Below, in pieces: positions 1 to 57,435 of a DNA stretch of 57,435 bases. The notes below the pieces were generated by a model. That model was not told where the DNA came from. It worked only from the letters and a program-made list of their open reading frames with translations, and did no database searches. The stretch is from positions 1 to 57,435 of the IMG/VR virus record IMGVR_UViG_3300000553_000045. One strand, written 5' to 3'. This DNA is from a virus. Within the stretch, counting starts at the first letter, position 1, and each line of letters begins with the position of its first letter. The position numbers and the translations under genes were made by a program.

Positions 1-104
1 TGCAAACGATCAGCGTAGGTCTTAGCATAGGTGTCGAGCGATCTCATCGCAGAGATAGTTTTACGGCTCGGCACGAACTCTTTGAACAGATAGTCAAGGG
101 GGAG
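1..104. repeat. Left copy of 104-bp terminal direct repeat (circle join)
   Basis: Bases 1-104 are identical to 57332-57435. The giant virion protein frame reads in phase across the join, so this is best read as assembly overlap of a circular molecule of 57,331 bp. A true packaged terminal redundancy of the same sequence cannot be excluded from sequence alone. Confidence 0.95.
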
Positions 105-3100
105 CATGGCGGCGTCTTTGGCAAGCCTGATTGCCTTGACCGGCGCGAAGTCCGAGGTATCAATCGCCTCACCAAGCCAACTTGAGTGATCGGCGTTGTC
201 CTCAATCTTGAAGCCGTTCTTGTAAAGAAGGTACTGATATGCCTTCCACTTCTCAGAAGTAAAGCCCATCTGTTTAAGAACACCCTGTGCCTGTGGACTG
301 TCGGCGAAACCTTTCGGGTCGGCAAGGCACTCTTTCCAGAGATTCATGGCGCCGTAGCCGTTCTTCGGATGTAAGACTTTAGCGGCGTCCTCCCACTTGT
401 GAGCGGTTCCCAGAGTTAAGGCATTTGCGACTCGATTCGCGACACCCTCTTTAGAAATTGTAGAAAAATGGAAACCACCGTACAACTCAGTAGAGGTTAC
501 GAGCCCTTTGACTTCGAGAAGAGCTTTGAAAAAAGGTATCTGGCGTATCTTATCTCTCGCAAGGTATCTTTCCAATTCCACCATTTCAGCTTTTGGCCCG
601 TACCATTTACCAGCTTCAGCGAACTGCGCGGCCCCCATTTTTACATCAACATTCGGGACCATCTCGCCTTTTGAATTCTCCCTCATAAGTTCATTGTCGA
701 TGGCGTACTTCTTTGCCAGTTCGCTTGTCGGGAACTGCTTAACTATTTCGCCGGCTTCATTCAGGACGTTGAAAGACTTGGCGAAGAAGGCGGGTCCGTT
801 TTCCTCAGCATTGAGAAACGGCTTCATTACCTTCGCGACTTTATCGGGGATCTCTTTCAGGTTCTTGAAATCTACCTCTTGGCCTTTTGGAATATAAGTC
901 AGGCGACCTGAATCAATCCCGTCTCTCATGTAGACAGCGGTTCTCAGGAACTTCGTATGATCAGAAAGAGAGCCTTGCAGAACCTTCCACAGATTCCACT
1001 CAGCGATATCCTTACCAGTCTTTGCCATGACATCCGAAACGCTATCTCCGGAATACTTCTTCGTGAAGCCCTTGGTGCCTTCCAGACTCGCAGAGACGTA
1101 AGGGAATGCTTCGGTATCCCCTAAGTCCTTATAAGCCACTGTGAGCATGCCGTGGTTCTCTCTCAAGGGGAAATCAGGGAATATGGTTCGGATACTTCCC
1201 GAAAACCACGTGTCGAACTCCTGACCGATCGCGAATACCTTTTTCGCAGACTCAGGGAGTTTATCAAAGTTACCGGCGCGGATATTGTCGAGAGCTTCTA
1301 TACTCGCAGTCTTACCCAACTGACCTACTTGTTTGGAAAGCGTCTGAGTACCATTCCACAGGTCTTCAGCTTTCTGTTTCCACGTCCGGCCATCCATGGC
1401 CTTATCACCCAAGACGCCCAGACGGTTTTCGATCTTCGACTTCTCGCCCTTCAAAGTCCCCATGGCTTTACGCGACTCAGGAGACTGTAGAGAGCCGGGA
1501 TTCAAAAACATCTGGATACCGTCAATCGTCTCTTTGATAAGAGGTAGTTGACGGATAGCCTTGATTGCTTCGGGGACGTGGATACCGGCGTGGAGGAGTT
1601 TGGGATCGGGCGGCTCGGCAGGGGATTTCTCCCCCACCTCACTCAGCAGGTCTTTCCGTGGACTACCTTCATGTTCTGCATCGGAACTCCGCTGTGCTTC
1701 TGCTTCATTTCCGCCGCTTCTTCCTTCGGGTTGTGCTTTGACTTCGGCTCCATCTGGTCTTCCTTGTCCATTGTCTTTTTCATTTGCGGCTCCTTTTTTA
1801 TCAGCCTCTTTGAACATATCAGGCTGTACTGATTCTTCATTCGTGAATCCATCCATCAAAGCTGAGGTATCGACAGCCTTCCCACCTTTCTTCTCGGCAG
1901 GCTTATTGAAGTCTCGCTGCGCTCCGGGGATTACTGACTGTTCTTCGCCAGAGGTACTGACCTTCTCAAATTTAGGTTCGGCAGGTTTCTCATCGCCCCA
2001 TGTGTCTGAAAATAAAGCGTCAAGTTCCTCGTCGCTTATTTCGCCCTTGGCTTCCTCTCTGACATTTTTCTCCGCTTCCGCCATCTCCCGCATGTTCTGC
2101 TCATCTTCTATTATGCGACGTGCAATTTCGCGCTGGATGGGAACAAGGTCGTCAACCGTCTTTCCTTTGGCAAGATTCTTAACAGTCGCTTGAATGTCTC
2201 CCTTGTTAAAGCTGGCTTGTGGACGGTTCGGATCACTGAAATCAAAGAGCGATGGATAGATTTGCGAAAACGTCTTTGTAAAGGTACTGTCTGTCGCAGG
2301 ACCGGCCACGCCCTTAACTTTCTGACTGTAATTATTAACAGGGGCCGTCATTATGTCGTGGAGACCTTGCCAATCTATATCGTGTCCTGAAGATACCCCT
2401 TGTTCTTTTGGAGAATCCGGTTTATCGACTGCTTTGTCTCCGGCTTTAACTTGTCCCACACTGGATGCGCCTTTATCGCTTGGAACTGTTTCAGCTTTCC
2501 TATCAGATTTACTAGAGACGCCATTTGATTTCTCCTTTAACTTCTCACGTTCAGCGGCCTGTTCCACTTTGACTTCGAGATCTTTGATCTTCTGAGCGCG
2601 TTTCCCCTTATTGACATCCTGGAGATTCACCTCTTCGCCATTCAGGGTAATCGTCTTATCGGTCTTCTTCGGTTCGGGCTTACTCTTTTCCTTTTCGAGT
2701 TCGGCCTTGACCGCTTCTACGGTCTTTTCTACCTTCGACTTTCCGCTGACAGGAGCGACTTCAGATTTCGATACAGCCGGCTTAACATCCTTCTGCCCCG
2801 ATTCATCCACCTGAGATGCTTTCTGCGCGTTCGGCTCATTGGTCGCCTCCACTCCCAGATATTTATCCTGTGGAACTTTATCGAGACTTTTTAAATGTTC
2901 GGCCAGTTCGGGAAGCGTCATCACTTTCGATTCCTTACTCTTCCCGTTTATCTCAGGAGTCGTTGTGGTGACTTCAACCTGACCTTTGTTGAGCTTCCAC
3001 TTTACATTGATATCGCCCTGTGGTGTGGTGAAGGTGCGTTCAACTCTATTGCCGATATACTTCACTGCATCGGCGGTCGCCTTCTGTTGTTCTGCGATTG

Positions 3101-4295
3101 ACTGTACCTTCTGCTGTTCTCGCTGCGCTACTTCCTGATTATGCTGTTGGACTTGAGCATCGAGGTCCGCTGTCTGCTGGGGATTTTCAAGAGACACGCC
3201 CTGTCGCGTCCTATCCGGGACCTGCTCCTGATTGCGCTCTCCCATCGGGTCCGGTCGGATCGTACTCATATCTGTAGCTGAAGGTGTAACTTCCTGATTG
3301 TCGTAGAGACGGGTATCTTGACGCGGTTCAAGGACTTCTACACCCTCTCTGGCGACAGAACTTGTAGACTCAGGAGATCCGCGTCCTTCGATGGAACCTG
3401 GAGTCTCTTTATTGAACTCCATACGAGGGGCGTTCTCGGAATCCCTTATCGGCCCAGACACGGCTTGAGGACGCGCTGTTGAATCAGTCTTAGCACCGGC
3501 ATATTCAGGATCGGCTAGGAGATCCTTATCCTTAATCGCGCCAGGGTAGTAATCCCATGTCGGGTTCTCAAGATCAGCTTTTGAAAGTTTATCCGGAAGG
3601 CGGCTTGAAAGGTCGGCGGCGACTTTCGGGTCAACACCCGCCTTGATAAGTCGCTGTCTCACAACGTCCTGGCGACCATTACCACCCTGCATAGAGAGAA
3701 GAGCGCCGGTCAAAGCGCCTGTCGCGATACTCTTTGGAGTGGCGCCGGGTTCAGCCGCCGCTTGACCAGTCATAACGGCAGTCATTGTAGCGGTCTTACC
3801 AAGGAGATCCATTGAAGAATCGCCGATGGCGTGGAAGATTTTACCAACTGCGAATCGTTCGGCACCTTTCTTAATGGCTCCGGTCACTCCGTCTTCGGCC
3901 AATCCCTGTAGAGCGGCAAGGCCAACGCCACCGACGAAGTGAGCGACACCCATTGGAGCACCACCGACCGCTCGGTAAACCTGTCCTGGAATCGACTCAG
4001 GGTCTTGACCCGCTTCAAGGGCTTTACGTTTCCAGTCTTCAGCGGATAGTTTCGCTTCTTCGGCACCAGCTTTGAAACCGCCGCCTGATTTGAATCCAGT
4101 CGCGTCAGCTACTTTTACGGCACCTTTATCCATGTCAGTAAGTACGCCCTGATTCGCCTCATTAACGCCTGCCGCCATATTCGCAAGAGTACCCTTGGCT
4201 ACGCTCTTCGTGCGCTCCCATACGGTAGGCTCTTTGGACTCTGCCTGGTCCCACACACTCATAGACTTTTCAGCTTGGTCCCAAATATCAGGCAT
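1..4295 (-). CDS. Giant virion (ejection/large polyvalent-type) protein, N-terminal 1431 codons
   Basis: The frame starts at ATG 4295-4293, overlapping the upstream gene's stop as ATGA. It runs without a stop to base 1 and continues across the circle join to a stop at 56185, giving about 1813 aa. The N-terminal third is Ala/Gly-rich with amphipathic helices. The middle (roughly residues 330-850) is a low-complexity Glu/Lys/Pro/Gln-rich stretch with little expected fold, and the rest is helical. It follows the 499-aa and smaller internal-protein genes, the usual place for podoviral proteins that leave the capsid with the DNA. The C-terminal part carries an R-N-R-D-Y-Y segment typical of large polyvalent phage proteins. 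I see no lysozyme or protease motif. The role in ejection or internal core is inferred from position and size; residue positions are approximate. Confidence 0.85.
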   Translation of the reverse strand, partial: MPDIWDQAEKSMSVWDQAESKEPTVWERTKSVAKGTLANMAAGVNEANQGVLTDMDKGAVKVADATGFKSGGGFKAGAEEAKLSAEDWKRKALEAGQDPESIPGQVYRAVGGAPMGVAHFVGGVGLAALQGLAEDGVTGAIKKGAERFAVGKIFHAIGDSSMDLLGKTATMTAVMTGQAAAEPGATPKSIATGALTGALLSMQGGNGRQDVVRQRLIKAGVDPKVAADLSSRLPDKLSKADLENPTWDYYPGAIKDKDLLADPEYAGAKTDSTARPQAVSGPIRDSENAPRMEFNKETPGSIEGRGSPESTSSVAREGVEVLEPRQDTRLYDNQEVTPSATDMSTIRPDPMGERNQEQVPDRTRQGVSLENPQQTADLDAQVQQHNQEVAQREQQKVQSIAEQQKATADAVKYIGNRVERTFTTPQGDINVKWKLNKGQVEVTTTTPEINGKSKESKVMTLPELAEHLKSLDKVPQDKYLGVEATNEPNAQKASQVDESGQKDVKPAVSKSEVAPVSGKSKVEKTVEAVKAELEKEKSKPEPKKTDKTITLNGEEVNLQDVNKGKRAQKIKDLEVKVEQAAEREKLKEKSNGVSSKSDRKAETVPSDKGASSVGQVKAGDKAVDKPDSPKEQGVSSGHDIDWQGLHDIMTAPVNNYSQKVKGVAGPATDSTFTKTFSQIYPSLFDFSDPNRPQASFNKGDIQATVKNLAKGKTVDDLVPIQREIARRIIEDEQNMREMAEAEKNVREEAKGEISDEELDALFSDTWGDEKPAEPKFEKVSTSGEEQSVIPGAQRDFNKPAEKKGGKAVDTSALMDGFTNEESVQPDMFKEADKKGAANEKDNGQGRPDGAEVKAQPEGRSGGNEAEAQRSSDAEHEGSPRKDLLSEVGEKSPAEPPDPKLLHAGIHVPEAIKAIRQLPLIKETIDGIQMFLNPGSLQSPESRKAMGTLKGEKSKIENRLGVLGDKAMDGRTWKQKAEDLWNGTQTLSKQVGQLGKTASIEALDNIRAGNFDKLPESAKKVFAIGQEFDTWFSGSIRTIFPDFPLRENHGMLTVAYKDLGDTEAFPYVSASLEGTKGFTKKYSGDSVSDVMAKTGKDIAEWNLWKVLQGSLSDHTKFLRTAVYMRDGIDSGRLTYIPKGQEVDFKNLKEIPDKVAKVMKPFLNAEENGPAFFAKSFNVLNEAGEIVKQFPTSELAKKYAIDNELMRENSKGEMVPNVDVKMGAAQFAEAGKWYGPKAEMVELERYLARDKIRQIPFFKALLEVKGLVTSTELYGGFHFSTISKEGVANRVANALTLGTAHKWEDAAKVLHPKNGYGAMNLWKECLADPKGFADSPQAQGVLKQMGFTSEKWKAYQYLLYKNGFKIEDNADHSSWLGEAIDTSDFAPVKAIRLAKDAAMLPLDYLFKEFVPSRKTISAMRSLDTYAKTYADRL

Positions 4296-5794
4296 CATTC
4301 ACCTCTGTGCCATGCTTCCATAGCCTTCTGCTTGTCGCCATACTTCTGTACATATGCTTTGGCGGTCGCCAAGTCTGGGTCGCTTGTTCTCGGCTGTGGC
4401 GTACTTTGGCTCCGGCCTCTCCCCGGTTCGCCACTCACAACTTGGCCGCCACCCGTATAAAGTTCTCCCCACCTGGCTTTATGTGAAGCCAGTCGCTCAG
4501 TTTGTGCATCGGCAGCTTTATTCGCTTCGTCAAGCAGAGCTTTCGATTCGCCAAAAGCATCATTTGGGTTGTCTTTAACGAACTTGTAATATGCATTGAC
4601 AGCGCGTTCGTGATCCTTCGCGCCTAAATCAATTTCATGGCGGCTGGCTTTCTTATCAGCACGTCTCTCCATTGCATCGTATCTGGCGTTAGGGTCTACA
4701 ACGGCTTGCAATTTGGCTTTTGAATAATACCTGTTCCCATCGCGGTCAATGTTTTCGTAGACCTCTGAGCCGGCCATGATTGGATTACCGGATGCGTCCT
4801 TTGCACCACTGGGGGCACCTATCACTTGAGAACCAAATTTCACTTCTGTCTTCTCAGCCTTGTCGGGTTTCAATGACTTCACTATGGCGGCTGCCTTGTC
4901 AGCGTCGTAGCCAGCATCGGTCAACGCAGTGAACGCAGTCACACTCCGGTCATCAAGGCCAGACTTTTTCAGAGCCTCAGACACCTTTTTGGCTTTGCCA
5001 GAACTGACAGCCTGCTTGATTTCTTCTTGACCACCGCCGTGTTTGATTTCATCGGCAGTCAGCATATTGATAACACCTTGATATGTTTGTGAATTTTCTT
5101 GTATCTTTGGAAAAAGATCTTTTATTTGATGGAATTGCACTGGTTCATTCGGATGAGTCTTTACGCTATTGCCCCCCACTGACAAAACGGCATCGCTGTC
5201 GAGGTCTACTGTCCCATCTTCTTTGGCAGTATGCACGTGGACGACAACCCCATTCGGGGTGTTGTCCATTTTAAAGGGCCACCTGTTCTGTTTTCCAGAA
5301 TCATCTTGGAACCTGGTCTCGTCCAAGGCATAAAGAGAACCAATAACCTCCGCACCTGCTGCCTGTTTTTGCTCTGGCGTAGAATTAGGATCTAGCAGGA
5401 TTCCAGATTTCAACAGAACTGTACCAGCCGCTTTTTGATGCCCGATTAAAGCATCGAGACTTTTCCCTGCAAACTCAGGATACGCCATTATTCGATCTTT
5501 CGCATCTTGCGGCATTTGGCCGATAATGTCTGGATTGGTAGCCGCCTGTTGGAGCCAGAATTTATCGGCCTGGACCTGTCTGACCTTTGCTTGATCGGTA
5601 ATAATTTTCATGTTCGCGGCATGGGTATCGGCAGCTCTCTTGTCGGCCTCGATCTGCCGATCATTTTCAAACTGCCTCTGCTGGACAGCTTGAGTGTCAA
5701 GAGTCTTCTGCCTCTCGTCGGCTCGGTCTTGACGGAAGATATCGTTCACGGCTCCAAAGGAATCAATCGCGGCTTTTACAGGGTTCACTTCCAT
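4295..5794 (-). CDS. Internal virion/core protein (499 aa)
   Basis: The first 90 residues are charged and Gln/Arg/Asp-rich with heptad-like spacing, consistent with a long coiled coil. A mixed globular part follows, then a Lys/Ala/Glu-rich helical C-terminus ending in a Gly/Pro/Ser linker. It has no signal peptide or membrane segment. It lies between a 72-aa Ala-rich protein and the giant virion protein, with an ATGA overlap into the latter, so the two are translationally coupled. By analogy with podoviral ejection-protein cassettes it probably belongs to the set that leaves the capsid with the DNA. No family is recognised from motifs; the role is inferred from context. Confidence 0.7.
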   Translation of the reverse strand: MEVNPVKAAIDSFGAVNDIFRQDRADERQKTLDTQAVQQRQFENDRQIEADKRAADTHAANMKIITDQAKVRQVQADKFWLQQAATNPDIIGQMPQDAKDRIMAYPEFAGKSLDALIGHQKAAGTVLLKSGILLDPNSTPEQKQAAGAEVIGSLYALDETRFQDDSGKQNRWPFKMDNTPNGVVVHVHTAKEDGTVDLDSDAVLSVGGNSVKTHPNEPVQFHQIKDLFPKIQENSQTYQGVINMLTADEIKHGGGQEEIKQAVSSGKAKKVSEALKKSGLDDRSVTAFTALTDAGYDADKAAAIVKSLKPDKAEKTEVKFGSQVIGAPSGAKDASGNPIMAGSEVYENIDRDGNRYYSKAKLQAVVDPNARYDAMERRADKKASRHEIDLGAKDHERAVNAYYKFVKDNPNDAFGESKALLDEANKAADAQTERLASHKARWGELYTGGGQVVSGEPGRGRSQSTPQPRTSDPDLATAKAYVQKYGDKQKAMEAWHRGE

Positions 5795-5804
5795 CTCTGA
5801 CTCC

Positions 5805-6023
5805 TTAGAAAATATCGTTTAAGATGCCGCTCTTCTTCATCTGAACTGCCGCTATCCCAGCCAGGCCCAAAGCAGAGCCAGCCGTGTTGACGGCACTCTT
5901 CACAGCCTGAGCCTTCAGTTCGGCCTCTGCCTCACTTCGTTTAAACTCTCTTCCTGCTGAAGCGTCGATCCCTTGAATCGCACTGCTAAGTAAAGAACTA
6001 CCTGTCACTATTGAACCGGCCAT
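5805..6023 (-). CDS. Small Ala-rich internal virion protein (72 aa)
   Basis: It begins MAGSIVTGSSLLSSAIQGID and is rich in Ala, Ser and Gly, with a charged helix (residues 25-45) followed by a hydrophobic Ala/Leu/Gly helix. Its composition resembles small membrane-active proteins made beside podoviral ejection proteins. It sits two bases after the 164-aa gene's stop and ten before the 499-aa gene, inside the ejection-protein cluster. Function inferred only from neighbours. Confidence 0.6.
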   Translation of the reverse strand: MAGSIVTGSSLLSSAIQGIDASAGREFKRSEAEAELKAQAVKSAVNTAGSALGLAGIAAVQMKKSGILNDIF

Positions 6024-6025
6024 GA

Positions 6026-6520
6026 TTACACCCCCGCCTGATAATTTGGCACTCCGCCCTGCAAAATGCTCTTATTCCTGTCGGCCAGATTCTGCCTGAT
6101 ACGATTGGCGGCGTCAACGACACTCGCCGATCTCTGGACACTGTTCACTCTTGAATTCACCGCGCCCATCATCGGGTCTTCGGTAATCCCTGCCTGTTGG
6201 ATCATCCTGTTCTTAACTGCGAGGGACGTGTCAAACGCCTGATTGACGTTGCCGACCGCCTGTGTAATTCCTTTTTGTACCAGACCGGGGTTGTTATATG
6301 TGGTCTGGTTATTCATATTTATCGCCACAGGCAGGAAAGAATTCTTCCATTCCTCATACTGAGCCTGGCTGACAGCCGCCGCCATATCAGACACAGAACC
6401 AAAAGCGTCGGGGTTCAACTGTCCTATGCTATTCTTCGTTGGCAACATTTGGCTGTACCCTGGCGACAGGACAGAATCGGTGTAACTATTGTCATCTCCA
6501 CCACTACTCATGATTGGCAT
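6026..6520 (-). CDS. Putative internal virion protein (164 aa)
   Basis: A soluble protein with no signal peptide or membrane helix. Residues 20-150 are Gln/Asn/Ala-rich and predicted helical, and the end has a short glycine-containing tail. It lies between the 226-aa internal protein and the 72-aa protein in the ejection cluster. I do not recognise the family; a structural role is inferred from position. Confidence 0.55.
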   Translation of the reverse strand: MPIMSSGGDDNSYTDSVLSPGYSQMLPTKNSIGQLNPDAFGSVSDMAAAVSQAQYEEWKNSFLPVAINMNNQTTYNNPGLVQKGITQAVGNVNQAFDTSLAVKNRMIQQAGITEDPMMGAVNSRVNSVQRSASVVDAANRIRQNLADRNKSILQGGVPNYQAGV

Positions 6521-6529
6521 AATAGTTCC

Positions 6530-7210
6530 TTATGGTTCAACTGGTATAGTGATGTTGCTTGGATCTGAATAGTCAACACCTGGGTTATACATTCCCGCGT
6601 AATCAACCGGAGTAACCGGCCAGTTCTTCGCAATACCACCCACGGCGCCAACACCTGACCCAACAGCGTTGGTAATCGCTCCAGACTGGTCGGTCCTTCT
6701 TTTCTCTTCGGCTATCGCGTTCTGCTGTGCTTCTGAGGCGAGGTTGTTCATTCCGAGTTGAGCGGTGTTCTTTCTACCGAGCCCGATATCCACGACCGCC
6801 TGCTCTCCAAGGATCTGCTTATTTTGAACACCTTGTACAGCATTGTTATCAGCTTTTGCTTCATAATCTGCCACGTCGGTAAACTTCGTCGGATTTCTTA
6901 ATAGACGGTTAGGGTCTCCAGGTGAGACAGCCATCTTCTGAGCGATATCGGCGTTGACCTTACCTATCTGTTTTGCCTCTTCGACTGCAGTTGGCTTCAT
7001 CACGTCGGCGATGAACGCCTGCTCGGTCGGTTTGAATTCTTTGAGATAGGTGTTGTACTGGTCGAGAGCCATAGACGCCGCCTGGCGACCTTGTGAGGTC
7101 TCCTGCAGTTCACCGCCTTTGCCTGCCTGTGATGCTGAGTAAGCTGCCACGCCTGTGCTGGCGACCGCCGCCCCTGCCGCTACCCATGCCGCCGTAGTTC
7201 CACCTGACAT
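6530..7210 (-). CDS. Putative DNA-ejection/internal virion protein (226 aa)
   Basis: An N-terminal Ala/Gly/Val hydrophobic helix (about residues 5-30) is followed by a Gln/Lys-rich helical body and a second Gly/Ala/Val stretch near residue 185. This layout of glycine-zipper-like ends around a coiled body is common in T7 gp14-like and P22 ejection proteins. It follows the cupin-like gene by one base. Call based on composition and position; no sequence motif proves it. Confidence 0.6.
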   Translation of the reverse strand: MSGGTTAAWVAAGAAVASTGVAAYSASQAGKGGELQETSQGRQAASMALDQYNTYLKEFKPTEQAFIADVMKPTAVEEAKQIGKVNADIAQKMAVSPGDPNRLLRNPTKFTDVADYEAKADNNAVQGVQNKQILGEQAVVDIGLGRKNTAQLGMNNLASEAQQNAIAEEKRRTDQSGAITNAVGSGVGAVGGIAKNWPVTPVDYAGMYNPGVDYSDPSNITIPVEP

Positions 7211-7211
7211 A

Positions 7212-7673
7212 TTATTCTCCTGTTACCGTGATCAAATTTTGATATCCTTCTTTGCGAGAAAACAGAAGGTGATCTTCGTCGGTAAATTCCTTTTCAGCCT
7301 CTTCTGTCGTGGCCGCCTTACTCGGGAACATCATCGTTAAGTGCGTGTCTGTCTTCGCGAAAAACGCCTGCTTTCTATTGGCACTCGCCGGCAGGACGAA
7401 ATAACCACTCAGGTCCAAAGTTTTATCACCAATAAAAACAGTCACGTCTCCATGTATGATAAGCAGGGTCGCCACCTTGATAAGAGCGCCTGTCAGAACG
7501 ACGCCAGCCGGAATCATTATAGTCCTTGAATACATACCGGCATGCAAAATGTGCTGGGTGCCAATAGACACCTGGGGCAACTCTGCAAGACTAGACTGAA
7601 GCATTCTAACTTTTTCTATTTCAGTGGCATCCATCGGGGGGATGACAGTTCTTTTTGTAATTTGGTTAAACAT
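7212..7673 (-). CDS. Cupin-like small virion-region protein (153 aa)
   Basis: Residues 35-110 contain the double-stranded beta-helix signature seen in phage cupin-like proteins: H-A-G-M-Y-S-R-T, then I-P-A-G, then I-H-G-D-V and a second beta half ending in a glycine/proline turn. Such proteins recur beside the GNAT and ejection genes of podoviruses; their biochemical role is unknown. Its start overlaps the end of the GNAT gene by 8 bases, which implies translational coupling. Metal ligands are not all evident, so enzymatic activity is doubtful. Confidence 0.6.
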   Translation of the reverse strand: MFNQITKRTVIPPMDATEIEKVRMLQSSLAELPQVSIGTQHILHAGMYSRTIMIPAGVVLTGALIKVATLLIIHGDVTVFIGDKTLDLSGYFVLPASANRKQAFFAKTDTHLTMMFPSKAATTEEAEKEFTDEDHLLFSRKEGYQNLITVTGE

Positions 7674-8124
7674 TGTCTAACCTCTTAAAAAATACTTGGT
7701 TCGTGAGGGCATAGTCTGGTGCGAGCGACAGTGCCTTAGAAAGGCGCCCGTCCGCTGGGGCGCTTATCAACAGGCCAATCGCGCCTGTCTCTTTGGAATA
7801 TCTTTCTGCAATACGCAGTAATTTTGTCCCGACACCGTTTTTTCTGTACTGCTTGGAAACAAAAAATGATTCTGTCACCGCAATCTTTGCTCCATAATGA
7901 GGCATGATAGAAGAAATAATTGTGACAAACCCAATAAGTTCGGAGTTCTTGAAAGCGCCAAAAGTCGTGAGCAACCCACTCGATTCCATATTCTTATACA
8001 AATCTCTCTGAGCAGACGGGCGCGGCATGTTGTTGATAGCTGATTCATCTGCATACTCTTCTACGAGATCAGTCGCGGCCAACACTTCCATAATTGAGCA
8101 TTTGTTAAAGGTCAACTTATCCAT
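7666..8124 (-). CDS. GNAT-family N-acetyltransferase
   Basis: A 152-aa protein of usual GNAT length. Motif A, the acetyl-CoA pyrophosphate loop, is visible at residues 93-103 (Y-R-K-N-G-V-G-T-K-L-L), preceded by the strand ending in FFVS. It should transfer an acetyl group from acetyl-CoA to an amine; the substrate is unknown. It is embedded between a secreted small protein and the cupin-like gene in the late operon, where many podoviruses carry a GNAT. It might modify a virion protein (inference). Confidence 0.85.
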   Translation of the reverse strand: MDKLTFNKCSIMEVLAATDLVEEYADESAINNMPRPSAQRDLYKNMESSGLLTTFGAFKNSELIGFVTIISSIMPHYGAKIAVTESFFVSKQYRKNGVGTKLLRIAERYSKETGAIGLLISAPADGRLSKALSLAPDYALTNQVFFKRLDNV

Positions 8125-8450
8125 TAGAATCTGTACCAGGTTGTGCCGATCAAAATAAACATTATCGTATGACCCTGGATATCCAGAGGGTAAGTACTCA
8201 AGCCATTGATTGTGTAGCCGCTTGGAGGGTTGATCGTAGCATTCGTCGCTGTTGCGTCTGTCTTAACAAAGGACACCGCTGTCTGATTCGCCCCTAGCGT
8301 GTACGTGCAGGCTAAATATCCGCTTGTACAGTTGAGAGATATTGGAACGAGCATTTTAACATTGGGGATTACTGGAGTCGCAGAAGCTCCAAAAGAGAGT
8401 GAGGGCGACCAGAGAACCACGGCCAACATTATTTTAATAAGTATTTTCAT
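8124..8450 (-). CDS. Small secreted beta-rich protein (108 aa) with signal peptide
   Basis: A clear Sec signal peptide (Lys-Ile N-region, hydrophobic core to about residue 20, cleavage after S-F-G-A) precedes a roughly 87-residue Thr/Asn-rich beta domain ending in GTTWYRF. Such a C-terminus resembles small beta-structured phage tail proteins. It lies between the HNH-like and GNAT genes in the late operon, coupled to the latter by overlap. It is one of five late proteins here with signal peptides. Confidence 0.6.
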   Translation of the reverse strand: MKILIKIMLAVVLWSPSLSFGASATPVIPNVKMLVPISLNCTSGYLACTYTLGANQTAVSFVKTDATATNATINPPSGYTINGLSTYPLDIQGHTIMFILIGTTWYRF

Positions 8451-8514
8451 TTAATCGCCCTCGCAATCTTATTTTACTTTTACGGCTTAACTGAAAATAT
8501 GGATGTTTATAATG

Positions 8515-9003
8515 TCACTTTATCCTTGCTTCTGCCTGTTCAAGCGTCTCACCGGCTTGAGGTATGGGGTCGTCGCCATCCTTGCAAACCCCTTGCAATA
8601 TCCATTCGGCAAAAGGCGTGTTGTGTATGCCTGTCGGATTCCCGGCCACCGGATTAACGCCCGTATGGTGAGGCTGGCATAATACCATCATATTGCGGTA
8701 ATCATCGACTGTGGCGAAGGGTGAGCCGTCACCTGTCCTGTTGTACCCGTAGGGGTCAAGTGCTAACGCCTTACATTCAGCTTTAGTCATATCGACTAAA
8801 TTGTTTTGGCAATCCTCACCGATGAAGTGATGTACTTGGAGATTGCTAGTTGAACCGCATAACCAGCACTCATTATGCCCGTCTTTCTTGAGTATGGCAA
8901 CGGACTGATTGAATTCCGGGGTCGCAGTTCTCTGCGGATGCCCCGGAACAATCTCAATCACTTTCAGATTTATTGACTCCACGTGTTCGGCTACGTCTGT
9001 CAT
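8515..9003 (-). CDS. HNH-nuclease-like zinc protein (162 aa)
   Basis: Residues 45-60 hold a C-W-L-C zinc knuckle followed by V-H-H-F, and near residue 115 a C-Q-P-H-H-T motif, the spacing of an HNH (beta-beta-alpha-metal) nuclease. About 60 residues separate the two halves, longer than usual. It starts directly after the 88-aa gene's stop. Either a small HNH endonuclease, perhaps linked to packaging or homing, or an inactive relative; the third catalytic His cannot be assigned with confidence. Confidence 0.6.
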   Translation of the reverse strand: MTDVAEHVESINLKVIEIVPGHPQRTATPEFNQSVAILKKDGHNECWLCGSTSNLQVHHFIGEDCQNNLVDMTKAECKALALDPYGYNRTGDGSPFATVDDYRNMMVLCQPHHTGVNPVAGNPTGIHNTPFAEWILQGVCKDGDDPIPQAGETLEQAEARIK

Positions 9004-9270
9004 TTATGCCCCACCAAACAACTGAGGATTGTTGGCGAAGTTTTCGTCATAGCTCGTTAAGGCTTCCTGAAGCTTGACCTGGTTGCCAGCGTCCACAACA
9101 GGAATAAACGCCCTGGCTACCGATTTCACAACTTCGGTTGTATCAGCATTGCCAGTGGTAGGTGTCGGCTTGATAGCAGCCAGAATAGCCATAAATGCGC
9201 TGTAAAGAGTAGGTTCGATGTCCCAGAGTATCTTGCCGATTTTGATGATAAGTGATAAAGTTGCTAACAT
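9004..9270 (-). CDS. Small lysis-region protein (88 aa)
   Basis: It opens with a hydrophobic N-terminus (residues 1-20, L-A-T-L-S-L-I-I-K-I) and a second apolar helix near residues 24-35, then a soluble tail. It lies one base after a 74-aa hydrophobic protein and shortly downstream of the endolysin, so a holin or holin-accessory role is possible. No family recognised. Confidence 0.5.
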   Translation of the reverse strand: MLATLSLIIKIGKILWDIEPTLYSAFMAILAAIKPTPTTGNADTTEVVKSVARAFIPVVDAGNQVKLQEALTSYDENFANNPQLFGGA

Positions 9271-9271
9271 G

Positions 9272-9496
9272 TTATTCCCCTTTCGCGTCTGTTGGAGGGC
9301 AAGGTGCTGGAGGCGGCAGGGTTATGCCGAGCAGTTGCTTTGCCATCTTGACAATTCCGTTTGTGATATTGACGATAAGTTGCAGAGTAGAATTACTCTT
9401 GAGTGCCGGAACTTCCGCAAGCACCTGCTCAAGCAATACCATGCATCCAAGTACAGCGGTGATAATGTGAAGCGTCCCATCTGAAATGTTGATCAT
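9272..9496 (-). CDS. Small membrane-associated lysis-region protein (74 aa)
   Basis: The start is supported by GGAG at a good distance (aaaggagcaggaaaATG). It contains two hydrophobic helices (about residues 8-28 and 38-60) and ends in a Pro-rich tail (LPPPAPCPP). It follows a 37-aa single-TM protein and the endolysin region, which makes it a holin candidate. Topology is inferred from hydrophobicity only. Confidence 0.5.
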   Translation of the reverse strand: MINISDGTLHIITAVLGCMVLLEQVLAEVPALKSNSTLQLIVNITNGIVKMAKQLLGITLPPPAPCPPTDAKGE

Positions 9497-9509
9497 TTTC
9501 CTGCTCCTT

Positions 9510-9623
9510 TCATTTTTTGATTGCCACTTTGATACACACGATTATTAGCAACAGCAAGCCAAGCCCCATCACAGCCGCCAGAACAAACAGTATAGCCTCT
9601 ATGCCTCCTATCAGCGCCCGCAT
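9510..9623 (-). CDS. 37-aa single-transmembrane protein, holin-like candidate
   Basis: A very short frame (MRALIGGIEAILFVLAAV...) is dominated by one 25-residue transmembrane helix and ends in a positive I-K-V-A-I-K-K tail. An AGGAT-like ribosome site precedes the ATG, and the next gene's ribosome site overlaps its end. Position after the endolysin and its size suit a pinholin or holin accessory; this is inference. Confidence 0.5.
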   Translation of the reverse strand: MRALIGGIEAILFVLAAVMGLGLLLLIIVCIKVAIKK

Positions 9624-9656
9624 CCCAGATCCTTTTACTAGCCAGCCAGCTAGAGG

Positions 9657-9821
9657 TCAATTGTTATGCTGTGGCAAAGGAAACACTATCCTGTTTGTGC
9701 AGTCGCAAACATGAATAACTAAAGTGCCGGGATTGTTCATGCCCTCTTGTGCGGCCTCTTCGTCGGTTTCACATTCAAGCGGATAAAACCCCTCTTCTCT
9801 ATGCACAGTGTATAGTGTCAT
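9657..9821 (-). CDS. Hypothetical protein (54 aa)
   Basis: Start chosen at ATG 9821, which overlaps the upstream stop as ATGA; an in-frame upstream ATG would overlap the previous gene heavily. It begins MTLYTVHREEGFYPLECETD, is acidic, with a C-D-C near the C-terminus. Unrecognised. Coupled to the 110-aa gene before it. Confidence 0.55.
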   Translation of the reverse strand: MTLYTVHREEGFYPLECETDEEAAQEGMNNPGTLVIHVCDCTNRIVFPLPQHNN

Positions 9822-10150
9822 GCCAAACGCTCTATTGTCTTTCCGCTGTCGTTCAAAAGGTAGCACTCAGCATTGGTATAGAGGTTAATACATTCGCCGC
9901 TAGCAAGAAGGTTGCCGCTTTGAAAAGCAATCACTGCTATTTTTGCATCGCTGGTGCGACAAATCTTATCGGATATTTTAATATCATGCCATATTTCACC
10001 GTCGGCAAATCCGAAATCATTCGCACAATCCTGCATTTCTTCCGGCGGCTTTGGAACATCAACATAATCAATAAAACCGATTGATACCGCCCTTGCATTG
10101 TCGTAGAAACGCCATCCGTTCTGCGTGTCTGTTTTAAGTTTGATAATCAT
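9818..10150 (-). CDS. Hypothetical phage protein (110 aa)
   Basis: Well supported start (AAGGAAAG, then ATG after 5-6 bases). It is acidic with alternating short strands and four Cys. The N-terminal stretch MIIKLKTDTQNGWRFYDNAR suggests a small beta-rich domain. It lies downstream of the endolysin and coupled to the 54-aa gene. Function unknown. Confidence 0.6.
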   Translation of the reverse strand: MIIKLKTDTQNGWRFYDNARAVSIGFIDYVDVPKPPEEMQDCANDFGFADGEIWHDIKISDKICRTSDAKIAVIAFQSGNLLASGECINLYTNAECYLLNDSGKTIERLA

Positions 10151-10355
10151 GTCTTTCTTCCTTTCTGTCTGTTTGTATAGCTGGCTGGCTAACTGTAATT
10201 CCCTCGAATCCGGGGGAATTAAACATTTTCAACTGTACGATATTTTCGGACGCTTCATCCTCCCACTGTTGCCAAAGGATTCCGTTCTGAATCTCGACTA
10301 ATATGCGGAGGAAGTCAGGAGACACGACACAAGCCGCATCCGGCGCATTCGTCAA
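10134..10355 (-). CDS. Hypothetical protein (up to 73 aa, start uncertain)
   Basis: The frame opens at a TTG (10355) or a GTG 12 codons later; neither has a good ribosome site. A better-looking ATG a few bases upstream is in another frame and stops after 15 codons (M-T-F-D-E-C-A-G-C-G...), so a small frameshift near 10310 is possible. The C-terminal half (IVQLKMFNSPGFEG) looks like a normal soluble protein. Low confidence in extent. Confidence 0.4.
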   Translation of the reverse strand: MTNAPDAACVVSPDFLRILVEIQNGILWQQWEDEASENIVQLKMFNSPGFEGITVSQPAIQTDRKEERHDYQT

Positions 10356-10375
10356 AGGTCATAGCCACGTAGGTA

Positions 10376-10984
10376 TCATACTTCCGGCAGAATTTCCCCT
10401 TCATCTATGATCACCTCCTGAAGTATCTTTTCAAACTTCACGGCGTATCCTGCTATTTTTTCTGCACAATCAAGGCCATTTACAATTTTTCTTGCATTTA
10501 CAAAATCACAGACATCATCATGAATATATTTTTTTAACGAAGCCCCTGTATAAGTTCCATTCCTCATGGCATATGACATAGCCCAGTAAGAATATTCCAT
10601 GACAAGCAAAAGATCCGGATTCTTTACAAAGTCAACTATCCTGTCGGGGTGTGCTTTATTCCACGCATCCGTCAACATCTTATAGTTGCCCTTCCACGTA
10701 TTTTGCGTGAGGCCCCTGCCGTAATATACATTCATATTCACAGGATCGGGCGTCCCGTACTTCATCCCTTTGCCTCGCCCGTATTCCTCAATAGGCAAAT
10801 ATGTACCTGCGGTCTCATGCAGTACGGTAGACAAACAATACGCAATCCAGCGTATATCATTCATGTGTACGTCGTCTTCAAAAAAGCCAAGCAGGTTGAC
10901 AAGTCCGTTCTGCGCGGATTCCGTGAGAGTCTTGAATTCCTCCTGCTCGTAAATAAACAGGAATTTTGGTATGTCTATTTTCAT
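10376..10984 (-). CDS. Endolysin, lysozyme/GH19-like muramidase
   Basis: 202 aa from ATG 10984, which overlaps the upstream 50-aa gene as ATGA; a longer frame to 11023 would overlap it. Residues 56-70 carry H-E-T-A-G-T followed by I-E-E-Y-G-R-G-K-G, then Y-Y-G-R-G-L-T-Q-N-T-W, the hallmark of phage lysozyme-like/GH19 endolysins that cut peptidoglycan glycan strands. E57 is the likely catalytic acid. It has no signal peptide, so a holin should release it. The small hydrophobic genes just downstream suit that. Confidence 0.85.
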   Translation of the reverse strand: MKIDIPKFLFIYEQEEFKTLTESAQNGLVNLLGFFEDDVHMNDIRWIAYCLSTVLHETAGTYLPIEEYGRGKGMKYGTPDPVNMNVYYGRGLTQNTWKGNYKMLTDAWNKAHPDRIVDFVKNPDLLLVMEYSYWAMSYAMRNGTYTGASLKKYIHDDVCDFVNARKIVNGLDCAEKIAGYAVKFEKILQEVIIDEGEILPEV

Positions 10985-11133
10985 GCTATGCACCATCGGG
11001 CAAATGGATACCTGCGAATACAAACGTACTTTTTACCGCACAGACAAACGTACTCATCGCCCACTTCTGAGTTTGCAGGCGCGTAGACATTGCAATTATG
11101 AACCACGCGAGATGTATCGATTGTCCCGGTCAT
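10981..11133 (-). CDS. Small Cys-rich protein (50 aa)
   Basis: Begins MTGTIDTSRVVHNCNVY and holds C-L-C-G and further Cys residues (five in all), suggesting a zinc- or disulfide-stabilised knuckle. Both ends overlap neighbours as ATGA (TM/coiled-coil protein upstream, endolysin downstream), which strongly supports it as a gene despite its size. Unknown function; lysis cassette member by position. Confidence 0.6.
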   Translation of the reverse strand: MTGTIDTSRVVHNCNVYAPANSEVGDEYVCLCGKKYVCIRRYPFARWCIA

Positions 11134-11615
11134 TTCCCCATCCAGTTTTTAGGGCGGATACGTTCGGCGGTGTTCTTATCAGTGGCTTTTTTCACCATTT
11201 TAGCATCACTTTTGAGTATATAGGTATCACCCTCCAGCCTTTGCACCTTGCCTTGCACCTCTCCTAGTTCTTGACGAAGCAACTCAATACTTCCTGTTAC
11301 TATCATGTTTTTTTCGTCTAGAGTTTTCATTCTTGCATCAACGGATTTCTGCATAGCAGGTATCAAGTAAAAGTTCTGAGTTCCAAGTAGACCACAACCC
11401 ATAGTCCCGAAGAAGGTCAGCAGTCCTAAAACCCAAGTCAGTCTAGACCCTATTACCACCACCGGCGTGCAACCTTCGGGAGGGCATACAAACGCTCTCC
11501 TGTCTTTCCCAGATCGTTGCGCCTCGTGTTCTTCTTGTAGATGATCCCACTCTTCAGCTATGCCGTGTGCAAGTTCTTGTAGTGGACTCTGTTCATGTGG
11601 GTGTTCATGTTCCAT
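11130..11615 (-). CDS. Membrane protein with periplasmic coiled coil (161 aa), lysis-region
   Basis: A His/Glu-rich N-terminus (EHEHPHEQ) and a short Cys pair precede one transmembrane segment (about residues 58-82). A predicted coiled coil (about 90-135, ending L-R-Q-E-L-G-E-V-Q) and a basic tail follow. An N-in anchor with a coiled periplasmic domain beside the endolysin resembles an i-spanin or holin regulator, but no o-spanin lipobox partner is evident. Role inferred. Confidence 0.55.
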   Translation of the reverse strand: MEHEHPHEQSPLQELAHGIAEEWDHLQEEHEAQRSGKDRRAFVCPPEGCTPVVVIGSRLTWVLGLLTFFGTMGCGLLGTQNFYLIPAMQKSVDARMKTLDEKNMIVTGSIELLRQELGEVQGKVQRLEGDTYILKSDAKMVKKATDKNTAERIRPKNWMGK

Positions 11616-11639
11616 TTACGCCTCCAGAAGTGGATGAAG

Positions 11640-12971
11640 TTAGGGGGTTGAGAGAGTTACCGCTTTGGTATCACTCAAAATCTTGTTGTAAATATTCACG
11701 TTCTTGAGATATCCTGTTGCCCCATTCGCCCCGGCTGAATCCGACCCTAAATATACGTTTGTGCCGAAGACCGGGACGCCGGTTGAAGTCGTTGTATTCG
11801 TCAAGCATTTTGTCCCGTTCAGCCAAACATCAAAGGTGTTGTCGGCGTTCGATCTGGTAAGTGTTCGGTATGCCGTACCTGCCGTCAATGCCTGTGTACA
11901 TGTCACGGATGTACTCGTTCCGGCTACTCGCTTCGTATAGACAAACGCGCTGCCGTTATGCACCATGTTTTGCAGATTTGACGCATCTACCTTGCTCTCC
12001 CATATATACTGAGTGCCGGTGGTAGCAACGGGTGTGAAGGTAATGGGGAATGACCAGCCGGGAGTCGCCGGAAAGTTTGACGCCGGTATTGTAAGGCCGG
12101 TCGCGCCTCTCGTTGCCGTTGCGGTTGTTGTGGGAATGTAGGAGGTTGCGACGGAGCCGAGTTCTATCTGCGCCTTAGAAAGGAAAAAACTCTTTGTACT
12201 AGGGGTTACGGGGGGAACCCCGACGGTATACGTAGAAACATCTGTAACAAACAGATCAAAATACCCTGCATTAAGGATAGCACCGCAATGGCCTGTTAAA
12301 GTTACTCTATAATATCCATTAACTAATTTGATGGATGAGGAAAGATAAACTCCTGACCCTGTGCTTCCTGTCGCCGTTATTGTACCATTAACTAAGTCTA
12401 TAACTACGCCAAACCCATTAGCAGCAAACCCCCCAGCAAATTGTAAATATCTTCGTGTATTATACTTGAAATCTCCTGATACAGAAAACACTTGGCTGTT
12501 AGTTGTGTTGATTGCCGATGTAGTATTATATATATAAGCTGTTACCGCGGATGTCTCGGTGAATAAGTTGGCATTGGCCGTTCCGTCTGACGATGTATAG
12601 AGCGTTCCAGATATGTTGCCACCAGTCTTACTCCACGCAGCATTAGAAAAGTCCTGAGAATAAAGGGCCAGATTCGTCGCGCCCGGCTCAACCGCTATGC
12701 CTGCGCCGCCGTCTGGATAAGCGGCTACGTTGACACCGTAGTTGGTAAGCACACCACCGTAGAGGAAATTAGCCCCTGTTGACCGCGTAAACACGGCAGG
12801 GCCAGTGCCTTTGGTTGCGCTCAACGAAGAGGTCAGCGGGAAGGTTGCAGAAGGAGACAGAGCCAATATGGAACTCTTGCCACCAAACCCAAAATCAAAC
12901 CCGAAGTTGAAAGCTTGAGCTTGAGTCGATAAAGCCAGAGTTAAAAGTAATGCCGCGAAAAACCTTTTCAT
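11640..12971 (-). CDS. Secreted LamG/jelly-roll tail-spike-type protein (443 aa)
   Basis: An N-terminal Sec signal peptide (MKRFFAALLLTLALSTQAQA) precedes a beta-rich protein. The motif G-A-T-N-L-A-L-Y-S-Q-D-F-S-N-A-A-W-S-K is the start of a carbohydrate-binding jelly-roll common in phage fibres. The C-terminal third (GVPVFGTNVYLGSDSAG, LKNVNIYNKILS) has a concanavalin/LamG-like pattern. Likely a receptor- or glycan-binding appendage. A cleavable signal peptide on a virion protein is odd. Confidence 0.7.
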   Translation of the reverse strand: MKRFFAALLLTLALSTQAQAFNFGFDFGFGGKSSILALSPSATFPLTSSLSATKGTGPAVFTRSTGANFLYGGVLTNYGVNVAAYPDGGAGIAVEPGATNLALYSQDFSNAAWSKTGGNISGTLYTSSDGTANANLFTETSAVTAYIYNTTSAINTTNSQVFSVSGDFKYNTRRYLQFAGGFAANGFGVVIDLVNGTITATGSTGSGVYLSSSIKLVNGYYRVTLTGHCGAILNAGYFDLFVTDVSTYTVGVPPVTPSTKSFFLSKAQIELGSVATSYIPTTTATATRGATGLTIPASNFPATPGWSFPITFTPVATTGTQYIWESKVDASNLQNMVHNGSAFVYTKRVAGTSTSVTCTQALTAGTAYRTLTRSNADNTFDVWLNGTKCLTNTTTSTGVPVFGTNVYLGSDSAGANGATGYLKNVNIYNKILSDTKAVTLSTP

Positions 12972-12979
12972 ATAAACTC

Positions 12980-15058
12980 CTATGACTGTACCGCGCCGAA
13001 TGTTTTAAGAGTTGCTGGACTGTAAGTAACCGCCGCCGTTGACACCGTAGCATCAGCTACCGAATCAAGCGTTATAGTGGTACCGGATATTGCTGTGACC
13101 CTCTTCTTGCCTGTAACCCCTGCCACCAGAAGAAAGTCGCCTACGTTGATATTGGCGGCAGAACTGACGGTAAGGGTGGCACTACCACTCCCGATACTTC
13201 CTGTGACCCCTGAGAGCGTCCCTAACGTACCAGAGGCGGTACATGTCCACCCTACTATGCCGCCGGGTGAAGATGCCGTTATATACACTCTTTCGCCGAG
13301 AGAGAATGTGCCGGTAGTCGGAATCGAACTGTAAGCAATCCCTTCGGGTGAATGAACCCCAATAACAGCGTTGATCGCATAGCCGTTGTTGATGTCGGCA
13401 TAAGCTCCGTAGAAGTTCTGTAACTGATTATTGGAAGCGTAGAGGTTAGAAAGGTACGTTGCCACGATTGCAGGAGCGTTACCTTTGACAACTCGGTTGT
13501 TTTGAAGAGTAACTGAGTCGAACATATATGGCAGCGTATCAGAACCCCAAACAAGTAGCCCGCCACCATAACCATCCTTCGGAGCAGAACCCCATAATGT
13601 CATGTAGTCATAAATGTCTGCACCTCTGACACTCACATTTTGGAATCCTGTGCCTCCTTGCTCAAGCAAAGCAATCGCGCCGCCATATCTTTGGTCTGTA
13701 TCTGAAGGAGCTTGGCCCTGATGTTCTGTAACCTGCCCGATGCCAATACTGATATTCTTTGCTGGCGTAGTTACTTCAATGCCTGCAAATCGAGGCTTGC
13801 TGATCTGATACCCGTCTATTATAACATCAGAAGCGCCTGCCAGCTTGATTCCTGCTGGTTCTCCCGTCCATGTATAAGTAGTATCCGTTCGACCGTCTTC
13901 GACATAAATGTTTTTTAGTCGGGTACTGTAATTTACAGTCGAAGTACCATCCCATCCGACTACAGAAATTCCGCTTCCGTAAGCGCCATACACCGAAAGA
14001 CCATCAACTAGAATGTCTCTATTGGTGTCCTGGTTAATTGTCAGCGCGTTACCAGTAGCATCTCTGAGAATGTTTTTTGACAGAACATAATGCCCTAAAG
14101 AGCGTGGAGTTGCTAAAGGTCCAGAATGGATAACTATTTGGGATTGGCCTCCTGTAATCTTGTTCCCTGATGCTTCAACATCATCACCCATGAGAGACAA
14201 AACAGAAAACCCGTTTTCCCAGCTTGAGCTACAATAAATCTCGTTATTGTTTATTTTGACTGATGTTCTGCCGTCATACGGTTGCGCTGGGTTGGTATCA
14301 ATAGGGGAACGCACGAAGTTATCGAAGAGGCTGTTTTCAATTCGTACATGCCGTTGCCCGTAAGACCTGATACCGTTTTGACCAAAGTTTTTGAAAGCAC
14401 TATCTCGAATATCCAAGTTCAAACCAGCCTTGAAATTCAGGCCGATTGTTGCTTTATCCGTAATTGTGCTGCGGTTGCCGTCCAGTGTTACACCTGTCAT
14501 ACTGAAGTTGTTAATCGTACCTTCCGCGCCCATCATTATAACTTCGGCGGCAGGCGCGGCACTTGTTGAAAGCAGCTTGATTGTGGTAACTCCCTTGACT
14601 CCTACAACCTTAGTGTTATCGCTAACAGGGATGATTGGCGTGGCACCTAAACCGCTGATTCCGTAGACGGCTCCTGCAAGGTTTACAGTTCCACCGGGAG
14701 AGACAGCGGCAAACGCTCTTGTCAAGGGAGTCGTCATGTCGGATGCTACAAGGCCGAAGTAATCAGGCCGAGATTCTTGAAGACCTGTTAGCGAACCAGA
14801 ACCGGAAAAGGTAATATATCCCCCCTTATCGAATACCCATGAACTACTTTGAGGTACGGTAATGGCTGTTGACACCACATAATGAGAAGAGATATGTACT
14901 GTCGCCCTGTTTCCTGTATATCCGGCAAAGACAGCGGCTTGTGCGGGAGTAGTGACGGCAGGGCTTGTGACCGGTGTGCCGTTTGACGAGACTGCATAAA
15001 TTGCAGCATTCGCATCAAGCGAAAATAGCAGAGTCACCAACAGAATTATTCTTTTCAT
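12980..15058 (-). CDS. Tail-spike-like right-handed beta-helix protein with signal peptide (692 aa)
   Basis: Start chosen at ATG 15058 (AAAGGAG seven bases upstream); an earlier in-frame ATG overlaps the preceding gene. Signal peptide MKRIILLVTLLFSLDANA, then repeated short strands with N/G/D turns (residues 120-520; e.g. I-E-N-S-L-F-D-N-F, V-S-V-R-G-A-D-I-Y). This is the pattern of pectate-lyase-like/polysaccharide depolymerase spikes. The C-terminal 150 residues form a separate Gly/Thr/Ser beta domain. Presumed to bind or cleave host surface glycans. Confidence 0.75.
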   Translation of the reverse strand: MKRIILLVTLLFSLDANAAIYAVSSNGTPVTSPAVTTPAQAAVFAGYTGNRATVHISSHYVVSTAITVPQSSSWVFDKGGYITFSGSGSLTGLQESRPDYFGLVASDMTTPLTRAFAAVSPGGTVNLAGAVYGISGLGATPIIPVSDNTKVVGVKGVTTIKLLSTSAAPAAEVIMMGAEGTINNFSMTGVTLDGNRSTITDKATIGLNFKAGLNLDIRDSAFKNFGQNGIRSYGQRHVRIENSLFDNFVRSPIDTNPAQPYDGRTSVKINNNEIYCSSSWENGFSVLSLMGDDVEASGNKITGGQSQIVIHSGPLATPRSLGHYVLSKNILRDATGNALTINQDTNRDILVDGLSVYGAYGSGISVVGWDGTSTVNYSTRLKNIYVEDGRTDTTYTWTGEPAGIKLAGASDVIIDGYQISKPRFAGIEVTTPAKNISIGIGQVTEHQGQAPSDTDQRYGGAIALLEQGGTGFQNVSVRGADIYDYMTLWGSAPKDGYGGGLLVWGSDTLPYMFDSVTLQNNRVVKGNAPAIVATYLSNLYASNNQLQNFYGAYADINNGYAINAVIGVHSPEGIAYSSIPTTGTFSLGERVYITASSPGGIVGWTCTASGTLGTLSGVTGSIGSGSATLTVSSAANINVGDFLLVAGVTGKKRVTAISGTTITLDSVADATVSTAAVTYSPATLKTFGAVQS

Positions 15059-15068
15059 AACTGCTCCT

Positions 15069-15383
15069 TTAATCCAATTTAAGCGAAGTAGTCGCGTATC
15101 CAGTAACACATACCGCTGAGTTCACAGTTAATACGCCTGTGTTTGTAATCCCGGTACACTGGTAAACTACGCTGGACCCGGTAGGCAAATACTTTCCTCT
15201 CAGGGCAGTAGAGATATTACCAAACGTCACCGCGAAGGATAATGTCGAAAGGTTGCCAGCACCTAAAACCGAGACCCCATTCACAGTTTTAATATTTACA
15301 CCGCTGACAAGAGGTGCTTGGACATTCGCCGCCTGTGAAGCTATCGGCAAAGATAAAAGTAATGTGATCAAATAAATTTTCAC
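15069..15383 (-). CDS. Small secreted tail-fibre-domain protein (104 aa)
   Basis: Start set at GTG 15383 (GGGG ribosome site) because it places a textbook signal peptide first (V-K-I-Y-L-I-T-L-L-L-S-L-P-I-A-S-Q-A). The mature part holds VNGVSVLGAGNLS, a short motif shared by many phage tail-fibre proteins, and a beta-rich end. It lies between the nozzle-adjacent 71-aa gene and the beta-helix spike. Confidence 0.6.
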   Translation of the reverse strand: MKIYLITLLLSLPIASQAANVQAPLVSGVNIKTVNGVSVLGAGNLSTLSFAVTFGNISTALRGKYLPTGSSVVYQCTGITNTGVLTVNSAVCVTGYATTSLKLD

Positions 15384-15385
15384 AT

Positions 15386-15601
15386 TTACCCCAATATCTT
15401 TAAAATTTCCCACTGTCCATTTCGACGGACGTAAGGAAGGCCGTCTGATGGCGCGTCGGAGATTCCATTATTTGTTGTGGCTACGGCTTGGGATGTTGAC
15501 GTACCTGTGGCTAATTGCAATGCGGCCACTCTGTTTTTTAGTTCGTTTATCGCTTGCCGAACATTAGGATCTACTGAGGTTGGAATCGATGGAATGTTCA
15601 T
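15386..15601 (-). CDS. Small tail protein (71 aa)
   Basis: A coiled-coil N-terminal half (D-P-N-V-R-Q-A-I-N-E-L-K-N-R-V-A-A-L) and a C-terminal G-L-P-Y-V-R-R-N-G-Q-W-E pattern match small proteins that accompany podoviral tail-fibre genes. It overlaps the nozzle gene's stop by 4 bases. It may be a trimerisation or fibre-attachment piece (inference). Confidence 0.6.
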   Translation of the reverse strand: MNIPSIPTSVDPNVRQAINELKNRVAALQLATGTSTSQAVATTNNGISDAPSDGLPYVRRNGQWEILKILG

Positions 15602-18060
15602 ACGGTCCTCAATTCTGTCATGCTTTCCGCCGCATAGACTCTGTACACGTTCTCAGTTCCCTCTATTCCCACCGAGTGCTCCTTTGCCCGGTATCCTCCT
15701 AGCAGTCTGAAGGGTTCGTTGTTTGCAACAGTTGATGTGCTCTTCAGCACACCGTCGGCATACAATTTAAAAGTAACCGGGTAAGAATCGGCATAGACTT
15801 TTGCACAGGACAGGTTGACAGGCTTAGGTGCGATATGAGGTTTAGACTGCCACACGTATGTCATAAAAGATGAATCGCCGTCCCATTTTACTATGTCAGA
15901 ACCGATTGCAAGATAGAGGTTTCCGGTCGCGGGATCATGGTATCCGGCCGTCGCTGTGATGTCGGTAAGATCGCTGAAATCCTGTCCTACACTTGTCATA
16001 TTTCCTAACTGGTTATAGCCGAAACTCCCCAGATTAAACACGAAGGCTCCGATATCTGTGAAGGCGATGTAGAGTCCACCATAGTAAAAAGCGGTTATCG
16101 TAGACGGATTGAGGGACTGCCAGGAGTCTTTATCAAATAACTGAGCAGAGATAAGTTGAATGCCGTTGACACCGACCGTTACGAGCCCCATTGGTTCGGG
16201 GTATGCAATAGTCCCCGCCATATCAACTACGCCTCTTTTAGAGACGCAGGCGTAACCTGTTTCGGCTCTTTGTGGTAGAAGGGCGGTTAGATCATCCCCT
16301 ATGGTCACAAGATAAGGAGTCGCTTTCGTAGTCGCCAAGACGTTCATCCCGTAAGACTGTATCCCGACTATAGGGTCGGTCAACGGATACCTCTGGCTGA
16401 CCGGCCAGGCGTGAGGTTTATATGGGACAGAAAAACAAAGCTCATCACCTGAGAAACCACAAAGACTCCCTTGTGGAAGTGCTATAAGCCCCGAAAGGTC
16501 GGAAGGGGGAAGATCCCAAAGCAGGCTGTCCAAAACTTCACCAAGCGTCGCTGTCGTCTTAGAGTCGGCGTATGTCGTCGTTCCAACAGCAATCACATCG
16601 ACGTATTGGTAAGCAGTTGTCGAGCTCCCTGTGTTCGTTCTGTAAATCTGGACACTGGCGATATCGTAATTCCCTGTAGGTACTCCATCGATAGCTGAAA
16701 GATTCACTACTTGCCCAGGCCAGACACCGACGGGAGTTGACGCAGGGCTCGGCGCCCCAGGTCCGCCGACTGCTGAAAGATACCGATAGACGTAAGATCT
16801 TGTTTCCTGAGTTGTTTGATCGATGTTTGAAAGCAGTTCGACTTCATCGGAGGTCTTTGTAACCGCAACAAATAGCGAATTCCCAAAAGCTATTGATTGC
16901 CAATCTTTAGAAGAGATCATGCCCCTTGACGCCCATGTGACTCCTAGGTCAACCGAAGTGAAGGCTTCCGAAGCATTGTAAGCCAGGACCGTGAATGTTC
17001 CCGCACCAAAGGCCACCCCGCCCCAGAAATAAACAGCAGGCATTGTTTGGACAGTCCACACAGTCCCGTCTCTTGAAGTGAGTGCCATATCTCTATTGTC
17101 GGCCATAAGCAGATACGTGCCATTCCCGAACCCTGCCACGGTTGTAGACACAATATTAGGGAGAGAGGTCGCAGTCCATGTCTCACCATCTGGGGAAAGC
17201 ATAGCCTGATCGGTCCCGTTCGGTCCTACGACGAATTGACCGTTCCCGTAACATAGAGCGCCGGCATAAAAACCCGTAGGAAAATCGTGTTCAGTCCAGG
17301 TGATTCCATCGGGAGAGGTTGCCGCCTTATTGCTTGCCAGTGCGGTGGCGAGGAAAACAGTGTCACCGAAAATTACTGAGGACCATGCGATTGAGACAGG
17401 GAGAACTCTTTGCGTCCATGTAATTCCGTCCGGAGAACTGGCAGCGATAGTCCCTCCATATCCTAATGCCACAAAAATACTGTTCCCATAAGTCACTGCG
17501 TTCCAGTTGGCCGTTGTCGGAAGCGTCCTTGGCGTCCACGTCACTCCGTCCGAGGAAGTTGCCGCTTCAGTCCCGCCAGATTTTACCGCTACGAATTTGC
17601 TATTTCCAAAACAGACCGACCAGGCACCTGAAGACGCAAGGGTGTTTTCAGTCCAATCAGGACCAAGGGATACCGTAGGTGCGTTAATAGGTGCCGGGAT
17701 ACCTAAATCCAGAGAAGCATTTGGGTAGTCGGTCCCGCCGCCCACGATCATATCGTGTGTCGCCATTTTTGGGGAGCCTTCACCGGTCCAGTACAGTCTT
17801 TTGTACGAATCATTTCCCAAGGGGCTTTTAACCACGTCAACATCCTGAGTCCATGAAAGCCAGTAATCCGAGTCGTAAAGAAAAATACTCTGCTTCGTTC
17901 CGGCTTTTGTCGGTGTCGCCACAGCCAAAGGGTTCTTCCAAGGGCGTAGACTGCCCCCTACTATCTTGCAGTTCTGAGCGACAACAGCCGCCGTCTCCGG
18001 CAAGAGGTGAGGGTCGAGCCTTGGCTGTCTCCCTGTGAATTGTTCGAGTTTAACGAGCAT
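15598..18060 (-). CDS. Tail nozzle-like protein with inserted beta-propeller (820 aa)
   Basis: Start at ATG 18060; the longer frame would overlap the adaptor gene deeply. The N-terminus (F-T-G-R-Q-P-R ... L-L-P-E-T-A-A-V-V-A-Q-N-C ... L-R-P-W-K-N-P) matches the entry segment of podoviral tail nozzle/stabilisation proteins. From about residue 137 to 425 there are six S-x-D-G-x-x-W-T repeats and a seventh related unit, consistent with a seven-bladed propeller. After it the nozzle fold resumes (Y-R-Y-L-S-A-V-G-G-P-G-A-P-S-P). It follows the adaptor gene, as expected for a ring below the portal. The inserted propeller is unusual and may bind host glycans (inference). Confidence 0.75.
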   Translation of the reverse strand: MLVKLEQFTGRQPRLDPHLLPETAAVVAQNCKIVGGSLRPWKNPLAVATPTKAGTKQSIFLYDSDYWLSWTQDVDVVKSPLGNDSYKRLYWTGEGSPKMATHDMIVGGGTDYPNASLDLGIPAPINAPTVSLGPDWTENTLASSGAWSVCFGNSKFVAVKSGGTEAATSSDGVTWTPRTLPTTANWNAVTYGNSIFVALGYGGTIAASSPDGITWTQRVLPVSIAWSSVIFGDTVFLATALASNKAATSPDGITWTEHDFPTGFYAGALCYGNGQFVVGPNGTDQAMLSPDGETWTATSLPNIVSTTVAGFGNGTYLLMADNRDMALTSRDGTVWTVQTMPAVYFWGGVAFGAGTFTVLAYNASEAFTSVDLGVTWASRGMISSKDWQSIAFGNSLFVAVTKTSDEVELLSNIDQTTQETRSYVYRYLSAVGGPGAPSPASTPVGVWPGQVVNLSAIDGVPTGNYDIASVQIYRTNTGSSTTAYQYVDVIAVGTTTYADSKTTATLGEVLDSLLWDLPPSDLSGLIALPQGSLCGFSGDELCFSVPYKPHAWPVSQRYPLTDPIVGIQSYGMNVLATTKATPYLVTIGDDLTALLPQRAETGYACVSKRGVVDMAGTIAYPEPMGLVTVGVNGIQLISAQLFDKDSWQSLNPSTITAFYYGGLYIAFTDIGAFVFNLGSFGYNQLGNMTSVGQDFSDLTDITATAGYHDPATGNLYLAIGSDIVKWDGDSSFMTYVWQSKPHIAPKPVNLSCAKVYADSYPVTFKLYADGVLKSTSTVANNEPFRLLGGYRAKEHSVGIEGTENVYRVYAAESMTELRTV

Positions 18061-18700
18061 TCGTATCCGCCTGTGCTGATGTTTCTGCCTGCAATTTACC
18101 GCCAAGGGCATTCGTAAATCTCTGGAAATACTTCTCGGAAAGAACAGCGTCTCCAGTATCTGTGTCATCTGAAAGAGCCCTTGAAACGATATAATCTATC
18201 AGTGGGTTCTCATAGATATCACTTAGGATGTTCCCTGTTATCTCGCCTTCCACAACTTCGATATCAGTTGGATAGGGTGTCATCACGACTTCAGCATATC
18301 CTGCAGGGTCCGGTTGTGGGGGGAACACCATAAATGTCTGCGTGTCCCTTTTGTCAAAAAGATAGTTCTTAATTACAAGCGATGCTTGTTCTGTGTGCCA
18401 CGTAGGGAGAAGGTCATCTAACATGTCCTGTGCGACTGGTGATACCGCCTGCCCAGGAGTTGTCATGTCCCACATATTACGATTGACCCTTATAAACTCA
18501 AGTCCAATGATAGTCTGTAACGTGCCAGGAACGAGTTGCATCGGGACTGGTTGCGCGAAAGAATTCGGCTTCCAGAGTACGATGGCTCTTTGACCGGAGT
18601 TCAGCCAACCTACTAGCTCATCATCACTCCAGCGCGTAGCTGTCAGGTCACTGAGAATCTGCCTCGCCTTACCAATTATTGCCGACCCTGCTATTGACAT
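18050..18700 (-). CDS. Head-tail adaptor (DUF6682-like, 216 aa)
   Basis: The N-terminal helix-turn pattern G-K-A-R-Q-I-L-S-D-L-T-A-T-R-W-S-D-D-E-L and W-L-N-S-G-Q-R is the signature of the podoviral adaptor family that docks on the portal. The C-terminal part ends with a helical K-Y-F-Q-R-F-T-N-A-L-G-G-K segment. It overlaps the nozzle gene by 11 bases, so portal adaptor and nozzle are probably made in linked amounts. Confidence 0.75.
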   Translation of the reverse strand: MSIAGSAIIGKARQILSDLTATRWSDDELVGWLNSGQRAIVLWKPNSFAQPVPMQLVPGTLQTIIGLEFIRVNRNMWDMTTPGQAVSPVAQDMLDDLLPTWHTEQASLVIKNYLFDKRDTQTFMVFPPQPDPAGYAEVVMTPYPTDIEVVEGEITGNILSDIYENPLIDYIVSRALSDDTDTGDAVLSEKYFQRFTNALGGKLQAETSAQADTNAR

Positions 18701-18709
18701 GATTTACCT

Positions 18710-19657
18710 CTAAAAGTAGTAAGGTGAGGTTGGAATTCGCTGGCCACCCTCGATAGTCTGGAAGAATCCGACCTGCTTCGGAGTTCTGAAAGAAAGCACC
18801 TCGTCAATTTGTTTGTAAAGTATCCCCATGAAGTTTTTGTCAATTACGACTGCCATTCCCATTTGACAGACATCGATCACCGCTTCCTGGATAGCGAAGT
18901 CGAATAATCCATTGAAAGGGATATTGTCGGTGAATGCGGTAATCTTGACCGGCTTCTTATAATACTGTGCCAAAATTGTCACATTCTGCGAGGGTGTTGG
19001 ATAAAGAGTCGCCGTCTTACCTCGCAGCTCGTAATATCTGGGTGTGGAGGCTTCGGTGAAACTCATCTTCGATTCACTGGGAAGAGGGTTGAGCAGACAC
19101 TTCGTACCTGAAATATACGGACGTTCGGAGAAACCGAAGAAGTCGGCCGGCAGGGTGATTGTTGTGGCAGGCGCGACGACAGCCTGGCTGAACGAACCTT
19201 GGATAATGTCGGACTGTCTTAACAGAAGCCTCCGGAAGATAATGTCGATCGTGGCATTGAGAGAACCGTAGAAGTCCAACTGAATCGGTTTTTTAATGGC
19301 GGCGAGTCGTTGGAGAACAACGTCGAAAATGTCCTGAGCCTTGATCACCGAGTCGTCGATCGGGAGAACAACATCGGTGGATTGAGTGATTAAGTCGTTC
19401 CCGATAGTGTCGCCGCTTGAAAGCCGGACGATATCAACCCCATAAGGACCGCCGACAGGAACTGCAGGAAGATTCTCAGCATACCATGATTGAGTAGTTG
19501 AACTGTCCGGGTATTCAGTGAGGAATATTCTACACCCTGAAACTTCACTGTCCACCCATGCGACTGTCGAGAAGTTGTAGAATTGCGTATTGTTTACAAC
19601 TCTCGCGTAGACTTCACTATTCCCTAAACCTTTATCATATCGGATCGATTCGTTCAT
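18710..19657 (-). CDS. Putative head-tail connector/virion protein (315 aa)
   Basis: Beta-rich N-terminal half (residues 1-120) and a mixed C-terminal half. The region P-A-D-F-F-G-F-S-E-R-P ... Y-Y-E-L-R-G-K-T-A-T-L-Y-P is typical of phage adaptor/connector proteins that carry an insertion domain. It lies immediately upstream of the adaptor gene and downstream of a terminator-like hairpin. Exact role unproven. Confidence 0.6.
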   Translation of the reverse strand: MNESIRYDKGLGNSEVYARVVNNTQFYNFSTVAWVDSEVSGCRIFLTEYPDSSTTQSWYAENLPAVPVGGPYGVDIVRLSSGDTIGNDLITQSTDVVLPIDDSVIKAQDIFDVVLQRLAAIKKPIQLDFYGSLNATIDIIFRRLLLRQSDIIQGSFSQAVVAPATTITLPADFFGFSERPYISGTKCLLNPLPSESKMSFTEASTPRYYELRGKTATLYPTPSQNVTILAQYYKKPVKITAFTDNIPFNGLFDFAIQEAVIDVCQMGMAVVIDKNFMGILYKQIDEVLSFRTPKQVGFFQTIEGGQRIPTSPYYF

Positions 19658-19673
19658 ACCCTCTCCTTAAACA

Positions 19674-19703
19674 TTCAAAGAAAGACCGGAACGAGTCCGG
19701 TCT
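19674..19703 (-). terminator. Rho-independent terminator-like hairpin
   Basis: Eight-pair stem AGACCGGA/TCCGGTCT with a five-base loop followed on the minus strand by TTTCTTTG. It sits between the 162-aa acidic protein gene and the connector gene, so it would reduce read-through into the tail genes. Confidence 0.65.
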
Positions 19704-19715
19704 AACCTTCAATCT

Positions 19716-20201
19716 TTAAACAGGCAGGCCCATCACAGCCTGGATCTCGTCGGCGAAAACTTTAAAGCCGGCGGCGGCTGAAACATCACCTACCTTCGGC
19801 ATCGCAGGTTTACCGCCGAAAGGTTGACCGTAATTCTCGACCGGGATTGACGCGACCGCTTCTTTAATCTTGGCGATTCGGTCTTCGTCGGACATGTCTG
19901 CGGCGGCATCGGGGGCATCAGGAGCTGCCTGATTTACTGGCGCTTCCAATGCGGCCAGCTTTGCCAGAAGAGCGGCGTTCTCTTCTTGAAGTTTTGCTTT
20001 TTCATCGTCGACCGGAGCTTCAGTAGCCGGGGCTTCGGGTGTATCTGCGGCCGGGGCCGGAGTCTGCTCTTCTACGACGGGTGCCACTTCGCCCTCATAC
20101 GGTTCCATGTCATCGCGCTCGGCGAGATTTGGGGCGTAGACATAGATTCGTCCAGTGGTTGTCTGCTTTACATACTTCGGAGGATTTGCGAAATCGATCA
20201 T
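19716..20201 (-). CDS. Acidic Ala/Pro-rich virion-assembly protein (161 aa)
   Basis: Start moved to ATG 20201, which has a strong GGAG site (gaaaggagaataccaATG). Residues 30-110 are low-complexity Pro/Ala/Glu with a short coiled coil (K-L-Q-E-E-N-A-A-L-L-A-K-L-A-A-L), and the C-terminal 50 residues look globular (ending QAVMGLPV). Acidic, disordered and located after the coat and decoration genes, it may be an assembly chaperone. Unrecognised. Confidence 0.55.
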   Translation of the reverse strand: MIDFANPPKYVKQTTTGRIYVYAPNLAERDDMEPYEGEVAPVVEEQTPAPAADTPEAPATEAPVDDEKAKLQEENAALLAKLAALEAPVNQAAPDAPDAAADMSDEDRIAKIKEAVASIPVENYGQPFGGKPAMPKVGDVSAAAGFKVFADEIQAVMGLPV

Positions 20202-20229
20202 TGGTATTCTCCTTTCAGTTGGACTGCTC

Positions 20230-20260
20230 AATGAAACTCCAGAACCGAAGCTCTGGAGTT
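20230..20260 (-). terminator. Terminator-like hairpin (weak T tract)
   Basis: Nine-pair stem AACTCCAGA/TCTGGAGTT around an eight-base loop that contains TTCGG. Only a short TTTCATT follows, so it may pause rather than stop the polymerase, or protect mRNA ends between the head genes. Confidence 0.45.
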
Positions 20261-20275
20261 CGATCAGCATTCCAA

Positions 20276-20809
20276 TTATGCGGCCGCTCGATAAACGATG
20301 TAGCTTATCTGAGCATCGTTACCTGTATTCGCCGCCGACAGGGTGATTGTCAGCGTGTTCGTAGTAGGAACGATTTTGGTGATGTACGCCGCCTGTGTCG
20401 GAGAGACGAGGAATGAGGCGACGACAAGATCGGTCGCCGCGACACCTGAAACAGTCGTAGCCAGAGAAGCACCACTTCCACTCCATGTTATCGTGCCGCC
20501 GTACTTCACGACATGGGAAGGAGTGATACCGGCCGCAAGATTGGTAAGGGCGACACCGCCAGCTCCAACCGTCCCGATAAGCGTGAACGTACAGGAAGCG
20601 GTCGTACCTGTGTTGCGATACATGGCGCCGTTATCAGAGCAAATAAAAAGACAGCCGATGGCATACTCTTTCTTTCCGCTCGGAACGGCAGATGACACAC
20701 CGACGACAAGCAAACGCCGGTCGTTTACATCCCTGATGAGCACGTTCGGAGTCGTCGACACCGAAGGCGCTCCACCCGTAAGAGTGATTACATCCATGAT
20801 TTTAGGCAT
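20276..20809 (-). CDS. Putative head decoration/head-fibre protein (177 aa)
   Basis: A beta-rich, Thr/Gly/Ala-rich protein. The C-terminal half has an S-A-N-T-G-N-D-A-Q-I-S-Y-I-V-Y-R pattern seen in surface proteins of phage heads. No signal peptide. It follows the 155-aa beta-rich protein by 11 bases and, with it, directly follows the coat gene. That is where decoration proteins usually lie. Confidence 0.6.
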   Translation of the reverse strand: MPKIMDVITLTGGAPSVSTTPNVLIRDVNDRRLLVVGVSSAVPSGKKEYAIGCLFICSDNGAMYRNTGTTASCTFTLIGTVGAGGVALTNLAAGITPSHVVKYGGTITWSGSGASLATTVSGVAATDLVVASFLVSPTQAAYITKIVPTTNTLTITLSAANTGNDAQISYIVYRAAA

Positions 20810-20820
20810 GGCGCACCCCC

Positions 20821-21288
20821 TTACGAAGACATATCGCAGACAAGCATCTGTACTGAGATAGTCGGGTTGGTAGTGGTAGTCCCGCCGCCGATGGCAAAGA
20901 CGAGGTTGACCAGAACATCGGAAGTACCGACATTCAGAGGAAGAGCAACTGTCGCGTTCCCGCCTACTGCGGTCGCCTTGGTGAGAATATCACAGGTCGC
21001 ACCGATATCGGTTGTGGTGAAGCGAAGTTTCGCCGTACAAGTCGAAGAACATCCGACAGCGATTGTAGTTGTCTTGATCAGAGTCGCCAAAATGACAGTG
21101 TTCGCCGGCAGGGTAAAGAGGTTGACGATATCCGCGTTGGCAACCTTACTGGCAGCGGCCAAAAGCGTGTCCAGGTTGAAGCTCTGCTTGATCAGCCGCG
21201 CAGAACCGGCTTGACTCCGTGTGATGCCCGTTGCCGGGGAAGCCATCGCACCATCAATGGACGTAGTAGTTGAAGGATAAGCACTCAT
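20821..21288 (-). CDS. Putative head decoration protein (155 aa)
   Basis: After a Ser/Thr-rich arm (residues 1-30) comes a beta-sandwich-like stretch with alternating V/I/L and Thr (e.g. N-L-F-T-L-P-A-N-T-V-I-L, V-A-L-P-L-N-V-G-T-S-D). It is the first gene after the coat protein and is separated from it by a hairpin, as is common for decoration proteins made in high amounts. No specific family proven. Confidence 0.6.
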   Translation of the reverse strand: MSAYPSTTTSIDGAMASPATGITRSQAGSARLIKQSFNLDTLLAAASKVANADIVNLFTLPANTVILATLIKTTTIAVGCSSTCTAKLRFTTTDIGATCDILTKATAVGGNATVALPLNVGTSDVLVNLVFAIGGGTTTTNPTISVQMLVCDMSS

Positions 21289-21304
21289 TGTTTTCTCCTT
21301 GAAA

Positions 21305-21335
21305 ATAAATGCCCCCTCCGGAGAGGGGGGCTAGA
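21305..21335 (-). terminator. Hairpin after coat gene, terminator-like
   Basis: GC-only stem GCCCCC/GGGGGC with a CTCTCCGGA-type loop followed on the minus strand by ATTTATTTTC. It lies three bases beyond the coat gene stop and may stabilise or trim the coat message. Confidence 0.5.
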
Positions 21336-21337
21336 AA

Positions 21338-22282
21338 TTAACCTTTGGTGACGTAGCAGTTACCCAGAACGTCAGGCTTGACTACGCTGTAACCAAAGAC
21401 CTGAAGGCCGTCCATGATCGTAGCGAAGGAATCGGGATCAGGGAAGGTGCGGTTTTTGATGAGCTGGCTGGCGAAAGTCAGTGCAGACTTGTGACCGAAA
21501 GACACGTTCCAACAGGTCACGGTGTCAGAAACACCAGTGTAGTTGTTGGAGGCATAGATGTCGAAATCGGCGATCTGCCCCTTATAGCCGTTACGGATAA
21601 CGGTGTTGGTGGAATCACCGGTTACGTCGGCCCTGCGTAGATCGCCCTTATTTAAAAGGTTAAACCACCACTCAGGAAGAACCAGCCAGCGGTCGGAGTT
21701 CGGGGCGTTGGCTTCGGACAGAACCGAGGACATATCCACGATAACGTCGAGAGCGTTCGCTTTCGTGATCGTCAACGGGGTCGCCGTCACGCCCATGTTG
21801 TACGAGGCCGATACCTTACCGGCGGTCAAGCCGGTGTTAAGGGAACCGGCGCTCGGATAGATGCCGTTCAGGATGGTCGAGTCGATGGAGATTGCGAGCT
21901 GCTGTCCACCGTCCATCGCCCACTCGGAAAGAGCGTTGATGTCGTTCTGGATCTCGTCGATGTCGTCGATGTTCAGGCAATAAGCCTTCGCATAAGCAAT
22001 ATCGAGTTCCACCGTCGCGCTTTCAGGGGTCTGGCGATGGTCGCGCAGATTCATCCCCTTCTTGTAATCGAAGATGGTCACGTCGGGACGAGTCCGGATG
22101 ATGACCTTATCGCCCTGTTTTGAAATTGTACCCTGGTACTTCGTGTTCGCGATTGAAGCGTAAACGGTTGATAAATAAAACTTTTCAAGCAACTCCATCG
22201 CATAAATCTGGGGAGTATACTGAGATATCCCCTGGCTACCGAGATCGGGATAGCCTGCCGCACGTCCTACAAATGCACTCAT
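21338..22282 (-). CDS. Major capsid protein (314 aa)
   Basis: N-terminus G-R-A-A-G-Y-P-D-L-G, then a long helix region (M-E-L-L-E-K-F-Y-L-S-T-V-Y) and D-K-V-I-I-R-T-R-P-D-V-T-I-F-D-Y, typical of podoviral HK97-fold coat proteins of the P22/BPP-1 type. Length (314) fits. It stands directly after the scaffold gene and before decoration proteins, the canonical order. Confidence 0.85.
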   Translation of the reverse strand: MSAFVGRAAGYPDLGSQGISQYTPQIYAMELLEKFYLSTVYASIANTKYQGTISKQGDKVIIRTRPDVTIFDYKKGMNLRDHRQTPESATVELDIAYAKAYCLNIDDIDEIQNDINALSEWAMDGGQQLAISIDSTILNGIYPSAGSLNTGLTAGKVSASYNMGVTATPLTITKANALDVIVDMSSVLSEANAPNSDRWLVLPEWWFNLLNKGDLRRADVTGDSTNTVIRNGYKGQIADFDIYASNNYTGVSDTVTCWNVSFGHKSALTFASQLIKNRTFPDPDSFATIMDGLQVFGYSVVKPDVLGNCYVTKG

Positions 22283-22291
22283 TGTGGTCTC

Positions 22292-23281
22292 CTATTTGAC
22301 CAGCCTGCCTTCCATCTGCGCCTTCATAAAAGCGTCCTTCTTCTTCTGGTACTCAGCTTCCTTCCCTCGGTACTTCCCGTCGTTATAATCCTTATAAATC
22401 TGTTGCATATCAGAGAAACGCAGTACGTCTCCCTTGGCGTTGTCGAGGATTGTCTGCTGGCCACCACCAGACTTATTAGGGACTATCTGATCATCCGGCA
22501 CTTTGGATTTAGTGGCTGTCGGTTTTTTTTGTGATTCGTAAAAGTTAATTACTTCTGCCATCGCATCCGAATCAGCATTCTGGTAAGCATCGTTGATAAG
22601 CTTGTGATAGTTGGAGCCCGTACCGGGGGCTGGAGTCTGAAGCCATTCCATGAAGGCCGGGTCCACATTTACGCCTGTATTCAGTCCGGTCCATGAAGGA
22701 CAAAGACCATGGAGGTCTTTATGGAACTGTTGTTCGGCGGTCGTGGTAGTCAGGTCTTCGGTGTTCTGGCTTACCTTATCCAGTTTTTCCTCTATCGGTC
22801 TTCCAACATTCTTAGCCACAAGTACGTTGTTTTCCGTAACTCTCTCAGCGTGAGTCTGCCCGTAGGTATCAAACAGGTAGAGGTAACTGTCGGTCGCCCT
22901 CATTTCAGGGGTGACGTGAGGTGACGTGTACTCTCCCTCTGTTGCCAGGGTCGGGGATTTATCCGCGATATTCTGGGTCTTGATACTCTGGATTTCAGTC
23001 TTCATACTGTCGAGTTCGGTCTGCAAGGCGGCAATCTTCTGATCTCTGTCGCGTACCCATGAATGAAGTCGGGGTACTTCGGAGTTGTACTTATTCAGAA
23101 GGGTCGTGTACTTCTGGTCAGCGTCAGGCTCTGTATTCTCAGGGGGGGTCTCAGGGATGGCGCTGGCAATAAGCTCCTTGGCTTTGTCAACTTCATCGGT
23201 CTCATAAACCTCTGGGAATGCAATCTTGTGCAATGCTTTTGCTTTTTCTCCTGGTTCGATTGATGGGTCGTGCTTACTCAT
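22292..23281 (-). CDS. Scaffold protein (329 aa)
   Basis: Highly charged and helical: a coiled coil at about residues 75-105 (D-R-D-Q-K-I-A-A-L-Q-T-E-L-D) and a basic C-terminus (F-M-K-A-Q-M-E-G-R-L-V-K) that would contact the coat. Position between portal and coat genes supports scaffold. No protease domain is visible. Confidence 0.7.
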   Translation of the reverse strand: MSKHDPSIEPGEKAKALHKIAFPEVYETDEVDKAKELIASAIPETPPENTEPDADQKYTTLLNKYNSEVPRLHSWVRDRDQKIAALQTELDSMKTEIQSIKTQNIADKSPTLATEGEYTSPHVTPEMRATDSYLYLFDTYGQTHAERVTENNVLVAKNVGRPIEEKLDKVSQNTEDLTTTTAEQQFHKDLHGLCPSWTGLNTGVNVDPAFMEWLQTPAPGTGSNYHKLINDAYQNADSDAMAEVINFYESQKKPTATKSKVPDDQIVPNKSGGGQQTILDNAKGDVLRFSDMQQIYKDYNDGKYRGKEAEYQKKKDAFMKAQMEGRLVK

Positions 23282-23355
23282 TGTTTCCTCCGTGGCCCCC
23301 TTAGGGAATCACGTTATAAATGCCGAGGTCTGTGGTCAGAAGTCCCGGTCGATTG

Positions 23356-23610
23356 TCAATACGCTTTATTCATATCTACAGTTGCTTCTCTTCCCGCCCT
23401 GATTGCGTCGTGCTGTTCTCTGGCTGTCTCGATCTCTTTTATGATATCGGCCAGTTCGTTGTATCTGCCGGCCTGGATATTTGCCAATCTATCTGCTGGT
23501 GCGCTTGCCATACCTATGACTGCCGCTTCCTTCCGCGACTTCAGCCAGTTTAAAATTCGACCGCCATCAAGGTCATTCAGGTCAGAGAGCAGGGCGAAGT
23601 CGGTAATCAT
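23356..23610 (-). CDS. Hypothetical protein (84 aa) after portal
   Basis: Predicted all-helical and charged (residues 40-75: coiled E-L-A-D-I-I-K-E-I-E-T-A-R-E-Q-H). It overlaps the portal stop as ATGA and precedes the scaffold by 74 bases. It may be a portal- or scaffold-associated accessory protein; unrecognised. Confidence 0.6.
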   Translation of the reverse strand: MITDFALLSDLNDLDGGRILNWLKSRKEAAVIGMASAPADRLANIQAGRYNELADIIKEIETAREQHDAIRAGREATVDMNKAY

Positions 23611-25727
23611 GGATGTACTCCCTGAGCATTTTGAAAAGCATTACTGTCTACGCCGCCAGCTGGATTACCAGCGTTGTCCAGCGCGACGGCTGACGGCTGA
23701 GGGGTTATCCCGCTTCCCGGCTGACTTCCTCCGGCCGGTGAAGACCCGTTCTGCTGCATCAGCATAAGTTGCTGCGCCTGCTGCTGTTCGATCTTCTGGA
23801 TCAGTTCCTTCAGTTTATTCTCATCAGGGATGATATCCATCTCAGGAGCGAGTTCCCTGAAGATCGCTTTCAGAATCTTCGCCCTGCCTTCGATGCCTAC
23901 TATCTGCAGGTCGGTCGGATTATTCGTCGTGGCGAGGGCTTCGTTGAGTCTCGCTGTCTTCTGCTCTTTCGCCAGGTAAGAAGTCACCCCTCTGGCGACG
24001 ACTTTCGCATCCCCCTTCAAGGACTCGTCGGGATCGTAGAGCATGTTGTAGTCATAGGTTCTTGAGATAGTTCCTTCGGTCATTCTATCCAGATGAGAGA
24101 TCGCTTCCTTGACGTTCCTGGAGGCGGAAGTCATCAACATCGAAAGACCGGAAGCCGTCCCGCCGGCTCCAGAAGCTGCGGCATTTCCGTAAGCCCATCG
24201 GGGTATCCCGGTCTGATCTTCAGACATGGTAGAAAAGAACTCATAGACCTGTAACAGTCCGGCAGTAATCATCTGCGGCTGGTAGTAGTTGACGGCCTTC
24301 GCTTCGAGCATCTGAGCATTGGTGGATTGAAAGACTTTCCACGGATACAATTTCACATTGGCGCCGGGGATTCTGTCTACGTTGATTTCAACCATGGGCC
24401 CGGAAGCGAGTTGTGAGTTGTTGACGATGGCTCTGGCTACGGAATTACAGACATCCTGGACGTCGGACATCAATTCGGGAACACCTTTACCCCAGAAGGA
24501 ACCGGGAACTCTTTGGAAGGAATCGACTGAATAGGGTTTGCGGCCCAATTCGTCGGGGTTCAAAATGGCTCTGAAGACATAATTCCCCGCCATGAAAGCA
24601 TTGATTTCGTACTCCATTTCAGGGTCGACACCGTTTCCCATGCCCCAATCGATCAGCATGGAACCTGGTACGGAACCCCAGAATTCGAGGACATCTATCT
24701 TATCCGAGAAATACATGGATTGAGTCGAGCCGAAGTCGTACATCGCTCGTTCCGCGTCGCTCGTCAGCATTTCTCTTTTTCCGCCGATACCGTATTCCTT
24801 AATGACTTTCCGGATATTCTCTTCCGAATAACCGGGAACGCCGATCAGAGCGATAAGGTCTTTACGGGCAAGCTGATGCCTTTCGATCAGATAACCATCG
24901 TCAACTCCTCTTGAATCAGGGGCGGGATAGAGATCGAAGGGGGAAACGCGGTCCCAGGTCGGCATCTTCGTCTTCTCTGCGGAGACCGTCCAGCCCTGTT
25001 GTCCCTGCTTCCACTGCTGAGACTTTTTGACCCTGATAACCGGTCCCTTAATGATGCCGGCCTTTAGTCTTACAAAGTCAGAGACCACCGCCCACCACGA
25101 ATCATGCCAGCCGCCCTCGGTGAGTTGGTCGTCAATCTTGTCGGCCATCCGTTTGCAACGAAGCTTCGCCTCTTCCATGAGCTCCATCATAGTCTTGTCG
25201 CGACGCTGCTCGGCGTACTTGCGGATCTCTTCTTTGAGGTCTGCTATTTGAAGTTGCTGATTGACCTGTTGAGCCTGGGCGAGAACTTCCTGGTAAACAT
25301 CTCTGACTTCCTGCTGGATTATTTGCTTAATGTCGGGGGGAAGGTCTGGTACTGGCGTCGGGGTAACTGTCCACGGCTTTTCACCAACAGGACGGAGAAT
25401 GTCGTTAATCCATGACTCGGCAGCGCGGCACTTCGTAGCGGTGAGAAGAACATAGACCTCAGACCCGCCCATTTGACGGATCGCGGCCAAAGTACCAGAC
25501 TCATAAACACCGTTGTCCATCCTGAGGTTTCTAAGCATCTGCTGTTCGATCGGAAGTTTTGCTTCCTTCGCCCGTTGCCAACAACGCGTGATGTATCCGG
25601 AGAGAAGGGGTATTGGTTCTGGAGTGGGTTCGGCGGCTCTAATCTTGGCAAGTTGTTCCTGTTCAACAGCGGCAGGACTTCTGTACTTCACCATACCAAA
25701 GTTTTGAACGCCTGAAACTGCCTGCAT
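23607..25727 (-). CDS. Portal protein (head-to-tail connector, 706 aa)
   Basis: Start set at ATG 25727 (GGAG site) because the upstream frame would run back through a terminator hairpin. Long helical wing with coiled parts (Q-Q-E-V-R-D-V-Y-Q-E-V-L-A-Q-A-Q-Q-V), internal motif G-K-G-V-P-E-L-M-S-D-V-Q-D-V-C-N typical of the podoviral portal family, and a Gln/Met-rich C-terminal tail. Length 706 is usual. It forms the dodecameric DNA channel and follows terminase. Confidence 0.85.
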   Translation of the reverse strand: MQAVSGVQNFGMVKYRSPAAVEQEQLAKIRAAEPTPEPIPLLSGYITRCWQRAKEAKLPIEQQMLRNLRMDNGVYESGTLAAIRQMGGSEVYVLLTATKCRAAESWINDILRPVGEKPWTVTPTPVPDLPPDIKQIIQQEVRDVYQEVLAQAQQVNQQLQIADLKEEIRKYAEQRRDKTMMELMEEAKLRCKRMADKIDDQLTEGGWHDSWWAVVSDFVRLKAGIIKGPVIRVKKSQQWKQGQQGWTVSAEKTKMPTWDRVSPFDLYPAPDSRGVDDGYLIERHQLARKDLIALIGVPGYSEENIRKVIKEYGIGGKREMLTSDAERAMYDFGSTQSMYFSDKIDVLEFWGSVPGSMLIDWGMGNGVDPEMEYEINAFMAGNYVFRAILNPDELGRKPYSVDSFQRVPGSFWGKGVPELMSDVQDVCNSVARAIVNNSQLASGPMVEINVDRIPGANVKLYPWKVFQSTNAQMLEAKAVNYYQPQMITAGLLQVYEFFSTMSEDQTGIPRWAYGNAAASGAGGTASGLSMLMTSASRNVKEAISHLDRMTEGTISRTYDYNMLYDPDESLKGDAKVVARGVTSYLAKEQKTARLNEALATTNNPTDLQIVGIEGRAKILKAIFRELAPEMDIIPDENKLKELIQKIEQQQAQQLMLMQQNGSSPAGGSQPGSGITPQPSAVALDNAGNPAGGVDSNAFQNAQGVHP

Positions 25728-25738
25728 ATTCACTCCAA

Positions 25739-25784
25739 TAAAAAAGCCCGGAAAGAGGCGATTTCTCGACTCCATCCGGGCTTC
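25739..25784 (-). terminator. Terminator before portal gene
   Basis: Minus-strand stem AGCCCGGA ... TCCGGGCT, loop about 22 bases, followed by TTTTTTATT. It would uncouple the terminase transcript from the head genes. It also argues that translation of the portal starts after it, at 25727. Confidence 0.65.
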
Positions 25785-25826
25785 CATTTTTCTCCTCCAA
25801 CTTAGGAGGAATGATAAGTTTCCGAA

Positions 25827-25979
25827 TTACTTTATTTTTTCAGTGACAGCTTCTTCTAAGCTTCTTATTCCACCTTGATGTATCTCCACATGAATAACGA
25901 GCCTATAAGTTTTATCGAGCGTGATTTTACCTGACCTATGCAGATTGTCAACATATTTCTTTATGAGGTCAATTTTCAT
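25827..25979 (-). CDS. Small basic hypothetical protein (50 aa)
   Basis: M-K-I-D-L-I-K-K-Y-V-D-N-L-H-R-S-G-K. It overlaps the previous stop as ATGA and ends before the portal terminator. Lys-rich helix with a short amphipathic C-terminus. No family recognised; overlap and absence of competing frames support it. Confidence 0.55.
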   Translation of the reverse strand: MKIDLIKKYVDNLHRSGKITLDKTYRLVIHVEIHQGGIRSLEEAVTEKIK

Positions 25980-26482
25980 TTAACCACCCTGACTTGAAGT
26001 TTAGGTTCGCAACCGCCTGGGTCGTATAATTTCTCAAGCACAATATCCTCTCTTTTTACTCCGTTGTGCAGGTGCATTTGGATCTCAGCCTCAATCTTCT
26101 GCACCATTGTCCGTTCTATATTCTGGGTGAGTTGTGCCATGCTTCTGCTGGCTTCTGCCTGAAGCATAGACATCCCTGTTGTTGTCAATATTGAGTTGCC
26201 ATAAATGTCTGGCATTTTAAATTTCCGCTCGAATACCACCTTGACTGAACCCGGTTCGAATTCAAGTTCAAATCTATCTGAGACTTCGACATCGCGGAAG
26301 CGTGCGATGACCATAAGCGCATCGATCAGTTGACCGGCGTTGGAGACTTCGAGGGCGCGGAGCTCTTCGAGGGGGATTGTGAAGCTGTTCGACCGCCCTA
26401 CTGTTTGAGAGGACGCATTATACTGGCTTATAGCTGCCGCAGCCGAACCCACTGCCCCCATGAAAGACATCACTCCCCTCAA
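25976..26482 (-). CDS. Hypothetical protein, paralogue of neighbour (168 aa)
   Basis: After a short Ala-rich N-terminus it reads S-N-S-F-T-I-P-L-E-E-L-R-A-L ... L-I-D-A-L ... V-S-D-R-F, matching in order the 86-aa protein encoded just upstream (S-S-L-T-I-P-M-E-K-F ... L-L-D-A-A ... V-D-D-D-R). It continues with a helical Met/Gln-rich region and a beta tail. The pair probably arose by duplication. It lies between terminase and portal; function unknown. Confidence 0.65.
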   Translation of the reverse strand: MRGVMSFMGAVGSAAAAISQYNASSQTVGRSNSFTIPLEELRALEVSNAGQLIDALMVIARFRDVEVSDRFELEFEPGSVKVVFERKFKMPDIYGNSILTTTGMSMLQAEASRSMAQLTQNIERTMVQKIEAEIQMHLHNGVKREDIVLEKLYDPGGCEPKLQVRVVK

Positions 26483-26739
26483 AACGGCGCCTCGCTGTAA
26501 ACTTCAATCTCAACCTCAGAAAATATCGGCCTTATCTTGATATTTATCGTGCGATCATCATCGACATTGAATCCGTAAAGCCTGAGCATTGCTTTGGCCG
26601 CGTCAAGAAGTTCGGTTGGGGTTTGGCAAGGCATCTGCATAAACTTTTCCATCGGGATTGTGAGACTGGAACTAGCCGTCACTGGTCTAAAAACATTACC
26701 CGGGTTGTGAGGTATTTCGTCATTCACACGCCGCCCCAC
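26479..26739 (-). CDS. Hypothetical protein, short paralogue (86 aa)
   Basis: Residues 22-75 align with residues 30-85 of the following 168-aa protein (shared S-x-T-I-P-x-E core and V-x-D-R turn). It overlaps the large terminase gene start-stop by 16 bases and the next gene by an ATGA. No signal peptide. A small alpha-beta domain, perhaps a packaging accessory factor. Confidence 0.6.
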   Translation of the reverse strand: MGRRVNDEIPHNPGNVFRPVTASSSLTIPMEKFMQMPCQTPTELLDAAKAMLRLYGFNVDDDRTINIKIRPIFSEVEIEVYSEAPF

Positions 26740-28475
26740 GATCCACCACTATCGTTATTGAGAACGCGGCCTTCCTTGTAATGCGATGGTGGTGGAGCAA
26801 GTGGAATCGGTATGACATTCCGGAGATGTTTTGCGATGGCGCGGCTCATAACGCGATCATCAAATGTTCCTGCCTGCGCCTCATACCGCCCTACTTTTGT
26901 CCTCTGGAACGTGAGAAATTCCCCAAAGGCTTCCTCAGACTTTACTCCGTCTGTGTTGTGGGCAACTTCGGTCTTGAGGTTGTCAAGTATCATCGGTCGC
27001 GTCTTCTCGTTGGTATGCCAACCGAAACGTCTTCGGGGTTTGACTGGTGGCTCCTCGACCATTTCCATGTGCTGCCTTGGATACCTGGCATCAAAGACTC
27101 TGTTGACAACTGCGACACCTGCATTGTTGCGCTCGATTCCCAAATAGGCGGTATTGTACCGCTTACCAATCGCCATGAGAATGTCGCCCCACTCCTGCAA
27201 AGGACACTTTCCATGCCAACTCGCGACCTCATCCCCCGTCCGGTGGTCTACAACCGTCGCGTCGTTAAAGTCTCCCTCCGCCGTCCCTTCGGAAACGTCG
27301 GCTCCGATTATATACGCTTTGCCGGGTCGCGGTTCTTCCCATACAAAAAGTCTTCCATCTTTCTCCGCTTCCCAATTACCCGTAGCGACGTTGTATTCCA
27401 GTTTCTTTAAAGGTGGTGGTGCCGACTTTTTCTTAGCCAGCACCTTCCCGTTGTCAAAGTACGGAGTTCCTGTAGCAATAAACGCGTTCTCAGGGGTATC
27501 TGGGTGCGCGGCGTTGAAATCTGGGATACTTCCCTTGAACTCGTTATGGATTGACCAGCGGCGCCAACTGATTTGCCCATCGGAAAGGTTGTAAGTCGTC
27601 TTGATGAGAACTTCCTCTTCGGTTAGAACAAAACCTTTCGGTACCGGCCAGGTATTCTTTGTATGAACAAACCACGGAAGGAATATGGAGACTTCCTGAT
27701 TACTTTCAGGGGCGTCATAGTTGATAGACTCGATGATTATTGGATCTCCGCTCTCGTCAAGTTTCGATATCCAATAACGATACCTCGATCCCCAGAAGCG
27801 AACATAGAACTCACCACCTACTCCGTTGGCCGTAGACTCGCCGATAATCATTGACTCCGGATCTGTCTTCGGGACTGAGGGAAAAGCGTTATTCAGGATA
27901 GTGCCGGCGTTCTCACCGTAGAAGCCAATTTCGCTCAAGTGCAAAATATGAATAGCCTGGCCTGTGCCAATTTCCTCAACTCCCGCCGTGGCAATCCTGA
28001 ATGCTGAGTCAAGCCCTGTCCCTTCATCATTGTTAAATTCGAGCATCCTGGCGTTATTCGCTCTCGTCTTCGGCCGGACATTTTTCGGGGTATTCGCGTG
28101 GAATCGCTTTATCATCCTGAAAAGGAAGTCGCTCGTTGTCGGGCGGTTCGTGACTTGGAAAGTGTACCGGTTTGAAACAAAGGCGGTCTGCTGATAAGCG
28201 TACCCAGAAACGTAGGTCGATATCCCTTGACGCCGTGACTTGAGTATCCAGAGCCTCAGAAGGCGCCCCTCGTTTTTCAGCTTCATAATTATGCTGTGCA
28301 GGATCTCTTGTGGCCGGTTGAAGATAAACGGTACGAGACCACCGCCCTCTTCCGGAGGCACATGAAGACATTGAGCAGCGTATTCCTTGAAATCCATACT
28401 GAGGTAGTAAATGCCCAACATCTCAGAGAGTTCGTCTACACTCAGGTCTGCGAGTTTATTCTGGAGGTCGCTCAT
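26724..28475 (-). CDS. terL: Terminase large subunit (583 aa)
   Basis: The ATPase has a Walker-A-like K-S-R-R-Q-G-I-S-T near residue 80, a Walker-B-type I-H-I-L-H-L-S-E near 180, and a coupling G-E-S-T motif near 215. The nuclease (RNase H fold) starts near 390 with I-I-G-A-D-V-S-E-G and has a late acidic D-D-R-V-M-S. It cuts and pumps DNA into the prohead through the portal. It overlaps the small subunit as ATGA, the normal order. Length fits. Confidence 0.9.
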   Translation of the reverse strand: MSDLQNKLADLSVDELSEMLGIYYLSMDFKEYAAQCLHVPPEEGGGLVPFIFNRPQEILHSIIMKLKNEGRLLRLWILKSRRQGISTYVSGYAYQQTAFVSNRYTFQVTNRPTTSDFLFRMIKRFHANTPKNVRPKTRANNARMLEFNNDEGTGLDSAFRIATAGVEEIGTGQAIHILHLSEIGFYGENAGTILNNAFPSVPKTDPESMIIGESTANGVGGEFYVRFWGSRYRYWISKLDESGDPIIIESINYDAPESNQEVSIFLPWFVHTKNTWPVPKGFVLTEEEVLIKTTYNLSDGQISWRRWSIHNEFKGSIPDFNAAHPDTPENAFIATGTPYFDNGKVLAKKKSAPPPLKKLEYNVATGNWEAEKDGRLFVWEEPRPGKAYIIGADVSEGTAEGDFNDATVVDHRTGDEVASWHGKCPLQEWGDILMAIGKRYNTAYLGIERNNAGVAVVNRVFDARYPRQHMEMVEEPPVKPRRRFGWHTNEKTRPMILDNLKTEVAHNTDGVKSEEAFGEFLTFQRTKVGRYEAQAGTFDDRVMSRAIAKHLRNVIPIPLAPPPSHYKEGRVLNNDSGGSWGGV

Positions 28476-29068
28476 TGTCCCATCTTCTCTTTGAGCATCG
28501 CCTGGATCATCGCAATGCCTGCCTGGGGGTTCTCTTTAATCTGGGCGACGATGGCGACCTTCGCTTCAAACGATCTTGTCTCTACGACAACTTTCTTTTC
28601 AGGAAGTGCCGAAAGGATATCCGTTGTAAACTTTGCCGCGTCAAGTCTGGCCCTGTGGTCAGGGACCATCTCAACCTTCGCTGTGTTGACTTTGTGGAGC
28701 TTGCCGGTCTCCTCGTTCTTCACGTAGTCCCCGCCCCGGACTATGACGGCTGAGTTCGCGTCCATTGCCTCGGAGCAGACGGTCGCCACCTTATCAAGAG
28801 TCGCGCCCTTTACCTGCATGAGTTCGGCCAGCATCTGATTGTTGTTCAGCTTCTCGCGGACCATCTTCACGGCCATCGAAGCTCCAGAGCTCGCACTGTT
28901 CGCCGGATACCCCGCATACTCTCCCGCCTCTTGCATAGTCATACCTGCCGCCCTTGCGAACACAACATCCATGTGCCGCTTTTTGATTTCGACATCATGC
29001 TTTTCATGGACCTTCCTCCGTTTGCCGTTTAAATTCAAAGTCGGCATGATCATTTTAATCTCTTGCAC
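28472..29068 (-). CDS. terS: Terminase small subunit (198 aa)
   Basis: GTG start at 29068 behind a GGAGG site; an internal ATG eight codons on is an alternative. Residues 25-75 form a helix-turn-helix-like start (V-F-A-R-A-A-G-M-T-M-Q-E-A-G-E-Y-A-G-Y), followed by a coiled oligomerisation region. Binds the packaging site and hands DNA to the large subunit. Position directly before terL supports it. Confidence 0.75.
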   Translation of the reverse strand: MQEIKMIMPTLNLNGKRRKVHEKHDVEIKKRHMDVVFARAAGMTMQEAGEYAGYPANSASSGASMAVKMVREKLNNNQMLAELMQVKGATLDKVATVCSEAMDANSAVIVRGGDYVKNEETGKLHKVNTAKVEMVPDHRARLDAAKFTTDILSALPEKKVVVETRSFEAKVAIVAQIKENPQAGIAMIQAMLKEKMGQ

Positions 29069-29372
29069 GATACCTCCAAATCCGCTCGGCCTCTTCTGGT
29101 GTTTGGTAATGGAATGATTTCGGCCTTATCTCACAACCAAGATTTTTGCATTCAATGCTGTAGTTAAGAAGCATCCCCGGAGTTTTCAAGACTTGATGCC
29201 TCAAATCGTCCTCTGGGTAGTCGTTTGTTTTTGCATGGACACCGAGCATGGGCCGCACATTGCACCAAGGACAGGACTGTAGAGAAAACTGTATTTTTTC
29301 TACGCCTTGATACCATCTTTCAAATTCCTTGATGGTGCCTTCTTGATGGGCATGTTTGAATATGCCGTACAA
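29055..29372 (-). CDS. Lar-like zinc protein (105 aa)
   Basis: C-P-W-C near residue 34, a second C-x4-C pair near 77, and a terminal E-E-A-E-R-I-W-R-Y-R match the pattern of Lar/restriction-alleviation small zinc proteins, though the knuckle spacing is larger than usual. If that relation holds it could modulate host restriction; unproven. It overlaps the small terminase start by 14 bases. Confidence 0.5.
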   Translation of the reverse strand: MYGIFKHAHQEGTIKEFERWYQGVEKIQFSLQSCPWCNVRPMLGVHAKTNDYPEDDLRHQVLKTPGMLLNYSIECKNLGCEIRPKSFHYQTPEEAERIWRYRARD

Positions 29373-29381
29373 ACCTTTGAT

Positions 29382-29696
29382 TCACTCGATGTTCATGTCA
29401 ATCATTGGATTATCATACTCCCTTCTTTTTTCAGGCGCAAGCATTTCTCTTAACTCCGGTTCGAAAATCTTCAAGAAGAACAGCGCGGTATCGTGATATG
29501 CCTTCGCCGAAGCAAGGTGATGTACCTGCTCCATGATCTGCTTTTTGGTGATTGGTTGAACTCCTGACTTCTCCTGGTTACGCTTCTGCAGGTCTCCGAG
29601 CATTGTTAAAAATACTGCCAGCCTGTCCTTGATCGGCTTCTCGATAAGTGATTCCATGCCTGATTTCTTAACTGGGGTTGTGTCTAGTGATGCCAT
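29382..29696 (-). CDS. Hypothetical protein (104 aa)
   Basis: Charged, helical, no Cys motif. C-terminal half Lys/Glu-rich (L-R-E-M-L-A-P-E-K-R-R-E-Y). It starts two bases before the upstream gene's stop region and lies 9 bases before the Lar-like gene, inside the pre-terminase run. Not recognised. Confidence 0.55.
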   Translation of the reverse strand: MASLDTTPVKKSGMESLIEKPIKDRLAVFLTMLGDLQKRNQEKSGVQPITKKQIMEQVHHLASAKAYHDTALFFLKIFEPELREMLAPEKRREYDNPMIDMNIE

Positions 29697-29697
29697 G

Positions 29698-30033
29698 TTA
29701 TGCCTCCTTTTTAAATGGATTCATTTGCGTTAGCCATTTGCCGTAACGGGGCTCTTTTAAAGCAGCGTCAATTTTTTTGCGCTGAGTCGAGAGTAAGGGG
29801 AGCGTTACAAATTCGCCTTCAAAAATCGTGCTGAGTGTGTTCTGGCCTTGTAAACGCGCCGTCACCAAGTTAATCGTAATCTGTTTTGTATCCAGAGCTG
29901 ATTGAAATTTATCGTAAAAAGGCTCCGTGAAGTCAAACCAGCTTTCGTCATCAGAGTTCAACCCATGATTCTCTTTCTTCTGAATCAGGATAAAGTGGAG
30001 TTCAGCCATCAAGAGTTCGGATTTATCGTTCAT
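29698..30033 (-). CDS. Hypothetical protein (111 aa)
   Basis: Start put at ATG 30033 (MNDKSELLMAELHFILIQ); the longer frame to 30102 would lie wholly inside the previous gene. It overlaps that gene by 11 bases. Helical N-terminal half, C-terminal E-P-R-Y-G-K-W-L-T-Q-M-N-P-F-K-K-E-A. No known family. Confidence 0.55.
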   Translation of the reverse strand: MNDKSELLMAELHFILIQKKENHGLNSDDESWFDFTEPFYDKFQSALDTKQITINLVTARLQGQNTLSTIFEGEFVTLPLLSTQRKKIDAALKEPRYGKWLTQMNPFKKEA

Positions 30034-30430
30034 TTGTAATGGCCTTTTTCTTAATCGCGTTGAACTTCTGCGCCAGGCTTTGAGGATGCAGATCGAACCC
30101 AAACTTATCGGCGATATCCTCCCATGACGACGTACAAGGTTTCGCCATCCTCAACTTTTCGATTTCACCGAAATGTTCGATGATTTTCATAATAGCGGCT
30201 CGGCCAATATCTCTGGTATTTCTGCCTTTGCGGGATTCTTTGAATGTCAAGGTGGGGATCGGTTTGGCTACGGCCGGGCATGGCTCAATCCAATGGCCGC
30301 AATTGTAGCAGGAATGTCCCATTATCAAGGCTGTGGCGCTATCATCCTGTCTGTTAGTCGCCGCCTGAATACTACAGCCAGCGACTCCATATACGCCATT
30401 GGAGTTATGGCAGTGTGGACATTCTTTCAT
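30023..30430 (-). CDS. Zinc-ribbon/HTH-like protein (135 aa)
   Basis: Residues 4-7 (C-P-H-C) and 41-44 (C-Y-N-C-G-H-W) form a zinc ribbon. A C-terminal segment (S-W-E-D-I-A-D-K-F-G-F-D-L-H-P-Q-S-L-A) has the rhythm of a helix-turn-helix. That makes a DNA- or RNA-binding role likely, but no family is recognised. Overlaps neighbours on both sides by 4-11 bases. Confidence 0.6.
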   Translation of the reverse strand: MKECPHCHNSNGVYGVAGCSIQAATNRQDDSATALIMGHSCYNCGHWIEPCPAVAKPIPTLTFKESRKGRNTRDIGRAAIMKIIEHFGEIEKLRMAKPCTSSWEDIADKFGFDLHPQSLAQKFNAIKKKAITNER

Positions 30431-30786
30431 CGCACCAGCTCCTTCTGTGGCCGCGTCCCCTCGGCGGATTGCTTAACAGGTTGTTTCTTTGCCTGCCGGT
30501 ACTTCTGGTAAGTGTTCAGAGACTTCTCAGCCGGTACAACTGCCGGTTCTACTGGCGCACTCATCATTGCGTTGAGATTTGCAGGAGTCATCCTGACAAC
30601 AGCCGGCGCTGGAGTGTGGCAGCCCTTGATGAACGTCACGGTTCCGGCAACACAGGCCAGACCAATGCAGACCGCAAAGCATAGCCCTGCGATACCCGCG
30701 CTGTCTTTTTGCTTTGAATCTTTAAAACCGGCAGTCCTGACATCGCAATCATTCAGAGCCTCTGTTACATTCACTTGAGATTTCAT
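30427..30786 (-). CDS. Small membrane protein (119 aa)
   Basis: One transmembrane helix (about residues 30-52, I-A-G-L-C-F-A-V-C-I-G-L-A-C-V) after a charged cytosolic N-terminus, then a Pro/Ala/Gln-rich tail. Its position among replication-adjacent genes rather than the lysis cassette hints at superinfection exclusion or host-membrane function (speculative). It overlaps the next gene by 4 bases. Confidence 0.5.
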   Translation of the reverse strand: MKSQVNVTEALNDCDVRTAGFKDSKQKDSAGIAGLCFAVCIGLACVAGTVTFIKGCHTPAPAVVRMTPANLNAMMSAPVEPAVVPAEKSLNTYQKYRQAKKQPVKQSAEGTRPQKELVR

Positions 30787-30800
30787 AAAGCCTCCTTTGT

Positions 30801-31064
30801 TTAAATGAATCCTACTTCTGATAGCAACTTTTCCGATCGCGTTACCTGGTCGAGCGACATCACGGTGAGCTGACTCTTTTTGTGATAGAGATGGCGGATC
30901 TCTTTTGAATTTGAAATCAGAACATTGTCCTGCCGAATCGCGATTGAGATATTTCTATTGAAGAGATCGAGGGCGTGGTTTCTGGGCCGGTCGATAATGT
31001 CTTCAAGCGGGAAGGCAATCAAGTCCTCGCCGGATTTCCATTTGATCTTGATGCGAGTTTTCAT
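30801..31064 (-). CDS. Hypothetical protein after helicase (87 aa)
   Basis: Basic N-terminus (M-K-T-R-I-K-I-K-W-K-S-G-E-D-L), then mixed strands and helices. It overlaps the helicase stop as ATGA, so it is translated with the helicase. Not recognised; could be a replication accessory. Confidence 0.55.
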   Translation of the reverse strand: MKTRIKIKWKSGEDLIAFPLEDIIDRPRNHALDLFNRNISIAIRQDNVLISNSKEIRHLYHKKSQLTVMSLDQVTRSEKLLSEVGFI

Positions 31065-32398
31065 AGTGGGAGTTCTTCCTCTATTTTTTCTCTACGGCTT
31101 GAAACCTGCCCATATTCAAGGAAGTCCCGAAACTTAAACGATTCTCTGTCTATGTCGGCTTCCAACCTCCATCCCTTCGCCCCGTTGCGGTTTTTCAGAC
31201 CCTCACAGACAAGAGATCCTTCTTTGTCGTGATAGAAACCAAGGCCGATATCGGCGGCTTCTTCTATGGCACCACCTCCCTTTGCATCACTGAAAAAGAT
31301 GCCATTCTTCTCTTTCCTCCCGATGACGTTTATCTGGGAAACCAAGACAATAGGAACATTCAGCGCCTTTGCCATGGTCTTAATGCCATAGGCGTTGTGC
31401 TCAATTCTATCAAAGATCTTGCCGGGGCCTGGCATGAGCTGAATAAAATCGATTCCTACCACAGAAAGTTCTCCTTTTTTCTGTCTTGCCAACTCAATAT
31501 ATCGTTCCATTTTTTCAAGCGTGAGGCGGGTTTTGGAACAGACCGTCATCCCGCTCCCCTTTGTTTTTATGAACTTTTCAATGCCATAATGGAAGGAATT
31601 ATTACCAAAATAGCCTTCTACGTTCCGACCACTCGCACCACATTCAATCTGCAGTTCTCGTTCAAAAATCTTCTCGTCTGGCATCTCCATGGAAAATAGA
31701 AGGCTTTGGTGTCCGGTTCGCCTCGCCCCCCGCATGAGAATATTTTGAAGGAAAGCTGTCTTAAAACCACCGGGTTCAGCTACCACAGTCATCACCTCTC
31801 CAGGGCAAACACCACGGATCTTATCATCAAGCAATCTATACTCGGTGATGAAACGATCTTTTGTAACGGTTGCCACTTTGGTCTTGTAGTAAGCCAGTCG
31901 CTCCTCGAAAGAGGAGAGGTCGCTTATGCTGACACCTCCGAGAGAATCCATTCCGGACTGTAAAGAGGAGATATTTGTCTTGGCCTCTGCCATTAACTCC
32001 GAAAGATCATAATTTTCATAAGCTTGGCTGTTGATGTTTATGCACAGGGCAATAATCTTACGGCGGTTGGATGCTTCTCTAACGAGGTTGCAGTAATATT
32101 TTACGTTAGCTGATGTTGGGACAAAATCTACGAGATTTAAAAGGTATGATAACCCGCCACATTCCTCAAGTTCGGCTCTCTCGTTAAGCGTGCTCGATAT
32201 CCCTACGAAGTCAATTGGGAGTCCATGGGATCTGTGATGCCGCATGGCCGCGAATATTTTACGGTGAGTCTCGCGGTAGAAGTCTTCCGTTTCAATCAGA
32301 CAGGAGATCGTTTTCAGGCATTCGCTGTCGGTGAACACGGAGCCCAAGATGCTCATCTCAGCATCAATATTTTGCGGGGGTAGACGGTGATCGGTCAT
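31061..32398 (-). CDS. Replicative DNA helicase, DnaB-type (445 aa)
   Basis: Start at ATG 32398, overlapping the zinc-ribbon gene as ATGA; a longer frame would overlap more. DnaB N-terminal domain at 1-115 (P-P-Q-N-I-D-A-E-M-S-I-L-G-S). The RecA-like helicase core has its P-loop at 207-214 as A-E-P-G-G-F-K-T, where the usual G before K is F. Motif G-I-D-F-I-Q-L-M is near 330 and V-S-Q-I-N near 370. Ring helicase loaded at the origin; the initiator gene is just upstream. Confidence 0.85.
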   Translation of the reverse strand: MTDHRLPPQNIDAEMSILGSVFTDSECLKTISCLIETEDFYRETHRKIFAAMRHHRSHGLPIDFVGISSTLNERAELEECGGLSYLLNLVDFVPTSANVKYYCNLVREASNRRKIIALCININSQAYENYDLSELMAEAKTNISSLQSGMDSLGGVSISDLSSFEERLAYYKTKVATVTKDRFITEYRLLDDKIRGVCPGEVMTVVAEPGGFKTAFLQNILMRGARRTGHQSLLFSMEMPDEKIFERELQIECGASGRNVEGYFGNNSFHYGIEKFIKTKGSGMTVCSKTRLTLEKMERYIELARQKKGELSVVGIDFIQLMPGPGKIFDRIEHNAYGIKTMAKALNVPIVLVSQINVIGRKEKNGIFFSDAKGGGAIEEAADIGLGFYHDKEGSLVCEGLKNRNGAKGWRLEADIDRESFKFRDFLEYGQVSSRREKIEEELPL

Positions 32399-32559
32399 AG
32401 CGGCAATTCGTACAAATCTATTTTGTCGAGTTCCACAGAAATGTATTTCGCCTTGCACTCTTCGCATAAATAGATCGTACCGTTTTTAATGGTGACTGTC
32501 GCCGACGGGCGGATATCTCTTTTCTTGCAAACGTCGCAATCATGAGTTGTTCTTTTCAT
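32395..32559 (-). CDS. Small zinc-ribbon protein (54 aa)
   Basis: Two C-x2-C pairs (C-D-V-C and C-E-E-C) separated by about 20 residues form a minimal zinc ribbon; the rest is MKRTTHDCDVCKK then strands. It overlaps the initiator gene by 20 bases and the helicase start by ATGA. Likely a DNA-contacting adaptor between initiator and helicase, but that is inference from position. Confidence 0.6.
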   Translation of the reverse strand: MKRTTHDCDVCKKRDIRPSATVTIKNGTIYLCEECKAKYISVELDKIDLYELPL

Positions 32560-33271
32560 TTGGAAGCTCCTCTATCCATTGTTTAAGCCTTACACCTTTT
32601 GGCGGAATGATACCCAAATCTCTGCATTTTTCCGAAACCTCTACCAAACTGTAGTTTAAATCACCAATGCAATAACTTAAAAACCCTATTCCGTGCGATT
32701 TTATTTTCTCATCTAAAAGGAAATGGCACGTCTTCACAACCAATCTGCTTAGGTCTGGAACTGTCTGCAATAACCCAGACACCAACTTCCCGTCTTTGCC
32801 GCCAGCAAAAGAATATTCCCGGTTAAGAACCTTTTTGTATGCGTAGCAGAACCATGTGATGAAGAGTTTATGTTCAGATCTCTCTGGCGGGGGTTCCGTC
32901 GCCAAAGGTTTTTCTTTATTCTTATTCTTTATAGTTGTAGTCCCTTGCCTGTCCCTTGCCTGTCCCTTGCCTGTCCCTTGCCTGTCTTTGACCTCTTCTA
33001 ACTCTTTGATAAATATACGTATCTCCTGTCCTTTGCCTGTCCTTTGGTTGTCTACAACATGTCCCTTGCCTGTCCTTAGCCCCGCGACAAAATTACGGAC
33101 CTTGTTTCGGCTCCATGACCACATTCTTGAATAACCATTTATTGTTTTTTCTTCTCCGGCTTGAATATCACAGCGCAATGAAACATAGGCTTCGAGGAAG
33201 GTGTATTCTCCACCCTTCGGCAGTAAATATTTCAGCCGTTCATCAATAGGTATCCAGCCGCCGTCTTTCAT
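32540..33271 (-). CDS. Replication initiator / helicase-loader-type protein (243 aa)
   Basis: The N-terminal winged-helix-like domain (1-75; N-G-Y-S-R-M-W-S-W-S-R-N-K-V-R-N-F) is typical of phage O-like initiators. Residues 65-115 form a low-complexity linker rich in R-Q-G-T-G-K-G-Q. It is encoded by 11-bp iterons (32941-33083) that would be origin sites inside the gene, as in lambda O. The C-terminal domain (125-243) probably contacts helicase; a zinc ribbon and DnaB helicase follow at once. Start overlaps the previous gene as ATGA. Confidence 0.65.
   Translation of the reverse strand: MKDGGWIPIDERLKYLLPKGGEYTFLEAYVSLRCDIQAGEEKTINGYSRMWSWSRNKVRNFVAGLRTGKGHVVDNQRTGKGQEIRIFIKELEEVKDRQGTGKGQARDRQGTTTIKNKNKEKPLATEPPPERSEHKLFITWFCYAYKKVLNREYSFAGGKDGKLVSGLLQTVPDLSRLVVKTCHFLLDEKIKSHGIGFLSYCIGDLNYSLVEVSEKCRDLGIIPPKGVRLKQWIEELPNEKNNS
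32941..33083. repeat. Array of 11-bp iterons, replication-origin candidate
   Basis: TCCCTTGCCTG occurs four times in exact tandem (32941-32984), and copies or near-copies recur at 33029-33050 and 33062-33083. The second group is in the same 11-bp register (88 bases, eight units, from the first), so 13 units are traceable. AT-rich DNA (32910-32940 and 32997-33020) flanks or interrupts the array. Eleven base pairs is about one helical turn. The array lies inside the initiator gene, as lambda origin iterons do. Confidence 0.7.
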
Positions 33272-33528
33272 CCGCAGCGATAGTCAGTGTTGTTGATTAT
33301 TTTACAGGCGTGTATGAAATATTTAAGCCTCTCCATGGTCATCCAGTTCTTATCGGCGAGGTGATCTATCCACCCAATAATATCTTCTGGCCTTTTAAGT
33401 CGGTCAACGTGAATGTCGTAGGCATGCTCGCAATAATTTAATACCAGGTGGTCGCCGTCTAAATAAATCCCTTTATTGCCCTTTTTCTCTAACGTCATCA
33501 TTGAGAAAACATCTTCTTCTAGTCCCAT
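33268..33528 (-). CDS. Hypothetical protein, first of replication operon (86 aa)
   Basis: Start chosen at ATG 33528, which has AGGGGG upstream and lies just past a hairpin; the longer frame would translate through the hairpin. Begins M-G-L-E-E-D-V-F-S-M-M-T-L-E-K-K and holds L-N-Y-C-E-H-A-Y-D-I-H and W-I-D-H-L-A. ATGA overlap with the initiator. Unrecognised. Confidence 0.55.
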   Translation of the reverse strand: MGLEEDVFSMMTLEKKGNKGIYLDGDHLVLNYCEHAYDIHVDRLKRPEDIIGWIDHLADKNWMTMERLKYFIHACKIINNTDYRCG

Positions 33529-33545
33529 GGTAGGCCCCCTTGAAC

Positions 33546-33645
33546 AAAAAACCCCTCCAGGGGTCGGCACACCACCTGAAAGGGTCTTGTCCTTCACTGG
33601 CAATGCCAGTAGAAAGGATTTCTGCAAAGCCGGGTGCCGCCGACC
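33546..33645 (-). promoter_or_regulatory. Attenuator-like leader of replication operon
   Basis: On the minus strand an ACCCC-TGGA-GGGGT hairpin (33551-33564) followed by six T lies 16 bases before the first gene: an intrinsic terminator shape. Bases 33562-33573 can instead pair with 33633-33645 (11 pairs with a one-base bulge), enclosing an ACTGGC/GCCAGT hairpin (33596-33610), and this removes part of the terminator arm. Terminator versus antiterminator control of replication genes is suggested; not tested. Confidence 0.5.
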
Positions 33646-33670
33646 GAAGCTGTTTCAATATGTGATTTGC

Positions 33671-33700
33671 ACCCTACTCCCACAATAATTGCCTTGTCAA
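33671..33700 (-). promoter_or_regulatory. Candidate minus promoter for replication operon
   Basis: TTGACA (minus strand, complement of 33695-33700), 18-base spacer, then TAGGGT at 33676-33671. The -35 is perfect, the -10 poor. The predicted start near 33664 would give a leader of about 135 bases that includes the attenuator. Confidence 0.35.
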
Positions 33701-33723
33701 CAAAAAAAATTATTTATTTTTCC

Positions 33724-33752
33724 TTGACAGTTTGATTACCACCTGATATTTT
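33724..33752 (+). promoter_or_regulatory. Sigma70-type promoter for the plus-strand module
   Basis: TTGACA (33724-33729), 17-base spacer, TATTTT (33747-33752), followed by an AGGAGG site and ATG 33781. TTGTCAA/TTGACAG elements recur at 33694, 33724 and 33754, so an operator pair for a repressor between divergent promoters is likely. Confidence 0.7.
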
Positions 33753-33780
33753 ATTGTCAATCACACAGGAGGTATTTGCT

Positions 33781-33981
33781 ATGCCAGTTTTAAAGAACCT
33801 AGCAGGGCTGATGAAACAGCGGGACATCATACCGGAAGAGTTGGCCGGTGGATCAGGCAGGGAGTTCAGCGTGATGACAGTGCGCCGCGCCATGAAGTGC
33901 CGGGGTATTGACTTATTGAAAGCGAAGTCCATCGCTAAACATCTGAAGGTCAAGCTGTCTGATCTGGTAGGCACGCCATGA
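33781..33981 (+). CDS. Small XRE/Cro-like HTH DNA-binding protein (66 aa)
   Basis: ATG follows AGGAGG by eight bases; an in-frame earlier ATG lacks it. Residues 5-60 resemble a five-helix XRE fold (L-M-K-Q-R-D-I-I-P-E-E-L-A, V-M-T-V-R-R-A-M, A-K-S-I-A-K-H-L-K-V). It lies at the divergent control region and is coupled to the recombinase gene by an ATGA overlap. Cro- or excisionase-like role is plausible. Confidence 0.65.
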   Translation: MPVLKNLAGLMKQRDIIPEELAGGSGREFSVMTVRRAMKCRGIDLLKAKSIAKHLKVKLSDLVGTP

Positions 33982-34544
33982 GTACCAAAGGTCAAATCCT
34001 CCGCGTAGATCCGCTCAAATCCTTAGCTGAGGTAAAGCGCGTCAAGGCGGTCCTCGCGAATCACCCGCGTAATTTGGCTATATTCACATTAGGGGTAAAC
34101 ACTGCCCTCAGAGCCTCAGACATCGTGAAGTTGAATCGCGAAGACGTGCGCTATCTCAAGGCTGGCGACGTACTCCCGCTCCGGATGAAAAAGACGAAGA
34201 AGATAATCGACATCACCCTGAATCAGGAAGTGATTGACGCGATTCGGCCTCTGCTGATCGAGGGTAATGGGCCGCTGTTTGCATCTGAGAACGACCCATC
34301 GCGGTATCTCACGGAGTCGCATTTGTGCAGACTGGTTCAGGACTGGTGCCACATGGCGCATCTCAAGGGTCGGTACGGGTCTCATTCTATGAGGAAGTCG
34401 TGGGCTCACCTGCAGCTCAAACTTTTCCACGCCAAAGAGGAACATATCTCGGTCGCACTTGGCCACTCTACTGTTCGGCAGACGCGGCTATATCTTTGCA
34501 TACAGGATGAAGAAGTGACGAATCTTTTTATGAATTGCATCTAA
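33978..34544 (+). CDS. int: Minimal tyrosine recombinase/integrase (188 aa)
   Basis: The catalytic set is present: R45 (L-R-A-S-D), K near 72-74, H136-x-x-R139 (H-S-M-R), H163 (L-G-H-S) and nucleophile Y172. At 188 aa it is only the catalytic half; the arm-binding and most of the core-binding domain are missing, unlike typical 300-400-aa phage integrases. It might act with an accessory factor, with the HTH protein upstream, or as a dimer resolvase. No attachment site was recognised. Confidence 0.8.
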   Translation: MSTKGQILRVDPLKSLAEVKRVKAVLANHPRNLAIFTLGVNTALRASDIVKLNREDVRYLKAGDVLPLRMKKTKKIIDITLNQEVIDAIRPLLIEGNGPLFASENDPSRYLTESHLCRLVQDWCHMAHLKGRYGSHSMRKSWAHLQLKLFHAKEEHISVALGHSTVRQTRLYLCIQDEEVTNLFMNCI

Positions 34545-34666
34545 GGCTTTCCTCCTGCCAGGATAGCGAGAGGTCAATACACGAGGTGGGGTTTTTGGGA
34601 TAACGCCGAATTGAGCAGCAAGCGGAGCGCAGTCTGATCGAATGATTGGTTAAAAAAGGGGGGAAT
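34545..34666 (+). other. Gap after recombinase, no gene seen
   Basis: This 122-bp stretch has no frame and no tRNA-like sequence. It is the natural place to look for the phage attachment site beside the recombinase, but I could not define a core. Confidence 0.3.
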
Positions 34667-34962
34667 ATGGCCGAGGAATTTGAAAAGTGGTTTGAGAACG
34701 AAACTAATCTAGCAGGTAGACACAAGAGCCTTGCTGAACTTGCTTGGCAAGCCGCTACCAACTCAAAATCGAACCCCTCGCAGCCGAGAATAAGAGGCTG
34801 GAAGAAATATTTGGCGCTTTAGTCGCTAAAATGGACTTGATACATAATGATCCTAAATTCGTATGGGTATGGCAAATTGCTCAGTTGCATTGTGGCCCTT
34901 ACACCGGCCCGAAATATGAGGACGAACTAAACGCTGCCAGAGCCGCATTGAAAGGAGAATAG
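34667..34962 (+). pseudogene. Frameshifted small phage protein (about 98 aa if repaired)
   Basis: ATG 34667 (behind GGGGGGAAT) reads MAEEFEKWFENETNLAGRHK... into A-W-Q-A-A-T-N-S-K, then runs out of its frame. The remaining protein (I-E-P-L-A-A-E-N-K-R-L-E-E-I-F-G) lies in the -1 frame and ends K-G-E at 34962. One extra A in the AAAA run at 34765-34768 would restore a single coiled protein. Either a sequencing error, a true mutation, or slippage on the A run. The function of the repaired protein is unknown. Confidence 0.55.
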
Positions 34963-34964
34963 GT

Positions 34965-35195
34965 ATGTTACCAGTTATAAAAGGTTGGAGGAAGTTCTCA
35001 AGAGAGGTCGAACAGCGGCTGGAAGAAAAAGAAGAAGAAGGATACGCCGGGTGGGATGGCGACTACCCTACTGAAGCATTACAGGAGGAATTAACCGATG
35101 ACGCGCTTCAAATTGAGCGTGATGGTGGGTATAAAGATCAGGCACTTGATGTAGCCGCAAGAGCAATGATGCTATGGCATAGGATGCCGCATTGA
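34965..35195 (+). CDS. Hypothetical acidic phage protein (76 aa)
   Basis: Acidic, helical, with a W-D-G-D and D-D-A-L-Q-I-E-R-D-G-G-Y-K-D-Q-A-L-D-V-A-A-R-A pattern seen in small phage proteins of unknown role. Starts two bases after the preceding gene; the leading L-P-V-I-K-G-W-R-K is basic. Not assigned. Confidence 0.6.
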   Translation: MLPVIKGWRKFSREVEQRLEEKEEEGYAGWDGDYPTEALQEELTDDALQIERDGGYKDQALDVAARAMMLWHRMPH

Positions 35196-35208
35196 AAGGA
35201 GAAGGGGA

Positions 35209-35544
35209 ATGAGTGACCAAAGTATAGCCGACAAACTATTTGGAGATTTGACAAAAGAAATATACGGCGACTTGGTATCACAACTCACCGCCGCCAACGA
35301 GCGGATAGCGGAGTTGGAATCGCAGGCTAAAAATAAGATTGCTCTTGATGACATAATGTATCAAGCAACGGGGCCTATATTATCAGACCTGAAAACTGAA
35401 ATTAAAGACCTTAAAGCCCAGCTCCGTGAGTGGGCGCAGGAAGCGTGGGAGGATACACACGCTTTTAATTACGTGCTTAAAATAAACGATAGTGCGTCCA
35501 GATATTCGATTATCGAGAAGTGGCGCAAACGCGCAGGGGGATAA
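35209..35544 (+). CDS. Coiled-coil hypothetical protein (111 aa)
   Basis: Residues 25-80 are heptad-like (A-N-E-R-I-A-E-L-E-S-Q; D-L-K-T-E-I-K-D-L-K-A-Q-L). AAGGAGAAGG precedes the ATG. Nothing else recognised; the plus-strand accessory cluster holds several such small proteins. Confidence 0.6.
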   Translation: MSDQSIADKLFGDLTKEIYGDLVSQLTAANERIAELESQAKNKIALDDIMYQATGPILSDLKTEIKDLKAQLREWAQEAWEDTHAFNYVLKINDSASRYSIIEKWRKRAGG

Positions 35545-35547
35545 CAA

Positions 35548-35832
35548 ATGGGCAGGCGCCGGCCAGAAATAAAAAAAGATTACATGGAGGTTTTGCGTCC
35601 CTGTATGCACTTCCACGGAATCCAGATAAAGAGTGAGGCCATTTTCCGGAGATTCGCCGCGGCAGTGGATACGATTGAAGAGATCTGCGGGATTCATTCC
35701 AGCCTGACCAGTCTTGAGGATATCTTTGTCTGTCCTGACATCGATCTTGATGCGATTCCCGATCAAACCCCGATGGAAAAGTTACTGATCGGGATGATAA
35801 AAACACTGAGCTGCAAAGGGAGGGATCGGTGA
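35548..35832 (+). CDS. Hypothetical protein (94 aa)
   Basis: Basic N-terminus (M-G-R-R-R-P-E-I-K-K-D-Y) then a globular-looking part with two Cys-containing turns. GGGGG site upstream; it overlaps the next gene by 4 bases. Not recognised. Confidence 0.55.
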   Translation: MGRRRPEIKKDYMEVLRPCMHFHGIQIKSEAIFRRFAAAVDTIEEICGIHSSLTSLEDIFVCPDIDLDAIPDQTPMEKLLIGMIKTLSCKGRDR

Positions 35833-36074
35833 GTCTTGCTGATCATTACCCACTTGCCAGTCCTGGCACTTGCGACTATCATATTGTACGCGGAGAATGT
35901 GGAATCGGAGCATGTCCTGTTCTGAACGCTGGTAAATGTGATTACGTCACAGAACTTTGCCAGAACGGAGAAACCGGCGCCTTCTGTGGATCTCACTGCC
36001 GCTATTACATCCTTGGAACCTGTAAGGATTCGTTGAGGGTTTCTGTAAGGGAGGCAACGAGTGAAAAAGGATAG
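35829..36074 (+). CDS. Cys-rich protein (81 aa)
   Basis: GTG start overlapping the previous stop. Eight Cys residues (C-D-Y, C-G-I-G-A-C, C-D-Y, C-Q-N, C-G-S-H-C, C-K) suggest one or two zinc sites or disulfides. Common in accessory phage clusters; function unknown. Confidence 0.55.
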   Translation: MSLADHYPLASPGTCDYHIVRGECGIGACPVLNAGKCDYVTELCQNGETGAFCGSHCRYYILGTCKDSLRVSVREATSEKG

Positions 36075-36288
36075 CCCGGTCCTGCAGATAATGTTTGCTG
36101 GCGGTATGGCTTACGTCACAAGGAATGGCGAGTTCTTCAGAACCGATTCCGAGAACCCAGGAAACATTTATAGAATTGAAAAAGTCATCCGGAAGGCCCC
36201 TCCGGCAGACTGGCGACTGGTAATGTTCAGGCCGAAGAACGGCGGGACATATCAGCGCAAGAATAGGAATGAGTGGGTGTTGATATAA
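36061..36288 (+). CDS. Hypothetical protein (75 aa)
   Basis: GTG start in the Cys-rich gene's last codons. N-terminal V-K-K-D-S-P-V-L-Q-I-M-F-A-G-G-M-A-Y-V, then R-K-A-P-P-A-D-W-R-L-V. Soluble, mixed fold. Unknown. Confidence 0.5.
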   Translation: MKKDSPVLQIMFAGGMAYVTRNGEFFRTDSENPGNIYRIEKVIRKAPPADWRLVMFRPKNGGTYQRKNRNEWVLI

Positions 36289-36542
36289 GATGTGCGTTCT
36301 GTGAAAAGGTCATCAAACACCCTCGGCACGTAGTATGGTCCTGCGCTCAAAGCCGCCACGTCAGGCTGCACAAGAAGTGCTACACGCCCTTCATAGTCGC
36401 CGAACGGTTGCGCGGTGCATCTGTTAAACCACATATAAAATTTATACAGCCATCAAATATAACCACTGAGGACCTTGCTTATATGGAAGCGAAATACGCT
36501 CAAAAAAATGTGCTCTGGATAAATTCCGGAGAAAAAATTTAA
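36273..36542 (+). CDS. Hypothetical Cys/His protein (89 aa, GTG start)
   Basis: Opens G-V-D-I-R-C-A-F-C-E-K-V-I-K-H-P-R-H-V-V-W-S-C-A with C-x2-C and His, a zinc-knuckle pattern. GTG 36273 gives the longest frame, with AGGA five bases before it; the start is not certain. Followed by an acidic region. Confidence 0.5.
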   Translation: MGVDIRCAFCEKVIKHPRHVVWSCAQSRHVRLHKKCYTPFIVAERLRGASVKPHIKFIQPSNITTEDLAYMEAKYAQKNVLWINSGEKI

Positions 36543-36556
36543 GGAGTGAAGCTGTC

Positions 36557-36709
36557 ATGGAAACCGAACAGTTTAATGAGAGTTATTGGTGCATCTACTG
36601 TCAAAGAGAGATCCGTCCGGAAGTTCATGATGGCGGGAATTTGTATATTCATGATGACGTAGAGCACCCGGCTACTTTCACACAAAGAGATGAAAAAATT
36701 GAACATTAG
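36557..36709 (+). CDS. Small C-x2-C protein (50 aa)
   Basis: AAGGAGTGAAGCTGTCATG gives a good ribosome site. W-C-I-Y-C at residues 11-15 and an H-D-D-V-E-H end. Last gene before the terminator at 36717. Function unknown. Confidence 0.55.
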   Translation: METEQFNESYWCIYCQREIRPEVHDGGNLYIHDDVEHPATFTQRDEKIEH

Positions 36710-36716
36710 GAGAACT

Positions 36717-36745
36717 GGGGAGGCGCAGGACCTCCCCGTATTTTT
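36717..36745 (+). terminator. Rho-independent terminator
   Basis: GGGGAGG/CCTCCCC stem with a seven-base loop, then GTATTTTT. Ends the first plus-strand transcription unit and overlaps the stop of the opposing gene. Confidence 0.75.
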
Positions 36746-37118
36746 AAAGAGATGCCGCTACCCACGTACCGTCATTACGCTCGTGCATTACTTTGCCAAG
36801 GGCGCGTTTTGAAGCACCCGTGAAACCATCAGACGCCTTCATTTTAATTTCAGGGGACTTCTTGTCTCGTTCATCTCCATAAGCGACTCCATTTGATTGA
36901 CTGCAAGCCAGTTTATGATAGTACGTCCTCCCATTTACTTCATGGAGACAATCCTGTTTACACTCAGGGCAATCAAACCACTGCCGTCCAGCCATACGCT
37001 TACCCTTAGCAACGCTTGGCGGGGCGGCATCAGGGCACTCAATTATCGGGATCTGATTTTCGTCCACACCAATAACTTTCTCGGACTCACTCTTGATAAC
37101 ACTATTTAGACTTCGCAT
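36744..37118 (-). CDS. Hypothetical zinc-knuckle protein (124 aa)
   Basis: Start chosen at ATG 37118 (AAAGGAGG site); the longer frame would cover the RHH gene. F-D-C-P-E-C-K-Q-D-C-L-H in the middle is a zinc pattern. C-terminus A-L-G-K-V-M-H-E-R-N-D-G-T-W-V. Together with the upstream RHH gene it forms a minus-strand pair opposite to its surroundings, which suggests a separate regulator unit. Confidence 0.55.
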   Translation of the reverse strand: MRSLNSVIKSESEKVIGVDENQIPIIECPDAAPPSVAKGKRMAGRQWFDCPECKQDCLHEVNGRTYYHKLACSQSNGVAYGDERDKKSPEIKMKASDGFTGASKRALGKVMHERNDGTWVAASL

Positions 37119-37260
37119 CACGGGCCTCCTTTTGCTTCTCAGCGGCTTTGCACACAACAGACCTCACCCAACTTGAAACCGACATCCGGGACTGGTACGC
37201 CTCCTCTTCAATCAGCTTCTTGTCATCCTCACCAATCACAAAAATAATACGAGGATTCAT
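37102..37260 (-). CDS. Ribbon-helix-helix DNA-binding protein (52 aa)
   Basis: N-P-R-I-I-F-V-I-G (beta strand), then two helices (D-D-K-K-L-I-E-E-E-A and S-V-S-S-W-V-R-S-V-V) fit an Arc/MetJ-type RHH repressor of normal size. The start is adjacent to a dyad-rich AT promoter (37291-37325), so it probably represses itself. It overlaps the next gene by 17 bases. Confidence 0.65.
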   Translation of the reverse strand: MNPRIIFVIGEDDKKLIEEEAYQSRMSVSSWVRSVVCKAAEKQKEARDAKSK

Positions 37261-37290
37261 AAACATCTCCTTTGCTCAGGATTATATACA

Positions 37291-37325
37291 GTGCATATAA
37301 TGCACCTGTGAATATAATATGTCAA
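37291..37325 (-). promoter_or_regulatory. Promoter with palindromic operator for RHH gene
   Basis: Minus-strand TTGACA (37320-37325), 17-base spacer, CATTAT at 37302-37297. GTGCAT-ATA-ATGCAC (37291-37305) is a near-perfect dyad overlapping the -10, with other ATATAAT copies nearby, an arrangement often bound by RHH repressors. Confidence 0.55.
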
Positions 37326-37355
37326 TGTATATAATGATTGAGGGGAAATAAAATA

Positions 37356-37712
37356 TCAGGGGGTCTCATCAGCCTCACGGCAAAAAGCCTTTGCCGCCGA
37401 GCCCAAACAGCCAACCGTACCCTTCTCGATCGCCGTCGACCGCTCCACAGGCGCAAAGCCCACCGCTTTTTTTACTTTTTCAAGAGCATCCTTCTTCGCG
37501 TCAACCCCCACCGGTTCTCGCTTTGCACGAACCGCCGCAACCGCGCAATCAGTCGCAGGTGGTGCCTCGCCCCTGGGGAGAGGGGAGCTAACAGCCTTAC
37601 GCAAAATCTCACGCGCCCAAGTGCCTAACTTTAATCCAGCACCGGAAGCAGATGCCTTAAAAACCATGCTATCCTCAACACTTATCCTGATCTGGAGAAC
37701 AACCTCTCTCAT
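37356..37712 (-). CDS. RHH-like protein with basic tail (118 aa)
   Basis: Start at ATG 37712 behind AAGGGGG; the longer frame overlaps noncoding DNA. Residues 1-42 (R-E-V-V-L-Q-I-R-I-S-V-E-D, L-G-T-W-A-R-E-I-L) look like an RHH fold. The rest is Pro/Ala/Lys-rich. A second regulator of the plus-strand gap; its target is unknown. Confidence 0.5.
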   Translation of the reverse strand: MREVVLQIRISVEDSMVFKASASGAGLKLGTWAREILRKAVSSPLPRGEAPPATDCAVAAVRAKREPVGVDAKKDALEKVKKAVGFAPVERSTAIEKGTVGCLGSAAKAFCREADETP

Positions 37713-38262
37713 CGCGGCCCCCTTACTTAAACTTTGTACTACAATGCCTCTTGACAAAAACATAATCAAGGGATTATTGTCGGGGCAAAGATATATGCTT
37801 TCTATATGCCTCACAATCTGTACCACAAGCCCATAGGGGGAAGTCAAAACCCTAGAAATGACGGGAACTTGTGCGAGGGGATGACCGATAAATGGCGACC
37901 AGGGTTCCAGAGGGGGTATGGGGGTGGTCGGGGCGGGGTCGGCAAGACCGGGAGAAGGGGCCAAAACATGCCAAAAGAGGGGTTGAAATGCAGCCAATCA
38001 GCCTAACTGTAAGCAATCACAACACAATTGATGCAGACTTATACACAATAGTCGGCATGGAGAGGCAAAACGGGGTCAATTATGGGCACATCTGAATCAT
38101 TCCGGGAGGTTACGCAAGTGTGGAATATTCTACAGATGCACACAAGAATCTCCCAAGTGCCTGTAAAAGCAGATGAAGTGCTTTCAAACCCTTTTTTTTT
38201 AATCCTGCCGCTTGCCGTTTTTTCCCCCGCTTTCCCTGATTCTTTTTTTTTCTGATTGCCTG
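37713..38262. other. Gene-poor gap of 550 bp
   Basis: Only a 35-aa frame (37988-38095) is plausible. A TTATACACA match to a DnaA box lies at 38039-38047. The rest is G-rich (37900-37985) then pyrimidine-rich with runs of T at 38191-38200 and 38242-38250. No tRNA or strong promoter recognised. Confidence 0.4.
37988..38095 (+). CDS. Possible 35-aa peptide
   Basis: MQPISLTVSNHNTIDADLYT..., preceded by AGAGGGG seven bases before ATG. Nothing recognised. The overlapping TTATACACA motif may instead mark replication control. Weakly supported. Confidence 0.3.
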   Translation: MQPISLTVSNHNTIDADLYTIVGMERQNGVNYGHI

Positions 38263-38622
38263 ATGGGAACCCCAAAGGCAGAGTCACCATCTACGTCAAG
38301 TGCTCATGCTGAGGATGCGCCACCTTACGCAGTCCTGAGGATGGACAGGCGCAACCGGCTTGTAGTATGCCTACCTGGACCCGATGGACGCCCGACAGAC
38401 TACGACGAACCCAGCACCCAGGAGATTCACTTTAGAATGTCAATATCTATGAGAGCGGAGCTTGCCGCTTTTTGCCATCTGGCTGCAATCACAGAGGCTG
38501 AGCTGATCCGCCGGCTAATCGCTCACTACCTGAGAGCGGAGCCCTTGCCACCCGTCCGGGAACGCGATCTAGCTGCATTACTGCAGGAGCGTATAGACAG
38601 CATTAACCGGGACCGCCGCTGA
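38263..38622 (+). CDS. RHH-like regulator (119 aa)
   Basis: ATG 38263 has no clear ribosome site but the frame looks real. After a disordered Pro/Ser N-terminus and a beta region, residues 60-90 read E-I-H-F-R-M-S-I-S-M-R-A-E-L-A-A-F with two following helices, resembling RHH proteins. C-terminal 30 residues charged. Possible regulator of the radC operon downstream. Confidence 0.5.
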   Translation: MGTPKAESPSTSSAHAEDAPPYAVLRMDRRNRLVVCLPGPDGRPTDYDEPSTQEIHFRMSISMRAELAAFCHLAAITEAELIRRLIAHYLRAEPLPPVRERDLAALLQERIDSINRDRR

Positions 38623-39062
38623 CATTTTGCGTCATACAAAGTGCCGATTATTGTCACTTTAGCTTTAAAACCCCGCTTTACAATTCTTTGCAACTTACCG
38701 TTATCCTTGCACAATCATCCCTCAATTAGTTTTGGCATCAATCATGCTTATTATTTTGGTGCTACGGCGCGAACCGTCAGCAGACAGCCAACCGGCAACT
38801 TGACGAGTCAGGGATTGTAACGGAAAAGGCCCCGCATGATGTGAATCAGCACGAGGCCCGGACCACTCCCCCGAACGCAACGAGCAAACAACCGGAGCAG
38901 AGAATAGGGACCGCCGGACGCCAGGCCTTGAAACAGTCAGCGAAAATCCGCCCCGAAGTAGCACCCGGCAGGTAATAGCGCCGGGAGGCTTGGAGGTTGA
39001 AAAGGTAGCGCCTTGACGTGCTACGTTTTGAGCAGTCAAACCACAGGAGAGGAGATGTAACC
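38623..39062 (+). other. Long leader of radC operon, structured but no gene seen
   Basis: 440 bp without a credible gene. Hairpins such as CCCGG ... CCGGG (38964-38968/38981-38985) and GTAGC ... GCTAC (39005-39009/39020-39024) precede the radC start. The stretch could be a long 5' leader. No known riboswitch class recognised. Confidence 0.35.
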
Positions 39063-39554
39063 ATGCAAGAGTCATTATTCGAAGTGACACAGAGGCCGGA
39101 AGCAATCAAACATATCAGAATAAACCGGGTAAACGTGCAGATGGTCAAAGAAGGAAGTATCAGATACGACGTTGAACGCCTTACCCAGCCGGACCAGACC
39201 GCGGCCGCTTTTCGTGCGATGGTAGGACATCCGGACCGTGAAATATTCGCCGCCTTGCTTCTGGACGGCCGGAACAGGATAACGAGCATCAACAAGATAT
39301 CCGAGGGTTCGCTAAACCAGTCCATTGTACATCCGAGGGAAGTTTTCAAGGCTGCAATACTGGCAAACGCCGCCTGTATCATCCTTTGCCACAATCACCC
39401 GACAGGATGTATGTCACCGAGCCCGGAAGATATCCAAATAACACGCAGACTGAAGGAGGCAGGCGAGATTCTAGGAATCAGGGTCCTGGACCACATTATA
39501 GTAGACACCGAGACGGATAGTTATATGTCTTTCGTGTCAAGCGGCCTGCTATGA
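39063..39554 (+). CDS. radC-like: RadC-type JAB/MPN domain protein (163 aa)
   Basis: ATG 39063 has a GGAGATG site. The JAMM set is visible: E60, H110-N-H112, and D123 in H-x-H-x10-D, with H-N-H-P-T-G and S-P-S-P-E-D. RadC-like JAB proteins on plasmids and phages usually sit in anti-restriction islands; the substrate is unknown. It starts a plus-strand run with small proteins and the VWA/intein gene. Confidence 0.85.
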   Translation: MQESLFEVTQRPEAIKHIRINRVNVQMVKEGSIRYDVERLTQPDQTAAAFRAMVGHPDREIFAALLLDGRNRITSINKISEGSLNQSIVHPREVFKAAILANAACIILCHNHPTGCMSPSPEDIQITRRLKEAGEILGIRVLDHIIVDTETDSYMSFVSSGLL

Positions 39555-39667
39555 GTGGTTATATTGAGTGGTACTACTGCCAGAGCTGCCAGTGCTACGC
39601 ATACCGAGCCGAGGACGGAGAGCACGGCCACCGGCCAGGCTGCAGGGAGGGAACATGGAGGGAATAG
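39551..39667 (+). CDS. Small Cys-rich peptide (38 aa)
   Basis: ATG overlaps the radC stop (ATGA). Y-Y-C-Q-S-C-Q-C-Y and a later C suggest a zinc knuckle. The overlap and absence of alternatives support it. Function unknown. Confidence 0.5.
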   Translation: MSGYIEWYYCQSCQCYAYRAEDGEHGHRPGCREGTWRE

Positions 39668-39726
39668 TCATAGTAGGAGCACTGATTGTGATTTTTGTAC
39701 TGATTGAGACAGCACAAGGACGTTGA
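39655..39726 (+). CDS. Small hydrophobic peptide (23 aa)
   Basis: MEGIVIVGALIVIFVLIETA..., one transmembrane helix, overlapping the previous gene, with GGGAGG upstream. Could be a membrane micro-protein; low confidence because of its size. Confidence 0.35.
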   Translation: MEGIVIVGALIVIFVLIETAQGR

Positions 39727-39814
39727 CCATTGAACCGCCGGACGTGACAGGCCCGGCCATTGAGTAGTCAGCACACCACAAACCAAGGAGGAAGCGAGAC
39801 ATGAAAGCAAGTGA

Positions 39815-40681
39815 TCTGTCACAGGTGACTATGTTGATACGCCTTTTGGTGTCTCTTTGGTGTTGGCAACAAAGCACAGTGTAAAAAAAGAAATAATGGA
39901 ACTTGCATTGTACAATAACAATAAACTATACTGTACCCCGGATCACAAAATTCTGACTGAAAAGGGGTACGAAAATGCCGAGCGGATTGAGGAAAGTAAA
40001 GCGTCATGTTACGTGGACACCCGAAATGGACAGTTATTTAATCGAAAATTACCCAATAAAGTTTTTAAAGATTATCGCGGAAGAAATGGATTTAGTGGAA
40101 AGCCAAGTGTATTCAAGGATGGAACGGCTAGGACTTTCAAAGGGCAGAAGAACTGTAAAACGGCAACACTTGAAAGCAATAGAAAAATGGACCACAGAAG
40201 AATCAGCTTATTTTGCCGGGATAGTAGACGGGGAGGGTACAATTTCTTGTCAAGTCACAACCGGAAAATCAGGGAATTTGCACTTACGACCCAACATAGT
40301 AATCACCAACACATCATTGGCGCTTATGCAATACATGGAAAGCATAGGAATGACGGCTACAATCAAGAAAAATACAAACAACAAGTTGTATTGGTTGGGA
40401 TGGACAAGCGGTTTTCAGTGTCAAGATCTAATCGTAAAAATACGGCCTTTTTTGCGGATCAAACACCGGCACGCAGATATTTTGACGGAAATAATATCGA
40501 TAAGGTATCAACAGAAACTGTCAGATTTGCCGACTCAACACATCATGGACTTATTAGCAGAATTAAAGGATTTGAACCGCAGAGGATCAAGTCTTTTAGA
40601 CGACTTGAAGAGAGCAGACTTGTTGTTGACATCACTACGACCCAACAGTGTTTTATCGCGGGAACTTTTGTAGTGCATAAT
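39815..40681 (+). other. Intein (289 codons) in the VWA gene
   Basis: Block A S/C-V-T-G-D-Y-V-D-T-P-F-G at codons 1-12 (first codon TCT, possibly once TGT), block B C-T-P-D-H-K-I-L-T near codon 40. Block F/G at the end is V-V-D-I-T-T-T-Q-Q-C-F-I-A-G-T-F-V-V-H-N followed by C, the classic intein-extein border. The frame is open throughout although codons 54-286 overlap a complete endonuclease in another frame. Protein splicing is unlikely now because the N-extein is gone. Confidence 0.8.
39975..40673 (+). CDS. LAGLIDADG homing endonuclease nested out of frame in the intein (232 aa)
   Basis: Own ATG behind an AAAAGGGG site; a stop lies six codons upstream in this frame, so it is not a fused intein module. 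An N-terminal Myb/SANT-like HTH (W-T-P-E-M-D-S-Y-L ... V-Y-S-R-M-E-R-L-G-L; 13-55) is followed by a second W-T-T-E-E. One LAGLIDADG helix (Y-F-A-G-I-V-D-G-E-G-T-I, 79-90) then suggests homodimeric action. The stop (40671) lies inside the intein's last block. It would cut an intein-free allele and drive intein spread. Confidence 0.8.
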   Translation: MPSGLRKVKRHVTWTPEMDSYLIENYPIKFLKIIAEEMDLVESQVYSRMERLGLSKGRRTVKRQHLKAIEKWTTEESAYFAGIVDGEGTISCQVTTGKSGNLHLRPNIVITNTSLALMQYMESIGMTATIKKNTNNKLYWLGWTSGFQCQDLIVKIRPFLRIKHRHADILTEIISIRYQQKLSDLPTQHIMDLLAELKDLNRRGSSLLDDLKRADLLLTSLRPNSVLSRELL

Positions 40682-41678
40682 TGTGACCACGCCATAAATC
40701 ACATCATCAAAGATTCCGGTTTTTTACTGCCAAAGGGCGGTTTACTTGATCCACAATTCAGGGATATGTCAGCCGACGCGATTTATTCAAAACTACCAGA
40801 ACCGCCTAAAAACGGGCAGGGTAACGGCAAGGGTAAAGGGTCCGGACCAGCCACAGGGCAAGCAGGGAAGCCGGAAAGCGGCGATAATCCTGATCCGGGC
40901 GGTTGCGGAGCGGTTATGGACTTTCCAGGCGAAACCGGGAAGGCGACACCGGCCGAGCTTGCACAGCAGGCGCAGGACTGGCAAATTGCAGCGACCCAGG
41001 CGGCACAGGTTGCCAAGGCCCAGGGTAAGCTCCCCGGAAGCCTGTCAAGATTGATTGAAGAGTTGAACGACGCAAAAGTTCCATGGCGCGAAGTCCTGCA
41101 GCGCTTTGTTAATCAGTGCGCCCGAAACGATTATTCATGGAGACGGCCCAGCGCACGATATTTCAGCAGGGGCATTATTCTACCGAGCCTTTACAGCGAA
41201 CAGTTACCGCCTATCGTGGTAGCGGTTGACACGTCCGGCAGTATCAGTCAAGCAGACCTGCAGCAATTCGCAAGCGAAATCGATGAAATAGTGGGACAGT
41301 ATAACGCGACAGTAAATGTTTTGTATTGTGATTCCATGATTGCAGGCGAGGAGGAGTTTACACCGGAGACCCGGCCCGTCAGGTTGCATGCGAAAGGCGG
41401 GGGCGGCACAGACTTTGCGCCAGTTTTTAAGCACGTTGAAGCAATGCCGGACTCGCCAGCGTGTATCGTTTATCTTACTGATATGTGTTGTAGTTCATTC
41501 GGCGACGATCCAGGCTGCCCGGTCCTATGGGTTGCGACCGAAGGAAAGAAGCATAAAGTTCCATTCGGAGGAGTGACTTATTTGAATTGACAGACAGACC
41601 GAGCCGGAGCGTATCCCGGCTTTAATGGATTAGCAGGCGTCCCAAATCGCCGCAAACTATAGAAAGGAGACAGCGACC

Positions 41679-42185
41679 ATGAGCACAGAATTATCAGAAG
41701 ATTTTGAAGACTACGGCCCTTGGAAGTTCAGCGAGGCGCCGGCAGAGGTTCAGGAGAAAGCAATCGAACGCTGGAGAGATAATAACTACGATTTTGACGG
41801 CGCAGAATACGTGATTGACGACTTTAAAGAGCAAATGGCAGAGAGGGGCATCAAGGTTGATGAGGTTCACTACAATTTCAAATCTGTTTCAAGAAGTCAC
41901 GACAGTTGCTACTTTGAAGACGAATGCGAAGACTGGAGAAACCTGATTGACTTCGATTCTGATGATCTAAGGTATCACGTACTTGTCGCGACGAATGAAT
42001 TCGACAAGGCAGATGATGAGCTTACAGACCTTGCTGCAGATGCAAAGACGATCTTTAAAAACGCTATGAGGGAAGTTTATAAAGACCTGGAAGCCGCTTA
42101 TGACTACGAGAGCAGCGACGAGTACATCAAAGAGACTATGGAAGCGAATGATTACACGATTGACGAGGAAGGGGATATCGTATGA
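41679..42185 (+). CDS. Acidic antitoxin-N-terminal-like protein (168 aa)
   Basis: Very acidic. A central E-Y-V-I-D-D-F-K-E-Q-M-A-E-R-G-I-K-V-D-E-V-H-Y-N-F segment resembles the phage protein family annotated as antitoxin-stability-system N-terminal; the usual C-F/G residues after it are reduced here. AAAGGAG precedes ATG. Its true role is unknown, and no toxin partner is seen. Confidence 0.5.
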   Translation: MSTELSEDFEDYGPWKFSEAPAEVQEKAIERWRDNNYDFDGAEYVIDDFKEQMAERGIKVDEVHYNFKSVSRSHDSCYFEDECEDWRNLIDFDSDDLRYHVLVATNEFDKADDELTDLAADAKTIFKNAMREVYKDLEAAYDYESSDEYIKETMEANDYTIDEEGDIV

Positions 42186-42364
42186 GGTACATGATATGCA
42201 GAGATGTAGGGTGCCGCATACCCGTAGAGTCCCAATGTGATCATCAAGGGGTGCATACGCTGGATGTTGGTTGTGAAGCCGTAGGCGGCAGTTATCATTG
42301 CCCTGAATGCCGTGAAGCCACCGACGCCGAGCTTGTAGCCGCCAGGCTGAGAGGTGATTTATGA
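42182..42364 (+). CDS. Small Cys-rich protein (60 aa)
   Basis: Overlaps the previous stop as ATGA. C-R-D-V-G-C-R, C-D-H, C-E, C-P-E-C-R: several Cys/His pairs form a zinc-ribbon-like small domain. No family. Confidence 0.55.
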   Translation: MRYMICRDVGCRIPVESQCDHQGVHTLDVGCEAVGGSYHCPECREATDAELVAARLRGDL

Positions 42365-42567
42365 CACACCCATTTACAAAATATGTCTGGTATAAAGACC
42401 GATACTGGAGGGTTGGCGGGACGGTTGACAGAAACGGCAGGCTTGAACTTGTCAGACTGTTTGATGATTCACAAGGCATTAACGCTGATCCGAAGAAGAT
42501 CCTGAACGCTTCACAAGAGCAGATAGACGCCATTGAGAGGATTTATCAGAAAGGCGGTGCGTTATGA
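42361..42567 (+). CDS. Hypothetical protein (68 aa)
   Basis: ATGA overlap. M-T-H-P-F-T-K-Y-V-W-Y-K-D-R-Y-W-R-V-G-G, mixed beta-alpha, with a Lys/Gln helical end. Common type of phage accessory protein; function unknown. Confidence 0.55.
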   Translation: MTHPFTKYVWYKDRYWRVGGTVDRNGRLELVRLFDDSQGINADPKKILNASQEQIDAIERIYQKGGAL

Positions 42568-42638
42568 AAACGCTCTGCATATCCCTGATAATAATGTATC
42601 TGATAATCTTACTGCTATCATTCAGGAGAAAGAAATAG
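42564..42638 (+). CDS. 24-aa membrane peptide
   Basis: ATGA overlap with the gene before it. M-K-T-L-C-I-S-L-I-I-M-Y-L-I-I-L-L-L-S-F then R-R-K-K: a single TM helix with a basic end. Last gene before the 42.65 kb terminator. Size limits confidence. Confidence 0.45.
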   Translation: MKTLCISLIIMYLIILLLSFRRKK

Positions 42639-42640
42639 AG

Positions 42641-42666
42641 AAGGCCGGAGAGATCCGGCCTTTTTT
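42641..42666 (+). terminator. Strong rho-independent terminator at convergent junction
   Basis: AAGGCCGGA/TCCGGCCTT stem, four-base loop, then TTTTTT. It ends the plus-strand run two bases before the opposing gene's stop, so it could serve both strands. Confidence 0.85.
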
Positions 42667-42667
42667 G

Positions 42668-42997
42668 TTATCTGCTTTTTGCCAATTCATAGCACTTGTT
42701 TATCCGGGCAATCAGAGCGCACACATCCACCCGCCAGAGATCATAAACCGACCGGCCGACCTGGTGCCGCCACGCATGACACCGCCGGCAGAGCGGGATT
42801 GAATCCATGTCCGACCCCTTGATTCCCATGCCGCGACTTTCAGCTTCATGGTGCGGATCATTAGGAGGAGGAGCGCCACAACCAGCACAGGGGAGTTTTG
42901 CACAGAAGTTGAGGCGCTTTTTGTCCCGGACAGTCTTGACTTTGAAGAAGGTCCCGAAACGGTGGAGGTCGTATCCAGTCTTGTCGTTGAGCTTCAT
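42668..42997 (-). CDS. DUF968/HNH-like nuclease (109 aa)
   Basis: C-A-G-C-G-A-P-P-P-N-D-P-H-H-E and P-L-C-R-R-C-H-A-W-R-H give the Zn-knuckle and H-N-H-type residues of the DUF968/Ref-like family. Usual size. It lies at the end of the minus-strand recombination block (RecE/RecT/MazG), where such nucleases often help recombination. Catalysis untested. Confidence 0.65.
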   Translation of the reverse strand: MKLNDKTGYDLHRFGTFFKVKTVRDKKRLNFCAKLPCAGCGAPPPNDPHHEAESRGMGIKGSDMDSIPLCRRCHAWRHQVGRSVYDLWRVDVCALIARINKCYELAKSR

Positions 42998-43003
42998 GGG
43001 CTT

Positions 43004-43201
43004 TTACGCGGGAAACAGTTCAATGCGGCGCCGAAGGGTTTCTGAATAATCGCTCATTTCTCGCGCTTGTCTGACAAGCAGATTTCGTTCAAGAACTGGT
43101 AATGTGGTGAATTTAACTGTACTTAAAAACGCTTTCAGCTTTTCCAACTTCTCGTCAAGCTCCGACTTTTCCGCTACTACCCTCTCCTGATACTCTTCCA
43201 T
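43004..43201 (-). CDS. Coiled-coil phage protein (65 aa)
   Basis: M-E-E-Y-Q-E-R-V-V-A-E-K-S-E-L-D-E-K-L-E-K-L helical, then M-S-D-Y-S-E-T-L-R-R-R-I-E-L-F. Matches the pattern of a widespread small phage protein of unknown role. Near the end of the recombination block. Confidence 0.6.
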   Translation of the reverse strand: MEEYQERVVAEKSELDEKLEKLKAFLSTVKFTTLPVLERNLLVRQAREMSDYSETLRRRIELFPA

Positions 43202-43219
43202 GCGACCTCCTTTAGACTT

Positions 43220-43732
43220 TTACGCGGCTTTTACGCGACCGGGATTAGTTTTGTTGTTTGCCTGTTCTTTTGGAGTTGACCATTTGCAATTTGCCGGCTC
43301 ATAGTTTCCATCATTATTTATCCGGTCAATGGACAGCCCTTTTCTCCACGCCCCTCCCATGTCCTCTAAAAAATTATCAAAAGTTGACCATCGTTCACAT
43401 ACCACAATTCCTCTGCCGCCATATCTGTGAAACCTGTTATGGTTTGGATTTCGGCATCTTGAGTGCATTTGAGACCATGACGTGTAAATTGAGGTTGTTC
43501 TCGGCCCCACCGAATGTCCATGTCTAGTGATCTTTTCAGCCGCCAATTTGCGCCTATCACAACCACAAGTAACCACTTGACCATTGCTTAGATGGACGCC
43601 CCTAACGCGCTTGACGATACCGCAATCACATCGACATAACCAAAATACTCGCCCCTGATTATCTTGACCATCTGATTGCACGACATGTAGTTTACCAAAC
43701 TGTTTTCCAGACAAATCAATAAGTTTTGGCAT
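43220..43732 (-). CDS. HNH homing-endonuclease-like protein (170 aa)
   Basis: N-terminal D-L-S-G-K-Q-F-G-K-L-H-V, C-R-C-D-C-G, then H-S-R-C-R-N-P-N. C-terminal I-D-R-I-N-N-D-G-N-Y-E-P-A-N-C-K-W-S-T supplies the HNH-like metal site. Typical free-standing homing endonuclease of phages. Sixty bases separate it from the next downstream-oriented gene, and no obvious intron is attached. Confidence 0.7.
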   Translation of the reverse strand: MPKLIDLSGKQFGKLHVVQSDGQDNQGRVFWLCRCDCGIVKRVRGVHLSNGQVVTCGCDRRKLAAEKITRHGHSVGPRTTSIYTSWSQMHSRCRNPNHNRFHRYGGRGIVVCERWSTFDNFLEDMGGAWRKGLSIDRINNDGNYEPANCKWSTPKEQANNKTNPGRVKAA

Positions 43733-43791
43733 AAACGTCCCCCGCTCAGAAATAAACCACTAATACTTAATACTACCATTAACAGTTTATA

Positions 43792-44223
43792 TCAAGAGCT
43801 AAAATCGCTTATTGCCCACATTCCGCAATGTTTTTCCGCCCACCGATATCTGAACAGTTTGAACTCAACGCGGCATTGATCGAATGCTACCTTCGCCCTC
43901 TGGTAACTATTCTGCCTGAAACCATCCTTTCCTCTCTGCTTTACCTCAACTAGTAAATATTTGTCTGGAAGCATTACCAAATAGTCGGGAGTGTATTTGT
44001 GACCGTTCTCCATTCGTAAGGTTATACCCCATGGAAGGATTTTTGACCCCGGAAACTCGTACCCAAGCATCCGACCGTACTCCATTTCCGTTTTTGTCTG
44101 TTTCTGGCTCTCTGGCTTGCTCTGTGGCTGGAGATCGTCCTTTGGCGCAGGGGAAGGTATGGGAGAAACTAGCAACGTCCGACGTCTTACGAGAGCTTCA
44201 AATTCCTGTTCTGACATTCTCAT
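43792..44223 (-). CDS. PD-(D/E)XK endonuclease-like protein (143 aa, DUF1064/VRR type)
   Basis: Active-site pattern D80 (Y-T-P-D-Y-L) and E93-V-K95 (L-V-E-V-K), with a further R/K downstream. Residues 20-46 are disordered Pro/Ser/Gln. Proteins of this type in recombination cassettes resolve or nick junctions; inference here. Typical length. Confidence 0.65.
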   Translation of the reverse strand: MRMSEQEFEALVRRRTLLVSPIPSPAPKDDLQPQSKPESQKQTKTEMEYGRMLGYEFPGSKILPWGITLRMENGHKYTPDYLVMLPDKYLLVEVKQRGKDGFRQNSYQRAKVAFDQCRVEFKLFRYRWAEKHCGMWAISDFSS

Positions 44224-44270
44224 GCTTCCACAGTTTCAATTTTCTTCTTCATAAATCCTCCTTTCATTTT

Positions 44271-44591
44271 TTATGCTGCATCGTAAATATACAGCGGTGT
44301 ACGCTTGCAACTCTTTCTGATTTTGGTCATAGCATCACTCCAACCACATTCGCGCCAAGATTCCCCGTCAACGTCAATCCTGAACCGGCCGCGTCTGCTA
44401 CCAGGATGGAACAGCATCACGTGGGTTTTACCAGAGATAAGATTGTCGACCGTGATTCTGATACAGTCCTCTGGTAGCTCCGGGGGGTATTCTCTGGGTG
44501 ATAAATTGGCATGGTAATTATCCCATCTGACCTGAGCGCCGTATCTGCCTCGCTGTGAGGCTCTTTCGCTGTGTTCCGACCTGGTTAGCAT
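44271..44591 (-). CDS. Hypothetical protein (106 aa)
   Basis: Basic, Arg-rich (R-A-S-Q-R-G-R-Y-G-A-Q-V-R-W), with a W-S-D-A-M-T-K-I-R-K-S-C end. Possibly nucleic-acid binding. Lies between the reductase-like and DUF1064-like genes. Unrecognised. Confidence 0.55.
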   Translation of the reverse strand: MLTRSEHSERASQRGRYGAQVRWDNYHANLSPREYPPELPEDCIRITVDNLISGKTHVMLFHPGSRRGRFRIDVDGESWRECGWSDAMTKIRKSCKRTPLYIYDAA

Positions 44592-44634
44592 AGCTCATTC
44601 CTTGCATAATTAGGTTAATAGCTGGTTAGACAAC

Positions 44635-45492
44635 CTACCAGAGCCACAATTGGCAGTCTGGCTGATCTGTGTCGTTGACGTTTTTTTCCTGCATCCACCA
44701 TGACCAATAAGCCTCGAAGGTTTTGAACTTTGCCGCAAAATACGACGATCCATCAGCTTTGAGTTTGACGCTGTACTTTTGCCACCAAGCCAAACCACCC
44801 TTTTTCCACATCGCCTCATATTTCGGCCACTGTGCAAATTCTTTGTTACGGTTATTCGACAGCGGGCAACCCACACAGCCGAGCCGTTTCGCGCTAAAAG
44901 GGGCATCGTACAGGGAAGGGTATTTCAGGTTATTCGATCGGATGTATTCCCACACGTCAGCATCTGTCCAATAAAGTATCGGAGCCACTACTGGCAACCG
45001 CGTACGCGAATCGACCTTAATTGTCTGCCATAATCCTTTACGACGCTTCGACTCTTCAGCCCGAACGCCCATAGCCTTGATTGTGCCGTTCCCGCCCTGT
45101 TCCTTGTAAATCTCGCAGCACCAGCGGCTATTCCTCAGCGGCAGGCCGGTTGCGTGGTTCACAATTTCAGAGCATAGATGCCGTTCTGGATTGTGCCAGA
45201 CTGTGCCAGGATATTGCCGCTTGATAAATTGCACCAGTTCAGGCGGATCAATAGTCACATTGCTGTAGTGGTTGCTGTAACAAACACCCGATAACCGGAA
45301 CAAATCCTCCATAACAATCGAGTCTTTCCCGCCAGAGAAGCAGACATAGTAACCATCAGGAGACAGCGCAAGGGCTTGATTTTCGTAGAGTCGTATCAGT
45401 CCAATAGCCGACTCTATTTTCTCCACAAGAGGGACGGCTATGGCCATCTGATACACTCCCTCTTCATCTATGTTCCCAAATAAATCTGTCAT
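44635..45492 (-). CDS. PAPS-reductase-family PP-loop protein (285 aa)
   Basis: P-loop S-G-G-K-D-S at 53-58 and a C-terminal C-V-G-C-P-L. The family activates or reduces PAPS/APS-type nucleotides, or supplies sulfur to nucleic-acid modification (Dnd-like). Trp/Cys-rich C-terminus. No other sulfur or modification gene is nearby, so the substrate is open. It stands alone between small genes of the recombination block. Confidence 0.75.
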   Translation of the reverse strand: MTDLFGNIDEEGVYQMAIAVPLVEKIESAIGLIRLYENQALALSPDGYYVCFSGGKDSIVMEDLFRLSGVCYSNHYSNVTIDPPELVQFIKRQYPGTVWHNPERHLCSEIVNHATGLPLRNSRWCCEIYKEQGGNGTIKAMGVRAEESKRRKGLWQTIKVDSRTRLPVVAPILYWTDADVWEYIRSNNLKYPSLYDAPFSAKRLGCVGCPLSNNRNKEFAQWPKYEAMWKKGGLAWWQKYSVKLKADGSSYFAAKFKTFEAYWSWWMQEKNVNDTDQPDCQLWLW

Positions 45493-45568
45493 ATTCCCTC
45501 TGTTGCACCGGTTGTCTAACCAAACACTCGACCAGACGCGAACAAACTACGCTGGTCAGTTCAAGCCG

Positions 45569-45778
45569 TTATATGACCTTTTGCCTTGCGGCCTGCATTA
45601 TTGCCTGTTGTTCTGGAGTAATAACCCGCTTGCTCAATTTGCCGTTTATTGCAGCGCGGAGCTTTACCAACATTTCCGGCGTCAAAGTTCCGAGCAAGTG
45701 AGTAACGTCAATATACGAGTCTTTTGGCCCCAAGTCCGGCAGAGATGAAGCCCAATATTTGCCATTAATTATGTACAT
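45569..45778 (-). CDS. Hypothetical protein (69 aa)
   Basis: Start at ATG 45778 with AGGAGGG eight bases before; an earlier ATG lacks a site. M-Y-I-I-N-G-K-Y-W, then a helix L-L-G-T-L-T-P-E-M-L-V-K-L-R-A-A. No family recognised. Confidence 0.6.
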   Translation of the reverse strand: MYIINGKYWASSLPDLGPKDSYIDVTHLLGTLTPEMLVKLRAAINGKLSKRVITPEQQAIMQAARQKVI

Positions 45779-45803
45779 TTTCAATGCCCTCCTAGCCTTT
45801 CGC

Positions 45804-45968
45804 TTAGATCGAATTTTGAAATGCAACGCAGGCTTTCCAACCTTCTAAATATGCTCTTTCGATTGCCTGGGCTACAACCTCGGCTAAATCAGGATTCATC
45901 TCAATTTGCGCCGTTTTCGGATCGCACCAACACTGCGCGGCCAATTCTCTTGCTTTTACGGCATTCAT
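45804..45968 (-). CDS. Hypothetical protein (54 aa)
   Basis: M-N-A-V-K-A-R-E-L-A-A-Q-C-W-C-D-P-K-T, helical with one C-x-C. ATGA overlap to the upstream gene supports it. Unknown. Confidence 0.55.
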   Translation of the reverse strand: MNAVKARELAAQCWCDPKTAQIEMNPDLAEVVAQAIERAYLEGWKACVAFQNSI

Positions 45969-46108
45969 ATCCCCTCCAAATCTTCGAGTTTATCCATCGC
46001 CTTGTTCAGTTCTTTGCGGAGTCCCTTAATTTCGGATTGCAGGGCTTTCTTTTCCTCTTCAAGTTTTTTGATCCGTTCGCGGTATTCATGCGCCTCGTGT
46101 TCTCTCAT
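45965..46108 (-). CDS. Coiled-coil protein (47 aa)
   Basis: M-R-E-H-E-A-H-E-Y-R-E-R-I-K-K-L-E-E-E-K-..., an almost pure heptad coil ending D-K-L-E-D-L-E. ATGA overlap with the next gene. Possible oligomerising adaptor, unknown role. Confidence 0.55.
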   Translation of the reverse strand: MREHEAHEYRERIKKLEEEKKALQSEIKGLRKELNKAMDKLEDLEGI

Positions 46109-46120
46109 TGTCCAACCCCC

Positions 46121-46372
46121 TTAAAAATGGTGAATTGCTATAGCCATCGCCATAGGTGATTTTTCTTTACCACAATATGTTTTGCTGAATTCAGCGGCAG
46201 CAAATGCCGTGATAGTTTCGGCAGCAGTGGCGGAACCCTCGCCACAATTCCAGTATAAAGCGATCCGGTTACTGTGTTTTTCCAACCACGGCATAGTCAC
46301 GGCTGGAACATTCTTTTTTACAAGCTCAAAAATGTTAGCTTTAAAAATATGGAATGGTTCTGTATGGCACAT
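46121..46372 (-). CDS. Hypothetical protein (83 aa)
   Basis: Start taken at ATG 46372 (GGAGG site); an upstream in-frame ATG would lie inside an operator palindrome. Begins M-C-H-T-E-P-F-H-I-F-K-A-N, mixed fold, ends A-M-A-I-A-I-H-H-F. First gene of a small unit under the 46409-46428 palindrome. Confidence 0.55.
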   Translation of the reverse strand: MCHTEPFHIFKANIFELVKKNVPAVTMPWLEKHSNRIALYWNCGEGSATAAETITAFAAAEFSKTYCGKEKSPMAMAIAIHHF

Positions 46373-46408
46373 GATGACTACCTCCGAATTGATTTGATAG
46401 TTAATATT

Positions 46409-46434
46409 TATCATAACTAGTTATGATATGCAAG
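46409..46434 (-). promoter_or_regulatory. 20-bp perfect palindrome in promoter
   Basis: TATCATAACTAGTTATGATA (46409-46428) is a perfect dyad. It lies between a minus-strand TTGCAT (-35) and TAAATA (-10), 17 bases apart, just before the 46372 start: a likely repressor operator. Confidence 0.6.
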
Positions 46435-46551
46435 AGAAATAATGCACCGATTGAAAATAAATCTGTATGCCACTTCCGGTCACATAACCAGTCGCGGCAC
46501 ACGGTCTGCGCTTCGCTTGCCGGTGCGCTTTGTCGTTATGATTTACTTGGC

Positions 46552-47160
46552 TTACAGGCTATCGCCTGATTTGAGACTGCTACGCAATTCTGATAGCCAT
46601 GCGTTGCGGCTTTCTGTACGCTCCACCTCTTTATCGTGTTCTTTGCGGTGGTAGTCGATATCGTGACGAGAGGCGGCAATCTTCTTTTCCAGCCATTCAG
46701 GGCCATTCAACCGCTTCGGGGCGTTGTCGCGGTAATATCCGTTGTCACAGTCAAAATCAATACTACCGGTGATCTGTTCAGCCATAAACTTCTTCATGCC
46801 TTCATGGTCAGGTGTTGGCGGTTGCCATGCTTTTACCTCGGTCAGCATTGCCTCATATTTTTGGCGGAGATCATCGTTTTTCTGCATCGTCTCCACATGT
46901 CGCGCAGATTCTTCCATAAACTCCGAACGGGCGGCTTCTTCTGTTTCTGCTGGTGTCATACGGCGGAGGCGGTTCAACTCCATTTCAGCGGCAACCTGCT
47001 TTGTTGCGTGGTAGTCGCTCGGCTCGAACCGCTCTGGTATTGGAGCGTCGGAGGGATCGTCACGCATCATAATCAGCGCACCCATCCCACGAGCGCAGGC
47101 CATGACAAATTCGTTGAAGGTGATTCCATCGGCAATCCGTGCTGTATATCCTGTTGGCAT
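46552..47160 (-). CDS. Conserved phage protein with N-terminal G-Y-T-A-x-I segment (202 aa)
   Basis: Start chosen at ATG 47160, supported by AAAGGAG; the longer frame includes unrelated DNA. M-P-T-G-Y-T-A-R-I-A-D-G-I-T-F, then C-A-R-G-M-G-A-L-I and a long charged helical region (110-202). Seen as a family in tailed phages, unknown function. A 17-bp inverted repeat (46535-46551/47207-47223, one mismatch) flanks it. Confidence 0.6.
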   Translation of the reverse strand: MPTGYTARIADGITFNEFVMACARGMGALIMMRDDPSDAPIPERFEPSDYHATKQVAAEMELNRLRRMTPAETEEAARSEFMEESARHVETMQKNDDLRQKYEAMLTEVKAWQPPTPDHEGMKKFMAEQITGSIDFDCDNGYYRDNAPKRLNGPEWLEKKIAASRHDIDYHRKEHDKEVERTESRNAWLSELRSSLKSGDSL

Positions 47161-47269
47161 CGTTCTATCTCCTTTCGTTTGTGGGCTGTCGCCCATGCTT
47201 CGCAGCGCCAAATAAATCATAACCAGAACACTGGACGGGGCCGAAACCCCGCCCGTCAGCCTCAGGCCG

Positions 47270-47440
47270 TTAAATATCCGCCTGCTTGTCACAAATCCGA
47301 CACTTATAAAACGCATCCCCTCCAGCACTCCCCAGATATTTCCAAGAGTGTTCGCATTCGCCGTCATCGTCTGTGCTATAGTCAGGTGATTCTTGCGCAT
47401 CGTAAGCGGCCTGGGCCTTGTTAAAGGAATTATTCGTCAC
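47270..47440 (-). CDS. Small zinc-binding protein (56 aa, GTG start)
   Basis: GTG 47440 is inside the end of RecT, as in other coupled genes. Q-E-S-P-D-Y-S-T-D-D-D-G-E-C-E-H-S-W and C-R-I-C give a small zinc site. It closes the RecT transcription group. Unknown role. Confidence 0.55.
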   Translation of the reverse strand: MTNNSFNKAQAAYDAQESPDYSTDDDGECEHSWKYLGSAGGDAFYKCRICDKQADI

Positions 47441-48377
47441 TGAATAGCCCCGACTGCTTACGCTCTGCCTCGGTGCCGTATTCCGCCAACAGTCTTTTGC
47501 GTTCCGTTTCTCTTTCTTCGGGAGTCATATCGATCTCGCCGTCAATGGTCACGCCTTCGACTACATCGACCTTTTCCGCTTCATCCAGACGGTTCAGAAG
47601 AGCTTGCTTCATGCCGTCGTTACGCAAGGCAACCGCTTTTGCTTCATCGAGACCTTCATGCTGATTCAGGATAGTGACTGCTTCACTCATACGGTCAGTT
47701 TGAGGTAGCAGCTTGTAGGCATGCTTGACCAGAGTTTTTAAGCTCATCTCGTCAGGATGCGTCCGCCAGGGTGTTTTATCACCAGTGGTCATTGAGGTTC
47801 GCATTGCCTTCTCTAGCTTCCACTTTGGCAACGGTTCTGTGATGATCTTGGTCCCATCGTGAAGGGTTGCGATGACATAACCACAAACCAGATAATCCCA
47901 GAACTTCGTCGGACCATCGCAAAACTCTTTCGGCGGTGCCATGTTTTTTTCGTGGTTAATTCTTATTTCGCCATCCACTTCGGCGTATGAGAACTTGTCG
48001 AACGAGTAGACCAACCTAGGAGCAAGATGTTTTACGCTGCCACTGTCCATTGCAATCCCGGCCAGTCCGATATAGGACATATCCAGACAACAGAGAAGCA
48101 CGCCGTTCACCTTACGGGGCACGAGATAGGCTTTCTTGAGTGCCGGATTGAGGGAAGTGCCACAGAGCGCGACGTTCGTTATCGCATTCCGGATTGAATC
48201 AGCCCCAGCCGGAGTTTTGGCGACGCCTTGCAGATATTCGCTACCACGAAGTATTTGCAGAGCAAAGCCGATCTCACGCATCCATACCTTTTCATCAGCG
48301 ACTTGAAGAAACATATCTTTCGCCTGTACTGCCATCAATTCAAACTTCGGACGTTCTACTTTTACGGGATCTGCCAC
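47430..48377 (-). CDS. recT: RecT-family single-strand annealing protein (315 aa)
   Basis: N-terminal region with C-G-T-S-L-N-P-A-L-K-K-A-Y-L-V-P, the RecT core motif. Lys/Glu/Arg C-terminal tail. It pairs single strands made by the RecE-like nuclease encoded upstream. Same transcript orientation, separated by a MazG-like gene, an RNA element, the coiled-coil protein and HNH genes. Confidence 0.85.
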   Translation of the reverse strand: MADPVKVERPKFELMAVQAKDMFLQVADEKVWMREIGFALQILRGSEYLQGVAKTPAGADSIRNAITNVALCGTSLNPALKKAYLVPRKVNGVLLCCLDMSYIGLAGIAMDSGSVKHLAPRLVYSFDKFSYAEVDGEIRINHEKNMAPPKEFCDGPTKFWDYLVCGYVIATLHDGTKIITEPLPKWKLEKAMRTSMTTGDKTPWRTHPDEMSLKTLVKHAYKLLPQTDRMSEAVTILNQHEGLDEAKAVALRNDGMKQALLNRLDEAEKVDVVEGVTIDGEIDMTPEERETERKRLLAEYGTEAERKQSGLFSDE

Positions 48378-48378
48378 T

Positions 48379-48672
48379 TTACGCCTCCTTTATCTTTTGT
48401 TGCTGCCTTTTTCTCCTGTGCCACGTCATCAAGGAAAATCCTTCTGCAACATCGACTCTTGAAGCACACTTCCGATCCACAACAACTTCCATGCCAAGAA
48501 GTTGTGTCTTCTGACTTGGAGTTCCTGAAACCATCGGGAATTGCCGCTCTGTTTCCATTATCAAATTGGCCTCTTTCTCACCAATTATCAGATAAGCTGG
48601 AACTACACCCTGCATTTGCATTGCTGTCTGCTGGTCCAGAGCTTTATCGGTGATATAAGTTAAGGCGTCCAT
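48379..48672 (-). CDS. Hypothetical protein before RecT (97 aa)
   Basis: Charged, C-terminus extremely basic (R-R-K-R-Q-Q-Q-K-I-K). M-D-A-L-T-Y-I-T-D-K-A, then E-K-E-A-N-L-I-M-E-T-E-R. No family. Located just downstream of a large structured RNA candidate. Confidence 0.55.
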   Translation of the reverse strand: MDALTYITDKALDQQTAMQMQGVVPAYLIIGEKEANLIMETERQFPMVSGTPSQKTQLLGMEVVVDRKCASRVDVAEGFSLMTWHRRKRQQQKIKEA

Positions 48673-48697
48673 TATTTATTTCTCCTTTTGTTTGGTA

Positions 48698-48821
48698 TTC
48701 CGGCGCGGCTTATGCCAACGTGTTCTCGGTATTCCCCCCTTAGGTATCAACACGTTTCCGGTTGAAGCTACCATCATCGAGGGTCTCTGACCAATACTTC
48801 CGTCCTTGGGCCGCGCCGGAA
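48698..48821 (-). ncRNA. Structured RNA candidate (124 nt)
   Basis: Outer stem TTCCGGCGCGGC pairs with GCCGCGCCGGAA (48698-48709/48810-48821), 12 perfect pairs. Inside, AACGTGTT/AACACGTT (48717-48724/48749-48756) and CCAA/TTGG (48791-48794/48806-48809) hairpins make a multi-branch fold. Gene-free between the HNH gene and the basic 97-aa protein. It could be a leader switch, a ribozyme or an RNA gene. No known class is recognised. Confidence 0.5.
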
Positions 48822-48840
48822 ACTGTTAAATATTCGCTCT

Positions 48841-49425
48841 CTACTTCCATGTTTTCCCAGCTAGAATCAAACAAATGTGCGGCTGAGATACCCCATATTC
48901 TTTAGCAATGGCAGTACGAGTCATATATTCACCCTTTGCCCTTATCTCTTGTATTTGGCATTCCGTCAGCTTGGCATTTGGATGATTTGCGCCGCTTACC
49001 ATTAACGTGATCACGCGCCCTTTTTGTGCCATGTCGTCCATATTGTCCTGGTGTGTGCCAAGAAACAAATGGTCCGGGCGAACACACAGCGTATTGTCGC
49101 ATTTATGGAGAACGCACAAATGATCGGGGATTGGTCCATTGGATATGACCCATGAGGCGCGATGCGCCCTGACCGTCTTTTTATCCATTCTAAAACAACC
49201 GTAATTAGGGCCATTCCTATCTAAACTCTGAGCACCGGTCCATAGCCAACATTCACCGGACTTATCAACATGGGACCAAAATAAAAGCTGAGATGGTATG
49301 CTATGGTTTTTAATAAGACGCCTCGGCTCCCCTAATCTGCCTCTACAACCTTTCTGGTTTCCTTTAATTATCTTGGTTTTTTCTCCACACCCACATTGGC
49401 AATATCCATAGGGTATCTCAGCCAT
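48841..49425 (-). CDS. HNH homing endonuclease with C-terminal HTH (194 aa)
   Basis: ATG 49425 overlaps the RHH stop. H-N-H_3-type core (residues 45-125: C-W-L-W-T-G-A, H-R-A-S-W, C-V-L-H-K-C-D-N, C-V-R-P-D-H-L-F-L-G-T) and a NUMOD-like tail (H-P-N-A-K-L-T, I-A-K-E-Y-G-V-S-Q-P-H-I). This is a free-standing homing endonuclease. It sits beside a structured RNA that might once have been an intron, which is not shown. Confidence 0.75.
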   Translation of the reverse strand: MAEIPYGYCQCGCGEKTKIIKGNQKGCRGRLGEPRRLIKNHSIPSQLLFWSHVDKSGECWLWTGAQSLDRNGPNYGCFRMDKKTVRAHRASWVISNGPIPDHLCVLHKCDNTLCVRPDHLFLGTHQDNMDDMAQKGRVITLMVSGANHPNAKLTECQIQEIRAKGEYMTRTAIAKEYGVSQPHICLILAGKTWK

Positions 49426-49558
49426 TGCCGCGCTCCTTCCTCTCAAAATATAGGTCGAGAGCGCGGCGAATGATTTCAGACATGGTTTGGCCGGTGGACT
49501 TCTTTTCTGCTTTCAGCTTTTCGGTGTAGTTGTTCGGTAGGCTTATTGTTTGATTCAT
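49418..49558 (-). CDS. Small RHH DNA-binding protein (46 aa)
   Basis: M-N-Q-T-I-S-L-P (beta strand), Y-T-E-K-L-K-A-E-K and M-S-E-I-I-R-R-A-L-D-L-Y helices: an RHH of minimal length. A TTGACT-N17-TAATGT promoter (49597-49625) is just upstream. Probable autorepressor; stop overlaps the HNH gene. Confidence 0.65.
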   Translation of the reverse strand: MNQTISLPNNYTEKLKAEKKSTGQTMSEIIRRALDLYFERKERGNG

Positions 49559-49596
49559 GTGTACTCTCCCTGCGGTAAGATTTGAACTTCAAGCAC

Positions 49597-49625
49597 ACAT
49601 TACACAAACAATAAGTAAAAGTCAA
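49597..49625 (-). promoter_or_regulatory. Candidate minus promoter for RHH gene
   Basis: TTGACT (49620-49625) with 17-base spacer to TAATGT (49602-49597). It overlaps the end of the long coiled-coil gene and lies 40 bases before the RHH start. Confidence 0.4.
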
Positions 49626-50734
49626 ACTATATTTGCTTCAGCCACCAACTCGATCGCCGCCAGCATCTCATCAGCGCTCTGAGTTTTGCCATGACAGATT
49701 GCCAGAATCTTCTTGAGAGCAGCGGTGGCATCAGTCAGTTTCGCGAGTGCCAGCTTTTTCTCACGTTCGGCGATCTTACGAGCCTTCTCAGCTTCGACAG
49801 CTTTCGCAGCGGCTATCACGGCCAGACGCCTCTCTTCTGCTTCTTTCATCAACCGTTCGCCATGCGCGATACGTTCCTTCTCATCCTGCTCTGCTTTCCT
49901 GGCAACTTCAGCTTCAGCGGCAACACGATCAAGTTCAGCCTGTTCAGCGGCCATCTTCTGTTCATGCGCCAGACGCTCGGCGGCGATGCGCTCGTTCTCT
50001 TCGGCAATCAACTTATCCTGAGCGGCCTTCTCGTCATCAAGCCTCTTTTGTTCAGCGGCGTTCTGAGCATCAATGATCTTCTGTTGTGCTGCAGCTCTTG
50101 CTCTCAACTCTTCCAGCTCGGCTCTCTCTGCGATGATCTTACGCGCTTCGTCTTCCTGAGCCAAGGCGCCATTAAAAGCCGCCTCCATAGCATCAAGAGT
50201 ACCAGCCAGCGCAACCTGAGCATCCTCGACATATTCCTGGAAGTGATCAGCATCGATCGACAGGGAACTGACAACGGTAATCGCCTCACGAATAGCAACT
50301 GAGGATTGGCCGGCGCACTTACCGGCGAATCTACGAATATCGGCGATCTTCTCGAGGAGTCCCAGAACGCGCCGCTTCTCGGCTTCGATCTTCTCGGCTT
50401 TCTCGCGTTCCTTGCGAGATTCCTCCATTTTTATCTGATCATCTATCGGGCATTCCAGGGCTTCCAGTTCGGCGGTGATGCGTTTCGCTTCCGTGTCGAT
50501 TTTCCGGCAGTGATCAAGAGCAGGCTCTTTAATCAGTTTGCGAGTCTTTTCCAGGTTGACCCTGTAGCCTCGGAGTTCGGCGCGGCCTTTGATGGCATCG
50601 GCCATTCCTGCGGTACTGGACACCTCAAACACGACTCCCTTATACTTCTGGGCAAGGGTAGCGAGGGCTGCTGCGGTTTCTGAATACTCCGCGATTGTTG
50701 TTACGGGTTCTACGGTCTCTACGGTCTCTGACAT
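49622..50734 (-). CDS. Long coiled-coil phage protein (370 aa, DUF1351-like)
   Basis: Residues 60-330 are an almost continuous charged coiled coil (E-K-A-R-K-I-A-E-R-E-K-K; I-A-E-E-N-E-R-I-A-A-E-R). It has an N-terminal V-E-P-V-T-T-I-A-E-Y-S region and a helical C-terminal part that may hold the DUF1351 fold common near RecT/Gam genes. It may act with the recombination module; function unproven. Confidence 0.65.
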   Translation of the reverse strand: MSETVETVEPVTTIAEYSETAAALATLAQKYKGVVFEVSSTAGMADAIKGRAELRGYRVNLEKTRKLIKEPALDHCRKIDTEAKRITAELEALECPIDDQIKMEESRKEREKAEKIEAEKRRVLGLLEKIADIRRFAGKCAGQSSVAIREAITVVSSLSIDADHFQEYVEDAQVALAGTLDAMEAAFNGALAQEDEARKIIAERAELEELRARAAAQQKIIDAQNAAEQKRLDDEKAAQDKLIAEENERIAAERLAHEQKMAAEQAELDRVAAEAEVARKAEQDEKERIAHGERLMKEAEERRLAVIAAAKAVEAEKARKIAEREKKLALAKLTDATAALKKILAICHGKTQSADEMLAAIELVAEANIV

Positions 50735-50792
50735 TTGTAACCTCCTTTATTTGGGTTGTGCTATTAATTTTGAAGACAAGTATCCTGTTTCT

Positions 50793-51100
50793 CCCCTACC
50801 CGACACACAGGCTCCCAGAAGGAAAGGCTTTAACGGATGATAACTCGCTCGGCCTCAGAAGATACTCCATATCACGGACGAAATTTCCGACATTGGCGCT
50901 TGTCGTAACGGCCAAACAGTTCCGTTGTCCGTGTCTCCCCTGATCAATTTCTTGACCGCTATCAGGTATCAATCGCCATCCTGACAGCATTCGAGCCTTC
51001 CGGCTCCCTCGGTGTAGGGTTTTCACGACCTTGCCTACGTGCTGTTTCACGTCTCGTCCCGTATTTTTGCCAAGACCCCAGAACGACCGGGCCACTGGGG
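50793..51100 (-). ncRNA. Large structured RNA candidate
   Basis: About 300 gene-free bases with nested helices. A three-way junction closed by 50984-50989/51040-51045 encloses GAGCC-GGAA-GGCTC (50993-51006, GNRA-type loop) and 51014-51018/51034-51038. Another is closed by CACGGAC/GTCCGTG (50873-50879/50927-50933) with 50888-50892/50901-50905 and 50907-50911/50922-50926 inside. CCTGAT/ATCAGG (50939-50944/50961-50966) joins them. The overlapping 153-codon frame looks like a by-product. An RNA class search (HEARO, ROOL, GOLLD, introns) is the natural test. Confidence 0.55.
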
Positions 51101-51227
51101 AAATAAAAATAGCCCCTGCGCTGTGATTAACATTGTCGAGATGTTTAATGCACGCAGGGGCCTGGGAACGCCGAATGGCGGTGAAGCTATTAAGTTGTGA
51201 TACTACTGATACATTAAACATCTCGAC
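51101..51227 (-). promoter_or_regulatory. Attenuator: terminator with competing antiterminator
   Basis: On the minus strand a GCCCCTGCG/CGCAGGGGC stem (51112-51120/51153-51161) with an inner ATTAACAT-type hairpin is followed by TATTTTTATTT: an intrinsic terminator. A 16-base perfect complement (51135-51150 with 51212-51227) overlaps its 5' half and can form a competing hairpin. This implies that transcription into the structured RNA and the long coiled-coil/RHH/HNH/RecT genes is switchable. Confidence 0.55.
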
Positions 51228-51262
51228 GTCCCCATTCTCAAATAATTCGTGATTCAAGTCAA

Positions 51263-51538
51263 CTACTTTTTTTCATCATAAGAACGAGAAATATTCTTTT
51301 GAACAATCCGCTCAATGACATCCAATGGGTGCAAGCCGTAATCTCTCTCAATGATATACAACATAGTAATACACGATTGCGCTAAGTCGCCGACCTCTTC
51401 AGCAAAGTGTTCCGGAGAGGGTTCATAGAACGCTTGTTCAGCCTCTACCAGTTCGCTTCTGATATGTTCCAGTTGTTTCCATAAGCCGTTTTCGTCTGCG
51501 AATTTAAGCCTGGGGAAGTGAAAATGGGTAATCTGCAT
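51263..51538 (-). CDS. MazG-like nucleotide pyrophosphohydrolase (91 aa)
   Basis: E29-L-V-E-A-E and F-A-E-E-V-G-D (47-51), the acidic four-residue set of the MazG fold, on a helical body of usual size. It should hydrolyse (d)NTPs to NMP and pyrophosphate; many phages use such enzymes to manage ppGpp or dNTP pools. Just downstream of the RecE-like nuclease. Confidence 0.7.
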   Translation of the reverse strand: MQITHFHFPRLKFADENGLWKQLEHIRSELVEAEQAFYEPSPEHFAEEVGDLAQSCITMLYIIERDYGLHPLDVIERIVQKNISRSYDEKK

Positions 51539-51548
51539 CGAAACTCCT

Positions 51549-52442
51549 TTATGCTATCCATTTTGGCATTTCAAAGATCTCAAAGAGGTCTTGATCGTTC
51601 TTAATCGTCCCGTCAGTGTTGTAAATTTCGTACAGAGAGGATATGTGCCCTGGAATCTGTACGTTTGGATAGAATCCCAACTCTCTGCATTCCTTTTCTA
51701 TTCCAAGCAATCGATTTACTGTTTGAAAGCCGTATTCGAGATAAGTCGGGTCGAGCATCCCTGTCAAGACCTGGTATGGAGGTTTCGTTTCTACGACTAC
51801 GAATACAAAGTTCTCTGCTTCGACTCCTGCCATCCTGAGAGCATGGAGATAGTAAGCCGCCTGAGTTGCATATCCATATTTCGTGATAGACCGCCCAAAG
51901 CCAAGCAGCGAAGCGTCAGCGGATGTTTTCAGGTCAATGGCGAACTTCATTCGCGGGTCTGGTAATCGGTCTACACGCGCTTTCCCTCGTAAGCCAGTTA
52001 TCGGATCAGTAAAGATAATGCTTACTTCGGGCTTGCCGAGTGTCGGGCCAAGTAACCTACGGGAAACAGGATGCTCCATTACTGACTTCGTACATCCAAG
52101 GATTATTTCGAGCTGGGTGGAATCGACAATCTCTTTTCCTTCGGCGGCCTGTTGAAGAATGTAAAACTCCTCCTTGTAAGCGTTACTGTTCTTGTGATGA
52201 GGTATGTCCGGCATACAAAAGTAGGACTCCTCAAAAGCCGCAGGGCCTTCCAGTGCGATTTTGTGGACAGCACTGCCAATGACCATACTGGCTGACGGCT
52301 TAAAAGGAATTGCGGCCTCTGCCGGATTATTGGCTAGTTTTCGGAGATAGGTGCTACTGACATAAGGAAGGGAATGGTACGTCGTCTCATCGATGTCGTC
52401 GTATCTCCCATCCTTCAACAAGAGTGCTTCTTCGAGGGTCAC
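51549..52442 (-). CDS. RecE-like PD-(D/E)XK exonuclease (297 aa)
   Basis: G-S-A-V-H-K-I-A near 56 (motif I helix), acidic residues near 130, F-A-I-D-L-K-T-S around 168-173 (D-x-K), Q-A-A-Y-Y later: the RecE/DUF3799 exonuclease pattern. Digests a strand of duplex ends to give the single strands that RecT pairs. Typical phage recombination pair. Confidence 0.8.
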   Translation of the reverse strand: MTLEEALLLKDGRYDDIDETTYHSLPYVSSTYLRKLANNPAEAAIPFKPSASMVIGSAVHKIALEGPAAFEESYFCMPDIPHHKNSNAYKEEFYILQQAAEGKEIVDSTQLEIILGCTKSVMEHPVSRRLLGPTLGKPEVSIIFTDPITGLRGKARVDRLPDPRMKFAIDLKTSADASLLGFGRSITKYGYATQAAYYLHALRMAGVEAENFVFVVVETKPPYQVLTGMLDPTYLEYGFQTVNRLLGIEKECRELGFYPNVQIPGHISSLYEIYNTDGTIKNDQDLFEIFEMPKWIA

Positions 52443-52669
52443 GGCTTTCCTCCTTCTTTGGCGGCGGCGATCACACTCCGGACAAAATCATTCGGATGCC
52501 CGGCCAACCCACAATAACCGTCGTTGACAGAGCCTACCCACGCCATACAGTCATTCGCATGGCAGGTCGCTTGCACATAAACGCCGAAGTGAGCCTCATA
52601 AGATGCCTGGTCGTTCACGCAGTAAGTCATGTACGGACAATATTTCTTATATGCCGCGTCAGGGGTCAT
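52439..52669 (-). CDS. Cys/Trp-containing hypothetical protein (76 aa)
   Basis: Three or more Cys with a central H-A-N-D-C-M-A-W-V-G and G-Y-C-G-L-A-G-H. It overlaps the KTSC gene and the nuclease start by 4 bases on either side. Perhaps zinc-bound; not recognised. Confidence 0.55.
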   Translation of the reverse strand: MTPDAAYKKYCPYMTYCVNDQASYEAHFGVYVQATCHANDCMAWVGSVNDGYCGLAGHPNDFVRSVIAAAKEGGKP

Positions 52670-52872
52670 GGCTTCTCCTCCAGTCTCTTCCCGACAAGCC
52701 CCATAGTGTTGAGGTGCTTACCGATACTCTTCGCGTCCATCAGCTCCTGGTGGTCAGTGTGCGAGACCCCAGTGTACTCGTAAGTTCCGCCTCTTTTGTA
52801 CTTAACGTGAAGCACTCCATTTTTGAACGCTACACTTTCAATATTCGAAGATTCGACAGGTTTGTGTTTCAT
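52666..52872 (-). CDS. KTSC-domain protein (68 aa)
   Basis: V-E-S-S-N-I-E-S-V-A-F, V-K-Y-K-R-G-G-T-Y-E-Y, and A-K-S-I-G-K-H-L-N match the KTSC domain (named for its conserved residues). The full domain is within one 68-aa protein, the normal case. Function unknown; often found in phages and next to nucleases or RNA-modifying genes. Confidence 0.75.
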   Translation of the reverse strand: MKHKPVESSNIESVAFKNGVLHVKYKRGGTYEYTGVSHTDHQELMDAKSIGKHLNTMGLVGKRLEEKP

Positions 52873-52884
52873 GGCACCTCCATA

Positions 52885-53052
52885 TTAAAATTCAAATATG
52901 TTGCTAATGGCTGACATCTTTGAAAAAAGTTCTTCTTCGGTCATTTTGGCGGTGATGGTGATTTGTACAATATCGTTTTCTTTGTCGATGTATTTTGAGT
53001 GTATTGGATCGACAAGCCTACAAGGTCTTTTGTCCCACTGTACAGTCTTCAC
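52885..53052 (-). CDS. Small protein (55 aa, GTG start)
   Basis: GTG 53052 overlaps the repressor stop (GTGA). K-T-V-Q-W-D-K-R-P-C-R-L, I-V-Q-I-T-I-T-A, E-E-E-L-F-S-K-M. Unknown. The overlap supports it. Confidence 0.55.
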   Translation of the reverse strand: MKTVQWDKRPCRLVDPIHSKYIDKENDIVQITITAKMTEEELFSKMSAISNIFEF

Positions 53053-53267
53053 GGCGCCTCCATAATATCGGCAGGTTTGATTTTGAGGAATTTACAGACT
53101 GCGTTGACGGCATTGTCGTTGAGGTTCGACACCAGATGTCCGTCAGGCTTCCCTGTTTCAATCTGCCAGAGACGGATATGCGTCACGCCAATAACCTTCG
53201 CTGTGTCTGAGCGAGTCTTACCGGCCTTCTCTCTTTTCTCCAGTAACTTCGCGCCTACAATCTTCAT
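53049..53267 (-). CDS. XRE-family HTH repressor-like protein (72 aa)
   Basis: L-L-E-K-R-E-K-A-G-K-T-R-S-D-T-A-K-V-I-G-V-T is a Cro/C1-type HTH. L-K-I-K-P-A-D-I ends the fold. Usual size for a Cro. Overlaps the antirepressor stop as ATGA, and probable operators lie upstream of that gene. Likely regulates lysis-lysogeny. Confidence 0.7.
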   Translation of the reverse strand: MKIVGAKLLEKREKAGKTRSDTAKVIGVTHIRLWQIETGKPDGHLVSNLNDNAVNAVCKFLKIKPADIMEAP

Positions 53268-53974
53268 TTTGTGCGCTCCAATCTCTTTTTGATATACGCA
53301 ATCCCCTTCTGGAATACGATAGTTTTGAAGGATACATGAGTTGAGCCGTCCGGCTTTTGATAGCTGGATTCAATCACCCTGAAATACCCTTTGTCTATGT
53401 AGGCCTGGAACGGGATGTTGTGTGCCATAAGGATTCCATCCTTACGTAGGAAGTCAAACATCTTTGTTCTGCCAATGCCACAATTCAGAACCTTCGCCAC
53501 CGTACCGATATCCACAGCATCGGTCGAATCCGTCACGGCATCAAAGAAAGCGGCCTTAGGAGACATGTCGGCTATCAGAAGCTTTTGCTCTTCAATCATC
53601 TTACCTGCAAGAATCATGGCATGAGCGATCTGGAGCTCCGGTTTGGTTGCATACTGGCCGGTCTTGCGGATTGAAGGCAGAACTTCGTCCATAACAAACT
53701 CTTCAAACTTTTCAGCAGAGGGGAGTTGCGATTTCACAGCCAAGCGGAAGACATCACCTTCGGGGATAATTACTGTTTGAGGGTCAAGGGGGAGTAACGA
53801 TTCGTTCCCCCCTATTGGTTTCGCGTGTTTGCAGTGATCTGAGACGGCCTTACGGGTGTTGACATACCCTAGAGCCCCGGCCACGTCCCTCGCCACAAAC
53901 CACGCAGAGCCGTCAATTTCCACCGCCCTGATCTGGGCACCCTGATAATTGAATATTGCCAGCGGGTTGTCCAT
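53264..53974 (-). CDS. Bro-N/KilAC antirepressor (236 aa)
   Basis: Start at ATG 53974 with AAAGGAG; an upstream frame overlaps the promoter. BRO-N domain 1-105 (I-R-A-V-E-I-D-G-S-A-W-F-V-A-R-D-V-A, S-A-E-K-F-E-E-F-V). KilA-C-like DNA-binding domain at the C-terminus (V-D-I-G-T-V-A-K-V-L, L-R-K-D-G-I-L). Typical antirepressor or early regulator of temperate phages, here coupled to the XRE repressor. Confidence 0.8.
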   Translation of the reverse strand: MDNPLAIFNYQGAQIRAVEIDGSAWFVARDVAGALGYVNTRKAVSDHCKHAKPIGGNESLLPLDPQTVIIPEGDVFRLAVKSQLPSAEKFEEFVMDEVLPSIRKTGQYATKPELQIAHAMILAGKMIEEQKLLIADMSPKAAFFDAVTDSTDAVDIGTVAKVLNCGIGRTKMFDFLRKDGILMAHNIPFQAYIDKGYFRVIESSYQKPDGSTHVSFKTIVFQKGIAYIKKRLERTK

Positions 53975-54001
53975 GCTCTCTCCTTTTTGATATGGCATAA
54001 T

Positions 54002-54069
54002 TTCTTTAAAAGAAGTTTTACCAAATAAAAAAGTAGATGTCAATACTTTATTTTATATTTTCTTTAAAA
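54002..54069 (-). promoter_or_regulatory. Promoter and repeated operator-like sites for antirepressor operon
   Basis: TTGACA (54039-54044), 17-base spacer, TAAAAC (54021-54016). TTTCTTTAAAA occurs at 54002-54012 and 54059-54069, on both sides of the promoter, consistent with operators for the XRE protein. Very AT-rich surroundings. Confidence 0.65.
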
Positions 54070-54070
54070 T

Positions 54071-54100
54071 AAAAAAGACCGCCCCGATTAAGAGCGGCCT
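54071..54100 (-). terminator. Terminator ending the late operon
   Basis: GGCCGC/GCGGTC stem with about ten-base loop, then TTTTTT and A/T. It is between the last late gene and the antirepressor promoter. Confidence 0.6.
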
Positions 54101-54123
54101 TTAAAATCTCCTATGAATGAGTC

Positions 54124-54522
54124 TTACTGAATTTCTATGATTGAGTTGCTTGTCCCGACAGAAGTAAATGTTGTTCCCTTGCACCCGGAATTATTCGCAT
54201 ACAAAGAGTTTTTGTTTATGACCCGGCTGAAGGTTGTTCCTGCCGCTACAGGGAGGGCTGGAACGCTCGACTTTACGCTCGTGTTCATAAGTCGAACGAT
54301 GCAGGTTCCCGTCCCATTATAAGACAAGGCATACCACAGATACTTCTTACCCTGAGCGTCTTTCAAAGAAATAGTGTTTGAATAGTCGGTGGTGATGAGG
54401 GTCGTCAACAGAGGATCAGACGCGGCCCCTTGGATGTATAGACCGTCAAAAGTTTCTGCCAGTGAACCGGCAAAGGCGGGTACTGCAAACAGGATTGCGA
54501 TGATACAAATTACTAATTTCAT
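54124..54522 (-). CDS. Secreted beta-rich protein (132 aa) with signal peptide
   Basis: MKLVICIIAILFAVPAFAG is a strong Sec signal peptide. The mature part is Thr/Ser/Asn-rich beta (L-K-D-A-Q-G-K-K-Y-L-W-Y-A-L, S-V-G-T-S-N-S-I-I-E-I-Q) with two Cys, perhaps a disulfide. Last gene of the late run; ATGA overlap with the peptidase-like gene. Resembles the 108-aa protein at 8124. Confidence 0.6.
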   Translation of the reverse strand: MKLVICIIAILFAVPAFAGSLAETFDGLYIQGAASDPLLTTLITTDYSNTISLKDAQGKKYLWYALSYNGTGTCIVRLMNTSVKSSVPALPVAAGTTFSRVINKNSLYANNSGCKGTTFTSVGTSNSIIEIQ

Positions 54523-54935
54523 GGTGATTCTCCTTTGTGGTTGTATTCCAGCTTTAGTAAATTCTCGATTATGTCGGCGAATCTATGCTGTCGTCGATAA
54601 GGGCTATCTTTCGCGTCTCCCGGCTCCGCATCCTCAGTTTCCAAACCTCTTAACCGACGTTCTTCAAACTTCTGATCGAATGCGTCGATAACCGGCTCTG
54701 GGATGCCTGCGTTCTCTGCCAGGAGACATTCTATCAGTTCGTGTACAAGGGCGGCTACAACGTCTTTTCTTGACCCCAGACGAGGTGAAGCGATAATCTC
54801 CCATGAACCGTCTTGGTTCTGGTAGTAGTCGCCGTCACCGTCGTTCCTACAGGGACCAATGGAGAGGCGATAGAGAACGATGCGCGGTTGCGCTTCCATG
54901 GGTGAGTAGTAGCGGCTTCCATTCACGCCTTCCAT
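54519..54935 (-). CDS. Metallopeptidase-like phage protein (138 aa)
   Basis: V-A-A-L-V-H-E-L-I-E-C-L-L-A-E near 78 is a H-E-x-I-E zinc-type helix, but no third ligand is seen, so catalysis is unproven. The tail is acidic then helical. ATGA overlaps on both sides connect it to the ATP-grasp and secreted genes. Confidence 0.5.
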   Translation of the reverse strand: MEGVNGSRYYSPMEAQPRIVLYRLSIGPCRNDGDGDYYQNQDGSWEIIASPRLGSRKDVVAALVHELIECLLAENAGIPEPVIDAFDQKFEERRLRGLETEDAEPGDAKDSPYRRQHRFADIIENLLKLEYNHKGESP

Positions 54936-56188
54936 CAGAATTCACCAAGACCGATCTCTTCGGCCTTCCTTAATTCTTCGTCGGTCTCGTCAAAGGCATC
55001 GTGAGCATAATAAGACTCTTCGCAGTCGAGAAGTCTCGCATTCGCCAGAGCTTCGGTCTCGGCTTCAATCAATGTATCACCAAACCCAATCGCCCCCCCG
55101 ATGATCGTACCGCCGTCCTGTGGTATATAATAATACTGCCCCTGGATCTGGCAGAGGTTACGAAGTTTCAGAACTTTCAGATCCTTCTCTTTAAAGTCGA
55201 GAGGAACCCAATCAGTAGGCGCCATCTCCGACTTCAGCAATACTTCTGCAGCGTACTTCGCTTTTGGAATAGGTTCGATCATTTCACCGCCGGCCACCGC
55301 CCAAAGTATTTCGGCGAAGTTCTCGTAGAGTTCACACTGCATCTCGCTAGGAGGCGACCCGCTTCTCGCGCAGCAGTCATTATAGTGAGGCAAGAGGTCT
55401 TTACCGATTCTGATCTCAGACGACATCATCCCGCATACATCATGCTTCTTGTAAACAGGAGCGAGTTTATCGGCAACTTCTTTAACCGGTTCAGGCATCT
55501 CATCAACGTGCATCACCTTTGCGACATAAGACTTATCTTTATTCTCAAAACCAAGCGTCGCAATAGAGAGTGGCTTGCCGGCAGAATAGAATCTGTCATC
55601 TCCGGTCTCAACGCCAGGGATAGGATCTTCAATAATAAACTCCTGCAACATCCGGTATGCCCCAAGGTCGGAGGCTATCTGGTCAAGCTTCGGTAAGGAA
55701 AAGCGATAATCTTTGTGGTGGAAAGTCTCGCATATTCCCCGATAGGTAGAAACCTTTATCCATTTATCCTTTTCTTTTTTAAGAATAGCATGGAGTTCAT
55801 CAACGCCCTTTACTACCTGATAAGGGCCAACAGGTAAGCCGACTCGCACAAGCGTTTTCTTGAAGCCTATTCTGTCGTATTCAAGAGAGCCTGCTGTGCC
55901 AGATCCAAATACTCTTTTACCCATTTTCCTCAAGGCGTTCTGCTTGTCGCCGTCTCCAACATCAAAAAAACAGAAGAGGTCAACAGAATCAATGTTTTCC
56001 CAGAAGTCATTTATTTTTGTTACCCCAGGTAGTCCTTGCCCGATCAGGTTCTTGTCAGGCTTTGGATAAGAGCCCTTCCATGGCGTGAACAGTTCGACCT
56101 TTCCAAAACTCTCCGCCAAGCAGAGGGCCATGTAGCACTCAAAAATTCCGTAGCCGTATATTCTAACTACCTTGTCGGACAATTTCAT
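54935..56188 (-). CDS. ATP-grasp/PurD-like ligase (417 aa)
   Basis: An N-terminal Rossmann-like V-V-R-I-Y-G-Y-G-I-F-E, then the ATP-grasp core: L-P-V-G-P-Y-Q-V-V-K-G-V-D (125-145), K-W-I-K-V, Y-N-D-C-C-A-R-S-G-S-P-P. Members join a carboxylate and an amine or thiol using ATP. PurD (phosphoribosylamine-glycine ligase) is the best resemblance, but catalytic identity is not proven. Overlaps the giant virion protein gene as ATGA, so it is coupled to it. A modifier of a virion component is a possibility. Confidence 0.65.
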   Translation of the reverse strand: MKLSDKVVRIYGYGIFECYMALCLAESFGKVELFTPWKGSYPKPDKNLIGQGLPGVTKINDFWENIDSVDLFCFFDVGDGDKQNALRKMGKRVFGSGTAGSLEYDRIGFKKTLVRVGLPVGPYQVVKGVDELHAILKKEKDKWIKVSTYRGICETFHHKDYRFSLPKLDQIASDLGAYRMLQEFIIEDPIPGVETGDDRFYSAGKPLSIATLGFENKDKSYVAKVMHVDEMPEPVKEVADKLAPVYKKHDVCGMMSSEIRIGKDLLPHYNDCCARSGSPPSEMQCELYENFAEILWAVAGGEMIEPIPKAKYAAEVLLKSEMAPTDWVPLDFKEKDLKVLKLRNLCQIQGQYYYIPQDGGTIIGGAIGFGDTLIEAETEALANARLLDCEESYYAHDAFDETDEELRKAEEIGLGEF

Positions 56189-57435
56189 TTACCGCCTCCC
56201 TTAATTTTATTCCATTTTTCAAAGATTCTTGCTCGATCTTCTGGAGATGAGTTCGCAAGCCCTCTCAGTTTCTGGGACATGGGCTTCATAAGCTGTTTCT
56301 GTTCTTCAGGAGTCGCTACCTTCCAAACGTCAATAGCCTGTTCTGAGGATAGTTGTTTGAACATCCTCTCAAGAGGTGGTTGAGTTATATGATTCTTGAT
56401 TGTGGCAAGATCGCGCTTGCCAAGTTTGCCTCCTTTCAGTGCCTCAGATATACTTTCCGCCGCCGTCTTCGGATCATTCATGTATTGCCCAGACAACTTA
56501 CGAATCAAATCAGAGTGTTCTTTCTCCTCGTGTGTTTTAGGATACCTCTCCCCAGTAAAAGAAATTGCCTTAGAGACGGCGGCAGACTGCTCGACCCAGC
56601 CTGGAACTTTATTGTAACCAAGTACAGAAAGAATCTTCTCGACCGGATGCGTGTCGCCAGCCTTCTTCTCAGCTCCGGCACTCTTCACCATAATCGGTTT
56701 CGGGATGAAGTGCTTCGCTGTGTCATAAGCCTGTTGAGGAAGCGAGTCATCTGGGCTGTATACCTGCGTATTATAGTAATCCCGGTTCTTCCGCCATTCC
56801 TCAAGCATCGACCATTGGCCGGCGAGTTTTGAAGTAACGAACTTCGTCATAAAATCAACAGGAGCCGTCTGAAGTCCATAAACTATCGACGCCCAATCCT
56901 TCACATAACCCGGAGGCATGACCTTCGTAACCATTGAGACTTTCGGATAGAGCCAGTCGGTAAATTCTTTCGGCTTTAACTCATCATTACCGGTCAGAGC
57001 GGCCATACCGTAACTGATTATGCCGGCCTCGGCCATGTGAACAGCGAGAGTCGAAAGCATCCAGCTCATTTCGGGAGTCAGGACCGGCGGTTCAAACTTC
57101 CCTGCTTCGAGAGTCTTCGCTGATCTTGAAAACTCCGCACCCTGGAAACGGAAAGCGTTGACGACTGATCTTATATTCCCCAACTGCCAGCCGGGCGCTC
57201 TCAATGCAATCTGCATAATGGTTTTGAAGTTCTTGTCAAGCCCTAACGAGTCATAGTTTAATTGGCCGAACACGTTGTCGTGGTGAACTGCGGTTCTCTT
57301 CGCCAACTCCTCTATCGTCACCTCACCACTCTGCAAACGATCAGCGTAGGTCTTAGCATAGGTGTCGAGCGATCTCATCGCAGAGATAGTTTTACGGCTC
57401 GGCACGAACTCTTTGAACAGATAGTCAAGGGGGAG
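56185..57435 (-). CDS. Giant virion protein, C-terminal part (continues into bases 1-4295)
   Basis: C-terminal about 416 codons of the 1813-aa protein; the last 104 bases repeat the window start and the frame stays in phase. Residues near 1600 hold W-R-K-N-R-D-Y-Y-N and an amphipathic segment ending K-H-F-I-P-K-P. The final 200 residues are charged and helical. A methionine-like start within this piece (near 57405) is internal, not a real gene start. Overlaps the ATP-grasp gene by 4 bases. Confidence 0.85.
   Translation of the reverse strand, partial: LPLDYLFKEFVPSRKTISAMRSLDTYAKTYADRLQSGEVTIEELAKRTAVHHDNVFGQLNYDSLGLDKNFKTIMQIALRAPGWQLGNIRSVVNAFRFQGAEFSRSAKTLEAGKFEPPVLTPEMSWMLSTLAVHMAEAGIISYGMAALTGNDELKPKEFTDWLYPKVSMVTKVMPPGYVKDWASIVYGLQTAPVDFMTKFVTSKLAGQWSMLEEWRKNRDYYNTQVYSPDDSLPQQAYDTAKHFIPKPIMVKSAGAEKKAGDTHPVEKILSVLGYNKVPGWVEQSAAVSKAISFTGERYPKTHEEKEHSDLIRKLSGQYMNDPKTAAESISEALKGGKLGKRDLATIKNHITQPPLERMFKQLSSEQAIDVWKVATPEEQKQLMKPMSQKLRGLANSSPEDRARIFEKWNKIKGGGK
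57332..57435. repeat. Right copy of 104-bp terminal direct repeat
   Basis: Identical to bases 1-104; see the left copy. Shows that the sequence closes on itself. Confidence 0.95.

Follow-up and report, generated by a model that had tools for sequence, protein, structure and literature searches.

A phage intein family with a homing endonuclease apparently overprinted in the +1 frame of the intein DNA

Two open frames share one stretch of a viral contig

The window, i.e. the whole 57,435 bp IMG/VR contig that was analysed, also encodes an internal virion protein, a major head protein, a head-tail adaptor and a terminase. We found the following features at the locus studied here.

39785 to 39821, + strand: ribosome-binding site of the host gene (AAGGAGG, 39785-39791), its start codon (39801) and a stub reading MKASDLS, identified from the sequence
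39824 to 39989, + strand: what remains of the N-terminal Hint half of the intein (block A missing), identified by alignment to complete inteins and by Pfam Intein_splicing (from profile position 42)
39962 to 39967, + strand: AAGGGG, a Shine-Dalgarno-like site of the nested endonuclease gene; the same AAGGGG precedes the start in L045
39975 to 40673, + strand: gene of the nested LAGLIDADG homing endonuclease (232 aa), in +1 with respect to the intein frame, identified by LAGLIDADG matches and AlphaFold
39990 to 40615, + strand: intein-frame passenger, open, with no in-frame stop and no recognised domain; its equivalent in L097 is modelled as disordered
40014 to 40139, + strand: N-terminal helical domain of the endonuclease, probably DNA-binding (SANT/GcrA-like), from predicted helices, phrog_323 and GcrA
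40206 to 40244, + strand: LAGLIDADG motif AYFAGIVDGEGTI; the intein frame there is RRGGYNF-like
40622 to 40681, + strand: intein blocks F/G, VVDITTTQQCFIAGTFVVHN, overlapping the C-terminal tail and stop codon of the endonuclease
40682 to 41590, + strand: C-extein, a DUF2201 protein from Cys+1, 302 aa (Pfam DUF2201, E=1e-31)

A single + strand frame of 577 aa was found to run unbroken across the intein to a stop at 41590, confirming the first-pass annotation, which had placed blocks F/G (40622-40681) and the C-extein in one frame open to that position. Several features of a class 1 intein are present in the window: the TxxH of block B (TPDH, 39935-39946), the HN of block G, and Cys+1. Block G ends VVHN/C at 40681/40682 (the slash marks the splice junction), and the DUF2201 C-extein starts exactly at that Cys, with matches to DUF2201_N from position 89-91 and to phrog_1314 from position 101 of 394. 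The part upstream of the C-extein matched the Pfam intein splicing model with E=1e-6, below the curated cut-off. Intein-free DUF2201 homologues (L014-L028) read through the insertion site as RWNIACDHAIN, i.e. an empty site. An intron reading of the insert was rejected, as an Rfam search of the window and nine member loci gave no group I intron match. The element had no DNA match among named phages, an exact-peptide search with the whole 577-aa frame as query found nothing, and a pattern scan of genome contigs returned chance matches only.

PHROGs and several phage records label the DUF2201 family (phrog_1314) 'HNH endonuclease'. This label looks wrong because the domains are metallopeptidase-like and VWA-like. 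A second homing-type endonuclease, free-standing and with HNH PHROGs (phrog_374, E=3e-61), lies at 43220-43732 on the - strand, ~1.6 kb downstream of the element.

The nested gene runs from an ATG at 39975 to a stop at 40673. That it encodes a complete 232-aa endonuclease in the +1 frame, preceded by its own AAGGGG, had been claimed from the letters alone and was borne out by the sequence and by LAGLIDADG matches. Pfam LAGLIDADG_3 was detected in all seven endonucleases scanned, though the match of the window protein was below the curated cut-off. The AlphaFold model of the window endonuclease (pLDDT 86) matched the I-CreI and I-MsoI folds with E about 1e-8; the protein has both the motif and the fold by which a LAGLIDADG homing endonuclease is recognised. 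Helices were predicted at residues 16-25, 31-37 and 42-51 of its N-terminus, residues 12-84 matched the phrog_323 transcriptional regulator, and one family member matched GcrA.

The window copy lacks its N-extein and block A

Blocks A and B had both been assigned to 39815-39950. Block B stood, but block A proved to be absent on alignment with complete relatives, since GDYVDTPFG (39824 on) aligns ~25 residues past their Cys1. The Cys/Ser1 of block A was present in nine of nine complete aligned members and missing from the window. Profile and tblastn searches with the N-exteins of relatives (~95 aa) found no N-extein anywhere in the window contig, while the same queries scored 1e-4 to 1e-28 in each other's loci. 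The MKASDLS stub is in a different frame from the intein and does not continue into it. Either truncation or misassembly explains the window copy; a deletion cannot be distinguished from an assembly join. Without N-extein and block A it cannot splice as assembled, though the endonuclease has been kept. The N-extein is present in the complete members L029, L045 and L097.

The layout recurs in twelve relatives

Twelve independent IMG/VR contigs, all uncultured, showed the layout of the window: an intein ending HN/C or HN/S, one open host frame and a +1 endonuclease. L029 was found via a DNA pattern for the intein/C-extein junction; searches with endonucleases added L045, L049, L050, L052 and L057, then L097, L098 and L104, then L165, L166 and L169. 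The DUF2201 gene of L029 is complete: a single frame spans N-extein, intein and C-extein, and the endonuclease is in +1. DUF2201 genes were occupied at two positions (window, L029, L045 and L097 at one, L169 at the other), and so were glycosyltransferase genes (L049, L052, L104, L165 and L166 at one, L057 at the other). The host of L050 is a DegT aminotransferase gene and that of L098 was not identified. A ten-member intein alignment conserved Cys1 (except in the window), the TxxH of block B (TRDN in L057) and HN/C; the L169 intein ends HN/S. Pfam and NCBIfam intein models matched family members. In L029, L045 and L097, 71-72 intein codons precede the nested gene, and its stop lies 3-4 codons short of the intein end. 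The endonucleases of nine aligned relatives are only 21-43% identical to that of the window. Among named phages, the endonucleases of L050 and L052 had matches that were weak and partial, and not checked for a surrounding intein.

At the same insertion site, one further DUF2201 gene (L043, 4648-6815) has a LAGLIDADG intein of the ordinary, in-frame kind, in which a frameshift parts block A from the rest.

The first-pass annotation had named, as grounds for refutation, homologues with the endonuclease fused in frame and two frameshift errors in this sequence. An ordinary intein put out of frame by two compensating sequencing or assembly frameshifts would have the usual layout, which L043 shows at the same DUF2201 site, with its own frameshift near block A. 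However, the +1 phase is common to 13/13 elements, so that the shared frame expected of a bifunctional intein is not found in any of them, and the twelve homologues are stop-free in the intein frame, with intact open host frames. Nor would frameshift errors be expected to produce the stop avoidance described below (0/508). Such an artefact is ruled out by the twelve homologous elements in the same phase and is already refuted for the family; we regard it as scarcely credible.

The common phase could also be explained if the endonuclease were made by ribosomal frameshifting, as a fusion to the N-terminal part of the intein and not from its own start. The Shine-Dalgarno sequence before the nested start is indeed weak in some members (L029, L049, L097), but it is good in several others (window, L045, L052), and in most members the endonuclease frame opens merely 0-11 codons upstream of the first ATG. 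On this evidence, which includes no search for slippery sites, we consider frameshifting very unlikely and favour translation of the endonuclease from its own start.

Predicted fold of the intein and origin of the endonuclease

In the AlphaFold model of the L097 intein, residues 1-94 and 259-308 are predicted with confidence, and the passenger that separates them is disordered. The model has a Hint fold and matched mini-inteins such as Ssp DnaB, NpuDnaB and Mtu RecA. In a tree of the endonucleases, the ten overprinted ones then known were placed in a 12-row group (support 93/95), which also includes two free-standing endonucleases, L103 and L157. None of 500 shuffles left the overprinted label as clustered, but its distribution on the tree takes two changes. 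The simplest reading, which remains an inference, is that a free-standing gene whose product had a helical N-terminal domain became established in an intein and was afterwards carried along by it.

The intein frame avoids stop codons

The absence of any stop across the shared stretch had been judged rare by chance, and we estimated its probability at about 2e-8, conditional on the protein sequence and the codon usage of the endonuclease. With the endonuclease in the +1 phase, any of its codons with a final T followed by AA, AG or GA creates a stop in the intein frame. The window endonuclease was found to have T at 0/48 such stop-creating places compared with 41/132 elsewhere. For the pooled overprinted endonucleases the counts were 0/508 and 473/1661 (Fisher p=9e-64), though this p-value is not blind because the loci were noticed for their open frame. 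No avoidance was seen in 52 free-standing relatives, with T at 745/1868 (40%) stop-creating sites and 1903/4606 (41%) others; the same frame contains 2-31 stops in each of them (average 14) and is open in none. The stop avoidance and these 52 controls rule out a frame that is open by chance. The longer open frames of the window showed slight avoidance only (28% vs 34%).

Constraint on the residues of the passenger was less evident. The three closest pairs are 44-56% identical in the endonuclease frame and 19-33% in the intein frame over the same bases. An excess over the synonymous-codon null was clear for the two close DUF2201 pairs, L029/L045 and window/L097, and peaked there in the last fifth, at blocks F/G. 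It was marginal for some glycosyltransferase pairs, and the distant DUF2201 pairs had none. The middle of the passenger lies near this null, and constraint on its residues is not established. A passenger under no constraint had been proposed as evidence against the arrangement; the outcome was divided, as the frame is kept open (0/508) but no constraint on its middle is established at the residue level. The best explanation is that selection keeps the intein frame stop-free, with little regard to which residues the passenger contains.

An antisense counterpart in Gordonia phages

In tblastn searches, the L029 endonuclease matched within the MuF minor capsid gene of the Gordonia phages SchottB, Barsten, Sitar, Lennon, Nordenberg and Thing3. 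In both records that were opened (SchottB and Sitar) the match was on the strand opposite MuF. The MuF gene of SchottB holds a clear intein (CLTDPDT...AVHN/C, with Pfam Hint matches), and the Sitar record annotates an intein.

L092, 2561 to 3148, + strand: antisense LAGLIDADG endonuclease in the MuF intein of a Gordonia phage (MuF CDS 1034-4135, - strand)
L164, 3001 to 3582: antisense LAGLIDADG endonuclease in the MuF intein of a Gordonia phage

The sense members are too diverged for dN/dS, and the Gordonia antisense pair was therefore used. Between SchottB and Sitar, dN/dS was 0.11 for the antisense endonuclease and 1.22 for the intein frame that it overlaps; for the non-overlapping parts of the intein the values were 0.18 and 0.36, i.e. 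purifying selection. An intein-overprinted endonuclease is therefore under selection in cultured phages. The Gordonia arrangement is a mirror case, independent of the +1 sense family. We think it probable that inteins have acquired free-standing endonuclease genes by overprinting more than once: in the +1 sense frame, in a lineage that now occupies four or more kinds of phage gene, and, as a separate event, antisense in Gordonia phages.

The Gordonia values also bear on whether such inserts still splice. Neither block A nor the N-extein remains in the window copy, and ShiLan insertions, which resemble these elements, are believed to be retained (PMC11855218); the insert could be a retained insertion of that type, with selection acting on the endonuclease alone and the Hint parts as relics. 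However, the splicing residues are kept in distant complete members (Cys1, HN/C, and TxxH except in L057), the Hint halves fold confidently in the model, and the Gordonia intein outside the overlap is not free of constraint. We find loss of splicing very unlikely, and prefer to regard the complete members as inteins.

Free-standing family endonucleases lie antisense beside capsid-like genes at L053, L064, L086, L142, L150, L158 and L159, where long antisense open frames extend into those genes, and are possibly in introns. Around several free endonucleases, antisense open frames are common and in some cases enter capsid-like genes; none was counted as an intein.

Discussion

As the layout is repeated in twelve relatives, which occupy four kinds of phage gene, one DNA stretch appears to encode two unrelated proteins of a single mobile element. 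We assign a probability of roughly 0.85 to the reading that the window element is a member of a phage intein family with a homing endonuclease overprinted in the +1 frame of the intein DNA. It is supported by direct observation of both open frames, their recurrence, the shared phase, stop avoidance and empty sites, and by domain identities and predicted folds.

Splicing, separate translation, dimerisation, cutting and homing are inferred, without experiment. In complete members, the host gene would be translated straight through, and the two Hint halves would fold together round the long disordered passenger. The intein would then splice out of the host protein. From an internal start codon, a second protein would be made that has a DNA-binding N-terminus and a single LAGLIDADG motif. 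As an I-CreI-like homodimer, this protein might cut intein-free alleles, and recombination would copy the intein in.

Inteins usually carry their endonuclease in frame, and bifunctional inteins are usually explained by insertion of an endonuclease gene, in frame, into a mini-intein. Like bifunctional inteins of the PI-SceI type, the present elements combine a Hint domain with a LAGLIDADG endonuclease between blocks B and F and are inserted before a conserved host Cys. In contrast to these, their endonuclease has a start and stop of its own in a different frame, and two proteins would therefore come from one DNA stretch; it also has a single LAGLIDADG motif, as in I-CreI, and an N-terminal DNA-binding domain. 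Split inteins ('fractured genes') have a separate endonuclease gene between the intein halves. The present endonuclease is likewise a separate gene associated with an intein, but the intein frame is unbroken across it. The predicted fold and single motif are shared with the group I intron endonucleases I-CreI and I-MsoI, although the present enzyme is carried by an intein, not an intron, and has an extra N-terminal domain.

The closest published precedent, and the sole close one found in open PMC full texts, is the ShiLan domain, an insertion with no detectable splicing domain; in it and in the Pacc40 insertion, an out-of-frame HNH endonuclease lies within a phage methylase (PMC11855218). Here too a homing-type endonuclease is hidden out of frame in an insertion that is open in the host frame. 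However, the present family is LAGLIDADG, and most members have a complete Hint/intein; the lack of a splicing domain in the host frame that marks the ShiLan type does not apply, as the Hint halves were detected and modelled. Full-text searches of open PMC papers turned up no intein with an out-of-frame endonuclease (subscription papers, preprints and intein databases were outside the scope). The suggestion that such an arrangement was undescribed holds to that extent, although it must be qualified by the related, non-splicing ShiLan case (PMC11855218).

In Mycobacterium phage DotProduct, an out-of-frame (+1) LAGLIDADG ORF (L093, 2492-2947) lies in a DNA methyltransferase CDS (2110-4101). A splicing domain was searched for in this methyltransferase and none was found; the ORF is a LAGLIDADG counterpart of the ShiLan domain.

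These results suggest searching the other frames and the other strand of annotated 'mini-inteins' with long featureless linkers. As the Gordonia phages are cultured, the idea is testable now. The elements are a natural example of overlapping genes under very unequal constraint. They suggest another stable solution for an invaded intein: the invading gene keeps its independence, and the intein frame remains open over the length of that gene. If the reading is true, intein mobility would have a distinct mode, with splicing and homing carried out by two independently translated proteins of one DNA stretch.
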